Both the position numbers and the translations under genes were made by a program. Shown in pieces: positions 1 through 64,000 of a stretch of 64,000 nucleotides of DNA. The notes under the pieces are model-generated. The model ran no database searches, was not told the DNA's origin, and was given only the letters and a program-made list of their open reading frames with translations. Position 1 is the stretch's first letter; each line of letters starts with the position of its first letter. This DNA is from Oceanithermus profundus DSM 14977 (GTDB lineage Bacteria; Deinococcota; Deinococci; Deinococcales; Marinithermaceae), in NCBI RefSeq assembly GCF_000183745.1, contig NC_014761.1, positions 1,426,001 to 1,490,000 on the forward strand. The letters are read 5' to 3'.

Positions 1-1
1 G

Positions 2-118
2 GAAGCGGTGGTGGCCATCGTGCTGGCCGACGCCTACCTGGAAAAGTTCGGGGGCGACACCTTCGAGGAAGTTCGCGAACGCGTGGACGCCTACAAGGAA
101 CGGGCGCGGGGCTACTGA
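2..118 (+). CDS. aroC: Chorismate synthase, C-terminal end (partial)
   Basis: The window opens inside a reading frame encoding the last 38 residues of a protein that ends ...KERARGY. The stretch EAVVAIVLADAYLEKFGGD fits the C-terminal helix of chorismate synthase, which makes chorismate from EPSP. The stop TGA shares one base with the ATG of the shikimate kinase gene, so the two are translationally coupled. The call rests on this short tail plus the aroK-aroB-aroQ context; the N-terminal part lies outside the window. Confidence 0.75.
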   Translation, partial: EAVVAIVLADAYLEKFGGDTFEEVRERVDAYKERARGY

Positions 119-678
119 TGGCCCGCATCGACCTGCCGCGCCCCACGACCTGGGTGACGCTCACCGGGTTCATGGGCGTGGGCAAGACCCGGATCGGGCG
201 CGAGCTGGCGCAGGAGCTGATGCTGCACTTCGTGGACCTGGACCGCTACATCGAACGCCAGACGGGGCTCTCGGTCGCCGACATCTTCCGCTACATCGGC
301 GAGGCGGCCTTTCGCGAGATGGAGGCCGAGGCCGTGCGCGAACTGGTCCGGCGCGACCACCTGGTGCTCTCGTTGGGCGGCGGCACCTACACCAACCCCG
401 AGAACCGCAGGCTGCTGCTCGAGCGCGGACCGGTGGTGGCGCTGTGGGCCAGCCCCGAAACCATCCACTCTCGCGTGCTGCGCAAGCCCGGGCAACGGCC
501 CCTGCTCAGCGAGGGGGACGCACTCGAAAAGATCCGCCGCCTGCTGGCCGAGCGCGAGGCGGTCTACCGCGAGGCGCACATCCACGCCTCCACCGAGGGG
601 CGCCCCGCGCGCGAGGTGGTTCGTGAACTGATCGAAAAGCTTTGGGAACTGGAGGCTCCCGGTCGTGAAACGTCTTGA
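118..678 (+). CDS. aroK: Shikimate kinase
   Basis: This 186-residue protein phosphorylates shikimate with ATP in the chorismate pathway. A Walker A loop GFMGVGKT is at residues 17-24, followed by the DLDRYIE segment and the LSLGGGTYTN segment typical of the shikimate-binding site. RPLL in the lid region also fits. The length is normal for AroK. The start ATG overlaps the aroC stop, and the 3' end overlaps aroB by 14 bases, giving a tightly packed aroC-aroK-aroB-aroQ operon. Confidence 0.95.
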   Translation: MARIDLPRPTTWVTLTGFMGVGKTRIGRELAQELMLHFVDLDRYIERQTGLSVADIFRYIGEAAFREMEAEAVRELVRRDHLVLSLGGGTYTNPENRRLLLERGPVVALWASPETIHSRVLRKPGQRPLLSEGDALEKIRRLLAEREAVYREAHIHASTEGRPAREVVRELIEKLWELEAPGRETS

Positions 679-1699
679 CGTCGCCCCTCCGCACGATCAC
701 CCGGTCTGGATCGGCCGGGGTCTGGACGCGCCAAAGCCGCACGGTCCGGTGGCGCTGATCTTCGACCCCAAGGTCGCACCGCTGGCCCGCTTGTTGCAAG
801 AGGCGGTACGGCCGCGGATCGCCCTCGAGCTCGAGGGCGGGGAGGCGAGCAAGCGGCTCGCCGTCTTCGAACGAATGCTGCGCGCGCTGGCGCAGGCCGG
901 CCTCCCGCGCGACGCCGAGGTGTGGGCGGTGGGGGGCGGCACCGTGACCGACCTGGCCGGTTTCGTGGCCGCCAGCTACCTGCGCGGCGTGGCCTGGCGG
1001 GCCTGGCCGACGACCACGCTGGCGGTGGTCGACGCGGCGGTGGGCGGCAAGACGGGCGTCAACCTGCCCGAGGGCAAGAACCTGGTGGGCGCCTTCCACC
1101 CGCCCCGGGGCGTCTACGCCGAGCTGGCCGCGCTCGAAACCCTGCCCGAGGCCACGTTCCGCGAAGGGCTGGTCGAGGCCTTCAAGCACGGCCTGATCGC
1201 GGGCGACGCGGTGCTGCTCGCCCCCTGGGGCCTCGCTCCCGACCGCCCAGAACTCGAGCCCTACCTGGCCCGGGCCGTGGCCGTGAAGATCGCCGTGGTC
1301 GAACGCGACTTCAAGGAGAGTGGCGAGCGGATGAAGCTGAACCTGGGCCACACCCTAGCCCACGCGCTGGAGGCGGCGAGCGGCCACGCCCTAGCCCACG
1401 GCCACGCCGTGGCCTGGGGCCTGCTCTTCGCGGCGCTCTTGGGCCGCGAGCTGGGCGGCGACGACCTCACCGAACCGGTCCTGCGGCTGCTGGCCTGGAC
1501 GCGGGCGCCCGCGCCCCCCGCCGGAGGTTGGGACGACTTTGCGGGGTACATCGCGCGCGACAAGAAGAACCGCAGCGCCGGCCTCCGCTGGGTGGTGCCC
1601 TACGCCGCGGGGGACGTGCGCGTCGAGCCGGTGGCCGAAGCGGCGCTGCGGGCGGCTTTCGCCGCCTGGCGCGAGCACGCGGCGGGGTATCCTGGGTAG
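665..1699 (+). CDS. aroB: 3-dehydroquinate synthase
   Basis: The product (344 residues) converts DAHP to 3-dehydroquinate, the second step of the shikimate pathway, using NAD and a divalent metal. Visible family motifs are the NAD-binding GGGTVTDLAGFVAA, the PEGKNLVGAFHPP loop, EAFKHGLIAG and the metal-binding histidines in LNLGHTLAHALE. The start is GTG at 665, inside the end of aroK. It lies 9 bases before aroQ, so it is almost certainly co-transcribed. Confidence 0.95.
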   Translation: MKRLDVAPPHDHPVWIGRGLDAPKPHGPVALIFDPKVAPLARLLQEAVRPRIALELEGGEASKRLAVFERMLRALAQAGLPRDAEVWAVGGGTVTDLAGFVAASYLRGVAWRAWPTTTLAVVDAAVGGKTGVNLPEGKNLVGAFHPPRGVYAELAALETLPEATFREGLVEAFKHGLIAGDAVLLAPWGLAPDRPELEPYLARAVAVKIAVVERDFKESGERMKLNLGHTLAHALEAASGHALAHGHAVAWGLLFAALLGRELGGDDLTEPVLRLLAWTRAPAPPAGGWDDFAGYIARDKKNRSAGLRWVVPYAAGDVRVEPVAEAALRAAFAAWREHAAGYPG

Positions 1700-1708
1700 G
1701 AGGCGCGC

Positions 1709-2140
1709 ATGATCCTGGTGCTCAACGGACCCAACCTGAACCTGCTCGGCCGCCGCGAGCCCGAGCTCTACGGGCGCATGACCCTCGAGGAGCTGGAAGA
1801 CCAGATCGAAGCCTGGGCCGCGGAACTAAACGTGGCGGTCACCCTGAGGCAGTCGAACTACGAAGGGCAGCTGATCGAGTGGATCCAGCAGGCCCAAGGC
1901 GAGGGGTTCTCGGGCATCGTGCTCAACCCTGCCGCGCTCACCCATTACAGCTACGCCCTCTTCGACGCCATCGCCGCCCAGCCGCTGCCGGTGGTGGAGG
2001 TCCACCTCACCAACGTCCACGCCCGCGAACCCTTCCGCCGGCAGAGCGTCACCGCGGCGGCGGCCGTGGGTCAGATCGCCGGGCTGGGGCCCCTCGGCTA
2101 CCGTTTCGCCCTGGCCTACCTGGCCGAAAAAACGCGTTGA
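1709..2140 (+). CDS. aroQ: 3-dehydroquinate dehydratase, type II
   Basis: This 143-residue enzyme dehydrates 3-dehydroquinate to 3-dehydroshikimate. It shows the complete type II pattern: NGPNLNLLGRREPELYG at the N-terminus with the catalytic Tyr, LNPAALTHYSYALFDAI in the middle, and EVHLTNVHAREPFRRQS near the C-terminus. The length is typical of the small dodecameric type. It closes the aro operon. Its stop codon lies inside the -35 box of the tRNA-Asp promoter downstream. Confidence 0.95.
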   Translation: MILVLNGPNLNLLGRREPELYGRMTLEELEDQIEAWAAELNVAVTLRQSNYEGQLIEWIQQAQGEGFSGIVLNPAALTHYSYALFDAIAAQPLPVVEVHLTNVHAREPFRRQSVTAAAAVGQIAGLGPLGYRFALAYLAEKTR

Positions 2141-2165
2141 CAGCGGACCGGAGCCCGCCTATACT
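2137..2165 (+). promoter_or_regulatory. Sigma-70-type promoter of tRNA-Asp
   Basis: A perfect TTGACA (2137-2142) is separated by 17 bases from TATACT (2160-2165), with the tRNA starting 12 bases after the -10 box. The -35 box overlaps the stop codon of aroQ. This is one of the closest matches to consensus in the window, as expected for a stable-RNA gene. Confidence 0.85.
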
Positions 2166-2176
2166 GCGTGGGGCAG

Positions 2177-2253
2177 GGCCCCGTGGTGTAGTCGGTTAAC
2201 ACACCCGCCTGTCACGTGGGAGATCGCGGGTTCGAGTCCCGTCGGGGCCGCCA
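2177..2253 (+). tRNA. tRNA-Asp (anticodon GTC)
   Basis: The 77-base sequence folds as a cloverleaf: acceptor arms GGCCCCG (2177-2183) and CGGGGCC (2243-2249), an anticodon loop containing GTC, the T-arm GGGTTCGAGTCCC, discriminator G and a genome-encoded CCA end. It has its own promoter just upstream and a terminator hairpin just downstream. Confidence 0.96.
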
Positions 2254-2254
2254 G

Positions 2255-2278
2255 ACCGCCGCCGCCTAGCGCGGCGGT
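2255..2278. terminator. Terminator hairpin after tRNA-Asp
   Basis: Arms ACCGCCGC (2255-2262) and GCGGCGGT (2271-2278) flank an 8-base loop and are followed by TCTTCTT on the plus strand. The loop contains the stop codon of the convergent glcF-like gene, so the hairpin may serve both strands. Confidence 0.7.
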
Positions 2279-3546
2279 TCTTCTTGGGCCTCCATCGCCT
2301 CCAGCACCACCTCGGCGATGTGGCGCACCTTCACCTCGGGGCCGTAGCGGCGGGCGCCCAGATCCAGCTGCAGGAGGCAGCCCGGGTTTTCGACGGTGAG
2401 CACCTCGGCCCCGGTCCGGGCCACGCCGGCCATCTTGCGCTCGAGGATGCGCATGCTGGTTTCGGTGTGGGTGAGGTTGTAGACCCCGGCCGAACCGCAG
2501 CAGTCGGTGCCGCCCTCGAGCGGACGGTAGTCGGTGGCGAAGCGGAGCACCCGCTCGGGCTCGTCCTTGACGCCCTGGGCGTGGCAGGCGTGGCAGGCGT
2601 GCTGGTGGGTGGTGGCGAAGGGGAAGCGGGTGGAACCCGGCAACCCTTCGGCGTCGACGAACTCGCTGAACATCCGGGTCTTGGCGGCCACGCGCTCGGC
2701 CAGGGGGCCGTAGACGGGGTCCGCGGCGAAGTGCTTGACGTAGCCCTTCAGCTCGGCGCCGCAGGCGGCGCAGTCGGTGAGGATGTAGTCCACGTCGAGG
2801 CGGCCGTAGTGGTCGAGGTTCTGCTTGGCGAGGCGCTCGAAGCCGTACCAGTCGCCCTCCTCGATGTGGGGCGCGCCGCAGCAGGTGGTTTCGCGCGGGA
2901 TGACCACCTCCCAGCCGCTCCTGCGCAGAACCTCGACGGTGGCCTTGGAGGCCTCGGAGAAGACCAGGTTCATCACGCAACCCAGGAAGAAGGCCACCCG
3001 GCCCTTGGGCTCGCCGTCGGGCCGCACCCGCCGGGGGTGGAAGAGGCGCATGGCGGGGTGGACGGGGCGGCCGGGCAGCAGCGACTCGGCGAACTGCAGC
3101 TTGCCCAGCCCCAGGCGCTCGAGCAGGCGCGTGCGCCGGACCAGCGCCTGCAGGCCCAGCCGCTGGTAGATCACGAGCAGTACGTTGGCCAGGTCGATGA
3201 GGAAAGGGTAGTGGAAGAGGGCGAGCGCCGCGCGCACGAGGCGGCTGGGCGGCCGCCCCTCCTGCAGCGTCACCCGGGCGTCGAGCGCCGCCTCGCCCGG
3301 CTTGACGTCGTTGGGGCAGACGGTCTGACAGGCGCGGCAGTCCAGGCAGTCGTAGGCCGCTTCCAGCACCTTGAGGGGGTCGTCCACCAGACCCTGGGCG
3401 TGGTCGGCGTAGAGCATGACGCGGCCGCGGGGGCTCTGGATCTCGAGCTGGGTCTCGCGGTAGGTGGGGCAGACCGAAAGGCAGAGCCCGCAACGCACGC
3501 AGGCCTCGGCGTCCTGCACCAGACGCTCGAGGTCCAGGGTGTTCAC
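2266..3546 (-). CDS. glcF: Glycolate oxidase iron-sulfur subunit-like protein (GlcF family)
   Basis: This 426-residue soluble Fe-S oxidoreductase subunit has two ferredoxin motifs, CVRCGLCLSVCP near residue 16 and CLDCRACQTVCP near residue 65, then two CCG domains (TTCCGAPH and TDCCGSAGVYN), the usual GlcF order. GlcF carries electrons from flavin subunits GlcD/GlcE during glycolate or lactate oxidation. No flavin subunit gene is adjacent; the upstream gene is a rhodanese. I chose GTG at 3546 because the protein homology begins there and it overlaps the rhodanese stop as GTGA. The exact substrate cannot be told from sequence. Confidence 0.85.
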   Translation of the reverse strand: MNTLDLERLVQDAEACVRCGLCLSVCPTYRETQLEIQSPRGRVMLYADHAQGLVDDPLKVLEAAYDCLDCRACQTVCPNDVKPGEAALDARVTLQEGRPPSRLVRAALALFHYPFLIDLANVLLVIYQRLGLQALVRRTRLLERLGLGKLQFAESLLPGRPVHPAMRLFHPRRVRPDGEPKGRVAFFLGCVMNLVFSEASKATVEVLRRSGWEVVIPRETTCCGAPHIEEGDWYGFERLAKQNLDHYGRLDVDYILTDCAACGAELKGYVKHFAADPVYGPLAERVAAKTRMFSEFVDAEGLPGSTRFPFATTHQHACHACHAQGVKDEPERVLRFATDYRPLEGGTDCCGSAGVYNLTHTETSMRILERKMAGVARTGAEVLTVENPGCLLQLDLGARRYGPEVKVRHIAEVVLEAMEAQEEPPR

Positions 3547-3836
3547 GCGCCGCCCCCGTCGAGTGCGCGCAGCCCCCCTTCGAGCACGTAAACGGGACCG
3601 TAGCCGTCGGCCTCCAGGTAGAGCGCCGCCACCCGGCTCATCTGCCCCACCTCGCACAGCAACACCAGGGGCCGGTCCTTCGGCAGGTCGTGGTCGCCTT
3701 CCTGGATGCGCGCCCAGGGGACGTTGACCGCGCCCGGCGTGGGCCGGGCCTTGAAGAGGGGTTCGGCCCTGACGTCCACCGCCAGCGCGCCCCCTTCCAG
3801 TAGCTCGTGGTACCGCTCCACGCCGATCGTTTCCAC
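3543..3836 (-). CDS. Rhodanese-domain protein
   Basis: This small protein (97 residues) is a single rhodanese domain with the cysteine-containing active loop CEVGQMS and the preceding LAVDVRAEPLF segment. Such proteins transfer sulfane sulfur or act in redox and Fe-S chemistry. It is translationally coupled to the GlcF-like gene (4-base overlap), which suggests a shared sulfur or Fe-S role, though the substrate is unknown. The GTG start is preceded by TAGACT (3844-3849) at 7 bases, the leaderless arrangement repeated across this window. Confidence 0.85.
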   Translation of the reverse strand: METIGVERYHELLEGGALAVDVRAEPLFKARPTPGAVNVPWARIQEGDHDLPKDRPLVLLCEVGQMSRVAALYLEADGYGPVYVLEGGLRALDGGGA

Positions 3837-3865
3837 GTTTTTCAGTCTACGCTAGAATCGAGGGG
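3837..3865. promoter_or_regulatory. Divergent promoter region rhodanese/recN
   Basis: Only 29 bases separate the two divergent start codons. They hold a minus-strand TAGACT (3844-3849) 7 bases from the rhodanese GTG and a plus-strand TAGAAT (3853-3858) 7 bases from the recN ATG. The two -10 boxes are 4 bases apart, so any -35 elements must lie inside the opposite gene. A TTTCCA at 3830-3835 is the candidate -35 for recN. Confidence 0.65.
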
Positions 3866-5434
3866 ATGCTCGAACGCCTGGAGGTCCAGAACCTCGCTAC
3901 CCTGCCCGAGGCGACGCTCGAGCCCGGCCCCGGCCTGACGGTGCTGACCGGCGAGACCGGGACGGGGAAGTCGATCCTCGTCGGGGCGCTGGGGCTGCTG
4001 CTCGGGGCCAAGGCCGACGCCGGCCTGATCCGTCCCGGGGCCGAAGCCCTGCTCGTCACCGCCTGGGTGGAGGGGCGCCCCTACAGCCGCCGCGTCACCC
4101 CCGCGCGCAGCGTCCCCCGGATCGACGGCGAGGTGGTCACGCTGGCCGAGCTGCAGCAGGCGCTGGAACCGCACGTGAGCCTCCACACCCAGCACGCCGC
4201 CCTGGCGCTCACGCGCAAGAGCCGGCACCGCCGGACCCTCGACCGACTCGTGGACGCCGGGGTGCGCGAAGCCTACGAAACCGCCTACCGGCGCTGGAGC
4301 GAACTCGAGGAGGAGCTCGTGCGGCTCGAGGCCCGGGTGGCCGAGCGTGAACGGCGGCTCGACGTGCTGCGCTTCCAGCTGAGCGAGATCGAACAGGCCG
4401 CCCCGCGCCCCGGCGAGCTCGAAGAGCTCGAGGCCGAGGCCCGTCGCCTGGGCCACACCGACGAGCTGATGCGGCACCTCGGCGCGGCGCTCGACCTGCT
4501 CGCCGAGTCGGAGGAGAACGCCCTGGACCGCATCCGCGCCGCCGGCAAGGAGCTGGGGCAGGCGGCGCGGCTGACGCCGGAGCTAGAGCCGCTGGCCGCC
4601 GACCTGGAAGCGGCCGAGGCGGCGCTGGCGGCGGTGGCGCGCGAAGCCGAGACCTACGCGGCGGGCCTGGAGGCCGACCCCGAACGGCTCGAGGTCGTGC
4701 AGCGGCGCATCGCCGAGCTGCAACGGCTCGAGCGCAAGTACGGCGGCGACCTGGAAGCGGTGCTCGCCTTCGCGGACGAGCTGCGCCGCGAGGTCGCCGA
4801 GCTCGAGGGGGCCGAGGACCGCCTGGAGGCGCTGCGCGCCGAGCGGCAGGCGGCGCGCCGGCGGCTGGAAGAGGCCGCCCGGGCGCTCTCCGCCGCCCGC
4901 GAAGGGGCCGCCCGGGAGCTGGGCCCACGGGTGGAGGCGGAACTCAGGGCGCTGGGGATGCCGCGCGCCCGCTTCGCCGTGCGGGTGCGCCCCCTGCCCG
5001 AACCCCAGCCTCACGGCACCGACGAGGTGGGCTTCTTCTTCGCCGCGGGCCCCGACCTGGAAGCGGCCCCGGTGGAAAAGGCGGCGAGCGGCGGCGAGCT
5101 GAGCCGCATCATGCTGGCCCTGGCGCTGCACACCGGGGCCGACGCCCCCACGGTGATCTTCGACGAGGTGGACGTGGGCATCGGCGGCGAAGTGGCCGTG
5201 GCCGTGGCCGAACGGCTGGCGCGGCTGGCCCGCGAGCGGCAGGTGATCGTCGTGACCCACCTGGCGCAGATCGCGGCGGCCGCGGGGGTGCACTACCGGG
5301 TCGTGCGCGAGGGCGCGTCCGCCCGCCTGGAGCGCCTCGAGGGCGAGGCTCGGGTGCGCGAACTGGCGCGCATGCTCTCGGGTTCGTACAGCGAGACGGC
5401 GCTCGAGCACGCCCGCGAACTCCTGCAACCGTGA
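3866..5434 (+). CDS. recN: DNA repair protein RecN
   Basis: RecN is an SMC-like ATPase that holds broken DNA ends during double-strand break repair. The 522-residue product has Walker A GETGTGKS at residues 29-36, a long coiled-coil middle rich in Glu, Arg and Leu, and the C-terminal ABC signature SGGELSRIMLALAL followed by Walker B VIFDEVDVGIGG. The length is slightly short for the family but complete. The start is preceded by TAGAAT without a Shine-Dalgarno sequence. The last bases overlap the next GTG. Confidence 0.95.
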   Translation: MLERLEVQNLATLPEATLEPGPGLTVLTGETGTGKSILVGALGLLLGAKADAGLIRPGAEALLVTAWVEGRPYSRRVTPARSVPRIDGEVVTLAELQQALEPHVSLHTQHAALALTRKSRHRRTLDRLVDAGVREAYETAYRRWSELEEELVRLEARVAERERRLDVLRFQLSEIEQAAPRPGELEELEAEARRLGHTDELMRHLGAALDLLAESEENALDRIRAAGKELGQAARLTPELEPLAADLEAAEAALAAVAREAETYAAGLEADPERLEVVQRRIAELQRLERKYGGDLEAVLAFADELRREVAELEGAEDRLEALRAERQAARRRLEEAARALSAAREGAARELGPRVEAELRALGMPRARFAVRVRPLPEPQPHGTDEVGFFFAAGPDLEAAPVEKAASGGELSRIMLALALHTGADAPTVIFDEVDVGIGGEVAVAVAERLARLARERQVIVVTHLAQIAAAAGVHYRVVREGASARLERLEGEARVRELARMLSGSYSETALEHARELLQP

Positions 5435-5766
5435 ATGCGCTCGTCGGCTTCGCCTGGCTCCTGACCTTCTACGCCCTGGGCGAGGGGCTGGCGCGCCTGC
5501 TGCCGGGGGTGCCGCTTTCGGGCAGCCTCTGGGGCATGGTGCTGCTCTACGCCGCGCTGAGCGCGGGCGCGCTGGACGAACGCAGGGTGGAGGCGGCCGC
5601 CCGGCCGCTGCTGCGCGGGCTGGGGCTCTACTTCGTGCCCGTGGGCGTGGGGGTGCTCGCCTTCGAAGGCCTGCTGCGGCAGCAGGCGCCGGCCGTGGCG
5701 GCGGCGCTCGCGCTGGGCACCCTGGTCACGCTGCTCGCGGCGCTGGGGGGTGCGCGGTGGCGCTGA
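5431..5766 (+). CDS. CidA/LrgA family membrane protein
   Basis: This 111-residue protein has about four hydrophobic segments and the family pattern around PGVPLSGSLWGMVLLYAAL and GLYFVPVGVGVL. CidA/LrgA proteins are holin-like or work with LrgB as carriers of small organic acids. It starts with GTG overlapping the recN stop and overlaps the next gene by 10 bases. Which of the proposed roles applies here cannot be decided from sequence. Confidence 0.85.
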   Translation: MNALVGFAWLLTFYALGEGLARLLPGVPLSGSLWGMVLLYAALSAGALDERRVEAAARPLLRGLGLYFVPVGVGVLAFEGLLRQQAPAVAAALALGTLVTLLAALGGARWR

Positions 5767-6434
5767 TCGCGACAGCGCTCGTCTACCTCACCGCCGAGCG
5801 CGTCTACCGCCTCCGGCCGCACCCCCTCCTGAACCCGGTGGGGCTCGCGGTGCTGGCCCTGGTGGTCGGAATCAAGCTCAGCGGTTACCCGCTCGAGCGC
5901 TACCAGAACGAGACCCTGTCGCTGGTCTGGCTGCTCAAACCCGCCGTCGTCGCCCTCGGCTGGGCGGCCTGGCGCGAACGCGGCCGCCTCGCGGGCCGAC
6001 TGCGCCCCTTCCTGGGCGGCCTCTTCGCGGGCAGCCTGGCCAGCCTGACGCTCACCCCGCTGATCGCGCGGGCGTTGGGGGCGGGGCCCGAGCTGCAAAA
6101 GGCGCTGGCGCTCAAGTCGGTCACCTCGGCGGTCACCGTCGACCTGGCGCCGCGCCTGGGGGTGAACGCCGAACTGGCGGTGCCGCTGATCATCCTCGCG
6201 GGCATCCTGGGCGCAGCCTTCGGGCCCTGGCTGCTGGACCGCGTGGGGGCGGTCGATCCGCTCGCCCGCGGCACCGCGCTGGGCACCGCGAGCCACGGCA
6301 TCGGCACGGCCCGCGCCGCCGAAGAGGGCCCGCTGGCGCTGGCCGCCTCCGGCCTGGCCATGGCCGCGGCGGGGCTGGTGACCGCGCTCTTGGCGCCGCC
6401 GGTCTTCGCGCTGCTGGGCTTGAGCGGAGGGTAG
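5757..6434 (+). CDS. CidB/LrgB family membrane protein
   Basis: A 225-residue, highly hydrophobic protein with the LrgB hallmarks LKPAVVALG, the segment LKSVTSAVTVDLAPRLG, and GTASHGIGTARA near the C-terminus. It pairs with the upstream CidA/LrgA-like protein, as in most bacteria. The pair may export or import small metabolites such as pyruvate or affect cell lysis. GTG start. A 640-base gene-free repeat region follows. Confidence 0.87.
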   Translation: MALIATALVYLTAERVYRLRPHPLLNPVGLAVLALVVGIKLSGYPLERYQNETLSLVWLLKPAVVALGWAAWRERGRLAGRLRPFLGGLFAGSLASLTLTPLIARALGAGPELQKALALKSVTSAVTVDLAPRLGVNAELAVPLIILAGILGAAFGPWLLDRVGAVDPLARGTALGTASHGIGTARAAEEGPLALAASGLAMAAAGLVTALLAPPVFALLGLSGG

Positions 6435-6518
6435 CGCACGGATTGGGGAGCTTAGGAACCTCACAAGCGGCTGAATCCTCGGTCCGGCCCTTCGATCTTT
6501 CTGCAGAACCTCCGAGAT

Positions 6519-6587
6519 CCTGAATCGAGTTCAGGGCAGGCCCTGAATCGAGTTCAGGGCAGGCCCTGAATCGAGTTCAGGGCAGGC
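6519..6587. repeat. Tandem repeat, 3 x 23 bp
   Basis: Three identical 23-base copies run head to tail (6519-6541, 6542-6564, 6565-6587). Each contains the palindrome CCTGAATCGAGTTCAGG followed by GCAGGC. There is no spacer variation, so this is not a CRISPR array. Confidence 0.95.
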
Positions 6588-6682
6588 CCCGGGTCGCGCT
6601 CTGTTCGTCCGGGGTGAGGGAAGTTCGCTGCGCCCACGAGACCCCGGGTCGCGCGCCCTTCGGGCGCTTGCCCGGGGTGACG
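6587..6682. repeat. Two REP-like palindromes (minus orientation)
   Basis: The first, at 6587-6618, has CCCCGGGTCGCG paired with TCCGGGGTGAG. The second, at 6641-6682, has outer arms ACCCCGGG and CCCGGGGT around a perfect inner hairpin GCGCCC-TTC-GGGCGC (6653-6667). On the minus strand the second reads CGTCACCCCGGGCAAGC at its left end, matching the family seen at 54.8-56.0 kb. Confidence 0.8.
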
Positions 6683-6742
6683 AGGGATAGCCCCACAAGA
6701 AAACCCGTCGTTCCGGACGAGGGAACCGCGGGTTCCCGTGAT

Positions 6743-6788
6743 CCCGAATCAAGTTCGGGACAGGTCCCGGATCCAGCCCGGGACAGGT
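6743..6788. repeat. Diverged 2 x 23 bp tandem repeat
   Basis: Two copies with the same 23-base period (6743-6765 and 6766-6788) follow the design of the repeat at 6519, but the palindromes are CCCGAATCAAGTTCGGG and CCCGGATCCAGCCCGGG. Both arms changed together, so symmetry was kept. A further degraded pair lies at about 6918-6962. Confidence 0.85.
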
Positions 6789-6848
6789 CCGGAACCTCGC
6801 CGCGTGCAATTCAGGAGCTTTGGAACCTCACAAGCGGTTGCGACCGTC

Positions 6849-6892
6849 GTCACCCCGGATCTCGACCGCTACGCGGGCTTGTCCGGGGTGAC
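6849..6892. repeat. REP-like palindrome (minus orientation)
   Basis: Perfect 11-base arms GTCACCCCGGA (6849-6859) and TCCGGGGTGAC (6882-6892) flank a 22-base centre. The minus strand begins GTCACCCCGGACAAGC, the same lead as the other family members. The remaining intergenic bases up to uvrA show nothing else except the uvrA -10 box. Confidence 0.85.
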
Positions 6893-7062
6893 GGGGTTTG
6901 GTTGGCTCCCGCGATACCCTAAATCGCGTTCAGGACAGGCCCTGAACGGCGTCCGGGGAGGCCTCGAACCGTCCAGAACGAGCCCGGTTGCTCGCGTCCT
7001 GCGAGAAAACGATCGAGGCATCGGGCCTGAGGCGCCCGCTTCACCTCCACGCCCGCAGGTGG

Positions 7063-7068
7063 TAAAAT
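7063..7068 (+). promoter_or_regulatory. -10 box of uvrA (leaderless type)
   Basis: TAAAAT lies 7 bases before the uvrA ATG, and no Shine-Dalgarno sequence fits between them. Transcription would begin at or next to the start codon. Confidence 0.65.
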
Positions 7069-7075
7069 CGTTCGG

Positions 7076-9943
<2,868 letters not shown>

Positions 9944-9963
9944 GCCTCCGGCCGCGATCGGTA

Positions 9964-9969
9964 TAGACT
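9964..9969 (+). promoter_or_regulatory. -10 box of proB (leaderless type)
   Basis: TAGACT, within the longer TATAGACT (9962-9969), lies 7 bases before the proB GTG. No ribosome binding site is present between them. Confidence 0.6.
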
Positions 9970-9976
9970 CTTCCTC

Positions 9977-11098
9977 GTGAGACGCGCCGAGTTGCTCGCC
10001 CGCGCCCGCCGCATCGTGGTCAAGGTGGGCAGCGCCGTCATCGCCGGCCGGCAGGGCCTCGACCCCGACCGCCTCGCCGACCTGGGGCGCGGGCTGGCGA
10101 CGCTCGCCCGCGGTCGCGGGGTGTTGCTGGTCTCGAGCGGCGCCATCGCCGCGGCCGCCCCCCGCCTGGCGCAGAAACCGCAGACGCTGGCGGAGCTGCA
10201 GGCGGCGGCGGCGGTGGGCCAGCCCGAGCTGATGCGGGCCTGGCAGGAAGCCCTGGCCGCCCACGGCCTCGGCACCGCCCAGGTGCTGTTGACCGCGGAG
10301 GACCTGACCGACCGCCGGCGGTACCTCAACGCGCGCGCCACCCTGGAGCGGCTCCTCGGCTGGGGCGTGGTGCCGGTGATCAACGAGAACGACACCGTGA
10401 TGACCGAGGAGATCCAGTTCGGCGACAACGACCAGCTGGCGGCGCGCGTCGCCGGCCTTCTGGGCGCGGACGCTTTGCTGGTGCTCTCGGAGGCCGAGGC
10501 GCTGTTCGAGCGCGACCCGCGCCTCGACCCCGACGCCCGGCCGGTGCGCGAGCTCGACGCCGTCACCCCCGAGGTGCTGGCCATGGCCTCGGACCGCCCG
10601 GGCAGCGCCGGGCGCGGAGGCATGAAGAGCAAACTGCTGGCGGCGAAGATGGCGCTCGACGCCGGCGTGCCCTTGTGGTTGTTGCCGGGCCGCCGCCGCG
10701 GCGTGCTGGAAGAGGCGCTGGCGGGGGCGGAGATCGGCACGCTGTTCCGCGCCCGTGAGCGGCGGTACGGCGGCGAGCGCCTCTGGCTGGCGCAGCTCTC
10801 GCGCCACGAGGGCACCCTGGTCGTCGATGCAGGGGCGGCGGAGGCGCTGCGCAAGCGGGGGCGTTCGCTCCTGACCGTCGGCGTGCGCGAGGTGCACGGC
10901 AGCTTCGCCGCGGGAAGCCCGGTGCGGGTCCTCGACCCCGAGGGGCGGTTGGTGGGCGTGGGCCTGTGCAACTTCGACCATCAGGACCTGCGGCTTGCCG
11001 CCGGCAGGCCTTCGCGGGAGCTGGCCGCGCTGCTGGGCCGCGAAGCCCCCGAGGAAGCGATCCACCGCGACCACTTCGTGCTCCTGGAAGACCGCTGA
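9977..11098 (+). CDS. proB: Glutamate 5-kinase with PUA domain
   Basis: ProB phosphorylates glutamate in the first step of proline synthesis. The 373-residue product has the amino-acid kinase fold (RRIVVKVGSAVI near the N-terminus, VSSGAIAAA, VINENDTV and FGDNDQLAARVA) and a C-terminal PUA domain from about residue 280. Starts with GTG and is followed 26 bases later by proA. The two enzymes work in sequence because the glutamyl phosphate intermediate is unstable. Confidence 0.95.
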   Translation: MRRAELLARARRIVVKVGSAVIAGRQGLDPDRLADLGRGLATLARGRGVLLVSSGAIAAAAPRLAQKPQTLAELQAAAAVGQPELMRAWQEALAAHGLGTAQVLLTAEDLTDRRRYLNARATLERLLGWGVVPVINENDTVMTEEIQFGDNDQLAARVAGLLGADALLVLSEAEALFERDPRLDPDARPVRELDAVTPEVLAMASDRPGSAGRGGMKSKLLAAKMALDAGVPLWLLPGRRRGVLEEALAGAEIGTLFRARERRYGGERLWLAQLSRHEGTLVVDAGAAEALRKRGRSLLTVGVREVHGSFAAGSPVRVLDPEGRLVGVGLCNFDHQDLRLAAGRPSRELAALLGREAPEEAIHRDHFVLLEDR

Positions 11099-11112
11099 GC
11101 GGCGGCGCGCGG

Positions 11113-11118
11113 TATCGT
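11113..11118 (+). promoter_or_regulatory. Possible -10 box of proA
   Basis: TATCGT lies 6 bases before the proA ATG in the short gap after proB. It fits the TANNNT pattern seen at other starts here, which suggests proA may also be transcribed on its own. Confidence 0.45.
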
Positions 11119-11124
11119 GGGTAC

Positions 11125-12384
<1,260 letters not shown>

Positions 12385-12385
12385 G

Positions 12386-13201
12386 GTGCGAACCGCAGGG
12401 CTGCGCCGTTTCCTGGCGCGCCTGGTGCGCGTCTACGGGCAGGCGCACGTCCCCTTCTTCGCGGCCTCGCTGGCCTACTACGCCCTCTTCAGCCTGCTGC
12501 CGCTCTTGCTGCTCATCGTCGGCGTCTTCGGCCTGATGCTCGAGAGCCGGCCGGACCTGGAACAGGCCTTCATGCTGCAGATCGAGCACCTGGCCCAGAA
12601 CCTCTTCCCCACCTCCGCCTCGGTCGGCGAGACCGTCACCCAGGCCCTGCGCAAGGGCGCGGCCAGCGCCACCCTGACCTCGGTGCTCGTCCTCGGCTGG
12701 ACCGCGAGCAACTTCTTCGCCGCCCTTTCCTACGCGCTCTCGCTGATCTTCGGCGGACGCGGCCCCGGCTGGCGCGGACGCCTGCTGGGGCTGGTGGCGC
12801 CGCTCCTGCTGGGGCTCGCGCTGCTGCTCTTCAGCCTCGCGAGCCTGGCGGTCACGATGGTGCTCCCCTACCTCCCCGACGGACCCTGGCGCGGCTTCGT
12901 CATGGGTTCGCTGCCGTGGCTGGCCACGCTGCTGGCCTTCTTCGTGATCTACCGCTTCCTTCCCTACCCGCCGCCGGGCTCGCTGCACGCCCTGGGCGCG
13001 GCCTTCCTGGCCTCGAGCGTTTGGACCGGACTTTCGCGGCTGCTGCCGGGCCTGATCTCCCGCACCCGCTACGAGTCGATCTACGGCCCGCTGGCCGGCT
13101 TCCTCCTCGCCCTCTTCGGCTTCTACCTGGCGATGTGGATCCTGCTGGGCGGCGCCGCGGTGCTACGCGCGTTTTTCCCAGATGATTCGGAGACCCTTTA
13201 G
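12386..13201 (+). CDS. YihY/BrkB family inner-membrane protein
   Basis: A 271-residue membrane protein with about six transmembrane segments. The N-terminal AHVPFFAASLAYYALFSLLPLLLLIVG-type stretch is characteristic of the YihY (once annotated ribonuclease BN) family, whose role is poorly known. GTG start directly after proA. Its last 39 bases overlap the 3' end of coaX on the other strand. Confidence 0.85.
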   Translation: MRTAGLRRFLARLVRVYGQAHVPFFAASLAYYALFSLLPLLLLIVGVFGLMLESRPDLEQAFMLQIEHLAQNLFPTSASVGETVTQALRKGAASATLTSVLVLGWTASNFFAALSYALSLIFGGRGPGWRGRLLGLVAPLLLGLALLLFSLASLAVTMVLPYLPDGPWRGFVMGSLPWLATLLAFFVIYRFLPYPPPGSLHALGAAFLASSVWTGLSRLLPGLISRTRYESIYGPLAGFLLALFGFYLAMWILLGGAAVLRAFFPDDSETL

Positions 13202-13924
13202 GGTCAGGTCGTCGTCCACCACGTCGAGCGTCTCGCAGACGCGCTCAACGGTGCGGGCGAAACCGCCGGTGGCGATCACCCGGGCCGCCCCCGCCTCGTC
13301 GAGGAAACGCCGGACCATGCCGTCGACGAGGGAGGCGTAGCCGAGGATCAACCCCGACCTGAGGGCGTCGGCGGTCGAGCGCCCCACGGCCCGCGCGGGC
13401 GGACGCGCAAGGTCGACCCGGGGCAGCTTGGCGGTGCGCAGCGAAAGCGCCTCGGCGGCGGTTCGGGGTCCGGGGGCGATGGCCCCGCCGCGGTAAACGT
13501 TCGGCGCCTCGACGAGGTCGAAGGTGGTCGCCGTCCCGAAATCGACGACGACGTACCGGCCCCGGGGGTCGCCGTAGGCGAGCGCGGCCACGGCGTTGAC
13601 CAGGCGATCGGCGCCCACCTCGGCCGGGTTTTCCAGGTCGACGTCGAGGCCGGCGCTGCGCGCATCGACGAGCAGGGGGCGCACGCCGAAGAGCCGGTCC
13701 AGCGCCAGTTCGATCTCGTACTCGACCGGGGGCACGACGCTGGAGACGATGGCGGCGTCGGGAGCGCCAAGCCCGGCCTGATCGAAGAGTTCCCTGAACA
13801 GCACCGCGTACTCGCTCTCCATGCGCAGCGGGTCGGTGGCGATGCGCCAGCGCTCGAGCAGCCGGTCTTCGTCCCACAAACCGAGGATGGTGGCGGTGTT
13901 GCCCACGTCGATGGCCAGGAGCAT
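13163..13924 (-). CDS. coaX: Type III pantothenate kinase
   Basis: CoaX phosphorylates pantothenate in the first step of coenzyme A synthesis. This 253-residue ASKHA-fold protein has DVGNTATILGLW at the N-terminus for phosphate binding, GADRLVNAVAAL, VVVDFGTATTFDLV and GGAIAPG, all canonical. It is convergent with the YihY gene and overlaps its 3' end. The ATG is preceded by TATCCT at 6 bases (13931-13936 on the minus strand), indicating a leaderless mRNA. Confidence 0.95.
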   Translation of the reverse strand: MLLAIDVGNTATILGLWDEDRLLERWRIATDPLRMESEYAVLFRELFDQAGLGAPDAAIVSSVVPPVEYEIELALDRLFGVRPLLVDARSAGLDVDLENPAEVGADRLVNAVAALAYGDPRGRYVVVDFGTATTFDLVEAPNVYRGGAIAPGPRTAAEALSLRTAKLPRVDLARPPARAVGRSTADALRSGLILGYASLVDGMVRRFLDEAGAARVIATGGFARTVERVCETLDVVDDDLTLKGLRIIWEKRA

Positions 13925-13930
13925 GGCTCT

Positions 13931-13936
13931 AGGATA
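13931..13936 (-). promoter_or_regulatory. -10 box of coaX (leaderless type)
   Basis: Minus-strand TATCCT ends 6 bases before the coaX ATG, with no Shine-Dalgarno between them. Confidence 0.6.
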
Positions 13937-13940
13937 CCGC

Positions 13941-14432
13941 CTAGAACAGGGCGAAACCCACGTAGAAGGTGGGCACGAAGATGAGCAGGAAACTCATGTC
14001 CGTCGAGCCCGAGGGATCCGCAGGGCCGTAGAGGACGTGGTAGAGCACCCCGGGCGAAAAGTGGATCTGCGTGCCCGCGTAGATTTGCGGCGTCAGGAAA
14101 CGCTCGAGCCCCACGGACAGGTAGTTGTAGCGCAGCAACAAACCCGGTTGATCGAAGGGGACCAACGCGCCGACCCCCCAGAACATCTCGGTGCGCCCGC
14201 CCCGCTCGATCGGACGGAGGTAGCGACGGTACCCCAGGTGCAACCAGCCGGGGTTCGCCCCCAAGTGGACGTTGTCGAGGATCCTGCCTTCGTCGTCCAG
14301 CGAGGGCAGGTCCACCCCGTAATCGGCGAGCGCGACCGTCGTTACCGAAAAGCGCGGCGGCGGCGCCCCGCCGGGAGCCTGCGCCAGCGCCGCCGTAAGA
14401 ACCATCAACCCCAAACCAAGAAACCCGCGCAT
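13941..14432 (-). CDS. Secreted or outer-membrane hypothetical protein
   Basis: I do not recognise this 163-residue protein. It begins with a signal peptide (MRGFLGLGLMVLTAALAQA) and continues with alternating aromatic and polar residues, ending in GFALF. That pattern and the terminal Phe are compatible with a small beta-barrel, but this is inference. ATG at 14432 is chosen because AAGGAGA lies upstream at good spacing; an upstream in-frame ATG lacks support. It is 16 bases before coaX on the same strand. Confidence 0.6.
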   Translation of the reverse strand: MRGFLGLGLMVLTAALAQAPGGAPPPRFSVTTVALADYGVDLPSLDDEGRILDNVHLGANPGWLHLGYRRYLRPIERGGRTEMFWGVGALVPFDQPGLLLRYNYLSVGLERFLTPQIYAGTQIHFSPGVLYHVLYGPADPSGSTDMSFLLIFVPTFYVGFALF

Positions 14433-14529
14433 CTTCACGATCTCCTTTCCCGCCCCTCGGGTACGCACCGCAGTTTACCCGTTCGCTTACGGTCTCGGGC
14501 GCGCTCCTGTGCTAGCGTTGAAAGGACCG

Positions 14530-15570
14530 ATGCCCGAACGCGACCCGATCGACCGACTCAAGCGCGGGGTGTACTTCGGCCTTGCCCTGGCCGGGACGTT
14601 TTCGCTCGTCATCGGCTACGTCGTCCTCACCCACCCCACCCGCGAGAACGACCTGCTGCTCGTTTACGCCGCGCTGCTCGTCGCCGTGGCCTTCGGGGTG
14701 GCCCTGGGCGCGCCCACCCGCTGGATCGAACGCTTCGCCCTCGCGATCACGGCCCTGTTCTTCCTGGCCATGACCTGGCTCAACCTGCACAGCATCGGCC
14801 ACGGCGCGGGCGTCTGGCCGCCGCTCCTGTGGGGCGGGATCGTCTACCTGCTGGCCTACGTGCTCTTCCCGCCCAAACAGGCGTACGCCTTCGCCTGGCG
14901 TTACTACGTCGTGCTCCTGCTCGGCGGTCTGGTCGCGCTGCAGCTCGGACGCGCCCACGGCCCGCTGCGCGGGGAACAGATCAACGACACGTTGCAGATC
15001 CTGCTCTCCAACCTTGGCTACCTCTGGGTCTCGCGGGTGCTCGTCGCCTTCGGCCTCCGGGCCGAGGCCGACCGAGCGCAGGCCAAGCAGATGCAGAAGC
15101 TCGTCGACACCGACGCCCTGACCGGCTGCCTCTCGCGTCGCCGCTTCCTGGAGGAGACCGAGGCGTTGCTGGAAAGCGGGCGGCCGGGGTCGCTGATCCT
15201 CTTCGACCTCGACAACTTCAAGCAGATCAACGACACCTACGGCCACCCCACGGGCGACCGGGTCCTGATGCGCAGCGTCAAGCGCACGCTGCACAACCTG
15301 CGCGAGGAAGACCGGCTGGGCCGGCTGGGGGGCGAGGAGTTCGCGGTGCTCCTGCCCGGCGTCGGGCTCGAGGAGGCGCTGCGCCTCGCCGAACGCCTGC
15401 GCCGCGCCCTGGAGGCCCCCAGCGACGAGGGCCCGCCCGCCACGGCCAGCTTCGGGGTCGTGGAGACCGGGCGGCTGCGCACCACCAGCGAGCTGCTCGC
15501 CCGGGCCGACCGCGCGCTCTACCGCGCGAAGCACGCGGGCAAGAACCGCGTGGCCGCGGCGCGCGGCTGA
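14530..15570 (+). CDS. Membrane-bound diguanylate cyclase (GGDEF)
   Basis: About six hydrophobic helices in the first 185 residues are followed by a GGDEF domain (about 185-346). The active-site signature reads GGEEF, which is catalytically competent in this family. An inhibitory RxxD site (REED) sits exactly five residues before it, so feedback by cyclic di-GMP is expected. The product should make c-di-GMP from GTP. I prefer ATG 14530, preceded by AAAGGA, over a GTG at 14509. The sensory ligand of the membrane part is unknown. Confidence 0.88.
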   Translation: MPERDPIDRLKRGVYFGLALAGTFSLVIGYVVLTHPTRENDLLLVYAALLVAVAFGVALGAPTRWIERFALAITALFFLAMTWLNLHSIGHGAGVWPPLLWGGIVYLLAYVLFPPKQAYAFAWRYYVVLLLGGLVALQLGRAHGPLRGEQINDTLQILLSNLGYLWVSRVLVAFGLRAEADRAQAKQMQKLVDTDALTGCLSRRRFLEETEALLESGRPGSLILFDLDNFKQINDTYGHPTGDRVLMRSVKRTLHNLREEDRLGRLGGEEFAVLLPGVGLEEALRLAERLRRALEAPSDEGPPATASFGVVETGRLRTTSELLARADRALYRAKHAGKNRVAAARG

Positions 15571-15590
15571 ACGCGGCGGTATCCTGGGGC

Positions 15591-16727
15591 ATGGACCCAA
15601 GCGACCTGCTGCACGAACCCCCGCTCACGCCCTACGGTGAGGTCGTCCCCCCCGTCTTCCAGAACTCGCTCTTCGCCTTCACGACGACGGCCGAGTTCGA
15701 GGCGGCCATGCGCAGCGGCGACCGCCCCGTCTACACCCGCATCGCCAACCCCACGGTGCGCGTCTTCGAGGAGAAGGTGGCCGCGCTGGAGGGCACCGAG
15801 GACGCCCTGGCCTTCGCCAGCGGCAACGCGGCGATGGCCGCGGTGCTCTTCACCTTCCTCGAGGCCGGGGACCGGGTGGTGGCCGCCACGCCCGTCTACG
15901 CCGGGACCTACGGGATGCTCACCAAGCTGCTGCCCAAGTTCGGGGTCGAGGTGGACTTCGTTCCCGGCCACGACACCGCCGCCCTGGTGCGGGCGCTCGC
16001 GGGGGCGCGGCTGCTGCTCCTCGAGTCGCCCACCTCGTACACCTTCGAGCTGCAGGACCTGGCCCCGCTCACCGAAGCCGCCCGCGAACACGGGGTGCTG
16101 AGCGTCATCGACAACACCTACGGCGCCGGCGTCTACCTGCGCCCGGCGCGCTTCGGCGTGGACCTGGTGGTGCACTCGGCCACCAAGTACTTCTCGGGGC
16201 ATTCGGACGTGGTGGCGGGGGTGGTGGCGGGCCCCAGGGAGCGGCTGAACGCAGTGCGTTCGCTGGGCACCGTCTTCCTGGGCGGCAAGCTGGCCCCCTG
16301 GGAGGCGTGGCTGCTGGTGCGCGGGCTGCGGACGCTGGAACTGCGGCTCGAACGCCACCAGGCGACCGCACTGGAGCTGGCCCGCTTCCTGGAGGCGCAC
16401 CCCAAGGTGCGGCGGGTCCTCCACCCCGGCCTCGAAAGCCACCCCCAGCACGAACTGGCGCGGCGCTACCTCGAAGGAACCGGCGGCCTCTTCGCCGTGG
16501 AGCTGGCGGGTGAGGCGGAGGCGCGCGCCTTCGCCGACGCGCTCGAGCGCTTCGCCATCGGCGTGAGCTGGGGCGGGCACGAGTCGCTGGTGCTGCCGCT
16601 GGCGGCCCAGCCGCGGGTGCGGGCGGCCTACGGCTTTCCACCGGGGCTGGTGCGGCTCTTCGCCGGGCTGGAGCCCGCGGAGGCCTTGAAGCGCGACCTC
16701 GAGCAGGCGCTCGCGCGGGTCGGGTAA
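15591..16727 (+). CDS. PLP-dependent trans-sulfuration enzyme (Cys/Met metabolism family)
   Basis: This 378-residue type I PLP enzyme belongs to the cystathionine gamma-synthase/lyase and O-acetylhomoserine sulfhydrylase family. Family landmarks are RIANPTVRVFEEKVAALEG, the cofactor region DNTYGAGVYLRPARFGVDLVVHS and the PLP lysine in SATKYFSGHSD. Sequence alone does not settle synthase versus lyase versus sulfhydrylase. The ATG follows TATCCT at 5 bases. A longer in-frame extension upstream runs through other genes and is not coding. Confidence 0.88.
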   Translation: MDPSDLLHEPPLTPYGEVVPPVFQNSLFAFTTTAEFEAAMRSGDRPVYTRIANPTVRVFEEKVAALEGTEDALAFASGNAAMAAVLFTFLEAGDRVVAATPVYAGTYGMLTKLLPKFGVEVDFVPGHDTAALVRALAGARLLLLESPTSYTFELQDLAPLTEAAREHGVLSVIDNTYGAGVYLRPARFGVDLVVHSATKYFSGHSDVVAGVVAGPRERLNAVRSLGTVFLGGKLAPWEAWLLVRGLRTLELRLERHQATALELARFLEAHPKVRRVLHPGLESHPQHELARRYLEGTGGLFAVELAGEAEARAFADALERFAIGVSWGGHESLVLPLAAQPRVRAAYGFPPGLVRLFAGLEPAEALKRDLEQALARVG

Positions 16728-16745
16728 CCTGAGGAGGAGGTCCGC

Positions 16746-17093
16746 ATGAAACGAACCGGCTGGCTTCTGCTGGCGCTGCTGGTGCTGCTCGCGGCCTGCG
16801 CGCCCCGGGTCTGGTACAAGCCGGGCGCCACCAGCACCCAGCGCGACCGCGATCTGGAACTCTGCCGCTACGAGGCCCAGGCGCGCTTCGCCGAGGCCGT
16901 CCCCCCGCTCGGCGCCTTCCGCGCCTACGTGGACGTGCCCTTCGGCACGCCCTTCGAGCTGGAACGGCGCGTGGAGGAGGCGGCGCAGGACGCGGTGCGC
17001 GACGCCTACGAGGACTACCGGAACGCCTTCGTGCGCGGCTACGTCAGCGACTGCATGGAGGCCAAGGGGTACGTGCTGGTCGAGGAGCGCTGA
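16746..17093 (+). CDS. Small putative lipoprotein
   Basis: A 115-residue protein with a lipoprotein signal: MKRTGWLLLALLVLLAAC, with Cys 18 as the lipidation site. The mature part is charged with no motif I recognise; two conserved-looking cysteines (LCRYEA and SDCMEAKGY) could form a disulfide. The segment around the second Cys resembles small bacterial lipoproteins with a Cys-met-x-x-(K/R)-GY ending. It has AGGAGG upstream. Function unknown. Confidence 0.7.
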   Translation: MKRTGWLLLALLVLLAACAPRVWYKPGATSTQRDRDLELCRYEAQARFAEAVPPLGAFRAYVDVPFGTPFELERRVEEAAQDAVRDAYEDYRNAFVRGYVSDCMEAKGYVLVEER

Positions 17094-17100
17094 CCGGGCC

Positions 17101-17129
17101 TTGTGCTCGGCGGATGCGGCCGCTATAAT
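17101..17129 (+). promoter_or_regulatory. Promoter of the suf operon
   Basis: TTGTGC (17101-17106), a 17-base spacer and a perfect TATAAT (17124-17129) lie about 48 bases before sufC. A transcript from here would have a leader of about 40 bases containing GGAGGA before the ATG. Confidence 0.75.
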
Positions 17130-17162
17130 CCTGAGTGTATCGGTCGGGATTGTAGCGGCCGC
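17116..17162. promoter_or_regulatory. Large inverted repeat over the suf promoter -10 box (operator candidate)
   Basis: Left arm GCGGCCGCTATAATCC (17116-17131) and right arm GGATTGTAGCGGCCGC (17147-17162) are complementary at 15 of 16 positions across a 15-base centre. The left arm contains the -10 box and lies upstream of the expected transcript start, so it acts as DNA, not as an RNA hairpin. A dimeric iron-sulfur or redox regulator (Rrf2/IscR or SufR type) is a reasonable guess for the ligand, but no such gene is in the window. Confidence 0.7.
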
Positions 17163-17176
17163 AGCATGGAGGAAGC

Positions 17177-17926
<750 letters not shown>

Positions 17927-17934
17927 GAGGCCGC

Positions 17935-19344
17935 ATGAGCGAAGCCGAACTCAAGCACATCGCCGAAGACTACAAATGGGGGTTCGCCGACGACGTCGAG
18001 CCCGAGCTGAAGCTCAAGGGGCTGTCCGAAGACGTGGTGCGGGCGATCTCCGAGGCCAAGGGCGAACCCGGGTGGCTGCTCGAGTTCCGCCTGAAGGCGC
18101 TGGAGATCTACTTCCAGAAGCCCTGGCCCACCTGGGGCCCGGACCTGAGCGAGCTGCGCCGGCAGATGGGCGACTTCTACTACTACGTCAAGCCCCCCGT
18201 GCGCGACGAGGCCCGCAGCTGGGACGAGGTCCCCGACGAGATCCGCCGCACCTACGAGAAGCTGGGCATCCCCGAGGCCGAGCAGAAGGTGCTCGCCGGC
18301 GTCGGCGCCCAGTACGACTCCGAGATGGTCTACCACTCCATCAAGGAGGAGCTCGAGAAGAAGGGCGTGATCTTTAAATCGATCGAGGACGGCATCAAGG
18401 AGCACGAAGAGCTGTTCCGCCGCTACTTCGCGAAGGTCGTGCCCCCCACCGACAACAAGTTCGCCGCCCTCAACTCGGCGCTCTTCTCGGGCGGATCCTT
18501 CGTCTACGTGCCCCCGGGGGTCGACGTGGAGGTGCCGCTGCAGGCCTACTTCCGCGTCAACACCGAGGGCTTCGGCCAGTTCGAGCGCACCCTGATCATC
18601 ATCGACAAGGGCGCCAAGGCCCACTACATCGAGGGCTGCACCGCGCCCATCTACACCACCGAGGCGCTGCACACCGGCGTGATCGAGATCGTGGTGATGG
18701 AAGGGGCCGAGAGCCGCTACACCACGATCCAGAACTGGCCGGTGAACATGTACAACCTGGTCACCCAGCGCGCCCTGGTGCACGAGAACGCCTACCACAT
18801 GTGGCTCGACGGCAACCTGGGCTCCAAGGTGACGATGAAGTACCCCTCCTCGGTCCTGAAGGGCCGGGGCGCGCGCAGCGAGATCCTCTCGATCGCCTTC
18901 GCCGGCGACGGCCAGCACCTCGACACCGGCGGCAAGCTGATCTTCGCCGCGCCCGACACCTCGGGCTCGATCGTCTCGAAGTCGATCTCCAAGGGCGAGG
19001 GGCGCAGCAGCTACCGCGGCCTCATCAAGGTGCCCCAGAAGGCCGAGCGCGCCAAGGTGAACGTCGAGTGCGACGCGCTGCTGATCAACGAGGCCTCGAA
19101 GACCGACACCTACCCCTACATGGAGATCGCCAGCGAGACCGCCAGCGTGGGCCACGAGGCCACGGTGAGCCGGCTGGCCGACGACCAGATCTTCTACCTG
19201 ACCACCCGCGGCATCCCCGAAGACGAGGCGGCGGCGCTGATCGTGCGCGGCTTCATCGAACCGGTCGCCAAGGAGCTGCCGCTCGAGTTCGCCGTCGAGC
19301 TCAACCGCCTGATCGAGCTCGAGATGGAAGGGTCGGTGGGCTAG
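17935..19344 (+). CDS. sufB: Fe-S assembly scaffold protein SufB
   Basis: This 469-residue protein is the cluster-building subunit of the SufBC2D complex. It contains the beta-helix core with IIIDKGAKAHYIEGCTAPIY, KYPSSVLKGRGARSEILSIAFAG and NVECDALLINEASKTDTYPY, all conserved in SufB. The length is usual. It is directly followed by sufD (TAG then ATG, no spacer). Confidence 0.97.
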   Translation: MSEAELKHIAEDYKWGFADDVEPELKLKGLSEDVVRAISEAKGEPGWLLEFRLKALEIYFQKPWPTWGPDLSELRRQMGDFYYYVKPPVRDEARSWDEVPDEIRRTYEKLGIPEAEQKVLAGVGAQYDSEMVYHSIKEELEKKGVIFKSIEDGIKEHEELFRRYFAKVVPPTDNKFAALNSALFSGGSFVYVPPGVDVEVPLQAYFRVNTEGFGQFERTLIIIDKGAKAHYIEGCTAPIYTTEALHTGVIEIVVMEGAESRYTTIQNWPVNMYNLVTQRALVHENAYHMWLDGNLGSKVTMKYPSSVLKGRGARSEILSIAFAGDGQHLDTGGKLIFAAPDTSGSIVSKSISKGEGRSSYRGLIKVPQKAERAKVNVECDALLINEASKTDTYPYMEIASETASVGHEATVSRLADDQIFYLTTRGIPEDEAAALIVRGFIEPVAKELPLEFAVELNRLIELEMEGSVG

Positions 19345-20670
19345 ATGAACGAGACCGTGACCTCCCTTTCGCTGGAGAGCCTGCGCCGGCGCTCGAAGCA
19401 GCGGGGCGAGCCCGCCTGGCTGGCGGCCGCGCGCGAGCGCGCCTGGCGGATCTTCGAGCGGCTGGACTGGCCCACCCGCAAGAACGAGGCCTGGCGCTAT
19501 ACCGACCTCGACCCCGCCTGGTTCGCGCTCGAACTCGAGGAGGCCCGGCCCGCCGAGCTGCGCCAGCGGGACGAACTGCCGCGCGCGGTGCGCGAGCGGC
19601 TGGCGGAAAGCGACGCCGAGGCCGCGCTGGTCTTCGAGGACGGCCGCCTCGTCTACGCCCACCTGCCCGCCGAGCTGGGCGCCAAGGGCGTCGTCCTCAG
19701 CGACCTCGCCGGCGCGCTCGAAGACCACGGCGAGCACGTGGAAGGCGCGCTCTACCAGGCGGTCACCGAGACCGGCCTGCAGGGCCCCGAAGACAAACTC
19801 GCCGCCCTGAACGCGGCGCTGTGGGGCTACGGGGCCTTCGTCTACGTGCCCGCCGGGGTGACGCTCGAAGCGCCGATCGGCGTCTTCCACTACGCCGCCC
19901 GTCCCGGAAAGCTGAGCCTAAGCCGCACGCTGATTGTCCTGGACGACAACGCCGAGGCGACCTTCATCGAGGAGTACCTCTCGGAAGCGCACGCGCGCAC
20001 CCACGTGGCCACGGGCGAACTGCTCCTCCGGCCCGGCGCCCGCCTGCGCCACGCCGGCGTGCAGACCTGGGGCGCGGGGGTGCGCCACTTCCACCGCCAG
20101 CGGGCGCTGCTCGAGCGCGACGCGGTGCTGCTCGACCTGGCCGTCAACCTTGGCGGCACCCTCGCCCGCACCGAGGTGGCCAGCGAGCTCGTGGGGCCCG
20201 GAGCCGACTCGGAGATGCTGGGGGTCTACTTCGCCGGACGGGACCAGCACCTCGACCACTACACCACCCAGCACCACGTGAGCGCTCAGGCGCGTTCCGA
20301 CGTCTACTACAAGGGCGCGGCCGCGGCGAACGGGCGGGTCGTCTACCAGGGGCTGATCCAGCTCGAGCCCACGGCGCAGAAGACCGACGCCTACCAGACC
20401 AACCGCAACCTGCTGCTCAGCCGCGAGGCCCGGGCCGAGAGCGTGCCCCAGCTGGAGATCGCCGCCAACGACGTGCGCTGCAGCCACGGCTCCTCCACCG
20501 CGCCGGTCGACGAGGAGCAGCTCTTCTACCTGGCCACGCGCGGCATCCCCCGCGCCCAGGCGCAGCAGCTGCTCGTCGCCGCCTTCCTGGAAGAGGTGCT
20601 GGGGCGGGTGCCGCTCGAGAAGCTGCGCCTCCACATCGCCCGGATCATCGAAGAGCGGCTGGCCGGCTGA
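19345..20670 (+). CDS. sufD: Fe-S assembly protein SufD
   Basis: SufD is the partner of SufB in the SufBC2D complex. The 441-residue protein shows the family pattern: WPTRKNEAWRYTDLDP at the N-terminus, RTLIVLDDNAEATFIEEYL, and QTNRNLLLSREARAESVPQLEI with CSHGSSTAPVDEEQLFYLATRGI near the C-terminus. A perfect 24-base palindrome separates it from sufS. Confidence 0.95.
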   Translation: MNETVTSLSLESLRRRSKQRGEPAWLAAARERAWRIFERLDWPTRKNEAWRYTDLDPAWFALELEEARPAELRQRDELPRAVRERLAESDAEAALVFEDGRLVYAHLPAELGAKGVVLSDLAGALEDHGEHVEGALYQAVTETGLQGPEDKLAALNAALWGYGAFVYVPAGVTLEAPIGVFHYAARPGKLSLSRTLIVLDDNAEATFIEEYLSEAHARTHVATGELLLRPGARLRHAGVQTWGAGVRHFHRQRALLERDAVLLDLAVNLGGTLARTEVASELVGPGADSEMLGVYFAGRDQHLDHYTTQHHVSAQARSDVYYKGAAAANGRVVYQGLIQLEPTAQKTDAYQTNRNLLLSREARAESVPQLEIAANDVRCSHGSSTAPVDEEQLFYLATRGIPRAQAQQLLVAAFLEEVLGRVPLEKLRLHIARIIEERLAG

Positions 20671-20685
20671 ACCCGGCGCGCACCG

Positions 20686-20709
20686 CGCCCGCGCCGTACG
20701 GCGCGGGCG
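20686..20709. promoter_or_regulatory. Perfect 24-bp palindrome between sufD and sufS
   Basis: Arms CGCCCGCGCC (20686-20695) and GGCGCGGGCG (20700-20709) meet at the self-complementary GTAC, so all 24 bases are symmetric. It has no T-tract. The presumed sufS -10 box TAGACT (20710-20715) begins at the very next base. It may be a partial terminator after sufD, an operator for sufS, or both. Confidence 0.65.
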
Positions 20710-20734
20710 TAGACTAACGCCAGAGGTGAACCCC

Positions 20735-21952
20735 ATGTTCGACCCCGAAGCGGTCAAGCGCGACTTTCCCATCTTCGAACACCACGAAGGCCTCGTCTTC
20801 CTCGACTCCGCCGCCAGCAGCCAGAAGCCGCGGGCGGTGACGGAGGCGATGACGCGTTACTACGAACACGACCACGCCAACGTCCACCGCGGCGCCTACG
20901 GGCTCTCGATGCGCGCCACCGAGGCCTACGAGACCGCGCGCCGGCAGATGGCGCGTTTCCTCGGCGCGGAAGCGGACGAGGTCGTCTTCGTGCGCAACGC
21001 CACCGAGGCGCTCAACCTGGTGGCCTACGCCTGGGGGCTCGAGCACCTGCGCGACGGCGACGAGGTCCTGGTCACCGAGATGGAGCACCACGCCAACCTG
21101 GTGCCCTGGCAGCTGGTGGCGGCCCGCACCGGCGCCCGCATCAAGGCCGTGCCCCTCACCGCGGAAGGCCGGCTCGACCTGGACGCCTTCGAGGCCCTGC
21201 TTTCGGAGCGCACCCGCGTCCTCGCCGTCACCCAGATGTCGAACGTACTGGGCACGGTCAACCCGGTGGCGGAGCTGGCCGCCGCGGCGCGCGAGCGCGG
21301 GGCGCTGGTGGTGGTCGACGGGGCCCAGGCCGCTCCCCACCTGCCCGTGCGGGTGCGGGAACTGAACGCCGACTTCTACGCCCTTTCGGGCCACAAGATG
21401 CTCGGCCCCACGGGCGCGGGCGTGCTCTGGGGGCGGCGCGAGGCGCTGGCCGACCTGCCCCCCTTCCTGGGCGGCGGCAGCATGATCGAGGAGGTCACGA
21501 TCGAGCGCTCCACCTACGCCCCGCCGCCGCAACGCTTCGAGGCCGGAACCCCGGCGATCGCCGAGGCCATCGGCCTGGGGGCGGCGGCCGACTACCTGAT
21601 GCGGCTGGGCATGGAGAACGTCTGGGCCCACGACCGGGCGCTGCTCGAATACGCCCTCGAGCGGCTGGCCGAGGTGCCCGACCTGCACCTCTACGGGCCC
21701 CGCGGCGCGGACCGGGGCGGGGTGATCGCCTTCAACCTGGGCCGCCTCCACCCCCACGACCTCGCCACCGCCCTGGACGAGCGCGGCGTGGCCGTGCGCA
21801 CCGGGCACCACTGCGCCCAACCGCTGCACCGGCGGCTGGGGGTCGCGGCCACCGCCCGCGCGAGCTTCTACGTCTACAACACCCCCACCGACGTGGACCG
21901 GCTGGTGGAGGCGCTGCTGGAGGCCCGGAAGTTTTTCGCGGACTGGTTGTAG
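20735..21952 (+). CDS. sufS: Cysteine desulfurase SufS
   Basis: SufS takes sulfur from L-cysteine as a persulfide and passes it to SufU for cluster building. The 405-residue PLP enzyme has FLDSAASSQKP near the N-terminus, NATEALNLVAY, TEMEHHANLVPWQ, the PLP lysine in LSGHKMLGPTGAGVLWG and the active Cys in RTGHHCAQPLHRRLGV. I favour ATG 20735 because AGAGG lies about 8 bases upstream; an in-frame GTG at 20726 is possible and has TAGACT 10 bases before it. Confidence 0.95.
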   Translation: MFDPEAVKRDFPIFEHHEGLVFLDSAASSQKPRAVTEAMTRYYEHDHANVHRGAYGLSMRATEAYETARRQMARFLGAEADEVVFVRNATEALNLVAYAWGLEHLRDGDEVLVTEMEHHANLVPWQLVAARTGARIKAVPLTAEGRLDLDAFEALLSERTRVLAVTQMSNVLGTVNPVAELAAAARERGALVVVDGAQAAPHLPVRVRELNADFYALSGHKMLGPTGAGVLWGRREALADLPPFLGGGSMIEEVTIERSTYAPPPQRFEAGTPAIAEAIGLGAAADYLMRLGMENVWAHDRALLEYALERLAEVPDLHLYGPRGADRGGVIAFNLGRLHPHDLATALDERGVAVRTGHHCAQPLHRRLGVAATARASFYVYNTPTDVDRLVEALLEARKFFADWL

Positions 21953-21986
21953 CCAGGAGCGCGGACCCCCGACGCCCGCACCCGGC

Positions 21987-21992
21987 TAGAAT
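21987..21992 (+). promoter_or_regulatory. Possible -10 box of sufU
   Basis: TAGAAT lies 9 bases before the sufU ATG in the 49-base gap after sufS. It suggests a local start for sufU in addition to read-through. Confidence 0.4.
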
Positions 21993-22001
21993 GGACTTGG
22001 C

Positions 22002-22433
22002 ATGAGCCTGCTCGAAGAACTCTACCGTGAGACGATCATGCAGCACGCCCAGCGGCCGCACAACTTCGGCCCGCTGGAGGGCGCGACCGTGAAGGTCGGC
22101 GGCCACAACCCCAGCTGCGGCGACCGGATCGAGCTCTACCTGAAGGTCGAGGACGGCCGCATCGCCGAGGCCCGCTTCACCGGCCACGGCTGCGCCATCA
22201 GCCAGAGCTCGGCCAGCATGATGACCGACCTGATCCGCGGCAAGACGCTCGACGAGGCGCTGGAGCTGGAAAAGAAGTTCAAGGCCATGGTGGTCGAGGG
22301 CGAACCCCCCGCACCCGAACTGGGGGACCTCAGCGCCCTGCAGGGGGTAGCCAAGCTGCACGCGCGCGTCAAGTGCGCCACGCTGGCCTGGAACGCCCTG
22401 GAGCAGGCGATCGAGGAAGTGCGCCCGTCATGA
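22002..22433 (+). CDS. sufU: Fe-S assembly sulfur acceptor SufU
   Basis: SufU receives sulfur from SufS through a zinc-bound cysteine site. The 143-residue protein has Cys 39 and Asp 41 (NPSCGD), Cys 64 (GHGCAISQSS) and Cys 125 (KCATLAW), the zinc/sulfur ligand set of SufU. The segment between Cys 64 and Cys 125 carries the insertion that separates SufU from IscU. Its stop overlaps the ATG of a small downstream gene. Confidence 0.93.
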   Translation: MSLLEELYRETIMQHAQRPHNFGPLEGATVKVGGHNPSCGDRIELYLKVEDGRIAEARFTGHGCAISQSSASMMTDLIRGKTLDEALELEKKFKAMVVEGEPPAPELGDLSALQGVAKLHARVKCATLAWNALEQAIEEVRPS

Positions 22434-22630
22434 AGGCCTACCGCGCCAAGCAGGTCACCCCGCTGCTCGCGGGCGACGCCCACCTGATGCAGCTGTGGAA
22501 GGAGGCCGCGGGCGAGGACAAGATCGTGGCCTTTCAGAAGGACGGGGAGAACTGGGTGGGCGTTCGCGACGCCGCACTCGTGGCCCTGCTGGAAGCGCGT
22601 GGCCTGAAGGGAGAACCATGGAATGGTTGA
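22430..22630 (+). CDS. Small hypothetical protein after sufU
   Basis: A 66-residue reading frame starts in an ATGA overlap with the sufU stop and overlaps the following hydrolase by 13 bases. It begins MKAYRAKQVTPLLAGDAHL and contains an EDKIVAFQKDGENWVGV stretch. I recognise no domain. The tight coupling at both ends argues that it is real and may belong to the Suf system, but that is inference. Confidence 0.55.
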   Translation: MKAYRAKQVTPLLAGDAHLMQLWKEAAGEDKIVAFQKDGENWVGVRDAALVALLEARGLKGEPWNG

Positions 22631-23388
22631 TCGCGGCTAAACCCGTGGTGTTGTTGCACGCCTTCCCGTTCAACCCCGAGATGTGGGCCCCGCAGGTGGC
22701 CGAGCTGGAGGGCCGCTACACGGTCTACGCGCCGGCCCTGCCCGGCTTCGGCGGGCGCGAGCCGGGAGCGGCGAGCCTGGAGGCCTGGGCCGAAGAACTC
22801 GACGAAACGCTCGACGACCTGGGCTTCGAGGAGGCCGTCTTCGTGGGCCTCTCCATGGGGGGCTACCTGGCCTTCCGGGTTTGGGACCTCTTCCCCGAGC
22901 GCGTCGCAGGGCTGGTGCTCGCCGACACCCGTGCCCAGCCCGACGACGAGGCCGGCAAGGCGAAGCGCGCGGAGCTGGCCGCCCGGGTGCGCTCAGAGGG
23001 CACCGGAGTCTTGATCGAGAGCTTCGTCCCCTCGGTGCTGGGACCGGGAACGCTCGCCGCGGACACCGAAGAAAAGCGGGCGGTCCTCGAGTGGGTGGAG
23101 CGCTGGGTGCGCGAAGCCGACCCCGAGGGGGTGGCCCGGGCGCTCGAGGCGCTGGCGGCGCGCCCCGACTCGCGGCCGCTGCTGGGCGAGATCGAGGTGC
23201 CGACCCTGGTCCTCGTGGGCGAGGACGACGCCCTCACCCCGCCGGACGACGCCCGCGCCATCGCCGACGCCGTCCCGGACGCCGAGCTGCTGATCCTGCC
23301 CGGCGCCGGCCACATGGCCAACCTGGAAGCTCCGGAGGCGTTCAACACCGCGCTCCTGGGCTTCCTCGAGAAGGTCTACGGAGGCTAG
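22618..23388 (+). CDS. Alpha/beta hydrolase
   Basis: A 256-residue alpha/beta-hydrolase with the oxyanion region LLHAFPFNPEMW near the N-terminus, nucleophile elbow GLSMGG, the acid in VGEDDALTPPDDAR and the catalytic His in GAGHMANLEAPEAF. Substrate unknown; the layout is like esterases and 3-oxoadipate enol-lactonase-type enzymes. AAGGGAG precedes the chosen ATG at 22618. The gene sits at the end of the suf cluster and just before another small gene. Confidence 0.85.
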   Translation: MEWLIAAKPVVLLHAFPFNPEMWAPQVAELEGRYTVYAPALPGFGGREPGAASLEAWAEELDETLDDLGFEEAVFVGLSMGGYLAFRVWDLFPERVAGLVLADTRAQPDDEAGKAKRAELAARVRSEGTGVLIESFVPSVLGPGTLAADTEEKRAVLEWVERWVREADPEGVARALEALAARPDSRPLLGEIEVPTLVLVGEDDALTPPDDARAIADAVPDAELLILPGAGHMANLEAPEAFNTALLGFLEKVYGG

Positions 23389-23390
23389 CC

Positions 23391-23657
23391 GTGAGCGAGC
23401 ACGAATCGCTAAACGTCCTCGACAACCTGGTGCTCTTCCGCACCATGCTGGTCCACGCCGAGGAAAAGGCGGTCAAGGACCGCGACTTCGACGAGGCCGA
23501 AGAGATCCTCGAGCAGGCGCGCGCGACCATCGAGGCGCTCAAGCCCGAGATCACCCCCGAGCTCTACGACGAGCTGATCCGCGAGTGGGTGGGCGCCACC
23601 CTCAAGGTGGACCACATCCAAAGCGACTACCCCCCGAACGAGTTCGACGAGCGCTGA
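23391..23657 (+). CDS. Small acidic helical protein, function unknown
   Basis: An 88-residue protein starting at GTG 2 bases after the hydrolase stop. It is rich in Glu, Asp and Leu and predicted almost all helix by eye (AEEKAVKDRDFDEAEEILEQARATIEAL). I know no family for it. It is convergent with the large regulator gene 6 bases away. Confidence 0.55.
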   Translation: MSEHESLNVLDNLVLFRTMLVHAEEKAVKDRDFDEAEEILEQARATIEALKPEITPELYDELIREWVGATLKVDHIQSDYPPNEFDER

Positions 23658-23663
23658 GCGGGC

Positions 23664-25592
23664 TCACTCCCCCGCGAGCAGGGCCTGCTTGCGCAGCTCG
23701 ATCTCGCGGGCGCGCGCCTCGAGCCCCATCGAACGCAGCACCGCCGCCAGGCGGTCGTAGAGGTAGGGGTCGCTGGGGTCGATCGCAATCAACCGGCGGT
23801 ACAGCGAGAGCGAGGCCTTCTCCTGCCCCATCGCCTCCAGCAGCTCGCCCGCCCGCTCCCCCGCGCGAACGGCCAGCGCCCGCAGGTAGGCGCGCTCCGC
23901 TTCCACCCAGTCCGCATAGGGCTCGTCGGCCAGGAACTCGCCGCGGAACAGATCGAGCGCGGCCAGGTAACCGGCCAGCGCCTGGCCTTCGTCGTTCTGG
24001 GCGTCGGCCTCCCGGATCAGCGCCTCGAAACGCTCCACGTCGTAGGCGTAGCCCTCGGTGAACCGGAAGAGGTAGCCCCCCTCCACCGAGCGCAGCATCC
24101 GCGGCGCGCCCGCGTCCGGCTCGATCTGCTTCCGCAGCTCGTGCACCACGCGCGCCACCCGGCGGGCGGCGTAAGCGGGGTCGAGGTCGGGCCAGAGCGC
24201 TTCGGCGATCTCCTCGGGCGTCTGCACCCGTTCGGGGTGGGCCAGGAACAGCTTGAACAAACGCCAGGGCAGCGTTTGGAACCGCTGCGGCGGCAGCGCC
24301 TCACCCTGGAGGCGCACCGACAGCGCCCCCAGCGCCCGGACCTCGAGGCGGGGGACGGCGGCGGCGTCCTCCGCCGCCGTCGCGCGCGGGCCGAGCAGCT
24401 GCCAGGCCATGCGCTGCAGCCAGAGCAGGGGGGCCATCGCCCGCGTCTGAGGCCGGGGCACGCGCGAGAAGAAGATGGACTCCACCGCCACCACCTCGCC
24501 CTGGACGACCACGGGAAGGCAGTAGCGGGGCCGCCCCTCCTCCACCCAGGGGCAGGGGCGGCCCCCCGCCCGCACCGCGTAGGGCTCGCCGATCCAGACC
24601 GGGCAGTCCTCGCGGTCGCAGTTCACCGTCAGCTGCGCGGGAACGGCAACACGGCGGCCCGAACGGTCCTTGTACTGCGCCGCCTTGGCCCCGGAGAACG
24701 CCATCGCCGAGCGCAGTAGCGACTCGATGACCGCGTCGTTGTCCTGGTCGCTCAGCTTGCTCTGGCGCAACAGCGCCAAGAGCTGGCGCTCGCCCATGCT
24801 GGTGAGCACGCTGTAAACCCCCGCGGCCACGACCGGGGCCACCGCCTCGAGCAGCTCGAGCGCGGCGCTCTCGTCGGCGTTCGGATCCTTGCTGGCCAGG
24901 TTCAGCACGCCGATGACCCCCTGCGGCAGCTCCAGCGGAAAGACCAGGTAGGTGCGGTAGCCCGCCTCCTTCACTTTGAGGCGCAGGTAGCGCTCGTCCT
25001 CGTCCAGGCGGTGCGTGACCAGCGGGGAGCGGTCCACGGCCACGATGCCGGGGTAGCCCTCGCCCAGCGCGAACCAGGGACGCTCGAGGAAGGCGGAGCG
25101 GTTCTCCGCCTCCAGGGCCGTAAGGATGAGGTACTTGTGCTCGGGGTCCGCGAGGAAGAGCTCCGCGGCGTCCATGCCCGCGGCCCGACGCAGCTTCCCC
25201 AGGAACAGCTCCGCGGTCTGGAAGAAACGCATCGGCTCGTCGACCATGCGCTGGGTGGCCCAGGAAAGCGAGAAGAGCACCTCGCCCAGCTTCGGCCGCC
25301 GGCGCTCGTCGAGCACGACCTGGACGCCGGAGTCCTGGACGATGGCCTGGCAGCGCAGCCGCTGACCGCGCACCCGCAGCCGCACCTCGGCCTCGTAGGC
25401 GCCGCCGCGCAGGCGCGCGAGCACCGGACAGCGGGTGCAGACGGGACGGCCGAAGTCGTCCGTGCCCCGGACCACGTCCCAGCAGTAGCGGCCCACCGCC
25501 GCCTCGGGTTCCAGCCCCAGCAGCGCGAGGGCGCGCTCGCTGGCCTGGACGATTCGCCCGTTTCGGTCGAGGCGGATGCGCTTGAGCGGCAC
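23664..25592 (-). CDS. PAS-GAF-winged helix-BTAD regulator next to the nar operon
   Basis: This 642-residue protein appears to have an N-terminal PAS-like domain (about 1-100) with Cys in GRYCWDVVRG and VCTRCPVL, one or two GAF-like domains (about 115-395) with another Cys group (NCDREDCPVW, GRPCPW), then a winged-helix DNA-binding domain (about 410-500) and a C-terminal BTAD/TPR region, as in SARP-type activators. Position and architecture suggest a sensor for oxygen, nitrate or NO that controls narCGHJIK, comparable to the Thermus nitrate-element regulator DnrS, but I have not aligned them. GTG start with TATAGT 6 bases upstream. Confidence 0.75.
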   Translation of the reverse strand: MPLKRIRLDRNGRIVQASERALALLGLEPEAAVGRYCWDVVRGTDDFGRPVCTRCPVLARLRGGAYEAEVRLRVRGQRLRCQAIVQDSGVQVVLDERRRPKLGEVLFSLSWATQRMVDEPMRFFQTAELFLGKLRRAAGMDAAELFLADPEHKYLILTALEAENRSAFLERPWFALGEGYPGIVAVDRSPLVTHRLDEDERYLRLKVKEAGYRTYLVFPLELPQGVIGVLNLASKDPNADESAALELLEAVAPVVAAGVYSVLTSMGERQLLALLRQSKLSDQDNDAVIESLLRSAMAFSGAKAAQYKDRSGRRVAVPAQLTVNCDREDCPVWIGEPYAVRAGGRPCPWVEEGRPRYCLPVVVQGEVVAVESIFFSRVPRPQTRAMAPLLWLQRMAWQLLGPRATAAEDAAAVPRLEVRALGALSVRLQGEALPPQRFQTLPWRLFKLFLAHPERVQTPEEIAEALWPDLDPAYAARRVARVVHELRKQIEPDAGAPRMLRSVEGGYLFRFTEGYAYDVERFEALIREADAQNDEGQALAGYLAALDLFRGEFLADEPYADWVEAERAYLRALAVRAGERAGELLEAMGQEKASLSLYRRLIAIDPSDPYLYDRLAAVLRSMGLEARAREIELRKQALLAGE

Positions 25593-25682
25593 GCTTCAAC
25601 TATACCGCTACCGGGACATTCGTCCCGCGTGCGGAAACCCGGAGGAAGGCCGCCTCCTTAGCGTGGGCCAAGGAGGTGCACG
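25593..25682. promoter_or_regulatory. Divergent control region regulator/narC
   Basis: This 90-base gap contains the regulator's minus-strand -10 TATAGT (25599-25604), a palindrome CGGGACATTCGTCCCG (25612-25627) close to it, and a strong ribosome binding site AAGGAGGTG for narC. A possible narC -10 (TAGCGT, 25659-25664) has no matching -35, as expected for an activator-dependent promoter. The palindrome is the best operator candidate. Confidence 0.55.
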
Positions 25683-26471
25683 ATGCGAAAAACGCTGGTC
25701 TTGGCGTCGTTGCTGTGGCTCGCCGGCGCAGCCTGGGCGGGTGGAGCCGAACTGTACGCGCAAAACTGCGCATCCTGCCACGGCCCCGGAGGCGAGGGCG
25801 TGGCTGGAGTCTTCCCACCGCTCGCCGGCAACCCGCGGGCCGCGGACGCCGCCTACGTGGCGCGCGTCGTCCGCAACGGGCTGAGCGGGCCGCTCACCGT
25901 GGGCGGTCAGACCTTCGACGGCAGCATGCCTCCCTTCACGCAGCTCTCGGACGCCGACGTGGAGGCGCTGGCCGGGTACGTGGCCGGCCGTCTGGCGGGA
26001 ACGGGTGCCGCCCCGACGCCCGAGGCCCGGCCGGCCGCCGCAGCCGCCGGCGACCCCGAGGCGGGCCGCGCCTACTTCCTGGGCAACCGCCGCTTCGCGC
26101 GCGGCGGCACGCCCTGCGTCGCCTGCCACGACGCGCCCGGCACCGGCGCCCTGGGCGGGGGCACCCTGGGCCCCGACCTCACCGGCGCGGGCGCGCGGTT
26201 CGGATCGGGCCTCGCCCAGCTGCTCGAGCGCCCGGGGTTCAAGGTGATGCGCTCGCTCTACGCGGACCGCCCCCTCACCCCGGAGGAGGCGCGCGACGTC
26301 GCCGCCTTCCTCGCCGCCGAGACGGGTGCGGCCGCCCCGGCGCCCTCGCGGGGTTGGCGCTTCGCGGGCCTGGGCGCGCTGGGCACGCTGCTGCTGTTCC
26401 TCGTCCTGCTCCCCTTCTGGCCCCGACAGCGGGAGAGCTACCGTGATCGTCTCTTGAGGAGGAAAGCATGA
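25683..26471 (+). CDS. narC: Diheme cytochrome c, NarC type
   Basis: A 262-residue exported cytochrome: signal peptide [19 protein letters not shown], heme site CASCH at residues 29-33, a second heme site CVACH near residue 142 and a C-terminal membrane anchor followed by basic residues. In Thermus the gene at this position (narC) encodes a diheme cytochrome needed for nitrate respiration. It overlaps narG by four bases and heads the operon. Electron donor or acceptor roles are inferred from the family. Confidence 0.85.
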
Positions 26472-29400
26472 AGGACTGGATCAAAGAGCTCGAGTCCCCC
26501 GCGGAACGCAAGTGGGAGGAGTTCTACCGCAACCGCCACCAGCACGACAAGCGGGTGCGCACCACCCACGGGGTGAACTGCACCGGCAGCTGCAGCTGGG
26601 AGGTCTACGTCAAGGACGGGATCGTCACCTGGGAGCTGCAGGCCACCGACTACCCCCTGCTCGAGGAGGGGCTGCCCCCCTACGAGCCGCGCGGCTGCCA
26701 GCGGGGGATCAGCTACTCCTGGTACCTCTACAGCCCCATCCGGGTGAAGTACCCCTTCGCCCGGGGTGCGCTCGTCGACCTCTGGCGCGAGGCGAAGAAG
26801 CAGCACCCGGATCCGGTGGAGGCCTGGGCGTCGATCCAGTCCGACCCCGAGAAGCGCCGCCGTTACCAGCGTGCCCGCGGCAAGGGGGGCTTCCGCCGGA
26901 TCACCTGGGACGAGGCCCTGGAGATCGTCGCCGCCAGCACGGTGCACACGATCAAGAAGTACGGCCCCGACCGGGTGGTGGGCTTTTCCCCGATTCCGGC
27001 GATGAGCCAGGTCAGCTACGCCGCCGGCAGCCGCTTCCTCTCGCACCTGGGCGGCACGATCCTCAGCTTCTACGACTGGTACTGCGACCTGCCGCCCGCG
27101 TCGCCGGAGATCTTCGGCGAGCAGACCGACGTCAACGAGTCCGCCGACTGGTACAACAGCCGCTTCATCGCGGTGATGGGCTCGAACCTCAACATGACCC
27201 GCACCCCCGACACCCACTTCATCTCCGAGGTGCGGCACGCGGGCGCGAAACTCACCGTCTTCAGCCCCGACTTCTCCCAGGTCGCCAAGTACGCCGACTG
27301 GTGGGTCCCCACCAACCCCGGCCAGGACGGCGCCTTTTGGATGGCGGTGGACCACGTCCTCCTCAAGGAGTACTACGCCGACCGCGAGACCCCCGAGTTC
27401 AACCATTACCTCCAGACCTACAGCGACGCCCCCTTTCTCATCGAGGTGCGGGACGGCCGGCCCTTCCGCTACCTGCGCGCGGCCGAGCTCGAGGGTTACG
27501 CCGACGTCGAGCACAACGAGTGGAAGCTGCTCGTCTGGGACCGTGAACGCGGGCCGAGCATGCCCCAGGGCAGCATCGGCTACCGCTGGGCCGAGAAGGA
27601 CAAGGGCAAGTGGAACCTGGAGATGAAGGACGGCAAGACCGGCGCGCCGATCGAGCCCGAGCTCTCCTTCCTGGAACGCCACGACGAGGTGCAGCAGCTC
27701 GCCTTCGACGACTTCGCCGGCGAGCGCACGCTCAAGCGTGGAGTGCCCGTACGCCACGTCCAAACCCGCCGCGGGCGGGTGACGGTGGCCACCGTCTTCG
27801 ATCTGCTCATGGCCCAGTTCGGCGTCGGCCGGGGGCTTCCCGGCGACTACCCGGAAGGCTACGACGACCCCCAGCCCTACACCCCCGCCTGGCAGGAGGC
27901 CTACACCGGAATCCACCGCGACACCGTGCTGCGTTTCGCCCGCGCCTGGGCCGAGAACGGCCTCAAGACCGGAGGGAAGAACCTGATCATCATCGGGGCC
28001 GGGGTCAACCACTGGTACCACAACAACCTGATGTACCGGGCCGGCATCGTGGGCCTGATGCTGACCGGCGCCGTGGGCAAGAACGGCGGCGGGCTCGCCC
28101 ACTACGTGGGGCAGGAGAAGGTGGCCAACCAGGCCTCCTGGGGCTCGATCGCCTTCGCGCTCGACTGGGGGATGCCCCCGCGGCACCAGAACACCCCGAG
28201 CTTCCACTACGTCCACACCGACCAGTGGCGCTACGAGCGCGGCTCGAAGGACTACGACAAGACGCCCGGCGCCAACGAGCACCACACGATCGACCATCAG
28301 GTCCGCGCGGTCAAGCGCGGCTGGCTGCCCTTCTTCCCCCAGTTCAACCGCAACTCGCTCGAGCTGGCCCGCGAGGCCGAGGCGGCCGGAGCCCGGAGCG
28401 AGGCCGAGATCATCGGGTACGTGGTGGAGAAGCTCAAGAAGGGCGAGCTCAAGTTCGCAGTCGAGGATCCCGACGCCCCCGAGAACTGGCCGCGCGTCTG
28501 GTTCATCTGGCGCGGCAACGCCATCGGCACCAGCATGAAGGGGCACGAGTTCATGCTGCGCCACTACCTGGGCACGCACTCGAACGCGGTCGCGCAGGAG
28601 TGGGCCAAGGACGAGGTGCATGAGGCGGCGTTCCGTGAACCCGCGCCCGAAGGCAAGTTCGACCTCGTCGTCGACCTCAACTTCCGCATGGACACGAGCG
28701 CCCTCTACTCCGACCTGGTCCTCCCGGCGGCGAGCTGGTACGAAAAACACGACCTCAACACCACGGACATGCACACCTTCGTGAACCCGATGCAGCCGGC
28801 GGTGCCGCCGGTCTGGGAGTCGAAGCCGGACTGGGAGATCTACAGCCTCTTCGCCAAGAAGGTGGCCGAGCTGGCCCGGACCCACCTGCCCGATCCGGTC
28901 AAGGACGTGGTCATGCTGCCCCTGCAGCACGACACCCCGGACGAGCTGGCCCAGACCGAGGTGCGCGACTGGTGGAAGGGCGAGGTCGAGGCCGTCCCCG
29001 GGAAGACGATGCCCAAGTTCCGCGTGGTCGAACGGCGCTACACCGAGATCTACGAGCGCATGGCCTCGCTGGGGCCGGCGCTCGAGAAGAACGGCGTCGC
29101 CGCCCACGGCCTCAGGATCCCGGTGGCCGAGGAGTACCGGGCCCTCAAGGAGCACCAACCGAGGAAGAGCGAGGTCCTGGGCGGGGTCTTCCCCGCGCTC
29201 GAGGACGGCCGGCAGGTGGCCGAGGCGATCCTGCGGCTCGACCCGGTGACGAACGGCGAGGTCGCCTACCGGGCGTTCCTGGAGGAGGAGAAGAAGACGG
29301 GCCTCCAGCTGGCCGACCTGGGCGAGAAGAACCGCAGCGTGCGCATCACCTTCGACGCCATCGTGGCCCAGCCGCGGCGCCAGCTCACCACCCCGACCTG

Positions 29401-30061
29401 GTCGGCGATCCTCAACGACGGACGCGCCTACAGCCCCTTCACCCTCAACGTCGAGCGCCTCGTCCCCTGGCGCACCCTCACCGGGCGCATGCACTTCTAC
29501 CTCGACCACGAGGGCTACCTCGCCTGGGGCGAGCACCTGCCCACCTACAAACCCCGCCCCGACGTGGCCATGCTGCTGGAGACCGAGGTGACCGAGAAGG
29601 AGGCCAAGGGGCGGCTGATGAACTACATCACCCCCCACGGCAAATGGTCGATCCACTCGACCTACTCGGAAAACCACCGGATGATGACGCTCTCCCGCGG
29701 CGGCTACCCCATCTGGCTGAACGACAAGGACGCGGCCGAGCTGGGGATCCGCGACAACGACTGGGTCGAGCTCTACAACGACAACGGCGTCTTCGTGCAG
29801 CGGGCCATCACCTCGGCGCGCATCCCCCGGGGTACGGTCTTCGTCTACCACGCCACCGAGCGCACCGTGGGCATCCCCAAGTCCCCCCTGCGGAAGAAGC
29901 GCGCGGGGATGAACAACTCGATCACCCGGGCCCGGCTGAAACCGGTCCTGATGAACGGGGGCTACGCCCAGTTCACCTACTTCTTCAACTACTGGGGACC
30001 GACCGGCGTGAACCGCGACACCTGGGTCTTCGTCCGTCGCGTGGACCGCCCGGAGTACTAG
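26468..30061 (+). CDS. narG: Respiratory nitrate reductase alpha subunit
   Basis: NarG is the molybdenum catalytic subunit that reduces nitrate to nitrite at the cytoplasmic side of the membrane. The 1197-residue product has [29 protein letters not shown], broken here into the vestigial Tat-like YRNRHQHD and the His/Cys ligands of cluster FS0 (HGVNCTGSC). [20 protein letters not shown] contains the Asp region near Mo. Length is close to other NarG proteins. RBS AGGAGGAAA lies within the end of narC. Confidence 0.97.
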
Positions 30062-30071
30062 GAGGCGCAGG

Positions 30072-31583
30072 ATGAACGTACGCACCCACATGAGCATGCT
30101 CTTCCACCTGGACAAGTGCATCGGCTGCCACACCTGCTCGGTGGCCTGCAAGAACCTCTGGACCGACCGCGAGGGCACCGAGTACATGTGGTGGAACAAC
30201 GTCGAGACCCGCCCGGGCACCGGCTACCCCACGGGCTGGGAGGACCAGCGGTTCTACCAGGGGGGCTGGAGCTACGACGGGCGCGGCGGGCTCTCGCTGC
30301 GGCTGCACAACAAGACCCAGGGCCTGACCCGGCTCTTCTTCAACCCGGCCCTGCCGGACCTGAAGGACTACTACGAGCCCTTCACCTTCCGCTACGGCGA
30401 CCTCTTCACCGCCCCCGAGGGCGACGACCAGCCGACGGCCCGCCCCGTCTCGATGATCACCGGCGAGCCGATGGAGATCGAAACCGGCCCCAACTGGGAC
30501 GACGACCTCTCCGGTTCGGACGTCTACGCCCGCAACGACCCCAGCCTGGAGGGGCTTTCCGAGCAGGTGCGCGCCCAGCTCGAGGAGATCGAGGGCGTGG
30601 TCTTCAACTACCTGCCGCGCATCTGCAACCACTGCCTGAACCCCGCCTGCGTCGCCGCCTGCCCCTCGGGGGCGATCTACAAGCGCGGCGAGGACGGGGT
30701 GGTGCTGGTCAACGAGAACAAGTGCAAGGCCTGGCGGATGTGCGTCGCCGCCTGCCCCTACAAGAAGGTCTACTACAACTGGTCGACGGGCAAGAGCGAG
30801 AAGTGCATCCTCTGCTTCCCCCGGCTGGAGACCGGCCAGGCGCCGGCCTGCGCCCACTCCTGCGTCGGCCGCATCCGCTACATGGGGGTGCTGCTCTACG
30901 ACGCCGACCGCATCCCCGAGGCCGCGATGGTGGACGACCGCGATCTCGTCGAGGCCCAGCTCGAGGCCATCCTCGACCCCTTCGACCCCGAGGTGATCGC
31001 CGCGGCCAAGAAGAACGGCATCGGCGACGACTGGATCCGGTCGGCCCAGGCCTCCCCCGTCTACAAGTTCGTCAAGGAATGGCGGCTGGCGCTGCCGCTG
31101 CACCCCGAGTTCCGGACGATGGCCATGATGTTCTACATCCCGCCGCTCTCGCCGGTGATGAGCGTCGTGGAGGACCGGGCCCTTAACCTGGCGCTGGACA
31201 CCACCGGCCCCGAGTTCGAGCTCTTCGCCGACCTCTCCAAGGCGCGCCTGCCGGTGCGCTACCTGGCCAACCTCTTCTCCGCGGGGAACGAGGAAATCAT
31301 CGAAGGGGTGCTGAAGCGGCTGCTGGCCGTGCGCATCTTCAAGCGCGCCGAATCCGTGGAAGGCGGGCTCAACGACGCGGCCCGCGCGGCGCTGGACGAG
31401 GTGGGGCTGACCCCGGAGACGGCCGAGGCCATCTACCGGCTGACCACCCAGCCGACCCTGGACGAGCGCTTCGTCATCCCGCCCTACCACCGGGAAGCCT
31501 CGATCGAGGCCTGGAACGACCCGCTCGAACGCAAGGGGCAGGAGGGCTTCGGCTACATCCAGCCTCCGGTGAGGGGGGAGTAG
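30072..31583 (+). CDS. narH: Respiratory nitrate reductase beta subunit
   Basis: NarH passes electrons from NarI to NarG through four Fe-S clusters. The 503-residue protein shows CIGCHTCSVACKN, CNHCLNPACVAACPSGA, CKAWRMCVAACPYKK (Trp in place of a Cys, the mark of the 3Fe-4S cluster) and CILCFPRLETGQAPACAHSC. It starts 10 bases after narG and abuts narJ without a gap. Confidence 0.97.
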   Translation: MNVRTHMSMLFHLDKCIGCHTCSVACKNLWTDREGTEYMWWNNVETRPGTGYPTGWEDQRFYQGGWSYDGRGGLSLRLHNKTQGLTRLFFNPALPDLKDYYEPFTFRYGDLFTAPEGDDQPTARPVSMITGEPMEIETGPNWDDDLSGSDVYARNDPSLEGLSEQVRAQLEEIEGVVFNYLPRICNHCLNPACVAACPSGAIYKRGEDGVVLVNENKCKAWRMCVAACPYKKVYYNWSTGKSEKCILCFPRLETGQAPACAHSCVGRIRYMGVLLYDADRIPEAAMVDDRDLVEAQLEAILDPFDPEVIAAAKKNGIGDDWIRSAQASPVYKFVKEWRLALPLHPEFRTMAMMFYIPPLSPVMSVVEDRALNLALDTTGPEFELFADLSKARLPVRYLANLFSAGNEEIIEGVLKRLLAVRIFKRAESVEGGLNDAARAALDEVGLTPETAEAIYRLTTQPTLDERFVIPPYHREASIEAWNDPLERKGQEGFGYIQPPVRGE

Positions 31584-32084
31584 ATGTTCGAAGCCCTGGC
31601 GCTCGCCTTCACCTACCCGCGGGAGGGGCTGCTGGAGGCGCTCGAGGCGGAGCTCGAGCGCGCCCCCGCCGGCCCCGCCCAAAAGGCCTTCGCCCGCTTC
31701 GTCGCCGAGGTGAAGCGGCTCGAGCTGGCCCGCTGGGAGGAGCTGTACACCGCGACGCTGGACATGAACCCCAGGTTGGTCCCCTACGTCGGCTACGTCG
31801 TCTGGGGCGAGAGCTACCGGCGCGGTGAGTTTTTGGCGCGGCTCAAGCACGCGATGGACGAACTGGACCTGGACACCGCGGGCGAGCTGCCCGACCACCT
31901 GGTGCCGGTGCTGCGCTACCTGGCCCGTGCGGACGAGCCGCTGCCCGAACTCCTGGAAGTGCTCGAGCCCGCCCTCGCCCGCATCCGCAAGGACCTGCAC
32001 GTACTGGACGCCTCCAACCCCTACCTGCATCTCCTGGACGCGCTCCTGCAGCAGGTGCCCGCACCGGAGAGGAGGAAAACGTGA
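31584..32084 (+). CDS. narJ: Nitrate reductase assembly chaperone
   Basis: A 166-residue cytoplasmic chaperone of the TorD/NarJ family that assists cofactor insertion into NarG before membrane attachment. The family pattern is weak in sequence but visible: FTYPREGLLEALE, ELYTATLDMNP, YVGYVVWGESYRRGEFL and DHLVPVLRYLA. Its position between narH and narI settles the call. It overlaps narI by four bases. Confidence 0.92.
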   Translation: MFEALALAFTYPREGLLEALEAELERAPAGPAQKAFARFVAEVKRLELARWEELYTATLDMNPRLVPYVGYVVWGESYRRGEFLARLKHAMDELDLDTAGELPDHLVPVLRYLARADEPLPELLEVLEPALARIRKDLHVLDASNPYLHLLDALLQQVPAPERRKT

Positions 32085-32770
32085 ACTGGAACCGTTTGCT
32101 CTTCGAGATCTTCCCGTACCTGGCGCTGGTCGTGGCGGTGGTGGTCACCCTCTACCGCTACGCCTACCGCCCGTTCTCGGTTTCGGCGCTCTCCAGCCAG
32201 CTGCTGGAACGCCGGCTTCTCTTCTGGGGGTCGCTGCCCTTCCACTGGGGCATCACCCTGATCCTGACCGTGCACCTGATCGCCTGGATCTTTCCCGAGG
32301 CCATCTACGCCTGGAACGCGTCGCTCTTCCGCCTCTACCTGCTCGAGGTCAGCGGCTTCGCGCTGGCGCTGTGGACCCTGGCGGGCCTCGTCGTCCTGTT
32401 GTGGCGGCGTCTGGTCAACGCGAAGGTGCGCGCCACCGCGACGGCCATGGACTACCTCGTCCTCTTCGCGGTGCTCGTCTCCGTACTCACCGGGATCTAC
32501 ACCGCCGTGGCCTACCGGTTTGGCAGCAGCTGGTTCGCGGGAACGATGGCGCCCTACCTGACGAGCATCCTGACGCTGCGCCCCCGCCCCGAGCTCGTCG
32601 CCGACCTGCCCTTCGCCTTCCAGTGGCACGTCTTCAACTTCTGGGTGCTGCTGGCCCTCTTCCCCTTTTCCCGGCTGGTGCACATCATCACCGTACCCTT
32701 GGGGTACGTCGCCCGCCCCTGGCAGATCGTGATCTGGGTGCGCCGCCGCTTCACCCAACCCAACCCCTAG
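32081..32770 (+). CDS. narI: Nitrate reductase gamma subunit (cytochrome b)
   Basis: NarI anchors the enzyme and takes electrons from quinol. The 229-residue protein has five membrane segments and four candidate heme-b histidines, two in LPFHWGITLILTVHLIAW and two in FQWHVFNFW and RLVHIITVP, the usual layout. GTG start inside narJ. Confidence 0.95.
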   Translation: MNWNRLLFEIFPYLALVVAVVVTLYRYAYRPFSVSALSSQLLERRLLFWGSLPFHWGITLILTVHLIAWIFPEAIYAWNASLFRLYLLEVSGFALALWTLAGLVVLLWRRLVNAKVRATATAMDYLVLFAVLVSVLTGIYTAVAYRFGSSWFAGTMAPYLTSILTLRPRPELVADLPFAFQWHVFNFWVLLALFPFSRLVHIITVPLGYVARPWQIVIWVRRRFTQPNP

Positions 32771-32791
32771 TCGATAAGGAGGAGGCATTCC

Positions 32792-34102
32792 GTGAGCACA
32801 GAAGCGTTCAAGAAGCACCGCATCAAGTCCAACCCCGCCGAGGCCCTCATCGCCGCCACCATCGGTTTCTTCGTCGGGTTCGCGGCCGTGGCGCTGTTCA
32901 ACGTCACCGCGAAGAACTTCAAAGACGCGATGGGGCTCGACCCCGTCCAGGTCGGCCTGCTCGTCGCCATGCCGATGCTCTCGGGGTCGCTGCTGCGCAT
33001 CCCCTTCTCCGCCTGGGTCGACACCGACGGCGGCCGCAAGCCCATGCTCACCCTGCTCACCATGGCCATCGTCGGTCTGTTGGGCCTCATCGCCCTGATC
33101 GTGGCCTACTACCCGGACCGGCTCAACGACGGCCTCTACCCCCTGCTCTTGCTGCTGGGCTTCCTGGCCGGCTGCGGCATCGCCACCTTCTCCGTAGGGA
33201 TCAGCATGGTCGCCTACTGGTTCCCGCAGCACCGCCAGGGATGGGCGCTCGGCACCTACGCGGGCGTGGGCAACCTGGCCCCGGGGATCTTCACCTTCCT
33301 GCTGCCGGCCGCGCTGGCGGGCTGGGGGCTGCTCGGCGCCTACGTCGCCTGGACGGGGCTGCTGGTGCTGGGCACGCTGGTCTTCATCGTCATCGGGTTC
33401 GGGGCGCCCTTCTTCCAGCTCGTCAAGCACGGCGTTCCCCGTGAGGAAGCGATCGCGATCGCGCGCGAGCTCGGTCAGGAGATCTTCCCGGCCGGCTCGG
33501 TGCTGGAAACGCTGGCCATCAGCGCCCGCAACTGGCGCACCTGGGTGCTCGTGGCGCTCTACTTCACCTCGTTCGGCGGCTTCCTGGCCCTGACCGCCTG
33601 GCTCCCCACCTACTGGCGCGAGTTCCACCAGGAACCCGTGCGCACCGCCGCCTACCTGACCGCCTACTTCTCCATCCTGGCCTCGCTCATCCGCGTCTGG
33701 GGCGGCTCGCTTTCGGACCGGATCGGCGGCGAGAAGACGGCCATGCTGGCCTTCGGATCGGTGCTCCTGGGGGCGTTGGTCATGGTCCTGGCCCAGAGCT
33801 TCCCGCTGGCCTTCCTGGGCGAGACGATCATCGGCCTGGGCATGGGCATCGGCAACGCGGCGGTTTTCAAGATGGTGCCGTTCTACGTGCCCGACGCGGT
33901 GGGGGGCGCCTCCGGCTGGGTCGGGGGGCTGGGCGCCTTCGGAGGCTTCGTCGTGCCCCCGATCATGGGCTTCTTCGTCAAGGAGCTCGGCCCGGCCCGC
34001 GGCTACCCGGAGGGCTTCACCGTCTACATCGCCCTGGGCGTCATCGCCCTGCTGCTCGTCTGGTTGCTGCAGTCGACCCGCCGGTTCTACAAGGCCGCCT
34101 GA
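32792..34102 (+). CDS. narK: Nitrate/nitrite transporter, MFS family
   Basis: A 436-residue major facilitator with twelve hydrophobic segments and NarK-family signatures including FFVGFAAVALFNV, PMLSGSLLRIPFSAWVDTDGGRKP and the glycine-rich GLGMGIGNAAVFKMVP. It exchanges nitrate and nitrite across the membrane. A strong AAGGAGGAGG precedes the GTG start. Only one transporter gene is present, whereas some Thermus strains have two. A long terminator hairpin follows. Confidence 0.93.
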   Translation: MSTEAFKKHRIKSNPAEALIAATIGFFVGFAAVALFNVTAKNFKDAMGLDPVQVGLLVAMPMLSGSLLRIPFSAWVDTDGGRKPMLTLLTMAIVGLLGLIALIVAYYPDRLNDGLYPLLLLLGFLAGCGIATFSVGISMVAYWFPQHRQGWALGTYAGVGNLAPGIFTFLLPAALAGWGLLGAYVAWTGLLVLGTLVFIVIGFGAPFFQLVKHGVPREEAIAIARELGQEIFPAGSVLETLAISARNWRTWVLVALYFTSFGGFLALTAWLPTYWREFHQEPVRTAAYLTAYFSILASLIRVWGGSLSDRIGGEKTAMLAFGSVLLGALVMVLAQSFPLAFLGETIIGLGMGIGNAAVFKMVPFYVPDAVGGASGWVGGLGAFGGFVVPPIMGFFVKELGPARGYPEGFTVYIALGVIALLLVWLLQSTRRFYKAA

Positions 34103-34112
34103 GCCGGCTCCT

Positions 34113-34147
34113 GGCCGCCTGGCCGCGCAATGCGCGGCCAGGCGGCC
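34113..34147. terminator. Bidirectional terminator between narK and gpsA
   Basis: Arms GGCCGCCTGGCCGCGC (34113-34128) and GCGCGGCCAGGCGGCC (34132-34147) are perfectly complementary over 16 bases with the loop AAT. It fills the gap between the convergent genes; the gpsA stop codon begins at the next base. There is no T-tract on either side. Confidence 0.75.
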
Positions 34148-35125
34148 TCATTCGGGCTTGGGCTCGCGGCGCATCAGCTCCTCGAGCACCCGCCGCGGGT
34201 CGTCCCCGCGGTAGACGACCCGCCACACGGCCTCGGTGATGGGGAGCTCCTCGCCGCTGCGCGCCGCCCACTCGTGCAGCGCCGCGGTGGTGTGCACCCC
34301 CTCGACGACCTGCCGGCCCGTTTCCAGGTCGGCCAGAGTCGCCCCGCGCGCGAAGCGCTCGCCCGCGCTGCGGTTGCGCGACAGCGGGCTCATGGCCGTG
34401 GCCATCAGGTCGCCGAGGCCCGAGAGGCCGTAGAAGGTCTCCACCGCACCGCCGTGCGCGGTGCCGAAGCGCACCATCTCGCGGAGGCCCCGGGTGAGCA
34501 GCGCCGCCTTGGCGTTGTCGCCCAGCTCGAGCCCGTCGGCCATGCCCGCCGCCAGCGCCATCACGTTCTTGAGCGCCCCTCCGAGTTCCACCCCGGCGAC
34601 GTCGGGGGAGGTGTAGACGCGGAAGGTGGGGCCGCCCAACGCCCGCTGCACCTGTGCGGCAAGGTCGGCGTCCTCGCTGGCCACCACCGCCGCCGCCGGC
34701 AGCCCACGGGCCACCTCGAGGGCCAGGTTGGGCCCCGAAAGCACGGCCACCCGCGCTCCGGGGGCGGCCCTGCGCATGATCTGGGAGATGCGCAGCAGCC
34801 GCCCCTCGGCAAAGCGCACCCCCTTCACCGCCGACACGTAGGCCCCTACGGGGGGCATCCCGGCCAGCACCGCCCGCACCCCCTTGGCGGGGACGGCGAC
34901 CAGCACGAATGCCGCTCCCTCGACGGCACGCTCGGCGGTGCAGACGGGCCGCACGCCTTCGGGAAGACGGACCCCCGGCAGGTACGCCGCGTTCTCGCGG
35001 GTGGCCAGGAGCGCCTCGGCGAGCTCGCACCGCCGCGACCAGAGCGCGACCCGGTGCCCGCTCCGCGCCAGCAGCACGGCCAGCGCCGTACCCCAACCCC
35101 CGGCCCCAAGGACGGCGACGTTCAC
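34148..35125 (-). CDS. gpsA: Glycerol-3-phosphate dehydrogenase [NAD(P)+]
   Basis: GpsA reduces dihydroxyacetone phosphate to sn-glycerol-3-phosphate for lipid synthesis. The 325-residue protein has the dinucleotide-binding [34 protein letters not shown], the catalytic-Lys region [17 protein letters not shown] and the [11 protein letters not shown] segment. It starts with GTG, 4 bases after the upstream membrane-protein gene, and seems to be the last gene of a pyrF-pyrE-SpoIIM-like-gpsA run. Confidence 0.96.
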
Positions 35126-35129
35126 CGGT

Positions 35130-36170
35130 CTACCTCAGCAGGTACAGCAGCTCAAAGGACTCGTACCAGGCCCCCGCAAGCAGGAAGAAGGTGCCCAGCA
35201 GCAGGGTGAGGCCCAGGTAGCGCAGCCCCGCGCGGAAGCCGCCGCCGCGAAAGGTCTCCCAGAAGAGCACCAACCCCCCAAAGGTCACGAGGATGTAACC
35301 CTGGAGCTCGATCAGCAGCGTGGGGACGTGCCAAACGTAGACCGACCAGGGGATCACCGCCGGGCTGAGCGCGAAGCCGAAGACGTAGTAACGGGCGGCG
35401 TTGACGAGCAGCGCCGGAAGGCCGAGCAGCAACGCCGGAAAGAAGCTGGTCAGCAGCAGGCCGTGGGTGAAGTTCCAGTAGAAGATCATCCAGGACAGCC
35501 CGCTGACCCCGCCCTTCACCCCCTCCTCGAGCCCGATCGTCTCGATGGCGCCCCCGACGGCCTCCTGCAACGCCCGCGCCAGGTCCGGCATCGCGTAGGC
35601 GAGCAGGGCGCCGAAGACGAAGAGGCCGTAGAGCAGCAGGTTGACCGCCCAGTAGAGCCGCCGGTAACCTCCAAGCTGCGCCCAAGCGCCGCGCAGCCAA
35701 CGGGTCACGCCCCCCTGGACCGCGTTTAGGAGGAGGAGCAGGCTCACCGCCGCGAAGATCCAGCGGGTGACGGGGCTCTTGACCCATCCCGGCAACAGGC
35801 CGCCGCTGGGACGCCAGGCGATCCGTTCCACCCGGCCGTCGGCGACGACCACGACCACTTCGCCGCCGACGGAGCCGCTCACGGCCGGGAAGCGCACGCG
35901 CTCGCCCCCGGCGGGCAGGGCGTCCGTCTGCGCCTCGTCGAGGTTGACCTCCAGCTCCGGCGGCGGGGGCGGAAAGGCCACGGTGCGGCGCAGCAGGTCG
36001 GCGATCTCCTCGGGCGTCTTGCCCTGCAGGTCCTGCACCGATACCGAGGGCGTCAGCTCGCCCCGGATCCAGCGGTCCACCGCGTCGCGCGCCAACACCA
36101 CCGGATCGGCCGCCTGCGCCCAGGCCGCGACGAGCAACAGCGCCCCCACTCCCAAGATCCAACGTCGCAT
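35130..36170 (-). CDS. SpoIIM-like (stage II sporulation M family) membrane protein
   Basis: A 346-residue protein with a cleavable signal (MRRWILGVGALLLVAAWAQA), an extracytoplasmic part of about 120 residues with a Pro run, and about six membrane segments. The C-terminal part resembles the SpoIIM/DUF95 family (LQGYILVTFGGLVLF and LLGTFFLLAGAWYESFE). The organism group does not sporulate, so the role is unknown. It lies one base after pyrE. Confidence 0.6.
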   Translation of the reverse strand: MRRWILGVGALLLVAAWAQAADPVVLARDAVDRWIRGELTPSVSVQDLQGKTPEEIADLLRRTVAFPPPPPELEVNLDEAQTDALPAGGERVRFPAVSGSVGGEVVVVVADGRVERIAWRPSGGLLPGWVKSPVTRWIFAAVSLLLLLNAVQGGVTRWLRGAWAQLGGYRRLYWAVNLLLYGLFVFGALLAYAMPDLARALQEAVGGAIETIGLEEGVKGGVSGLSWMIFYWNFTHGLLLTSFFPALLLGLPALLVNAARYYVFGFALSPAVIPWSVYVWHVPTLLIELQGYILVTFGGLVLFWETFRGGGFRAGLRYLGLTLLLGTFFLLAGAWYESFELLYLLR

Positions 36171-36171
36171 G

Positions 36172-36723
36172 CTACACCTCCTCGAGCGGCACGCCGCGGC
36201 GGCAGAGCGGGCAGGCTTCGGGATCGTGGACCGGCGCCTCGAGCCGGGCCAGCGCCACGAAGGGCGCGCCGAAACGCGCCGTACCGCCGCTGCGGTCGAT
36301 GATCGCCGCGGCCGCCTGCAAGACCGCCCCGCGCGCCTTCGCGGCCTCGATCGCCTTGCGCAAGGAACCGCCGGTGGTCACCACGTCCTCGACGGCGAGG
36401 AAGCGGTCGCCCGCGTTCACCTCGAGCCCGGGCCGGATCGTCATCCCCCCCTCCGGGGTCTTCTCCGCGAAGACCGCGCGCGCGCCCAGCGCACGCGCCA
36501 CCACGAAGCTGAGCACGACCCCGCCGATCGCGGGCCCGATCACGAAGTCGAAGCGCTCGTCCGGAAACTTTTCGGCGATCGCCTCCCCGACCGCCTCGGC
36601 GAAGAGGGGGTGCTGCAAGAGCGCCGCCGACTGCAGGAAGACGGGCGAGTGGCGGCCGCTGCGCAGCAAGAAGTGCCCCTCGAGCAGGGCGCCGGTCTTG
36701 CGGTAGAGCTCCAGAACGTCCAC
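36172..36723 (-). CDS. pyrE: Orotate phosphoribosyltransferase
   Basis: PyrE joins orotate to PRPP in pyrimidine synthesis. The 183-residue protein has the PRPP motif VEDVVTTGGSLRKAIEAA and the RFDFVIGPAIGGVVLS region. The C-terminus carries a CPLC motif (EACPLCRRGVP) outside the core fold that could bind metal. GTG start, with TAGGAT (36730-36735) 6 bases upstream overlapping the pyrF stop, so pyrE may also have a start of its own. Confidence 0.94.
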   Translation of the reverse strand: MDVLELYRKTGALLEGHFLLRSGRHSPVFLQSAALLQHPLFAEAVGEAIAEKFPDERFDFVIGPAIGGVVLSFVVARALGARAVFAEKTPEGGMTIRPGLEVNAGDRFLAVEDVVTTGGSLRKAIEAAKARGAVLQAAAAIIDRSGGTARFGAPFVALARLEAPVHDPEACPLCRRGVPLEEV

Positions 36724-36729
36724 GGTCCC

Positions 36730-36735
36730 ATCCTA
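36730..36735 (-). promoter_or_regulatory. Possible -10 box of pyrE
   Basis: Minus-strand TAGGAT lies 6 bases before the pyrE GTG. Its first three bases are the pyrF stop codon. Confidence 0.4.
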
Positions 36736-37524
36736 CCCGGCGAGCGCGCGCCGGTAGGCCTCGGCCTGACGCCGCGCCGCCGCCAGGTCGGGGCGGCCGC
36801 CCGGGTAGAAGAGGCTGCGCGAGGCCGACCACAACAGCCCCGCGCCCGGACGCGGCTCGGCCCCCTGCGCCCCCAGCCCCGGCACCAGGAAGAGGCTGCG
36901 GGGAAGGGCGGCGCGCAGCAGCTCGAGCGCCTCGGGATGGGTGCCGCCCACGACGGCCCCCACCCGGCTCCAGGGCTCCGCCTCCGCAGGCCAGGCTTCG
37001 GCCCACGCAGCCACCCGCTCGGCCACGCGCAGGTACAGGGGCCTCCCGCCCGCGTCCAGGTCCTGGAAATCGGCGGAGCCGGGGTTCGAGGTCTTGACCA
37101 GCACGAAGACCGCGCCGCCGCTGGCGGCCGCGGCCTCGAAGAAGGGCTCGAGCGCGTCCCCGCCCAGGTAGGGGTTCACCGTCAGGGCGCTGCCGGGCCA
37201 GCGCGCCAGGGTGGCCCGGGCGTAGGCCTCGGCGGTGGAGCCAATGTCGCCGCGCTTGGCGTCGTGGATCACCGGCAGCCCCAGCACCCGCGCCGCGGCG
37301 ACGAGGCGCTCCAGCAGGGCCCAGCCGGCTCCGCCCAGCGCCTCGAAGAAGGCGTACTGAAACTTGACCGCGGCCAGCCCGTCCGCGAGCGTTTCCATCA
37401 GCTCCAAGGCGTAGCGCTCCAGGTGTTCGAGCGGCTCCGGCCCCGGGTGCCACGCCGGCCGCGGGTCAACCCCCAGCACCAAGGGCGGCCGCGCCGCCAC
37501 CTCCGAAACGAAATCCAGACCCAT
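36733..37524 (-). CDS. pyrF: Orotidine 5'-phosphate decarboxylase
   Basis: PyrF makes UMP from OMP. The 263-residue protein is of the longer type II group: [11 protein letters not shown] near the N-terminus, [14 protein letters not shown], the catalytic Lys in [15 protein letters not shown] and [10 protein letters not shown]-like [15 protein letters not shown]. It is 9 bases before pyrE. The ATG is preceded by TAGCAT at 6 bases. Confidence 0.94.
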
Positions 37525-37530
37525 GCCCCC

Positions 37531-37536
37531 ATGCTA
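37531..37536 (-). promoter_or_regulatory. -10 box of pyrF (leaderless type)
   Basis: Minus-strand TAGCAT lies 6 bases before the pyrF ATG with no ribosome binding site between. Confidence 0.5.
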
Positions 37537-37578
37537 CTTCAGGACCCGGTGAAGGCCGTTCACGGCGCGAAATCCGCC

Positions 37579-37608
37579 TTGACACCCCGCGCGCCGGCGT
37601 GCTAGCTT
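37579..37608 (+). promoter_or_regulatory. Promoter of tRNA-Val
   Basis: TTGACA (37579-37584) is followed after 18 bases by TAGCTT (37603-37608). The tRNA begins 12 bases later, the same spacing as for tRNA-Asp. Confidence 0.7.
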
Positions 37609-37619
37609 AAGGTTCGCGC

Positions 37620-37696
37620 GGGCGGTTAGCTCAGATGGCTAGAGCGCTCGCTTCACACGCGAGAGGTCGGAGGTTCAAGTCCTCTACCGCCCACCA
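37620..37696 (+). tRNA. tRNA-Val (anticodon CAC)
   Basis: The sequence folds as a cloverleaf with acceptor arms GGGCGGT (37620-37626) and ACCGCCC (37686-37692), anticodon stem CTCGC/GCGAG around a loop with CAC, T-arm GGAGGTTCAAGTCCTCT, discriminator A and encoded CCA. The nitrous-oxide accessory cluster ends 48 bases further on, on the other strand. Confidence 0.96.
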
Positions 37697-37700
37697 AAGA

Positions 37701-37719
37701 CCCGGCCCCCAGGGCCGGG
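37701..37719. terminator. Terminator hairpin after tRNA-Val
   Basis: Arms CCCGGCCC (37701-37708) and GGGCCGGG (37712-37719) around CCA are followed by CGCTTCTTT. It separates the tRNA from the convergent nosY-like gene. Confidence 0.75.
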
Positions 37720-37743
37720 CGCTTCTTTGCCGCCGCGCCGGGT

Positions 37744-38517
37744 TCAGCGGTCCCTGCGCGCGAAGATCCAGCCCGCCAGCGCGAAGAAGAAGGCGATCCA
37801 GAACCCGAAGGTCAGGAGCATCAGGGCCGGGCCCCACGCGCCCAGGAAGCGGTCGAGCAGGTAGCCGACGGGTCCCACGAGCACCGGAACCTCGAGCGTC
37901 TTCAGCAGCCCGATCCGCGCCAGCTCCATGGGGTTGGAAAGCACCGCCGCGAGCAGCGGCGCCTCCAGGGGCCAGTCGGCAAGGGCCACCGCCAACCCCA
38001 CGACGACCGGCTCGTAGAGCAACACCAGCACGGCCCAGAAGGCCAGCCCCAAACCCAAGGCGCGGGGCGCCTCGGGGCTGAGCGCCGCGGCCAGCGCGGC
38101 CACCCCCGCCCAGTAGAGGGCCACCAGTGCGAGCAGGCCGAAGAGGAGCAGCGTTGGCCCCGCGCCGAGGCCCAGCACGCCCCCCGCCAGCCCGGCCCCC
38201 AGCAAGAGCGGGGGCAGGAAGGCCGCGGCGACGCCGAAGGCCCCGGCACGGTAGAGCCGTGCCGCCTTGCCGGGAAAGGCGGCCCAGAAAGCCCACTCCT
38301 CACGCTCGGCGAGCAAAGGCACCGCAAGCGCCAACCACAGGGGCGGAAGCGCCAGCAGGGCGAGGGCAAAGGTGCTGACGAGGCCCACCTCCGCCCCCCG
38401 CGCCGCAAACACCGCGGCAAAACCCGCGAGCGCCGGCGCCGCCGCCCAGGCCCAGGGATTGCGCAGCAGCGCCTTGAGGTAGAGCGTGAAAAGGGCGGGG
38501 GCCTGGAGTCCGGACAT
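37744..38517 (-). CDS. nosY: NosY-like ABC-2 permease
   Basis: A 257-residue membrane protein with about six hydrophobic segments in the ABC-2 style, ending IFARRDR. In nos clusters NosY forms an ABC transporter with NosF and works with NosD in copper-site assembly of N2O reductase. The call depends mainly on neighbours nosL, nosF and nosD. It begins 2 bases after the nosL-like gene, so it is co-transcribed. Confidence 0.8.
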   Translation of the reverse strand: MSGLQAPALFTLYLKALLRNPWAWAAAPALAGFAAVFAARGAEVGLVSTFALALLALPPLWLALAVPLLAEREEWAFWAAFPGKAARLYRAGAFGVAAAFLPPLLLGAGLAGGVLGLGAGPTLLLFGLLALVALYWAGVAALAAALSPEAPRALGLGLAFWAVLVLLYEPVVVGLAVALADWPLEAPLLAAVLSNPMELARIGLLKTLEVPVLVGPVGYLLDRFLGAWGPALMLLTFGFWIAFFFALAGWIFARRDR

Positions 38518-38519
38518 CG

Positions 38520-39014
38520 TCAGTAGGGCGGCACCCAGGCGTGCTGCCGGCCTTCGGCCACCAGCTCGTCCCAGCGCATCCGGCGCACCCCTTGGAGCCG
38601 GCGCTCCTGGACGAAGCGGTCCGCGTCCCCGGAACGGGCGAAGGCCACGAGCCCCCCGCCCATCGGCGTGCGGATGCGGCGGTGGTAGAGGAAGACGAGG
38701 TCGCCCACGGCGCGCAGCTCGGCCCGGTCCGCCCGCGAGGCGGCGAAATCGGCGGCGTAGAGTTCGCGCGGTTCCACCCTGGGTCCGCCGTAGCCGTTCA
38801 GGTGGTCCACCAGGCACTCGATGGCGTCGTAGCTGTAGACCTTGCCGGTGCGCGTGATCATCTGGGCGGCGTAGCGTGCGTCGATGACGGTCATGTTGCA
38901 GTAGGGGCAGACGTCCACCCCCACGCGCACGGAGCGCGCTTCGGCGAGCACCCCCAGGCTCCAGGGAACGCCGAGGCCGATCAGGCCCTTGAGTAGGTCG
39001 CGGCGTTTCATCAA
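38520..39014 (-). CDS. nosL: NosL copper chaperone-like protein (copy 1)
   Basis: A 164-residue NosL-family protein with an N-terminal Arg-Arg leader (MKRRDLLKGLIGLGV) and the copper-site motif CPYCNMTVIDARYAAQ. NosL delivers Cu(I) for the CuZ site of nitrous oxide reductase. It has no lipobox Cys, unlike many NosL proteins; the RR leader suggests Tat export instead. The start could be the first or second Met. It is the second of two tandem NosL-like genes. Confidence 0.85.
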   Translation of the reverse strand: MMKRRDLLKGLIGLGVPWSLGVLAEARSVRVGVDVCPYCNMTVIDARYAAQMITRTGKVYSYDAIECLVDHLNGYGGPRVEPRELYAADFAASRADRAELRAVGDLVFLYHRRIRTPMGGGLVAFARSGDADRFVQERRLQGVRRMRWDELVAEGRQHAWVPPY

Positions 39015-39022
39015 GCGTCAGC

Positions 39023-39667
39023 CTACACGAGCCCGGTTTGCTTGGCGAGCAGCGGGACCAGGTTGGCCTCCGGGAGCGGGCTCAGGTCGAGCAGCTGGCG
39101 GTAGGTGTAGAAGTGGTAGCGGCCGAGGTTCGGGCGGTTCCTCACGAAGTCGCCGGCCTTCTTGGGGCTGGGCACGGCCACCAGGCGGGCCATCATCGTC
39201 GTCTTCAGCTTCTCGCCCCAAACGTAGGTGGCCTGGCGCGCGGGAACGAGGCCCAGGCGCTTGCACCCCTTCGGCAGCGCCTCCACGGCCATCACGTAGA
39301 AGGTGCTGCCGTCGCCGTCGACCAGCCCCTTGGCGTAGGCGTAGTTGAACATGCAGGCCAGCGACTCGAAGTGCAGGGCCTCGCCGTCCTCGAAGACGAT
39401 CTGGGCGTAGGTGCGCTCGAAAAAGCCCTTGGGGAACTTCTTGCCGCGCCAGCCGCCCTCGGGCGTGGCCAGGGGCATGCCGCAAAAGGCGCAGCGCCCC
39501 TCTCGCCAGGGTACTTCCGCCGCCGGGTAGATCTTGCCCGTCCCCGGCTGCGGCGCCCCCATGCCCGGCGCCGGACGGCCGTGGCCCATCGCCAGGACCG
39601 GGCTGAACAGCGCCCCCAGCCCCAGCGCACCCAAACCCTTAATCAGACGACGTCGACTCCTCTTCAT
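39023..39667 (-). CDS. NosL-like protein (copy 2, longer)
   Basis: A 214-residue paralogue with a Tat-like leader (MKRSRRRLIKGLGALG) and the metal motif CAFCGMPLATPEGG followed by FPKGFFERTYAQIVFEDGEALHFES. It is longer than standard NosL and ends with a distinct domain of about 60 residues. ATG 39667 is chosen because AGGTG lies before it and the leader fits; this start overlaps the end of nosF by 29 bases. Likely also a periplasmic copper protein. Confidence 0.75.
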   Translation of the reverse strand: MKRSRRRLIKGLGALGLGALFSPVLAMGHGRPAPGMGAPQPGTGKIYPAAEVPWREGRCAFCGMPLATPEGGWRGKKFPKGFFERTYAQIVFEDGEALHFESLACMFNYAYAKGLVDGDGSTFYVMAVEALPKGCKRLGLVPARQATYVWGEKLKTTMMARLVAVPSPKKAGDFVRNRPNLGRYHFYTYRQLLDLSPLPEANLVPLLAKQTGLV

Positions 39668-40388
39668 AAAGCACCTCCCTAAGCGTGTCCACGGGTTCCC
39701 GCAGCACGCGGGCCCCCGGAAGCACCTCGCTGAGATCGCGGCCGTCTTCGAGGCGGTAGCGGTAGAACGAGTCCACCGGACCGCGGGCGCGCAGCCGGCC
39801 GTGGGCCAGCAGCAGCGCCTCGTCGGCAAGGGCCTCCACCTCTTCGGGCCGATGGGCGCTGACGATCACCGTCCCGCCGTTCGCGCGGTGCTCGTCCACC
39901 CAGCCGCGCAGCCGCGCGAAGCCGCCCGGGTCGAGCGCGCTCGCGGGTTCGTCCAGCAGCCAGACGGGCGGCTCCCCAAGCAGTCCGGCGGCCAGCGCCA
40001 GGCGCTGGCGCATCCCCCCCGAGAGCAGGCCCACCGGCTTCGGCAGCACCGGCTCGAGCCCCATCCGCCGGACCGCCGCCTCCAGCGCCGCCTCCGACGC
40101 TCCGCGCATGCGCCGGGCTGCGCCCAGCACCTCGGCCGCGCGCAGATGCGGAGGCCAGGCGATCTGCTGCGGCACGTAGGCGCGCAGCGCGCTGGCCCGT
40201 GGCGAGCGCGCCGGAAAGCCGTCCAGCGTCACCCGGCCGCAGCTGGGGGCGAGCCGGCCCGCGATCAGGCCCAGCATCGTGCTCTTCCCGGCGCCGTTGG
40301 GCCCGACGAGGGCCAGCGCGCCGGGGCCGATCTCGACCGTGAGCGGCTCCAGGCGGCCGCGTTTGCAGGCTTCTATGAGCGCAACCAT
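39639..40388 (-). CDS. nosF: NosF-like ABC transporter ATPase
   Basis: A 249-residue ABC ATPase with Walker [10 protein letters not shown], signature LLSGGMRQRLALAAGL and Walker B VWLLDEPASALDPGG. It should energise the NosFY complex in N2O reductase maturation. Its ATG lies inside the end of nosD (16-base overlap), so the genes are coupled. The region before Walker A is shorter than in typical NosF. Confidence 0.85.
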   Translation of the reverse strand: MVALIEACKRGRLEPLTVEIGPGALALVGPNGAGKSTMLGLIAGRLAPSCGRVTLDGFPARSPRASALRAYVPQQIAWPPHLRAAEVLGAARRMRGASEAALEAAVRRMGLEPVLPKPVGLLSGGMRQRLALAAGLLGEPPVWLLDEPASALDPGGFARLRGWVDEHRANGGTVIVSAHRPEEVEALADEALLLAHGRLRARGPVDSFYRYRLEDGRDLSEVLPGARVLREPVDTLREVLYEEESTSSD

Positions 40389-41620
40389 AGCCCCCCTCCA
40401 AGACCGGCGAGCGCCAGGATCCAGGCGAAGCCCGCGAAGGGCCGCCCCTCCCGCGCGAGCGGCAGCGGCGCCGCGTCGGCCAGCGTCATGAAGCGCAGCG
40501 CCGGCACCCGCCCCTCGACGCGCTCCCAAAGCAGCATCCCCGGCCCCAGGGCAAAGAGGCTGAGGTCGGGTTGCCGGCTCGTCAGCAGCGCGTAGCTGGA
40601 GCTGGGTACGTAGGGCAGGTCGGCCGCCCCGTCCCCGTCGAGGTCGAGCGGCCGCACGCGATCGTAGCGGTTGCGGCGCATCGCCACCTTGGCTTCGGGA
40701 TCGTCGACGGCTAGGTCGTAGACGTTGCCGCGGAACCGGTTGCCCTCGAAGCGCAGCGCCGAAGCGCCCTTGTCGCGTTCGCGGCGGACCAGCACGCCGA
40801 AGCCGTTGTCGAACAGGTCGTTGGCCCGGAAGACGTCGTCCGGGGAGGAGACCACGAGCATCCCCACGGTGTTCCCGGTGACCCGGTTGCGCTCGAAGCG
40901 GCTTTCGCTCTGCTCCTGCACCAGCAGGCCGAACGCCAGCGGACCCACGTGCCCGGCGAAGACGTTGTCGTGCACCCAGGCCCGGGCCCCGTACATGACC
41001 GCGGATCCGACCCGCCCCTGCTCCACACGGTTGCCGGCGACCTCGACGTCGCGGCTGAACATCAGGTGGAAGCCGTAGCGGCGGCTGCCCCGGGAGACGT
41101 TTTCGAGCGCGCGGCTGCCCGAGGCGTGCTCGAGGTAGATGCCGTCGAGGAACCCCTCGACGCGGTTGCCCTGCACCCGCGCGCCGGGGGTGCGGTAGAG
41201 CGTGATCCCGGGCGCGTCGCCCAGACCCTGCAGCTCGCAGTCCTCGACGCGGACCCGCGGCGAGTCCTCGGCCCGCACGCCCGTGGTCACCCCGACCGCC
41301 TTCAGGCCGCGCACCGTGCAGTCCGGGCAGTCGACGAGCCACACGGCCGCGTCGGGGGCGTAGAAGTCGCTCCCGCGCCCCACGCGGCGCACCTCGAGCC
41401 CCTCCACCGCAATCCCTTCGGCCGCCAACACCAGCGCGCTGCCCGCGCCGCCCCCGTCGAGAACGGCCCCGGGTTCGGCCACCAGGCGGACCCCCGGGAC
41501 GTCGATCGTCCAGGGGCCGGCGTGCACGCCGGGGGCGAGCCTCAGGGTGTCGCCAGGCTGTAGCGGGGGCAGCGGATCTCCGGGCTGGAGCACCAGCGCA
41601 GCTGCAAACAGGAACCACAC
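40373..41620 (-). CDS. nosD: NosD periplasmic beta-helix protein
   Basis: NosD is a periplasmic right-handed beta-helix protein needed to build the copper centres of N2O reductase. The 415-residue product shows many parallel beta-helix turns (for example GITLYRTPGARVQGNRVEGF, GVLVRRERDKGASALRFEG), a short N-terminal hydrophobic signal and a C-terminal membrane segment ending LGGGLWLRS. GTG start; no clear ribosome binding site. No nosZ is found upstream within this window; a response-regulator gene is there instead. Confidence 0.85.
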   Translation of the reverse strand: MWFLFAAALVLQPGDPLPPLQPGDTLRLAPGVHAGPWTIDVPGVRLVAEPGAVLDGGGAGSALVLAAEGIAVEGLEVRRVGRGSDFYAPDAAVWLVDCPDCTVRGLKAVGVTTGVRAEDSPRVRVEDCELQGLGDAPGITLYRTPGARVQGNRVEGFLDGIYLEHASGSRALENVSRGSRRYGFHLMFSRDVEVAGNRVEQGRVGSAVMYGARAWVHDNVFAGHVGPLAFGLLVQEQSESRFERNRVTGNTVGMLVVSSPDDVFRANDLFDNGFGVLVRRERDKGASALRFEGNRFRGNVYDLAVDDPEAKVAMRRNRYDRVRPLDLDGDGAADLPYVPSSSYALLTSRQPDLSLFALGPGMLLWERVEGRVPALRFMTLADAAPLPLAREGRPFAGFAWILALAGLGGGLWLRS

Positions 41621-41678
41621 GCATTACGTTTTACGTGAACCGCGCGTGAGGAAAACGGTACGAAATTTTCTTAGGCTT

Positions 41679-42257
41679 CTAGTCCAGGCCCGCGTGGTAC
41701 AGGGTGGCGAAGCGCAACAGGTCCTGGGCGCTGCGCAGACCCAGCTTGAACATCAGGTGGCGGCGGTGGGTGTAGACGGTCTTTTCCTCGATCCCCAGCT
41801 GCTGGGCCACCTCGGCGTTGGACAGCCCCTGACCGAAGAGCGCCAGCACCTGCCGCTCCGTGGGCGAGAGGCGCTCGAGCCGCGGGTGCGCCCCCGAATC
41901 GGGCGGCGCCTGCAGGTCCGCGAGCGCCGCGGCCAGCACCTCGGGCGGCTCGTTCTTGGAAAGGAAGGCCGCGGCCCCCACCTCGGAGGCGCGGGTGCGG
42001 AAGGCGGGCTCGTCGTACGCCGTAAGGATGATGACGGGCAGGTCGGGGTGGCTGACCCCGATCTCCTCGAGGAAGCGCAGCCCGTGCTGGTCGGGCAGGG
42101 AGAGGTCGAGCAGCACCCGCTCGGCCCAGTCGAGGTGCTGCTTCGCCTCGGTGGCCGTGCCCACGGCACGGACGTCGGCGTCGGGCAGCGCGCCTTCGAT
42201 GATGCGCACGAGCCCTTCGCGCACCATCGCGTGATCTTCTACGACGAGTATCTTCAT
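41679..42257 (-). CDS. LuxR/NarL-type response regulator
   Basis: A 192-residue regulator with a receiver domain (MKILVVEDHAMVREGL, phospho-acceptor Asp in VLLDLSLPDQHG, Lys near AAFLSKNEPPE) and a C-terminal HTH (LSPTERQVLALFGQGLSNAEVAQQ and KTVYTHR). The ATG overlaps the end of the sensor kinase gene. It lies directly upstream of nosD on the same strand, so control of the nos genes is likely but not shown. Confidence 0.9.
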   Translation of the reverse strand: MKILVVEDHAMVREGLVRIIEGALPDADVRAVGTATEAKQHLDWAERVLLDLSLPDQHGLRFLEEIGVSHPDLPVIILTAYDEPAFRTRASEVGAAAFLSKNEPPEVLAAALADLQAPPDSGAHPRLERLSPTERQVLALFGQGLSNAEVAQQLGIEEKTVYTHRRHLMFKLGLRSAQDLLRFATLYHAGLD

Positions 42258-43138
42258 GTCTCCACCGGCCACGAGGCCGCCAGGCGGATGCCGCCGTGGG
42301 GGCTGGGCTCCCACTCGAGGCGCCCCGCGCGCAACCTCATTCTAGCCTCGAGCAACCGTAACCCTTGTCCCGGTTCGATCGCGCCGCCGCGCCCGTCGTC
42401 GTCCACGCTGACCCGCATCTCCCCGTTGCGCTCGATGCGCACCCAGACCTTGCGCGCCCGCCCGTGCCGGCGCGCGTTGGCCAGGGCGTGCTGCACGATG
42501 CGGAAGACCTCGATGGCCTCCTCGGTGCCCAGGTCGACCGAAAGGGCGAGCTCGAGCTCCAGCCCCTGGCGCAGGGCCAGCTGCTCCAGCGCCTCGCGCA
42601 GGTCCAGGTGCTCGAGCTCCGGCGGCGCCAGCCGGCAGATCACCCGCCGCAGGCTCTTCTCGGCGTCGCGCACCAGTCGCTCGGCCTTCTCGGCTTCGCC
42701 GCGCCCCAGCGCCCAGCGGGCCGCGATCAACGTCTGCACCGCGTCGTCGTGCAGCGCCGAGGCCAGCTGGCTGAACTCGAGCTCCTGCAGGCTCAGGTAG
42801 TCGCGGCTGATGCGCAGCAGCTCGTTGATCCGCGCCACGATGCGGTCGGCGTGCTCCTCGCCCACCGGACGCAGCCGCTCGCGGCCGGCGAGCAGGCCTT
42901 CGAGCTCGCGCTCCAGGCGCAGCCAGGGGCCCAGCATGTAGCGCAGCGCCCAGTAGACGGTGATGCCGCTCAGGCTCGCCGCCACGAAGGTGATGCCCGC
43001 GTCCACGAGCAGGTGGTAGCGGTAGTAGAGCGCCGCGAACCCCGGGTTTCCGCGGGCCCAGTAGTGGATGAAGAAGACCGCGAGCGGGCTCAGGTAGGCG
43101 AAGACCGCCGCGAGGATGATGGCCACGCGCAGGCGCAT
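42254..43138 (-). CDS. Membrane sensor histidine kinase (HisKA_3 type)
   Basis: A 294-residue kinase with two membrane helices flanking a short outer segment of about 25 residues, then the dimerisation/phosphorylation motif ALHDDAVQTLIAARWALGRG and a compact ATPase domain (HALANARRHGRA and DDDGRGG). This is the NarX/DesK class. The tiny outer segment leaves little room for a ligand domain, so sensing may be within the membrane. It pairs with the overlapping response regulator. TAACGT lies 6 bases before the ATG. Confidence 0.88.
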   Translation of the reverse strand: MRLRVAIILAAVFAYLSPLAVFFIHYWARGNPGFAALYYRYHLLVDAGITFVAASLSGITVYWALRYMLGPWLRLERELEGLLAGRERLRPVGEEHADRIVARINELLRISRDYLSLQELEFSQLASALHDDAVQTLIAARWALGRGEAEKAERLVRDAEKSLRRVICRLAPPELEHLDLREALEQLALRQGLELELALSVDLGTEEAIEVFRIVQHALANARRHGRARKVWVRIERNGEMRVSVDDDGRGGAIEPGQGLRLLEARMRLRAGRLEWEPSPHGGIRLAASWPVET

Positions 43139-43202
43139 GCCCTTACGTTAACGCAGCCGCCGGTTCCCATGCCCTTAATTTGCAAGCGGGTAAACTACCG
43201 AT
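43139..43202. promoter_or_regulatory. Divergent promoters sensor kinase/ftsX
   Basis: The 64-base gap has minus-strand TAACGT (43145-43150) 6 bases from the kinase ATG and plus-strand TAAACT (43191-43196) 6 bases from the ftsX GTG. Both fit the leaderless pattern. Confidence 0.55.
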
Positions 43203-44069
43203 GTGTACGCCCTCACCCAGGCCTTGCGCGCGTTCCGCCGTCACCCGACCAGCGCCCTTGCGACCCTGACCACGGCCACCGTTTCGTTCTCGCTCCTCTT
43301 CCTGGTGGGGCTTTTGCTTTGGAACCTGGACCGGGTCGTGGGTTCGTTGGAGAGCGAGGTTGAGATCGTCGCCTACCTGAAGGACGGCGCCGACCCCCAG
43401 GCCGTCCTCGCGCAGGTGCGCTCCTGGCCCGAGGTCGAGTCGGTGCAGCTGATCGGCAAGGACGAGGCGCTGGCGCTGCTGCAGCTCGAGTACCCCTACC
43501 TGGCCGAGGCCTCCGACCTGATCGACAACCCCCTCCCTGACACCCTCAAGGTGCGCCTCATCGACCCCACCCTCACCCGCCAGGTGGCGCGCAAACTCGG
43601 CGACCTGCCGCAGATCGGCCCCGGCAACGTCGACTACGGCGGCGAGGTGACGGAGCGCCTGGTGCGCTTCCTCGCCGGGCTGCGCCTGGGGGCCAACGTG
43701 CTGATGCTGCTCCTGATCGTCGACACCTTCTTCAGCGTCATGGGCACGATCCGGCTCTCCATCGAGAACCGCCGCGAGGAGCTGCGGGTGATGCTGATGG
43801 TCGGGGCCACCCGGGGCTTCGTGCAGCGCCCCTTCCTGCTCGAAGGGCTGCTCCTCACCCTCTCCGCGGCGCTCTTCGCGCTGGCGCTGGGCAACCTCGC
43901 CTACCGCTTCGTCGCCGCCACCCTGCAGAACCTGCTGCCCTTCCTGCCCGTCCTCTCCCCCGACGACCTGCTGCGCGCCTCGCTGGGCCTGCTCGCCCTC
44001 TCGGTCTTCCTGGGCTTCTTCGGCGCCTGGCTTTCGGTGCGCACCTACCTGCGGGATACGGAAACATGA
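43203..44069 (+). CDS. ftsX: Cell division protein FtsX
   Basis: FtsX is the membrane subunit of the FtsEX complex that links division to peptidoglycan hydrolase activation. The 288-residue protein has an N-terminal membrane helix, an outer domain (EVEIVAYLKDGADPQ, WPEVESVQLIGKDEAL) and three C-terminal helices with the ENRREELRVMLMVGATRGFVQRPFLLEG region. GTG start. ftsE is not adjacent but lies 2 kb away on the other strand. The following EnvC-like gene overlaps by four bases. Confidence 0.95.
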   Translation: MYALTQALRAFRRHPTSALATLTTATVSFSLLFLVGLLLWNLDRVVGSLESEVEIVAYLKDGADPQAVLAQVRSWPEVESVQLIGKDEALALLQLEYPYLAEASDLIDNPLPDTLKVRLIDPTLTRQVARKLGDLPQIGPGNVDYGGEVTERLVRFLAGLRLGANVLMLLLIVDTFFSVMGTIRLSIENRREELRVMLMVGATRGFVQRPFLLEGLLLTLSAALFALALGNLAYRFVAATLQNLLPFLPVLSPDDLLRASLGLLALSVFLGFFGAWLSVRTYLRDTET

Positions 44070-45268
44070 AGCGCTGGCTGACCCTGCTCCTGGTCCTCGC
44101 GCTGCCCCTGGCCTGGGGGCAGGCCTCGCTCGAGGAGCTGAACGCCGCGTTGCAGCAGGCCGAGCAGCTCCGCCAGCAGCGCATCGAGGCGGCGCGCGCC
44201 GCCGAGGTGCGGCTCAAGCAGCTGGGGGCCGAGGTGCAACGGAAGCGGCGCGAGCTCGAGGCCGTGGCCCGCGACATCACCCGTCTGGAGCGGGAAAAAC
44301 GCCAGATCGAGAAGTCGATCGCCGGCCTCGAGGGCCAGATCGCCGCCACCGAGCAGGAGATCGCGGGGATCGAGGCCAAGCTGGGACGCTTGAAAGGGCG
44401 GATGACGCGGCTGGTGGAAAAGCTCTACCGCGAACGCGCCGGGCGCTACCTGCCGCTGTTGCGCGCCCAGTCGCTCTCGGACCTGCTGATGCGCGCCGGC
44501 TGGGTGCAGTACCTGGGCGCCAGCGACGTGCGCCTCGTCGAGACCTTGAGCGCGCTGGTGCGGGAGCTGCACGCGGCCCGCGAGCGGCTCGTGAACCTGC
44601 TCCAGGAGCTCACCAAGAAGAAGAGCGAACGCGAGGCGCGCATCGCCGCGCTCGAAGCCAAACGCCGCCAGTACCGGGCGGTGCTCGCCGAGCTCGAGCA
44701 GAAACGGGCCGCCGAGGAGGTGCGCATCGTCGAGCTCAACAAGGCGGCCGAGGAGCTCGAGCGCCAGATGCAGGCGCTCGCGGCCCAGCTCGAAGCCGAG
44801 AAGCGCCGCCTGGAAGAGGAGCGCCGCCGCCGGGAGGCCGCAGCGCGCGCCGGGCGCACCGTCGGCCCCAGCTTCGAGATCCCCCGCGAGCTCGTGGGCG
44901 AGCTGCTCTTCCCCATCCCCGGCGGCCGCATCGTGACGCCCTTCGGCAAGGCCGACAACACCTGGCAGGTGATCCAGGCCGACCAGAACTACGCCCCGGT
45001 GCGCGCGGCCGCCGATGGCCAGGTCTTCGCCACCGCTTTCTACGCCAACTACGGCTGGAACGTGCTCATCCTGCACGCCGACAACCTGCTCACCCGCTAC
45101 ACCAACCTCCAGGAGCCGCTCGTGCGCACCGGGGACCGGGTGCTGCAGGGGCAGATCATCGGTTACCTGGGGGGCTCGGCGATCATCCCCCCCAACGAGA
45201 TGTGGTTCAGCGTCATCCTCAGCCAGAAGGGCCGGCTCGTCTCGGTCGACCCGGCCAAGTACTACTGA
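44066..45268 (+). CDS. EnvC-like murein hydrolase activator (degenerate LytM)
   Basis: This 400-residue exported protein has a signal peptide (MKRWLTLLLVLALPLAWG), a long coiled coil of about 230 residues and a C-terminal M23/LytM domain. The active-site histidines are replaced: the first is Gln-like in VIQADQNY, TRYTNL has Asn where His is expected, and EMWFSVIL lacks the HFE His. So it is probably an inactive activator, like EnvC, which FtsEX controls. The overlap with ftsX supports this pairing. Confidence 0.85.
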   Translation: MKRWLTLLLVLALPLAWGQASLEELNAALQQAEQLRQQRIEAARAAEVRLKQLGAEVQRKRRELEAVARDITRLEREKRQIEKSIAGLEGQIAATEQEIAGIEAKLGRLKGRMTRLVEKLYRERAGRYLPLLRAQSLSDLLMRAGWVQYLGASDVRLVETLSALVRELHAARERLVNLLQELTKKKSEREARIAALEAKRRQYRAVLAELEQKRAAEEVRIVELNKAAEELERQMQALAAQLEAEKRRLEEERRRREAAARAGRTVGPSFEIPRELVGELLFPIPGGRIVTPFGKADNTWQVIQADQNYAPVRAAADGQVFATAFYANYGWNVLILHADNLLTRYTNLQEPLVRTGDRVLQGQIIGYLGGSAIIPPNEMWFSVILSQKGRLVSVDPAKYY

Positions 45269-45270
45269 AC

Positions 45271-45293
45271 GCCCGCCGCAGGGCGCGGCGGGC
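45271..45293. terminator. Hairpin between the EnvC-like gene and hpf
   Basis: Arms GCCCGCCGC (45271-45279) and GCGGCGGGC (45285-45293) around AGGGC lie between two convergent genes. No T-run follows on either strand. Confidence 0.6.
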
Positions 45294-45313
45294 GGGAACC
45301 GCGGGCGCGGGGG

Positions 45314-45865
45314 CTAGGCCCCGGGCTCGATCAGGCCGTAGTTGCCGTCGTGGCGGCGGTAGATGACGTTGATCTCGCCGGTATCGGCGTTGCGGAAGAC
45401 GAAGAAGGTGTGCCCCAGGGCCTCCATCTGCAGGGCCGCGTCCTCGGGGGTCATCGGCTTCATCTCGAAGCGCTTGACACGCACGATCTCGGGCTCGAAG
45501 GGCTCCTCTTCCTCCTCGGGCGGCGGGGGCGGGGGGGCGCTCGGTCCGAGGCCGCTGTGGCGCTTGCCCATCAGGCGGCCCTTGAACCGCTTCAGCTGCT
45601 TTTCCAGGACCTCGACCGCGCGGTCGATCGCCGCGTACATGTCGGGGTCCGATTCCTCCACGCGGATGATGCCGCCGGGGACGTTGAGCTGGATCTCGGC
45701 CTTGGCGCGGCGCTCCACGTGCGGGGCGCCCGCGATCGACAGCACCACCTTGGCGTCGACGATGTTGTCGAAGTAGCGGTCCAGCCGTTCGGCCTTCCGC
45801 TCGACGTAGTTTTTGAGGGCTTCGGTGACCTCGACGTTGCGACCCACGAACTTGTAGATGTTCAT
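45314..45865 (-). CDS. hpf: Ribosome hibernation promoting factor, long form
   Basis: The long HPF pairs ribosomes into inactive 100S dimers during stress. The 183-residue product has the N-terminal domain (MNIYKFVGRNVEVTEALKNYV, DMYAAIDRAVEVLEKQLKRFKGR), a Pro/Glu-rich linker and the C-terminal dimerisation domain (KPMTPEDAALQMEALGHTFFVFRN). ATG 45865 is chosen because AAAGGAGGA lies just upstream; an upstream in-frame Met is unlikely. TAGACT upstream is a likely -10 box. Confidence 0.93.
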   Translation of the reverse strand: MNIYKFVGRNVEVTEALKNYVERKAERLDRYFDNIVDAKVVLSIAGAPHVERRAKAEIQLNVPGGIIRVEESDPDMYAAIDRAVEVLEKQLKRFKGRLMGKRHSGLGPSAPPPPPPEEEEEPFEPEIVRVKRFEMKPMTPEDAALQMEALGHTFFVFRNADTGEINVIYRRHDGNYGLIEPGA

Positions 45866-45916
45866 ACGTCCTCCTTTCGGACCGAACTTCACCCTCTCTT
45901 CCAGTCTAGCACCGGC

Positions 45917-46600
45917 CTAGAGGGCGTAGGTGCCGGTTTTCTCGTCGCGTACGAGCTGCCCGGAGCGCAGGACGACGACCCGCTGCGGGTAGGCCTCCAC
46001 CAGTTCGCGCGAGTGGGTGGCGATGATCACCGTGGCCCCGGAGGCGTGGATGGCCTTGAAGATCTCGAGCACCTGCACCGCGTTCTCGGGGTCGAGGTTG
46101 CCCGTCGGCTCGTCGGCGAGCACGATGGGCGGCCGCCCGATGATGGCGCGGGCGATGGCCACCCGCTGGGCCTCCCCCACCGAGAGCTGGTAGGGGTAGG
46201 CGCGGCGCTTGTGGACGATGCCCACGGTGCGCAAGACCCGCACGATGCGCTTCTTCCACTCGCGCGGGTCCACCCCCAGCACCCGCAGGATGAAGGCTAG
46301 GTTCTCCTCGACGGTCAGGTCGGCGAGCAGCCGGTGGTCCTGGAAGACCATGCCGATGTTGCGCCGGTGCAGCGCCACCCGGTTGCCCCGCAGGTTGGCG
46401 AGGTTCTGACCCGCCACGTAGACGGCCCCGGAGGTGGGCTCGAGCCGCTTGAGGGCCAAGCCCAGCAAGGTGCTCTTCCCCGCGCCCGAATGCCCCACCA
46501 GGAAGACGAACTCGCCCTTCTTGACCTCGAGGTTGACGTTGTAGAGCGCCATTGTCTTGGTGCGGGGGTACTCGACCGAGACCCGGTGAAAGTGGATCAT
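45917..46600 (-). CDS. ftsE: Cell division ATPase FtsE
   Basis: FtsE is the ATPase of the FtsEX complex. The 227-residue protein has Walker A GHSGAGKST at residues 36-44, signature LSVGEAQRVAIARA and Walker B IVLADEPTGNLDPENA, with FQDHRLLADLTVEEN typical of FtsE. It lies alone on the minus strand with hpf and ctpA as neighbours, not beside ftsX. ATG 46600 is used because the conserved start MIHFHRVSVEY begins there. Confidence 0.92.
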   Translation of the reverse strand: MIHFHRVSVEYPRTKTMALYNVNLEVKKGEFVFLVGHSGAGKSTLLGLALKRLEPTSGAVYVAGQNLANLRGNRVALHRRNIGMVFQDHRLLADLTVEENLAFILRVLGVDPREWKKRIVRVLRTVGIVHKRRAYPYQLSVGEAQRVAIARAIIGRPPIVLADEPTGNLDPENAVQVLEIFKAIHASGATVIIATHSRELVEAYPQRVVVLRSGQLVRDEKTGTYAL

Positions 46601-46677
46601 TCTGGACCCAAGATACCCCACCCGGATGAGGCTTTGCGCAGGAAGGCCCGGCTACCTTCTTCTCATGCGCTCCGGGG

Positions 46678-46683
46678 TAAAAT
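46678..46683 (+). promoter_or_regulatory. -10 box of ctpA (leaderless type)
   Basis: TAAAAT lies 7 bases before the ATG at 46691. It also overlaps an alternative in-frame ATG (46682), which therefore cannot be on the transcript. Confidence 0.65.
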
Positions 46684-46690
46684 GCGCTCC

Positions 46691-48013
46691 ATGGCGCATC
46701 CTCGACTCCTCTGGGCCGGCGTGGCCCTGCTGACCGTGGCCGTGGGCCTCGCGCAGTTCGGCGGCGGCGCGGGCTTCGAACGCAACCCCAACGGCAAGGC
46801 CCTGATCGAAACCTACGAGATCATTCAGGAGCAGTACCTGAAGCCCATCGGCCCGGAAAAGGCCGACGAGCTCCTGCAGGGCGGCATCAGCGGCGTCGTC
46901 GGCGCCCTGGGCGATCCCTTCACCAGCTACAGCCCGCCGCGCAACGCCCACATCCGCGAAGAGGACGTGCGCGGCGAGTTCTTCGGCATCGGCGTGCAGA
47001 TCTCCCCGGCCAACCCCGACGGCACCGGGGCCAAGATCGTCAACGTCTTCCGCGGCGGCCCCGCCTTCAGCGCCGGCATCAAGACCGGCGACGTGATCGT
47101 CGAGGTCGACGGCGAAAACGTGAGCGACCTGCCGCTCTTTGACATCGTGGCCAAGATCCGCGGCCCCAAGGACACCAAGGTCACCATCGGGGTGCAGCGC
47201 AAGGGCGCCAATGCGGTGCTGCGCTTCGAGATCGTCCGCCGCAAGATCGAGATCGTCTCGGTGAGCAAGGCGATGCTCCCGAACGACGTGGGCTACGTGG
47301 CCATCGAGACCTTCCTCAACGTCAAGGTCATCGAGCAGCTGCGCCAGGCGGTGGCCGACCTGAAGCGCCAGGGCGCCACCCGTCTGATCCTCGACCTGCG
47401 CGACAACGGCGGCGGGCTGCTCGACCAGGGTTGCCAGGTGGCCGACGCCTTCTTGAAGCGCGGCGTGATCGTCTACACCCGCGACCGCCGCTCCACCCGC
47501 GCTTACTGCGAAGCGAGCCCGCGCACGATCTGGAACGACGAGATGGTCGTGCTCGTCAACGGCAGCTCGGCCTCGGCCTCCGAGATCGTCGCCGGCGCCC
47601 TGCAGGACACCGGCCGCGCCCAGGTGGTGGGCGAGCAGACCTTCGGCAAGGGCGTGGGGCAGAACGTCTTCACCCTGGCCAACGGCGGTGAGCTCACCCT
47701 GGTCACCTTCGAGTGGCTGACACCCAAGAAGCGCTCCATCCACGAACAGGGGATCACCCCCGACGTCAAGGTGCGCGACAACCGCTTCCCCACGCCGCTC
47801 GCCTTCGAGGGCCTGGGGGCCGAACCCGGCGCCGAGGTGACGCTTTCGACCGGCGGCAAGACCTACACCACGACCGCCGACGAAGAGGGCAAGTTCAGCT
47901 TCAGCGAGGAGCTGCCCCCGCGCGAGCTCTCGGACGTGCAGGGCGAGGCCAAGGTGGACGTGGAGAACGACGCCATCCTCAAGAAGGCGCTCGAGCTTCT
48001 GGGCGCCCGCTAG
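46691..48013 (+). CDS. ctpA: Carboxy-terminal processing protease (S41, PDZ)
   Basis: This 440-residue exported protease has a signal peptide, a PDZ domain (GIGVQISPANPDGTGAKIV... and AGIKTGDVIVEVDGENV) and the S41 catalytic region: LDLRDNGGGLLDQG, the serine-rich NGSSASASEIVAGAL near residue 293 and the general-base Lys in TFGKGVGQ about 25 residues later. Such enzymes trim C-termini of periplasmic proteins. The last 80 residues form an extra acidic tail. ATG 46691 is preferred on promoter grounds. Confidence 0.92.
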   Translation: MAHPRLLWAGVALLTVAVGLAQFGGGAGFERNPNGKALIETYEIIQEQYLKPIGPEKADELLQGGISGVVGALGDPFTSYSPPRNAHIREEDVRGEFFGIGVQISPANPDGTGAKIVNVFRGGPAFSAGIKTGDVIVEVDGENVSDLPLFDIVAKIRGPKDTKVTIGVQRKGANAVLRFEIVRRKIEIVSVSKAMLPNDVGYVAIETFLNVKVIEQLRQAVADLKRQGATRLILDLRDNGGGLLDQGCQVADAFLKRGVIVYTRDRRSTRAYCEASPRTIWNDEMVVLVNGSSASASEIVAGALQDTGRAQVVGEQTFGKGVGQNVFTLANGGELTLVTFEWLTPKKRSIHEQGITPDVKVRDNRFPTPLAFEGLGAEPGAEVTLSTGGKTYTTTADEEGKFSFSEELPPRELSDVQGEAKVDVENDAILKKALELLGAR

Positions 48014-48019
48014 ACCCGC

Positions 48020-48778
48020 GTGATCCGGATCCAGGGCCTCACCAAGCGCTACGGCCGCTTTACCGCGCTCGAGGGCCTGGACCTGCACGTGCCCCCCGGC
48101 GAGACCCTGGTGCTCCTGGGGCCCAACGGCGCGGGCAAGACGACGGCGATCCGCGCGCTCACCGGCCAGCTGCGGCCCACCCGGGGACGCGTGGAACTCG
48201 CCGGCGTCGACGTCTGGCGCCGCCCGGTGGCGGCCAAACGCCTCTTCGGTTACGTGCCCGACCGCCCCTACCTCTACGGCAAGCTCTCCGCCGTGGAGCT
48301 GCTGCGCTTCGTGGGGCGGCTCTACCGGATGGAAGGGCGCCGCATCGAGGCCCGGATCGAGGCGCTGCTCGCGGAGTTCCGGCTCGAGCGCTTCGCCTCG
48401 GCCCTGATCGAGACCTACTCCCACGGCATGCGCCAGAAGCTCACCTTCGCCGCAGCCCTGCTGCCCGAGCCGCGGGTGCTGATCGTGGACGAGCCGATGG
48501 TGGGGCTCGACCCGGTGGCCGCGCGCACCGTGCGCACCCTGCTGCGCACGTACTCGAAGCCCGACCGCGCCGTGCTCTTCTCCACCCACCAGATGGAACT
48601 CGCCGAGGCCGCCGCCGACCGCGTGGCCCTGCTGCACGAAGGGCGGCTGCGGCTGCTCGGCGCCCCGGACGCGGTCCGCGCCCAGCACGGTGACGCCAGC
48701 CTGGAAGAGGTCTTCATACGGCTCACGGAGGACGCTGCCCAAGATGCTGCGGCTGCGCCTGCGCATCCTGCGCCATAG
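48020..48778 (+). CDS. ABC transporter ATP-binding protein
   Basis: A 252-residue ABC ATPase with Walker A GPNGAGKTTAIRAL, signature YSHGMRQKLTFAAALL and Walker B VLIVDEPMVGLDPVAA. The close match to CcmA/DrrA-type exporters and the overlapping large permease gene suggest an ABC-2 exporter of unknown substrate. GTG start, 6 bases after ctpA. Confidence 0.9.
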   Translation: MIRIQGLTKRYGRFTALEGLDLHVPPGETLVLLGPNGAGKTTAIRALTGQLRPTRGRVELAGVDVWRRPVAAKRLFGYVPDRPYLYGKLSAVELLRFVGRLYRMEGRRIEARIEALLAEFRLERFASALIETYSHGMRQKLTFAAALLPEPRVLIVDEPMVGLDPVAARTVRTLLRTYSKPDRAVLFSTHQMELAEAAADRVALLHEGRLRLLGAPDAVRAQHGDASLEEVFIRLTEDAAQDAAAAPAHPAP

Positions 48779-50363
48779 CCTCGCCGCCCGCCCGCTTGCG
48801 GTGCTGGTGGCCGCCGCCCTGGGGCTGGGGGTGGCCGCCCTCGCCTACGGCGGCACCCTGGCCTTCCTGCGCTTCCTTTCCGGCTACCCCTTCGCCGCCC
48901 GCGTCGTGGAAGTGCGCAGCCTCGAAGGGCTGTTCCTGGTGCTCTCGGCCGCGGTGCTGCTCTCGGCGCTCCCGGGGGCGCTCGCGGTCCTCTACGATTC
49001 CCGCGACCTGCCGCTGCTGCTGGCCTGGCCGCTGCCGGCCGCCCGCGTCTTCACGCTCAAGGTGATCGAGACCTACGCGGTGACCGCGCTCGTGCCCACG
49101 CTGCTCACGCTGCCGGTCCTCTACGCCCTGGGCGCCTTTCACGAGGCCCCTTTCGGCTACCACCTCGTGGCCACCCTCGCGGTGCTGGCCCTGTACGCCC
49201 TGCCCGTAGGCCTGGGCGTCGGGCTGGCGCTGCCGCTGGTGCGTTTCGCCCCCGCGGGCCGCGCCCGCGAGTGGGCCGGGGCGCTCAGCGCCGTCCTGGG
49301 CGGCGCGATGATCTACGGGTTGCGGGCCCTGCGCCCCGAAGCCCTCTTCCGCCAGGAGTTCGCGAACGAGGCCGCCCTGAAGGCCTTCATCCAGCAGTTC
49401 CAGAACCCCGCGGCCCCCTTCCTTCCACCGGCCTGGGCGGGCCGCGCGGTACAGGAGGCCCTCGCCCAGCCGGCGGCGCTTTCCCCCGCGCTGCTGGGGC
49501 TGTTGCTGACGGCCGCCGCCGTGCTGGGAGCGAGCGCACTCGCCGCCGGCTACGCCTACCAGGCAGGCTGGGTCCGCGGCCTCGAGGGCGCGAGCGTCCT
49601 CAGACCCGCGCGGCCGCCCGCGGTCTGGGAACGCGCGCTCGCCCGCCTCGGCGGCGTCGGGGCCCTGTGGGTGCGCGACCTGCGCCTCTTCTTGAGGGAT
49701 CCCAACCAGATCGCGCAGCTGGTGCTCGTCGCCGTGCTTGTCCTGCTCTACACCACCAGCCTGGCCGCCATGCCGCTGGAGGGTGCGGTCTTCGTGCGCG
49801 TCGTGGGCTTCCTGCACCTCGCCTTCCAGGGCCTGGTGATCGCGGGGGTGGGCGTCCGCCTCGCCTACCCGCTCTACTCCTTCGAAGGCCCGGGCTACTG
49901 GCTGGTTCAGACCGCGCCGGTCGGGCGGCTGGGCCTCCTGCTCTCCCGCTACGCCCTCGCCTTGCTGCTCCTGCTCCCCCTCGGGCTGGCGCTGGGGCTC
50001 TACGCGCCTTCGGTCATCGGCCTGGACCCCGGTCTGCGTACGGTCTCGCTGATCTCGGCGCTGGCGGCGGTGGTGGGGCTGGCGGCCCTGGGGGTCGGCC
50101 TCGGGGCGGTCTGGCCCAACCGCGAGGCCACGAACGCCAGCGAGGTGCCCATGAGCCTGGGCGGCATGCTCTACATGCTGGTGGGCACCCTGTTCGCCTT
50201 CGCGATCGCGGCGCTGGACGCGCGGCCGGTTTACTGGGCCCTCGGCGGTCGCGCCGACTACCTCTCGGGGCCCGAAGGCGCGCTCTGGCTGGCCGCGGTG
50301 ATCCTCCTCACGCTCGCCGTCGCGCTGGCGTCGCTGGGCCTGGCCTACGCCAAGGGACGCTGA
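48744..50363 (+). CDS. ABC-2 type permease, large
   Basis: A 539-residue, strongly hydrophobic protein with about twelve membrane segments, twice the size of usual ABC-2 permeases and so probably an internally duplicated permease. It overlaps the 3' end of its ATPase gene by 35 bases. The ATG at 48744 is followed by basic residues LRLRLRILRHSLAARP typical of an inward-facing N-terminus. Substrate unknown. Confidence 0.8.
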   Translation: MLRLRLRILRHSLAARPLAVLVAAALGLGVAALAYGGTLAFLRFLSGYPFAARVVEVRSLEGLFLVLSAAVLLSALPGALAVLYDSRDLPLLLAWPLPAARVFTLKVIETYAVTALVPTLLTLPVLYALGAFHEAPFGYHLVATLAVLALYALPVGLGVGLALPLVRFAPAGRAREWAGALSAVLGGAMIYGLRALRPEALFRQEFANEAALKAFIQQFQNPAAPFLPPAWAGRAVQEALAQPAALSPALLGLLLTAAAVLGASALAAGYAYQAGWVRGLEGASVLRPARPPAVWERALARLGGVGALWVRDLRLFLRDPNQIAQLVLVAVLVLLYTTSLAAMPLEGAVFVRVVGFLHLAFQGLVIAGVGVRLAYPLYSFEGPGYWLVQTAPVGRLGLLLSRYALALLLLLPLGLALGLYAPSVIGLDPGLRTVSLISALAAVVGLAALGVGLGAVWPNREATNASEVPMSLGGMLYMLVGTLFAFAIAALDARPVYWALGGRADYLSGPEGALWLAAVILLTLAVALASLGLAYAKGR

Positions 50364-50418
50364 CCGCCAAGGGCCCCTGCCCCTGGCGCAAACCGCCGCC
50401 GCAGAGCAGAATGGGGGT

Positions 50419-50808
50419 ATGGAGCGGATTGGATTCAAAGGGCTGCCCGAGGAGACGCTCGAGCAACTGAAACCCCGGCTCAAGAAGCTGCACTTCCCCT
50501 CGCTCAAGGTCGTGCTCGTGACCGACCGCCAAGGCCGCCGCGAACGGGCGCGTTACCGCGTCTTCCTGGTGGGCGGCAAGCACGCGCTGCTCACCGAGGA
50601 CGCCTTCGGCCCCGCCTACGGCGAAGCGGGCGAACGGGCCCTCGCCGAGCTGGTGCAGCTGCTCAGGAAGGGCGGTGCCTACAACTTCAAGGAAGCCGTG
50701 CTGCCGCCGGACGTCTACGCCGCCCTCGACGCCATGGACGAAGCCGCGGCGCGCGAACGCCTGCTCGCCAACGCCAACCCCGCCGACCCCCGCCTGTACG
50801 CGGCTTGA
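50419..50808 (+). CDS. Conserved-looking hypothetical protein
   Basis: A 129-residue soluble protein that I do not recognise. It begins MERIGFKGLPEETLEQLKPRL and has a basic, beta-rich first half (SLKVVLVTDRQGRRERARYRVFLVGG) and a helical, acidic second half. No cysteine or catalytic motif is evident. It lies 55 bases after the permease gene and 69 bases before metH. Function unknown. Confidence 0.55.
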   Translation: MERIGFKGLPEETLEQLKPRLKKLHFPSLKVVLVTDRQGRRERARYRVFLVGGKHALLTEDAFGPAYGEAGERALAELVQLLRKGGAYNFKEAVLPPDVYAALDAMDEAAARERLLANANPADPRLYAA

Positions 50809-50842
50809 ACCCCGTTTCTCACGTCCCTCCGCGCCGTTTTGC

Positions 50843-50877
50843 TATACTTTGCGCCTAAGGCCGGAGGGGCCTTTTCC
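50843..50877 (+). promoter_or_regulatory. metH leader: -10 box and Shine-Dalgarno within a hairpin loop
   Basis: TATACT (50843-50848) is a -10 box. The short leader after it contains AAGGCC (50857-50862) and GGCCTT (50868-50873) with GGAGG as the five-base loop, followed by TTTT. The loop is the only Shine-Dalgarno sequence, 10 bases before the ATG. Confidence 0.6.
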
Positions 50878-54441
<3,564 letters not shown>

Positions 54442-54484
54442 CCGCCCCGAAATATGCACCGGTAAACCCATTGCCGAGGCTATA

Positions 54485-54501
54485 GTTGCATTAGATGCAA
54501 C
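54485..54501. promoter_or_regulatory. Inverted repeat over the GIY-YIG start codon
   Basis: GTTGCAT (54485-54491) and ATGCAAC (54495-54501) form a perfect 7-base inverted repeat around TAG. The right arm starts with the ATG of the nuclease gene and the left arm overlaps the -10 box TATAGT (54481-54486). It could be an autoregulatory site. Confidence 0.65.
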
Positions 54502-54779
54502 CTGCCGTTTACATCGTGGCCAACCGCAAGAACGGCGCTCTCTACGTTGGGGTAACATCCGACCTTAAGCGACGCGCCTGGGAGCACCGTCAGGGATTGG
54601 TCGAGGGCTTTTCCAAGCGTTACGGGCTCAAACGCCTCGTCTATTTCGAACTCCACCCCACCATGGCCTCGGCCATCCAGCGCGAAAAGCAGCTCAAGGC
54701 CTGGAAACGTGCGTGGAAGATTGACCTCATTCAAAAGGAAAACCCCAACTGGAACGACCTGTTCCATTTGCTCGATTAA
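54495..54779 (+). CDS. Solitary GIY-YIG endonuclease domain protein
   Basis: A 94-residue stand-alone GIY-YIG nuclease (COG2827-like): VYIVANRKNGALYVGVTSDLKRR carries the two hallmark strands and the catalytic Tyr and Arg, and QREKQLKAWKRAWKIDLI has the conserved Glu on the last helix. Such proteins cut DNA but the small solitary ones lack an assigned role. It is followed after 45 bases by a dense block of REP-like palindromes; it has a -10 box 8 bases before its ATG. Confidence 0.9.
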   Translation: MQPAVYIVANRKNGALYVGVTSDLKRRAWEHRQGLVEGFSKRYGLKRLVYFELHPTMASAIQREKQLKAWKRAWKIDLIQKENPNWNDLFHLLD

Positions 54780-54823
54780 ATTGTTGCCGGCCTCGTATAT
54801 TCAACGCCTCACGCGCGCTCACC

Positions 54824-54885
54824 ATGCTTTAGGCTCTGGATTCCAGCTCGCGCAGGTCTACGACCTGCTTGGTTGGAATGACGAG
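54824..54885 (-). repeat. REP-like element A1 (minus orientation)
   Basis: This begins ATGCTTTAGGCTCTGGATTCC and holds a nested palindrome: outer ATTCCA/TGGAAT around inner GCAGGT-CTACG-ACCTGC. The minus strand starts CGTCATTCCAACCAAGC, the family lead. A second copy, A2, is at 55699-55760. Confidence 0.85.
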
Positions 54886-54984
54886 ATTGGTTGGAGAAAT
54901 AAAGTTGATTCTTGATGCCTGCGATGGTGAATTCATTAGTTCTCGATAAAACGGCAGCGGAAAAAACACTTACGACGAAACTTC

Positions 54985-55080
54985 GTCACCCCAGCGAAAG
55001 CTGGGGTCCAGACCGAGTCACCAACCGCGACTGAGGTTGGGTTAACACCTTTGCAAACTCGACGGCTTGTTGGCGGCAGC
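54985..55080 (+). repeat. REP-like element B1 (plus orientation)
   Basis: CGTCACCCCAGC-GAAA-GCTGGGGT (hairpin 54988-55007) is a short form without the inner hairpin. It is followed by TCCAGACCGAGTCACC and a further 60 bases (GACTGAGGTTGGGTTAACACC and so on) also seen after B2 and B3, so the conserved unit is longer than the hairpin. Confidence 0.8.
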
Positions 55081-55169
55081 GCACATTGGCATACAAATGC
55101 TCGCTCACCCCGTGCTTCAATGCTTACCAACGACGTGGCACGCCGCCCACGACTATTTTCTGATTTTTC

Positions 55170-55255
55170 TCTCGTCATCCCAGGCAAGCGGCGAAGCCGC
55201 GCGACCTGGGATCCAGACCGAGTTACCGATCCATGACTGAAGCTGCGTCAACATT
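55170..55255 (+). repeat. REP-like element B2 (plus orientation)
   Basis: The first 54 bases (55170-55223) are identical to B3 at 55786-55839. Outer arms ATCCCAGG and CCTGGGAT (55177-55212) enclose an inner hairpin GCGGC-GAA-GCCGC. A tail with CTGAAGCTGCGTCAACA resembles the tails after B1 and B3. Confidence 0.9.
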
Positions 55256-55335
55256 CCGGAAAAGCGGCTTGTGGCCTGTAGCCCGTGGCCCGTGGCAGGT
55301 CGGTCCATGGCAACGAAACGTCGGCTGTGCGTGAC

Positions 55336-55461
55336 GGCATGGACCCCGGGTCTCACCCGCTTCGCGGGTTCGCCCGGGGATACGTCTTTGGACTTGGGGA
55401 CAGAAAAGCGGTTCGTATCCCCGGCCAAGGGAGCGCAGCGACCGCGAGCCGGGTCCATGCC
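55336..55461. repeat. Head-to-head REP-like pair C1/D
   Basis: C1 (55336-55384, minus) and D (55414-55461, plus) form one large imperfect inverted repeat: GGCATGGACCC (55336-55346) pairs with GGGTCCATGCC (55451-55461), and CCCGGGGATACG (55373-55384) pairs with CGTATCCCCGG (55414-55424). C1 also contains an inner ACCCG-CTTCG-CGGGT hairpin. This is the BIME layout known for REP elements. Confidence 0.85.
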
Positions 55462-55501
55462 GCGCCCAAACGCCACGGTTCGGTTGCCGCAAAACAATGC
55501 T

Positions 55502-55665
55502 CCCTCCCCTTGGGGAGGGCCGGGGTGGGGGTTGTTGGTGATGCAATAGCCAGATGTCGGGTGCCGATTCGTGGCCACCCTACACCCCACATTCAACCTC
55601 CTACATCCTGAATAGAAAAACCCCTTTCGGTTGCTACGCAACCACCTTCCCAAGGGGAGGGCTTT
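55502..55665. repeat. Pair of G/C-block palindromes
   Basis: CCCTCCCC-TT-GGGGAGGG (55502-55519) is perfect; a weaker relative, CCTTCCC-AA-GGGGAGGG, lies at 55645-55661. They may be the ends of a separate small element of about 160 bases. No reading frame in between is convincing. Confidence 0.55.
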
Positions 55666-55698
55666 AAGCCGCTATAAGACAAAGACGAAGCACTTACT

Positions 55699-55760
55699 AT
55701 GCTTTAAGCTCTGGATTCCAGCCCGCACAGGCAACCGCCTGCTTGGCTGGAATGACGAAG
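55699..55760 (-). repeat. REP-like element A2 (minus orientation)
   Basis: Begins ATGCTTTAAGCTCTGGATTCC like A1. Outer arms ATTCCAGC (55715-55722) and GCTGGAAT (55746-55753) enclose inner CAGGC-AACC-GCCTG. With B3 26 bases on it forms a second head-to-head pair. Confidence 0.85.
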
Positions 55761-55785
55761 TGGGTTCGATTTGATCCAAACACAA

Positions 55786-55880
55786 TCTCGTCATCCCAGG
55801 CAAGCGGCGAAGCCGCGCGACCTGGGATCCAGACCGAGTCATCAACCCGTGATTGAAGTTGCATCAACACCCCGGCAAAC
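55786..55880 (+). repeat. REP-like element B3 (plus orientation)
   Basis: Its first 54 bases are identical to B2; the hairpin arms are at 55793-55800 and 55821-55828. The following bases (GATTGAAGTTGCATCAACACC) match the B1 and B2 tails imperfectly. Confidence 0.9.
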
Positions 55881-55925
55881 AAACGGCGGGTAGTTGGCGT
55901 CAACCTAATGTCGGTTTTCCGGACA

Positions 55926-55979
55926 GCATGGACCCCGGGTCTCGTTCGCTATCTGGCTCACTCGCCCGGGGTACGTCTT
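55926..55979 (-). repeat. REP-like element C2 (minus orientation)
   Basis: Begins GCATGGACCCCGGGTCTC as C1 does (55337-55354), and ends CCCGGGGTACGTCTT where C1 has CCCGGGGATACGTCTT. The centre differs. About 50 bases later the gamma-glutamyltransferase remnant begins. Confidence 0.85.
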
Positions 55980-56029
55980 CGGGCTGGAGGAGAAATAAGC
56001 AGCTCGCGCCCCCGGCCAAGCGGGCCGTT

Positions 56030-56612
56030 TTGACCTGCGCGAGACCCGGCCTGGCCCAGGCCATGCGCCGCGCGGCCGATGCGGGGCCGCGTCGCGGCAC
56101 CACCCATTTTTCGATTTGCGACGGCGAAGGCCGCCCGCCGGCCATGACCGTTACCGACGGCGAGGGCTCGGGGCCGGTGGCCCCCCGCTACCGGCGTCTT
56201 GCCCAACTACCTGCCGGGCGAAGACGACGCGCCGCCATCCGACCGCCCGCCTCCCCTACCTGGGGTGCGCCTGGCCCCGATGATGGCGCCGGTGATCTTG
56301 CGGTCCGAAACCGGCGCCTACGCCCTCGGCTCCGGCGGCTCCCGCCGTGTCCGAACCGCCGTTTTCGGACGGCGGTCCACCCGCCCACGCTAGGGGTGGA
56401 ACCTCGAAGGCGGTTGCCGCCCCGCGCGTCTGCTGCAAAAACCGCCGCCTCGAGGTCGAGCCGGGGCGGGCGCTACCCCGGGCGCCCTGGTGGGCGTACT
56501 CCGCCTCATCCTCCGGGAGCGTAGGAACTTCTACTTTGGCGGCGTGCGCGCGGCCAGCCGGTCGGAGCGCACGGCGGGCGATCCGCGCAGGGAAGGCTTC
56601 GCGCTTCCCCAC
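56030..56612 (+). pseudogene. Gamma-glutamyltransferase remnant (small subunit), multiply frameshifted
   Basis: Four fragments in changing frames together match the C-terminal catalytic subunit of gamma-glutamyltransferase in correct order: RRGTTHFSICDGEG with the nucleophile Thr and MTVTDGEGSG (about 56040-56190), then VLPNYLPGEDDA and PGVRLAPMMAPVIL with YALGSGGSRRVRTAVF (about 56190-56375), then AVAAPRV and RLEVEPG (about 56405-56475), and NFYFGGVRAASR with AGDPRREG (about 56525-56602). At least three frame changes separate them. The large subunit is absent and the REP-like block takes its place. Recognition is by memory of the family. Confidence 0.8.
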
Positions 56613-56642
56613 CCCCGGACATTTAGCCCTTCCTGGTCACGG

Positions 56643-56648
56643 TACAAT
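56643..56648 (+). promoter_or_regulatory. -10 box of the repeat lipoprotein gene
   Basis: TACAAT lies about 98 bases before the ATG. The implied leader of about 90 bases holds AGGAGA before the start. I see no known riboswitch fold in it. Confidence 0.45.
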
Positions 56649-56745
56649 GCCTCGGCTCGGAAAAAGTCAGCGCTCGTCCAGGCTGGCCTTTATAAACACG
56701 GGCCGGTTGCACCTGCCCATCGGGGCCGATAGGAGATGAATTCGT

Positions 56746-58251
56746 ATGAATCGTTTTTCTTACTTCCGCCTTGCACTTCTCGCCCTCGCCGCTGCGCTGC
56801 CCCTCGCCTTCCTGGGGTGCGGCGGTGCCCCCGTCCCGCCGCTCGAGCTCACCTCGCACACCCCCTCCACGGACGCCACCGGGGTGCTCCTGGCCGACGC
56901 CATCGAGCTCGACTTCAACGTGGCGGTCGCCGCCCAAACGGTTACGCCCGACAGCCTCAAGGTCCTCGACGGCAGCAACGAACTGAGCTACGACAAAGCC
57001 TTTTCGAGCGACGGCAAGACCCTGACCCTCACCCTGACCTCCGCCCCCGCCAGCCTGCCGGCCACCCTGACCGTGCGGATCGACGGCATCGAGAACACCC
57101 GGGGGTCTGCGCTTTCGACCTCCTTCAGCTTCACCACCGCCGACGACTGGGTCGAGCTGGGCTCCTTCGTTCAGGAAGACGCCGCGACCGACGCCGACGA
57201 CCCCTCGGTCGCCCTGGACGCCGAAGGCCGGCCCGTCGTCGCCTTCGAGTCCGCCGAGGCCTCCGGGTACCGCATCGTCGTCCGCCGCTGGAACGGCAAT
57301 ACCTGGGAAAGCATTGGTAATCCCTTCAACTCGGGTAGCAGCGACAGCGCCTTCGACCCCGACCTGGAGCTCGATCCCGACGGCAACCCGGTGGTGGCCT
57401 TCCGTGAGTACAACGCCACGAACCACGACAACGTCTTCGTTCGGCACTGGGACGGCAGCGCCTGGACGGGCTACGGCGGCGGCGGGGCGCTCGACCGCAC
57501 CCTTTCCGACGCGGCCCACGGCGCCAGTCTGGTGATCGGGAACGACGGCAACCCGGGCGTCTTCTTCTCCGAACAATCGACGGTCTCCGGATCGACCGCC
57601 TACCGCGTCTACCGCAGCGGATACACCGATAACCTTGGCTGGATCGGCGTGGTGACCCCGGACAACTTCGACGCCGACCGCGACGCCATCGCCCCCGTCG
57701 CCAAGATGGCCGCGAACGGCAGCCTGGTCCTTTCCTGGGTCGAGAACACGGCCAGCGGCAAGGTCATCTACGTGAAGAACACCGGGACCGACAGCTTCTA
57801 CGGCAGCCCGCCGGAGATCTTCGAGTCCACCGGTGATTTCATCCCCTCCCTGGACATGGCGCTGGACGCCGACGACCGGCCGGTGATCGCCTGGCGTGAG
57901 CAGTCGAACAGCCTGGGCATCTTCGCCAAGTACTGGGACGGGAGCGCCTGGCGGAGCTACGGGAGCAGCGACCTGGTGAACGCCGGGGGGTTCCAGGTGG
58001 CGCTCGAGCTCGATCCCCAGGGCCGGCCCGTCATCGCCACCAACGTGAGGGGCCACCTCATCGTGATGCACTGGAACGGCACCGCCTGGGATTCCTATGC
58101 GGACGAGGTCAACCTCGACTTCGGTCAGGAACTCTACTCCTTCGACCTGGCGGTGAACGCCGGCGGTCATCCCGTCGTCGTCTGGAGCGAAGACGACGGC
58201 AGCGGCGGCTACGTGCTGCACGCCAAGCTTCACAACGGTCTCGCCCAGTAG
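56746..58251 (+). CDS. Lipoprotein with Ig-like domain and propeller-like repeats
   Basis: A 501-residue lipoprotein: signal with Cys 25 (LAFLGCGG), then a bacterial Ig-like domain (about 30-125; SHTPSTDATGVLLADAIELDFN and TLTVRIDGIENTRGS) and six or seven repeats of about 50 residues. Each repeat has a DxxGxPVVAxxE strand and a VxxWxGxxWxxxG strand, which suggests a beta-propeller. It should sit on the cell surface and bind something, ligand unknown. It has its own promoter and terminator and no operon partner. Confidence 0.8.
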   Translation: MNRFSYFRLALLALAAALPLAFLGCGGAPVPPLELTSHTPSTDATGVLLADAIELDFNVAVAAQTVTPDSLKVLDGSNELSYDKAFSSDGKTLTLTLTSAPASLPATLTVRIDGIENTRGSALSTSFSFTTADDWVELGSFVQEDAATDADDPSVALDAEGRPVVAFESAEASGYRIVVRRWNGNTWESIGNPFNSGSSDSAFDPDLELDPDGNPVVAFREYNATNHDNVFVRHWDGSAWTGYGGGGALDRTLSDAAHGASLVIGNDGNPGVFFSEQSTVSGSTAYRVYRSGYTDNLGWIGVVTPDNFDADRDAIAPVAKMAANGSLVLSWVENTASGKVIYVKNTGTDSFYGSPPEIFESTGDFIPSLDMALDADDRPVIAWREQSNSLGIFAKYWDGSAWRSYGSSDLVNAGGFQVALELDPQGRPVIATNVRGHLIVMHWNGTAWDSYADEVNLDFGQELYSFDLAVNAGGHPVVVWSEDDGSGGYVLHAKLHNGLAQ

Positions 58252-58268
58252 CGCGAGGCTCCACGCAC

Positions 58269-58299
58269 GCACGCCGCCGGAGACTTCCCGGCGGCGTGC
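58269..58299 (+). terminator. Terminator of the repeat lipoprotein gene
   Basis: Arms GCACGCCGCCGG (58269-58280) and CCGGCGGCGTGC (58288-58299) with loop AGACTTC are perfectly paired and followed by AACCTTTTC. Confidence 0.85.
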
Positions 58300-58340
58300 A
58301 ACCTTTTCAGGTTTAATTTGTCTATTTCAACTTTTAACGG

Positions 58341-58369
58341 TTGACTATTCCGGGCCAACGGCTTATCCT
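58341..58369 (+). promoter_or_regulatory. Promoter of the SatD-like gene (leaderless)
   Basis: TTGACT (58341-58346), a 17-base spacer and TATCCT (58364-58369) are followed after 6 bases by the ATG. Both hexamers are near consensus, so this is the clearest leaderless promoter in the window. Confidence 0.8.
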
Positions 58370-58375
58370 GAGCGC

Positions 58376-59017
58376 ATGACCCCGGTGGTCCTCAGCGGCG
58401 ACCTCGTCGCTTCGCGCGCCTACGGCGCCGACAAGGCCGCCCGCGTCCTTTCCGAAGTCGTGAACCAGGTCAACGCCCGGTTCTCGGAGGCGCTGCTCGT
58501 ACCCCTCGACGTGATCCAGGGCGACGCCTTCCAGGGGGTCGCGGTCGCCGGCCCGGATGCCCTGGCCCTCGTCTTTCGGCTCCAGGGCGGCCTCGTCGGC
58601 CGCACCGGAGGGCGGTTGCGCAGCCGCTTCGGCCTGGGCCTCGGCGCCATCGATCAAGAGCTCGCGAACGTGGAGGACCCGTCGCTGCTCACCGGACCCG
58701 CCTTCGTGGCCGCCGCCAAAGCGCTGGCGCGGGCGCGCAAGGAAAGGCGGCAGCTCGTGCTGCAGAGCGGCCGACCCGACCTGGACGCCGCGGCGGACGG
58801 CACCTTCGGCCTGGTCGAGTTCGTGTGGAAGCGCTGGAGCGCCGAGGTGTGGCGGCGCGCGCTGCGCTACGATGAGGTCGCGGACATCGGAACGTTGGCC
58901 GAAGAGCTGGGCGTCAGCTACCAGGCGGTGCACAAGCAGCTGCACGGCCGCGGCGTTCTCGCCGTGCGCGCGGGGCTGGCCGGCGTGGGCGCGCTGCTAA
59001 AGGAGGTGGGGGGATGA
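58376..59017 (+). CDS. SatD family protein with C-terminal helix-turn-helix
   Basis: A 213-residue protein with the SatD pattern: VVLSGDLVASRAYG at the N-terminus and LDVIQGDAFQGVAV in the middle, the latter resembling nucleotidyl-cyclase-like GD motifs. The C-terminal part (IGTLAEELGVSYQAVHKQLHGRG) looks like a helix-turn-helix. SatD proteins are poorly understood and often go with a small membrane protein, as here (4-base overlap). Confidence 0.75.
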   Translation: MTPVVLSGDLVASRAYGADKAARVLSEVVNQVNARFSEALLVPLDVIQGDAFQGVAVAGPDALALVFRLQGGLVGRTGGRLRSRFGLGLGAIDQELANVEDPSLLTGPAFVAAAKALARARKERRQLVLQSGRPDLDAAADGTFGLVEFVWKRWSAEVWRRALRYDEVADIGTLAEELGVSYQAVHKQLHGRGVLAVRAGLAGVGALLKEVGG

Positions 59018-59343
59018 TCTTGGCGCTCGAGTACGTGCTGCTTTACCTGCTGGTGGTCGAGGGCGGCAACCACGCGGTGCGCTTCGTCCTGAGCCAGGTG
59101 CCGGGGGTGCAGGGCGTCGAACCCGGACTCGCACAGGCGGGGCGCTGGATCGGTTACCTGGAGCGGCTGATGATCCTGACCATGATCCTGGCCGGCGCCT
59201 ACAACGGCGTGGGCTTCGTCTTCGCGGGCAAGGCCATCGCCCGTTTCCAGAGCCGCGAGCAAACCGAGTACTATCTGCTCGGCACCTTCGCCAGCTTCGC
59301 CTGGGCGGTATTCTGGGGAACCGTCGGAAACGTGTTGATTTAG
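59014..59343 (+). CDS. DUF3307-like small membrane protein
   Basis: A 109-residue protein with three or four hydrophobic helices. The end resembles the DUF3307 family: GRWIGYLERLMILTMILAG, FAGKAIARFQSREQTEYYLLGTFASF and a Gly-rich finish. It overlaps the SatD-like gene by four bases; SatD-DUF3307 pairs are common. Function unknown. Confidence 0.7.
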   Translation: MILALEYVLLYLLVVEGGNHAVRFVLSQVPGVQGVEPGLAQAGRWIGYLERLMILTMILAGAYNGVGFVFAGKAIARFQSREQTEYYLLGTFASFAWAVFWGTVGNVLI

Positions 59344-59410
59344 TTTCTTTTGATTTTGCTAGGGACAATTACCCCGGGAAATCCTGAGCGCGACGCTTTA
59401 ATTTAGGAGC

Positions 59411-60484
59411 ATGCGCCCGGACTTTGACCGCTACCCGTTCCTGGTCGCCTGGGAGATGACCCACGCCTGCGATCTGGCCTGCAAGCACTGCCGGGCCAGC
59501 GCCGAGCCCGACCCGCTTCCCGGGGAGATCACCACCGAGGAGGCCTTCCGCTTCCTCGAGGAGATGGCCACCTACAAGCCCAAGCCCATCCTCCTCCCCA
59601 CCGGAGGCGATCCGCTCAAACGGCACGACCTCTGGGAAATCCTGGAGAAGGCCCGCGAGCTGGGGATCAAGATCGGGATCACCCCGGCGGTCACCCCGCT
59701 CTTGACCCACGAAGTGATCGACCGCTTCAAGGAGCTCGACGTGCACGCCATGGCCGTGAGCCTCGACGGGGCCAGCGCCGAGACCCACGACGAGTTCCGC
59801 GGCGTCCCCGGCACCTTCGAGCTGGCGGTGGACGCCCTCCGCTACGCCCGCTCGATCGGCCTCTCGACCCAGATCAACACCACGGTCACCAAGCAGACGA
59901 AACCCGAGCTGCCGGGACTCGCCGATCTGGGCCGCGACCTGGGCATCTCCGCTTGGGAGGTCTTCTTCTTGGTACCGGTGGGCCGCGGCGCCCTGTTGCA
60001 GCAGCTCAGCGCCGAGGAGTACGAAGAGGTGCTGCGCTGGCTCTACCAGGTCTCCAAGACCCACAAGCTGCACATCCGCACCACCGAGGCGCCCCACTTC
60101 CGCCGGGTGGTCATCCAGGAACGGATGAAGAGTGCGGACGCCGACCACGCCCTGGTGCAGAACAAGCGCGGCGTCCACATGCACGACGCCTACGGCTTCG
60201 TCTTCATCAGCTCGCAGGGTGAGGTCTTCCCCTCGGGCTTCCTGGCGATGAGCGCGGGCAACATCAAGGAGCGCAGCCTGCTCGACATCTACCAAAACTC
60301 CGAGCTCTTCCGCAAACTGCGTGACCGCAGCTACCTGAAGGGCAAGTGCCGCGTCTGCGAGTTCGGCAACGTCTGCTGGGGCAGCCGCGCCCGCGCCTGG
60401 GCCGAGACCGGCGACCCCTTCGAGTCCGAGACCCGCTGCGCCTACGTGCCCGAGGCCTGGAAGGCCGAGGTGGCGGGGGACTGA
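59411..60484 (+). CDS. Radical SAM protein with SPASM-like C-terminus
   Basis: A 357-residue radical SAM enzyme: the 4Fe-4S motif CDLACKHC near residue 17, GGDPLKRHDL, and a C-terminal Cys cluster CRVCEFGNVCWGSRARAWAETGDP with a further Cys in TRCAYVPE. This layout is shared by AhbD/NirJ-like heme-modifying proteins and the TIGR04053 group. In a nitrate-respiring organism a role in heme d1 or heme synthesis is possible, but not shown; peptide modification is also possible. TAATTT and AGGAGC precede the ATG. Confidence 0.8.
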   Translation: MRPDFDRYPFLVAWEMTHACDLACKHCRASAEPDPLPGEITTEEAFRFLEEMATYKPKPILLPTGGDPLKRHDLWEILEKARELGIKIGITPAVTPLLTHEVIDRFKELDVHAMAVSLDGASAETHDEFRGVPGTFELAVDALRYARSIGLSTQINTTVTKQTKPELPGLADLGRDLGISAWEVFFLVPVGRGALLQQLSAEEYEEVLRWLYQVSKTHKLHIRTTEAPHFRRVVIQERMKSADADHALVQNKRGVHMHDAYGFVFISSQGEVFPSGFLAMSAGNIKERSLLDIYQNSELFRKLRDRSYLKGKCRVCEFGNVCWGSRARAWAETGDPFESETRCAYVPEAWKAEVAGD

Positions 60485-60507
60485 AGTTTATTGCCGCGAC
60501 ACTCACG

Positions 60508-60525
60508 GCGGGCCTTGGGGCCCGC
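60508..60525 (+). terminator. Terminator of the radical SAM gene
   Basis: Arms GCGGGCC (60508-60514) and GGCCCGC (60519-60525) with loop TTGG, followed by TATTTATTTG. Confidence 0.7.
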
Positions 60526-60554
60526 TATTTATTTGATCGAGAATATTTCCGACG

Positions 60555-60992
60555 CTAACTTTCGCCCTTTTTCCGGTCCAGTTCTTTTAGTAACCCCACC
60601 GCCTGTCGCGGGGTGAGAACCGGAACCCGTGGGTGTTCGATCCCGGTTAGGTGTTTGTCTCCCGAAACCAATAAATCGGCCCGGGACGAAAGGGCCAGGG
60701 CCACCAGGTAGTCGTCTTTCGGATCGGTGGTAAACGCCTCGCCGCTCTCCACGTCTGATGCCACCTCGGCCCAGCGACGTAGTAGAGCCACATATCTTTT
60801 CGCTTCGGCGACCGACAAATAGGAGCGAAACTTTGGCCTTTGCAGAACGGTGTCCAGCTCGTTCAGCAGTTTTTCCGACACGACAATCTCTACCGCCCCG
60901 TCCAGCCAGTAACGCAACAACTCCGCCGGCGCACCGGCGGCGGAAAGAACGGCCGCGATCAAAACCCCCGGGTCAACTACTAGGCGAATCAC
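60555..60992 (-). CDS. PIN-domain toxin
   Basis: A 145-residue PIN ribonuclease of the toxin type (TIGR00305-like): the first acidic residue in MIRLVVDPGVLIAA, then SEKLLNELDTVL, DPKDDYLVALA with the acidic pair, and ADLLVSGDKHL with the fourth. All expected acidic positions are present. It overlaps the antitoxin gene by four bases. Confidence 0.85.
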   Translation of the reverse strand: MIRLVVDPGVLIAAVLSAAGAPAELLRYWLDGAVEIVVSEKLLNELDTVLQRPKFRSYLSVAEAKRYVALLRRWAEVASDVESGEAFTTDPKDDYLVALALSSRADLLVSGDKHLTGIEHPRVPVLTPRQAVGLLKELDRKKGES

Positions 60993-61213
60993 CGCTCGCG
61001 CGCCGCTTCCAGCTCGCGGTAGGCAATGGCCATGGCCTCATCTTCGGAAAGCTGGTTGCGCTGCCACAATTCGTCTAACAAGTCGCGGCCGAAATACGCC
61101 CTTAGCGCCGCCTCGACCACCTGGTACTCCCGGCGCCCCTCGCGAGCCGCCGCAATCTTGACGGCCTTGATCAGGTCTTCGTCGAGGTATAAGGTGGTCT
61201 TTCGTCTTTCCAT
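60989..61213 (-). CDS. Ribbon-helix-helix antitoxin
   Basis: A 74-residue protein with the RHH pattern RRKTTLYLDEDLIKAVKIAAAREGRREYQVVEAALRAYF, split here as strand RKTTLYLDEDL then helices. It likely binds its own promoter and blocks the PIN toxin. TAATAT lies 6 bases before the ATG. Confidence 0.82.
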   Translation of the reverse strand: MERRKTTLYLDEDLIKAVKIAAAREGRREYQVVEAALRAYFGRDLLDELWQRNQLSEDEAMAIAYRELEAARER

Positions 61214-61254
61214 ATTTCAATATTAACAAACCGGCGGACGGTTAAGATGAATGC
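61214..61254. promoter_or_regulatory. Divergent leaderless promoters antitoxin/holA
   Basis: The 41-base gap has minus-strand TAATAT (61220-61225), 6 bases from the antitoxin ATG, and plus-strand TAAGAT (61243-61248), 6 bases from the holA GTG. It is unusually AT-rich for this window. Confidence 0.6.
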
Positions 61255-62139
61255 GTGATCGTCTCCTTTACCGGTGACCCGTTTTTAGCCCGGCGGGCGG
61301 CGCGGGCCGAGGCCGAGCTGCGCGGACTCGAGTGGCGGCTGCTCCCGCCCGAGCCCATGGCCGTGCAGCAGGCCGCCGGGGGCGGCCTCTTCGGCCCCGG
61401 CGGGGCGATCGTGGACCTGCGCGAGGCGGGCGAAGCCGAGTGGAAGGAGCTGCGCGGGGTGCTGGAGGCGCTTCCGCAGGAGAGCGTGGTCCTCCTCTAC
61501 GACCCCAAACCCACCGCGGCCCGCAGCCGCTGGCTCGGCAAACACACCGAGAAGCGCGACCACCCCACCCCCCGCTACCGTGAGAAGGTGCGCTGGGTGA
61601 CGAACGAGATGAAGCGCATGGGCCTGAAAGCGCCGGCGGCGGTCGCCCACTACCTGGGCGAGCTCGAGGCCGACCTCGAGGCCATCCACGCCGAGCTGGA
61701 GAAGCTGGCCCTGCTCGACGGCCCCCTCACGCTCGAGCGGGTGAAGGCGGTGGTGGCGCTGGACCCCCCGCTTTCGAGCTTCGACCTTGTGGACGCCGCG
61801 GCCGCGGGCCGTTTCGAGCGCGCCATGAAGCTGCTGCGGGGGCTGCTGGACCGCGGCGAGGAGCCGCTGCGCATCCTGGGCGCGCTGAGCAAGCACTTCA
61901 CCCGCACCGCCGTCCTCTGGGCCGAGCTCCAGCGGCGCCACCTGACCGAGAAGGACGCCGCCGCGCTGCTCAAGCTGCACCCCTTCGCGGCCAAGAAGCT
62001 GCTGGCCTTTGCCCGCAGGATCGACGAAGCCCGCCTGCTGCGCGCGCTCGACGCGCTGGCCGAGGCCGAGAAGGCCGCCAAGACGGGGCGCGACCCGGTG
62101 CTGGCGCTCGAGCGGGTGCTGATGGCGCTGCGGGGCTGA
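61255..62139 (+). CDS. holA: DNA polymerase III delta subunit
   Basis: The delta subunit opens the sliding clamp within the clamp loader. The 294-residue product matches HolA in length and in dispersed features: LEWRLLPPE-like N-terminus, a VVLLYDPKP strand, YLGELEADLEAIHAELEKLAL, SSFDLVDAAAAGRFERAMKLLRGLLDRGEEPLRILGALSKHFTR split over the collar, and a C-terminal KTGRDPVLALERVLMAL. HolA has no catalytic motif, so this rests on pattern. GTG start. Confidence 0.85.
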   Translation: MIVSFTGDPFLARRAARAEAELRGLEWRLLPPEPMAVQQAAGGGLFGPGGAIVDLREAGEAEWKELRGVLEALPQESVVLLYDPKPTAARSRWLGKHTEKRDHPTPRYREKVRWVTNEMKRMGLKAPAAVAHYLGELEADLEAIHAELEKLALLDGPLTLERVKAVVALDPPLSSFDLVDAAAAGRFERAMKLLRGLLDRGEEPLRILGALSKHFTRTAVLWAELQRRHLTEKDAAALLKLHPFAAKKLLAFARRIDEARLLRALDALAEAEKAAKTGRDPVLALERVLMALRG

Positions 62140-62159
62140 CCCACGGGTCAGTTTTCGTG

Positions 62160-62165
62160 TACGAT
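62160..62165 (+). promoter_or_regulatory. -10 box of tldD (leaderless type)
   Basis: TACGAT lies 6 bases before the ATG at 62172. It overlaps the codons after an alternative upstream GTG (62157), which makes that start unlikely. Confidence 0.6.
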
Positions 62166-62171
62166 GGTTCC

Positions 62172-63566
62172 ATGCTCAGCGAAAGCACGGCCGAACGACT
62201 GATCGCCCACGCCCTCGCCCAGGGGGCCGACTTCGCGGAAGTCTACGTGGAGCGCACCAAGAACCGCAACCTGCGCCTGCTCGACCTGGAGGTACAGGAG
62301 GCCACCAGCGGCATCGAACGCGGCGCCGGGATCCGCCTCTTCTTCGGAACCCAGGTGGTTTACGCCTACACCAACGACCTCAGCGAGGCCAACCTGCTCG
62401 AGGTCACCGACACCCTGGCCCGCCTCAAGGGTGGCGGGGGCCGGGTGGACGCCCGCGGCGCCGGCGGCCTCGACTTCCGCAAGACCGCGCCCGCGGGCCG
62501 GCACGCTCCCGAGCGGCCTTTCGAGGCCCGCGATAAGCGCTGGCGCATCGAGCGGCTGGCCGAGGCCGACGCCGCCGCGCGGGTGGGCCCCGAGATCAAG
62601 AAGGTGCAGATCTACCTGCTGGAGCGCGACCAGGAGATCCTCGTCGTGAACAGCGAGGGCGTCTGGAACACCGACCGGCGGGTGCGCACCCGCTACATGG
62701 TGACGGCCATCGCCGAGAACGAGCAGGGAATGCAGACCGGCTTCGCCGGCCCTGGCCTGAGCGTGGGGCTCGAGCTCTTCGACCTGGAGCCCCCGGCCGA
62801 GCACGGCCGCGCCGCCGGCGAGCAGGCGCGGACCCTGCTCGGGGCCAGGCCCGCCCCGGCCGGCCCGATGCCGGTGGTCATCGGCAACGCCTTCGGCGGC
62901 GTCATCTTCCACGAGGCGCTGGGCCACCTGCTCGAGACCACCTCGGTCGCCCGCAAGACCAGCGTGCTCACGGACAAGCTGGGCGAGCAGATCGCCAGCA
63001 ACGCGGTCACCTACGTCGACGACGGCACCCTCCCCCACGCCTGGGGTTCGTCGGAGTACGACGACGAGGGCGCCCCCACCGAACGCACCGTCCTCATCGA
63101 GAAGGGCGTACTGAAAAGTTACATGGTGGACCGCTGGGGCAGCCTGATGACCGGCTACCGCCCCACCGGCTCCGGCCGCCGGCAGGACTACACCTTCGCC
63201 CCCACCAGCCGCATGCGCAACACCTTCATCGAAGCGGGCGACGCCTCCATCGAGAGCCTCTTCGAGGGCATCGAGTTCGGCCTCTACGCCAAGAAGATGG
63301 GCGGCGGCCAGGTCAAGCCCGGCTCCGGCGAGTACAACTTCGCGGTACAGGAGGGCTACGTCATCCGAAACGGCCGGGTGGAGGAGCCCGTAAAGGGCGC
63401 GATGCTCGTGGGCAAGGGGCCCGAGAGCATCCAGCGGATCGTGGCGGTGGCGGCGGACCGGAAGAACGCGCCGGGGATGTGCGGTTCCCTCTCGGGCTCC
63501 ATCCCCGTCGAGGTGGGCCAGCCCCACCTGCTCATCAGCGAGATCGTCGTGGGAGGCGAAGGATGA
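62172..63566 (+). CDS. tldD: Metalloprotease TldD
   Basis: TldD is the catalytic partner of the TldD/TldE (PmbA) protease, which trims peptides and matures some modified peptides. The 464-residue product has the metal site in VIFHEALGHLLE (HExxxH), and later GRVEEPVKGAMLVG plus CGSLSGSIPVEVGQPHLLI near the C-terminus, where TldD has a third ligand. ATG 62172 is chosen from the promoter pattern. The stop overlaps the ATG of the partner gene. Confidence 0.92.
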   Translation: MLSESTAERLIAHALAQGADFAEVYVERTKNRNLRLLDLEVQEATSGIERGAGIRLFFGTQVVYAYTNDLSEANLLEVTDTLARLKGGGGRVDARGAGGLDFRKTAPAGRHAPERPFEARDKRWRIERLAEADAAARVGPEIKKVQIYLLERDQEILVVNSEGVWNTDRRVRTRYMVTAIAENEQGMQTGFAGPGLSVGLELFDLEPPAEHGRAAGEQARTLLGARPAPAGPMPVVIGNAFGGVIFHEALGHLLETTSVARKTSVLTDKLGEQIASNAVTYVDDGTLPHAWGSSEYDDEGAPTERTVLIEKGVLKSYMVDRWGSLMTGYRPTGSGRRQDYTFAPTSRMRNTFIEAGDASIESLFEGIEFGLYAKKMGGGQVKPGSGEYNFAVQEGYVIRNGRVEEPVKGAMLVGKGPESIQRIVAVAADRKNAPGMCGSLSGSIPVEVGQPHLLISEIVVGGEG

Positions 63567-64000
63567 CCCTGCAAGAAGCGCAAACCTACCTGCTCGAGCG
63601 CGCCCGCGAGCGCGGCGTGGAGCTCGAGGCCCTGGCCACCGGCAGCCGCGAGCTGACGCTGCGCGCCCGGGAGGGCGACCTGGAAGAGATCACCGAGGCC
63701 GAAAGCGCGGGCATCGGGGTGCGCGTCGTCACCGGCGGCAAGACGGGCTACGCCTACACCGAGGAGCTCACCCCCGAAGCCCTGGACTGGGTGCTCGCCG
63801 AGGCGGTGGAGAACGCCGAGCTGCAGGCCGACACCGAAGGCTTCCTTCCCCCCGGCCGCCCCCTCGGCCGTCACGACCTGCTGGGCGAGGGCCTCTCCGC
63901 CCCGGTGGACGAGAAGAAGCGGCTGGCGCTGGCGCTCGAGCGCGAGGTCCAGAAGGACCCGCGGGTGCGGCAGGTGGGCGCGGCCAGCTATAGCGAACGC
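63563..64000 (+). CDS. TldE/PmbA-like protease subunit, N-terminal part (partial)
   Basis: The first 146 residues of a protein beginning MTLQEAQTYLLERARERGVELEALA are in view; the gene continues past the end. The segment AESAGIGVRVVTGGKTGYAYTEELTPEAL is the usual PmbA/TldE pattern. It overlaps tldD by four bases, as expected for the two-subunit protease. Confidence 0.85.
   Translation, partial: MTLQEAQTYLLERARERGVELEALATGSRELTLRAREGDLEEITEAESAGIGVRVVTGGKTGYAYTEELTPEALDWVLAEAVENAELQADTEGFLPPGRPLGRHDLLGEGLSAPVDEKKRLALALEREVQKDPRVRQVGAASYSER

Follow-up and report, generated by a model that had tools for sequence, protein, structure and literature searches.

A conserved IscR type-1-like palindrome over the -10 box and start site of the suf promoter in Oceanithermus profundus, a probable operator of an unlinked Rrf2-family protein

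The window analysed here is a 64-kb stretch of the chromosome of Oceanithermus profundus DSM 14977 (genome G000, positions 1426001-1490000); statements on the genome as a whole are based on pattern searches. It contains the genes sufCBDSU, which appear to form the main Fe-S assembly operon of O. profundus. The gene immediately upstream, on the same strand, encodes a lipoprotein and ends at 17093, 22 nt before a long inverted repeat that covers part of the suf promoter (Table 1). The putative -35 hexamer is a fair one but scored weakly in a simple promoter scan. The last three bases of the TATAAT box are also the first three of the 25-bp core of the repeat.

Table 1. Features of the suf promoter and operon and of a related site in the window (positions are those of the 64-kb window).
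Feature	Position	Strand	Remarks
Putative -35, TTGTGC	17101..17106	+	17-nt spacer to the -10; TTGT/TTGC at the same spacing in sister species
Whole inverted repeat	17115..17163	none	20-nt arms 17115-17134 and 17144-17163, 18/20 paired; 9-nt centre, midpoint 17139
Outer left arm, TGCGGCCGCTAT	17115..17126	+	lineage-specific extension of the palindrome, kept in 4/6 Oceanithermus
-10 of suf promoter, TATAAT	17124..17129	+	invariant in 6/6 Oceanithermus
Operator core, AATCCTGAGTGTATCGGTCGGGATT	17127..17151	none	IscR type-1-like, predicted Rrf2 site, about -9 to +16
Left half-site, AATCCTGAGT	17127..17136	+	rank 1 of ~128,000 positions, half-site matrix from other genera
Predicted transcription start	17136..17137	+	~7 nt past the -10, placed from the -10 position
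Right half-site, AATCCCGACC	17142..17151	-	rank 2, same matrix trained on left halves only
Outer right arm, GTAGCGGCCGCA	17152..17163	+	lineage-specific, from sister-species comparison
Ribosome binding site of sufC, GGAGGA	17168..17173	+	sequence reading
sufC	17177..17926	+	TIGR01978, 344 bits
sufB	17935..19344	+	TIGR01980
sufD	19345..20670	+	TIGR01981
sufS	20726..21952	+	TIGR01979
sufU	22002..22433	+	TIGR01994
Second site of the same kind, AATCCTGAGCGCGACGCTTTAATTT	59380..59404	+	half-site rank 3 in the window; directly before radical SAM/SPASM gene 59411-60484

The arms GCGGCCGCTATAATCC (17116-17131) and GGATTGTAGCGGCCGC (17147-17162) are complementary at 15 of their 16 positions, the sole mismatch falling within TATAAT/TACAAT. 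Direct reading of both arms thus bears out the initial annotation, which had described this pairing over the suf -10 box with the -10 in the left arm and the expected start site in the centre; TATAAT lies at 17124-17129 and the start is predicted at about 17136. The full repeat (17115-17163) reads TGCGGCCGCTATAATCCTGA gtgtatcgg TCGGGATTGTAGCGGCCGCA, and is the only one in the window with 18 of 20 positions paired and a loop of less than 25 nt. Three such repeats arose in 60 Markov shuffles, giving an expectation of approximately 0.05 per window of this composition. The symmetry is by itself moderately improbable, which is suggestive and not decisive; conservation and the half-site test described below render the palindrome secure.

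The repeat occupies a single locus in the O. profundus genome. A genome search, a check that the initial annotation had proposed for the arm sequence, gave no zero-mismatch copy of GGATTNTAGCGGCC besides that at suf, and a dispersed REP-like palindromic repeat was rejected on account of this single occurrence. A further promoter, reading the other strand from the TACAAT of the right arm, was likewise rejected for want of an acceptable -35. No intrinsic terminator sites were identified between 16500 and 17400, and a T-run is absent from both strands; the repeat is therefore not an intrinsic terminator. Elsewhere in the window, at 34113-34148, a perfect GC-rich inverted repeat with 16-bp arms and no T-run directly follows a gene end and is probably a terminator-like hairpin.

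Regions upstream of suf were taken from 61 genomes, six of which represent Oceanithermus species. The core (TATAATCCTGAG..TCGGTCGG) and the promoter are kept in all six, G004 showing minor changes. Four species (G000, G001, G002 and G004) retain the outer GCGGCC arms, to varying length, and G003 and G005 lack them; the repeat of G004 forms 15 perfect pairs about the same centre. Because all six species retain the core and only four the outer arms, the unit of conservation and, as judged from this comparison, of selection is the inner 25 bp (17127-17151) rather than the 16-bp arms. The initial annotation had regarded loss of the repeat from sister species that keep the promoter as evidence against it: the core has persisted in every species, and the outer arms have gone from two. 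The right GCGGCCG is the older of the two outer arms (Marinithermus has AATAAGCGGCCGG), and the left one was assembled stepwise within the genus. The outer GC-rich arms are a lineage-specific extension, perhaps without function; extension by template switching and added protein contacts both fit.

The inner 25 bp resemble a known class of binding site. The core agrees with the published type-1 consensus for IscR, ATASYYGACTRWWWYAGTCRRSTAT (given in PMC6599224), at 19 of 25 positions (76%), the unique best place in 64 kb, with the next at 17. The footprinted IscR sites of Pseudomonas aeruginosa match the consensus at 68% (site A, AATCCTGAGTAATTTGATCGGTCTT) and 76% (site B) (PMC6599224), so that the O. 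profundus core matches it no less well than these sites; its left half AATCCTGAGT is identical to that of site A (PMC6599224). The spacing of the Oceanithermus element is YGA-N9-TCR, as in type-1 sites, and not GGA-N5-TCC. The earlier view that the repeat matches no known binding site does not hold for this inner part. Half-sites were ranked at every position of the window on both strands using a 10-nt matrix made from the left halves of 29 suf-promoter sites of other genera, the right arm being outside the training (ranks in Table 1). A 25-nt matrix seeded only with the suf promoters of other genera yielded one strong match per Oceanithermus promoter, at the palindrome core, with a score of 15.1 in O. 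profundus and -11 for the next best place.

Most Deinococcota suf promoters carry a homologous site, usually over the -35. In Thermus, Meiothermus, Marinithermus, Trueperaceae and Deinococcales a 25-bp sequence such as AATCCCGACTAAATCACTAGACTTT is found upstream of sufC. For 63 dereplicated Deinococcota suf promoters the mean match to the type-1 consensus was 17.14, higher than for any of 300 palindromic consensi made by shuffling (average 15.2, highest 17.0), a comparison that is indicative only because the genomes are related. Some Trueperaceae sites are near-canonical (ATACCCGACTAGATTACTCGACATT, 21/25); certain Trueperaceae suf promoters gave no recognisable site in the 25-nt matrix search, and Rrf2 is retained there. 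In Thermus and its relatives the right half of the site also serves as the -35, lying 17 nt ahead of the -10, and the similarity outside Oceanithermus may be partly that of the promoter because of this overlap. Oceanithermus has a separate -35 (TTGTGC/TTGT..), and its operator spans the last three bases of the -10 to approximately +16. Most likely the operator is homologous in Deinococcota and was shifted onto the -10 and start site in Oceanithermus, where the right half can be symmetrical since it has no double duty as a -35.

Only one true Rrf2 gene was found in O. profundus, at chromosome positions 941829-942272 and approximately 0.5 Mb from suf, in line with the initial annotation, which had noted the absence of an Rrf2 or SufR gene nearby. 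A second Rrf2 match at 2076136 was rejected as a GntR-type regulator. The Rrf2 protein (P0001; 147 aa; PF02082, 134 bits) carries ISQHYLEQ in the recognition helix, an SVRGARGGYRL wing and the cysteine motif C-x6-C-x5-C, and aligns with the solved structures of CymR and IscR. The orthologs examined, one from each genome, all have YLEQ and the three cysteines; in a single one the first two cysteines are one residue closer together. YLEQ is shared by CymR, and specificity is therefore not fixed by this motif. The protein scored 97 bits against the NCBIfam IscR equivalog TIGR02010 (cut-off 207.55) and 64.3 bits against the RirA equivalog (cut-off 193), and did not reach the cut-off of the NCBIfam CymR equivalog; it is named Rrf2 or IscR-like rather than IscR because it falls below the IscR cut-off. 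A clear type-1-like site was not found upstream of O. profundus rrf2, and the 80 loci examined from other phyla included no adjacent rrf2-suf pair, an arrangement that would have linked the motif to its regulator. SufR was above its cut-off in none of the 61 genomes. O. profundus encodes an ArsR-type regulator resembling SufR, with cysteines clustered at its C-terminus (G000 C2:865477-866052), which scored 66.8 against the SufR cut-off of 178.8.

We consider it likely, from these comparisons, that the palindrome core is the operator of the only Rrf2-family protein of O. profundus, an IscR/RirA-like sensor that would derepress sufCBDSU on cluster loss. The C-x6-C-x5-C motif of the protein is predicted to ligate an Fe-S cluster. 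With clusters plentiful, a cluster-loaded dimer would occupy both half-sites, AATCCTGAGT and AATCCCGACC, from about -9 to +16 and occlude RNA polymerase at the -10 and start site; under iron or cluster shortage the cluster would be lost, the dimer would leave and sufCBDSU would be transcribed. The direction of regulation, with the cluster-loaded form repressing and cluster loss derepressing, is proposed by analogy with IscR (PMC6599224, PMC9973013) and RirA (PMC6748827). The initial annotation had suggested a protein site acting on the DNA and able to shut the suf promoter, a suggestion to which the conserved type-1-like core over the -10 and start site lends support. The operator would thus be of a known kind; what is unusual is its position on the -10 and start site and the unlinked regulator gene.

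The main reason for not placing this reading higher is a second palindrome, found at the start site in the majority of suf promoters from other genera (CTTACTGCGAACGGGTCGCAGTAAG in Thermus, TTAGGAATCATTCCTAA or TCGGAACGAGTCC elsewhere). The Thermus-type form CTTACTGCGAnnnnnTCGCAGTAAG was essentially suf-specific in the genomes tested with that pattern, and GGAAnnnTTCC or TGAGAATGATTCTCA versions lie upstream of rrf2 in several Deinococcota families (suf promoters L017, L021-L060; rrf2 promoters L061, L065, L068, L090, L240, L241, L243, L244, L247, L251, L252, L254). Present at both suf and rrf2, it is possibly the real Rrf2 site; its odd centre suggests, as a lead only, a Fur-family protein. 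The Oceanithermus palindrome itself might be the operator of another regulator, either a Fur-family protein or the SufR-like ArsR-type protein, which we regard as rather unlikely. The second palindrome occupies the same place at other suf start sites as the Oceanithermus element, part of which (TCGGTCG) aligns with Marinithermus; it recurs before rrf2, and O. profundus encodes a SufR-like protein bearing C-terminal cysteines. However, the Oceanithermus element has the spacing YGA-N9-TCR and not GGA-N5-TCC, a pattern search for the second palindrome in O. profundus gave nothing, and the SufR-like protein falls well below the SufR cut-off and was not detected in the 98% complete genome G003, where the operator is kept.

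It is highly improbable that the repeat acts as RNA, whereby read-through transcripts from the upstream lipoprotein gene would fold into a hairpin of 20 bp with a role in insulating or processing the transcript. The strand fold is indeed very stable (-46 kcal/mol for 80 nt, z -6.3) and a gene does end on the same strand just ahead of the repeat, but the hairpin has no T-run for an intrinsic terminator, a transcript from the predicted start would lack the left arm, and two species have lost the strong outer stem and others have it in altered form, whereas the type-1 half-sites persist. We give very little credence to the long symmetry being a by-product, in which template switching lengthened a short operator palindrome outward and left the outer arms meaningless. 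Stepwise changes in arm length among species, and a right GCGGCCG that predates its left partner (in Marinithermus), would be expected of such a process; it applies to the outer arms alone, however, and the symmetry in four species and two changes in G004 that perfect the arms could reflect selection.

The core resembles the IscR type-1 operators of the Escherichia coli and P. aeruginosa iscR promoters in its 25-bp palindrome with half-sites of 10 and 5 between, its YGA-N9-TCR core and its left half-site shared with site A, and the proposed system as a whole does so in its predicted target, Fe-S assembly genes, and its candidate Rrf2 protein with YLEQ and three cysteines. In contrast to IscR systems, the O. 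profundus site lies over the -10 and start site rather than in the -35 region or upstream, its palindrome is extended outward by GC-rich arms, the regulator gene is unlinked to the assembly genes and has no clear site in its own promoter, and the protein has C-x6-C where IscR has C-x5-C. The IRO box has the spacing TGA-N9-TCR. This spacing is also that of the O. profundus core and, as in the RirA/IRO box and Iron-Rhodo box regulons of Alphaproteobacteria, a single Rrf2-type regulator may be common to suf and iron uptake; the differences are the phylum, the few sites in O. profundus and the Fur-like boxes beside the iron-uptake sites. SufR of cyanobacteria and actinobacteria is likewise an Fe-S sensing repressor of suf but belongs to another protein family than Rrf2. 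RisR of Myxococcus xanthus is an Rrf2 regulator that binds GAC-N7-GTC at suf and isc (PMC9973013). It shares with the system proposed here a suf-regulating Rrf2 protein and an imperfect palindrome of equal spacing that overlaps the promoter (PMC9973013), whereas risR adjoins suf and O. profundus rrf2 does not.

The second site in the window, AATCCTGAGCGCGACGCTTTAATTT, is kept in G001 (C1:158654-158678) and G002 (C157:3875-3899), making three Oceanithermus species in all. The gene that it precedes belongs to TIGR04053 and is related to AhbD of haem synthesis. A related box, AAWTCCGASCGGAATACTTGACWTT, precedes FTR1 in O. profundus, and boxes of this type precede FbpA-type binding proteins in several genera and, in Thermus or Meiothermus, FeoA, a haem-degrading monooxygenase and a siderophore-binding protein. 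With one mismatch allowed, the box gave 8 strand-hits in G000 versus 1 for a reversed control pattern. Its right half includes the -35 (TTGACA/T) and its left half lies outside the promoter element; its likeness to the suf site is partly that of a promoter because of the -35 in the right half. Since related sites precede iron-uptake genes, a RirA/IscR-like regulon of suf and iron uptake is suggested. A wider scheme is offered tentatively, the balance lying somewhat against it: the one unlinked Rrf2 protein may regulate iron and Fe-S clusters across the whole phylum Deinococcota in the manner of RirA, acting on suf, the radical SAM haem-type enzyme and iron uptake and layered with a Fur-family protein on suf and rrf2, and the move of the Oceanithermus suf operator from the -35 to the start may have turned a two-input promoter into a one-site switch.

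No description of an Rrf2 regulator of suf, or of any Fe-S regulator, in Deinococcota was found in the literature searched, the predictions of RegPrecise being outside its scope. The analysis points to a likely regulator of suf, and to an operator open to experimental test, in a phylum whose bacteria withstand radiation and heat, and suggests that the IscR-type recognition code extends to Deinococcota. The suf promoter of Oceanithermus would illustrate how an operator can slide along a promoter in nature, and the proposed link with iron uptake is now directly testable in Thermus thermophilus.

At the iron-uptake genes of Thermales (L099, L102, L104, L137-L149) AAWTCCGASCGGAATACTTGACWTT lies over the -35, and in many cases a Fur-like box, GAACGRTTATCGTTC, is found directly upstream of it. 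The same box is found in O. profundus before a gene for a small protein of 45 aa (G000 C2:1793023-1793047; L098), and is kept there in G001 and G002.
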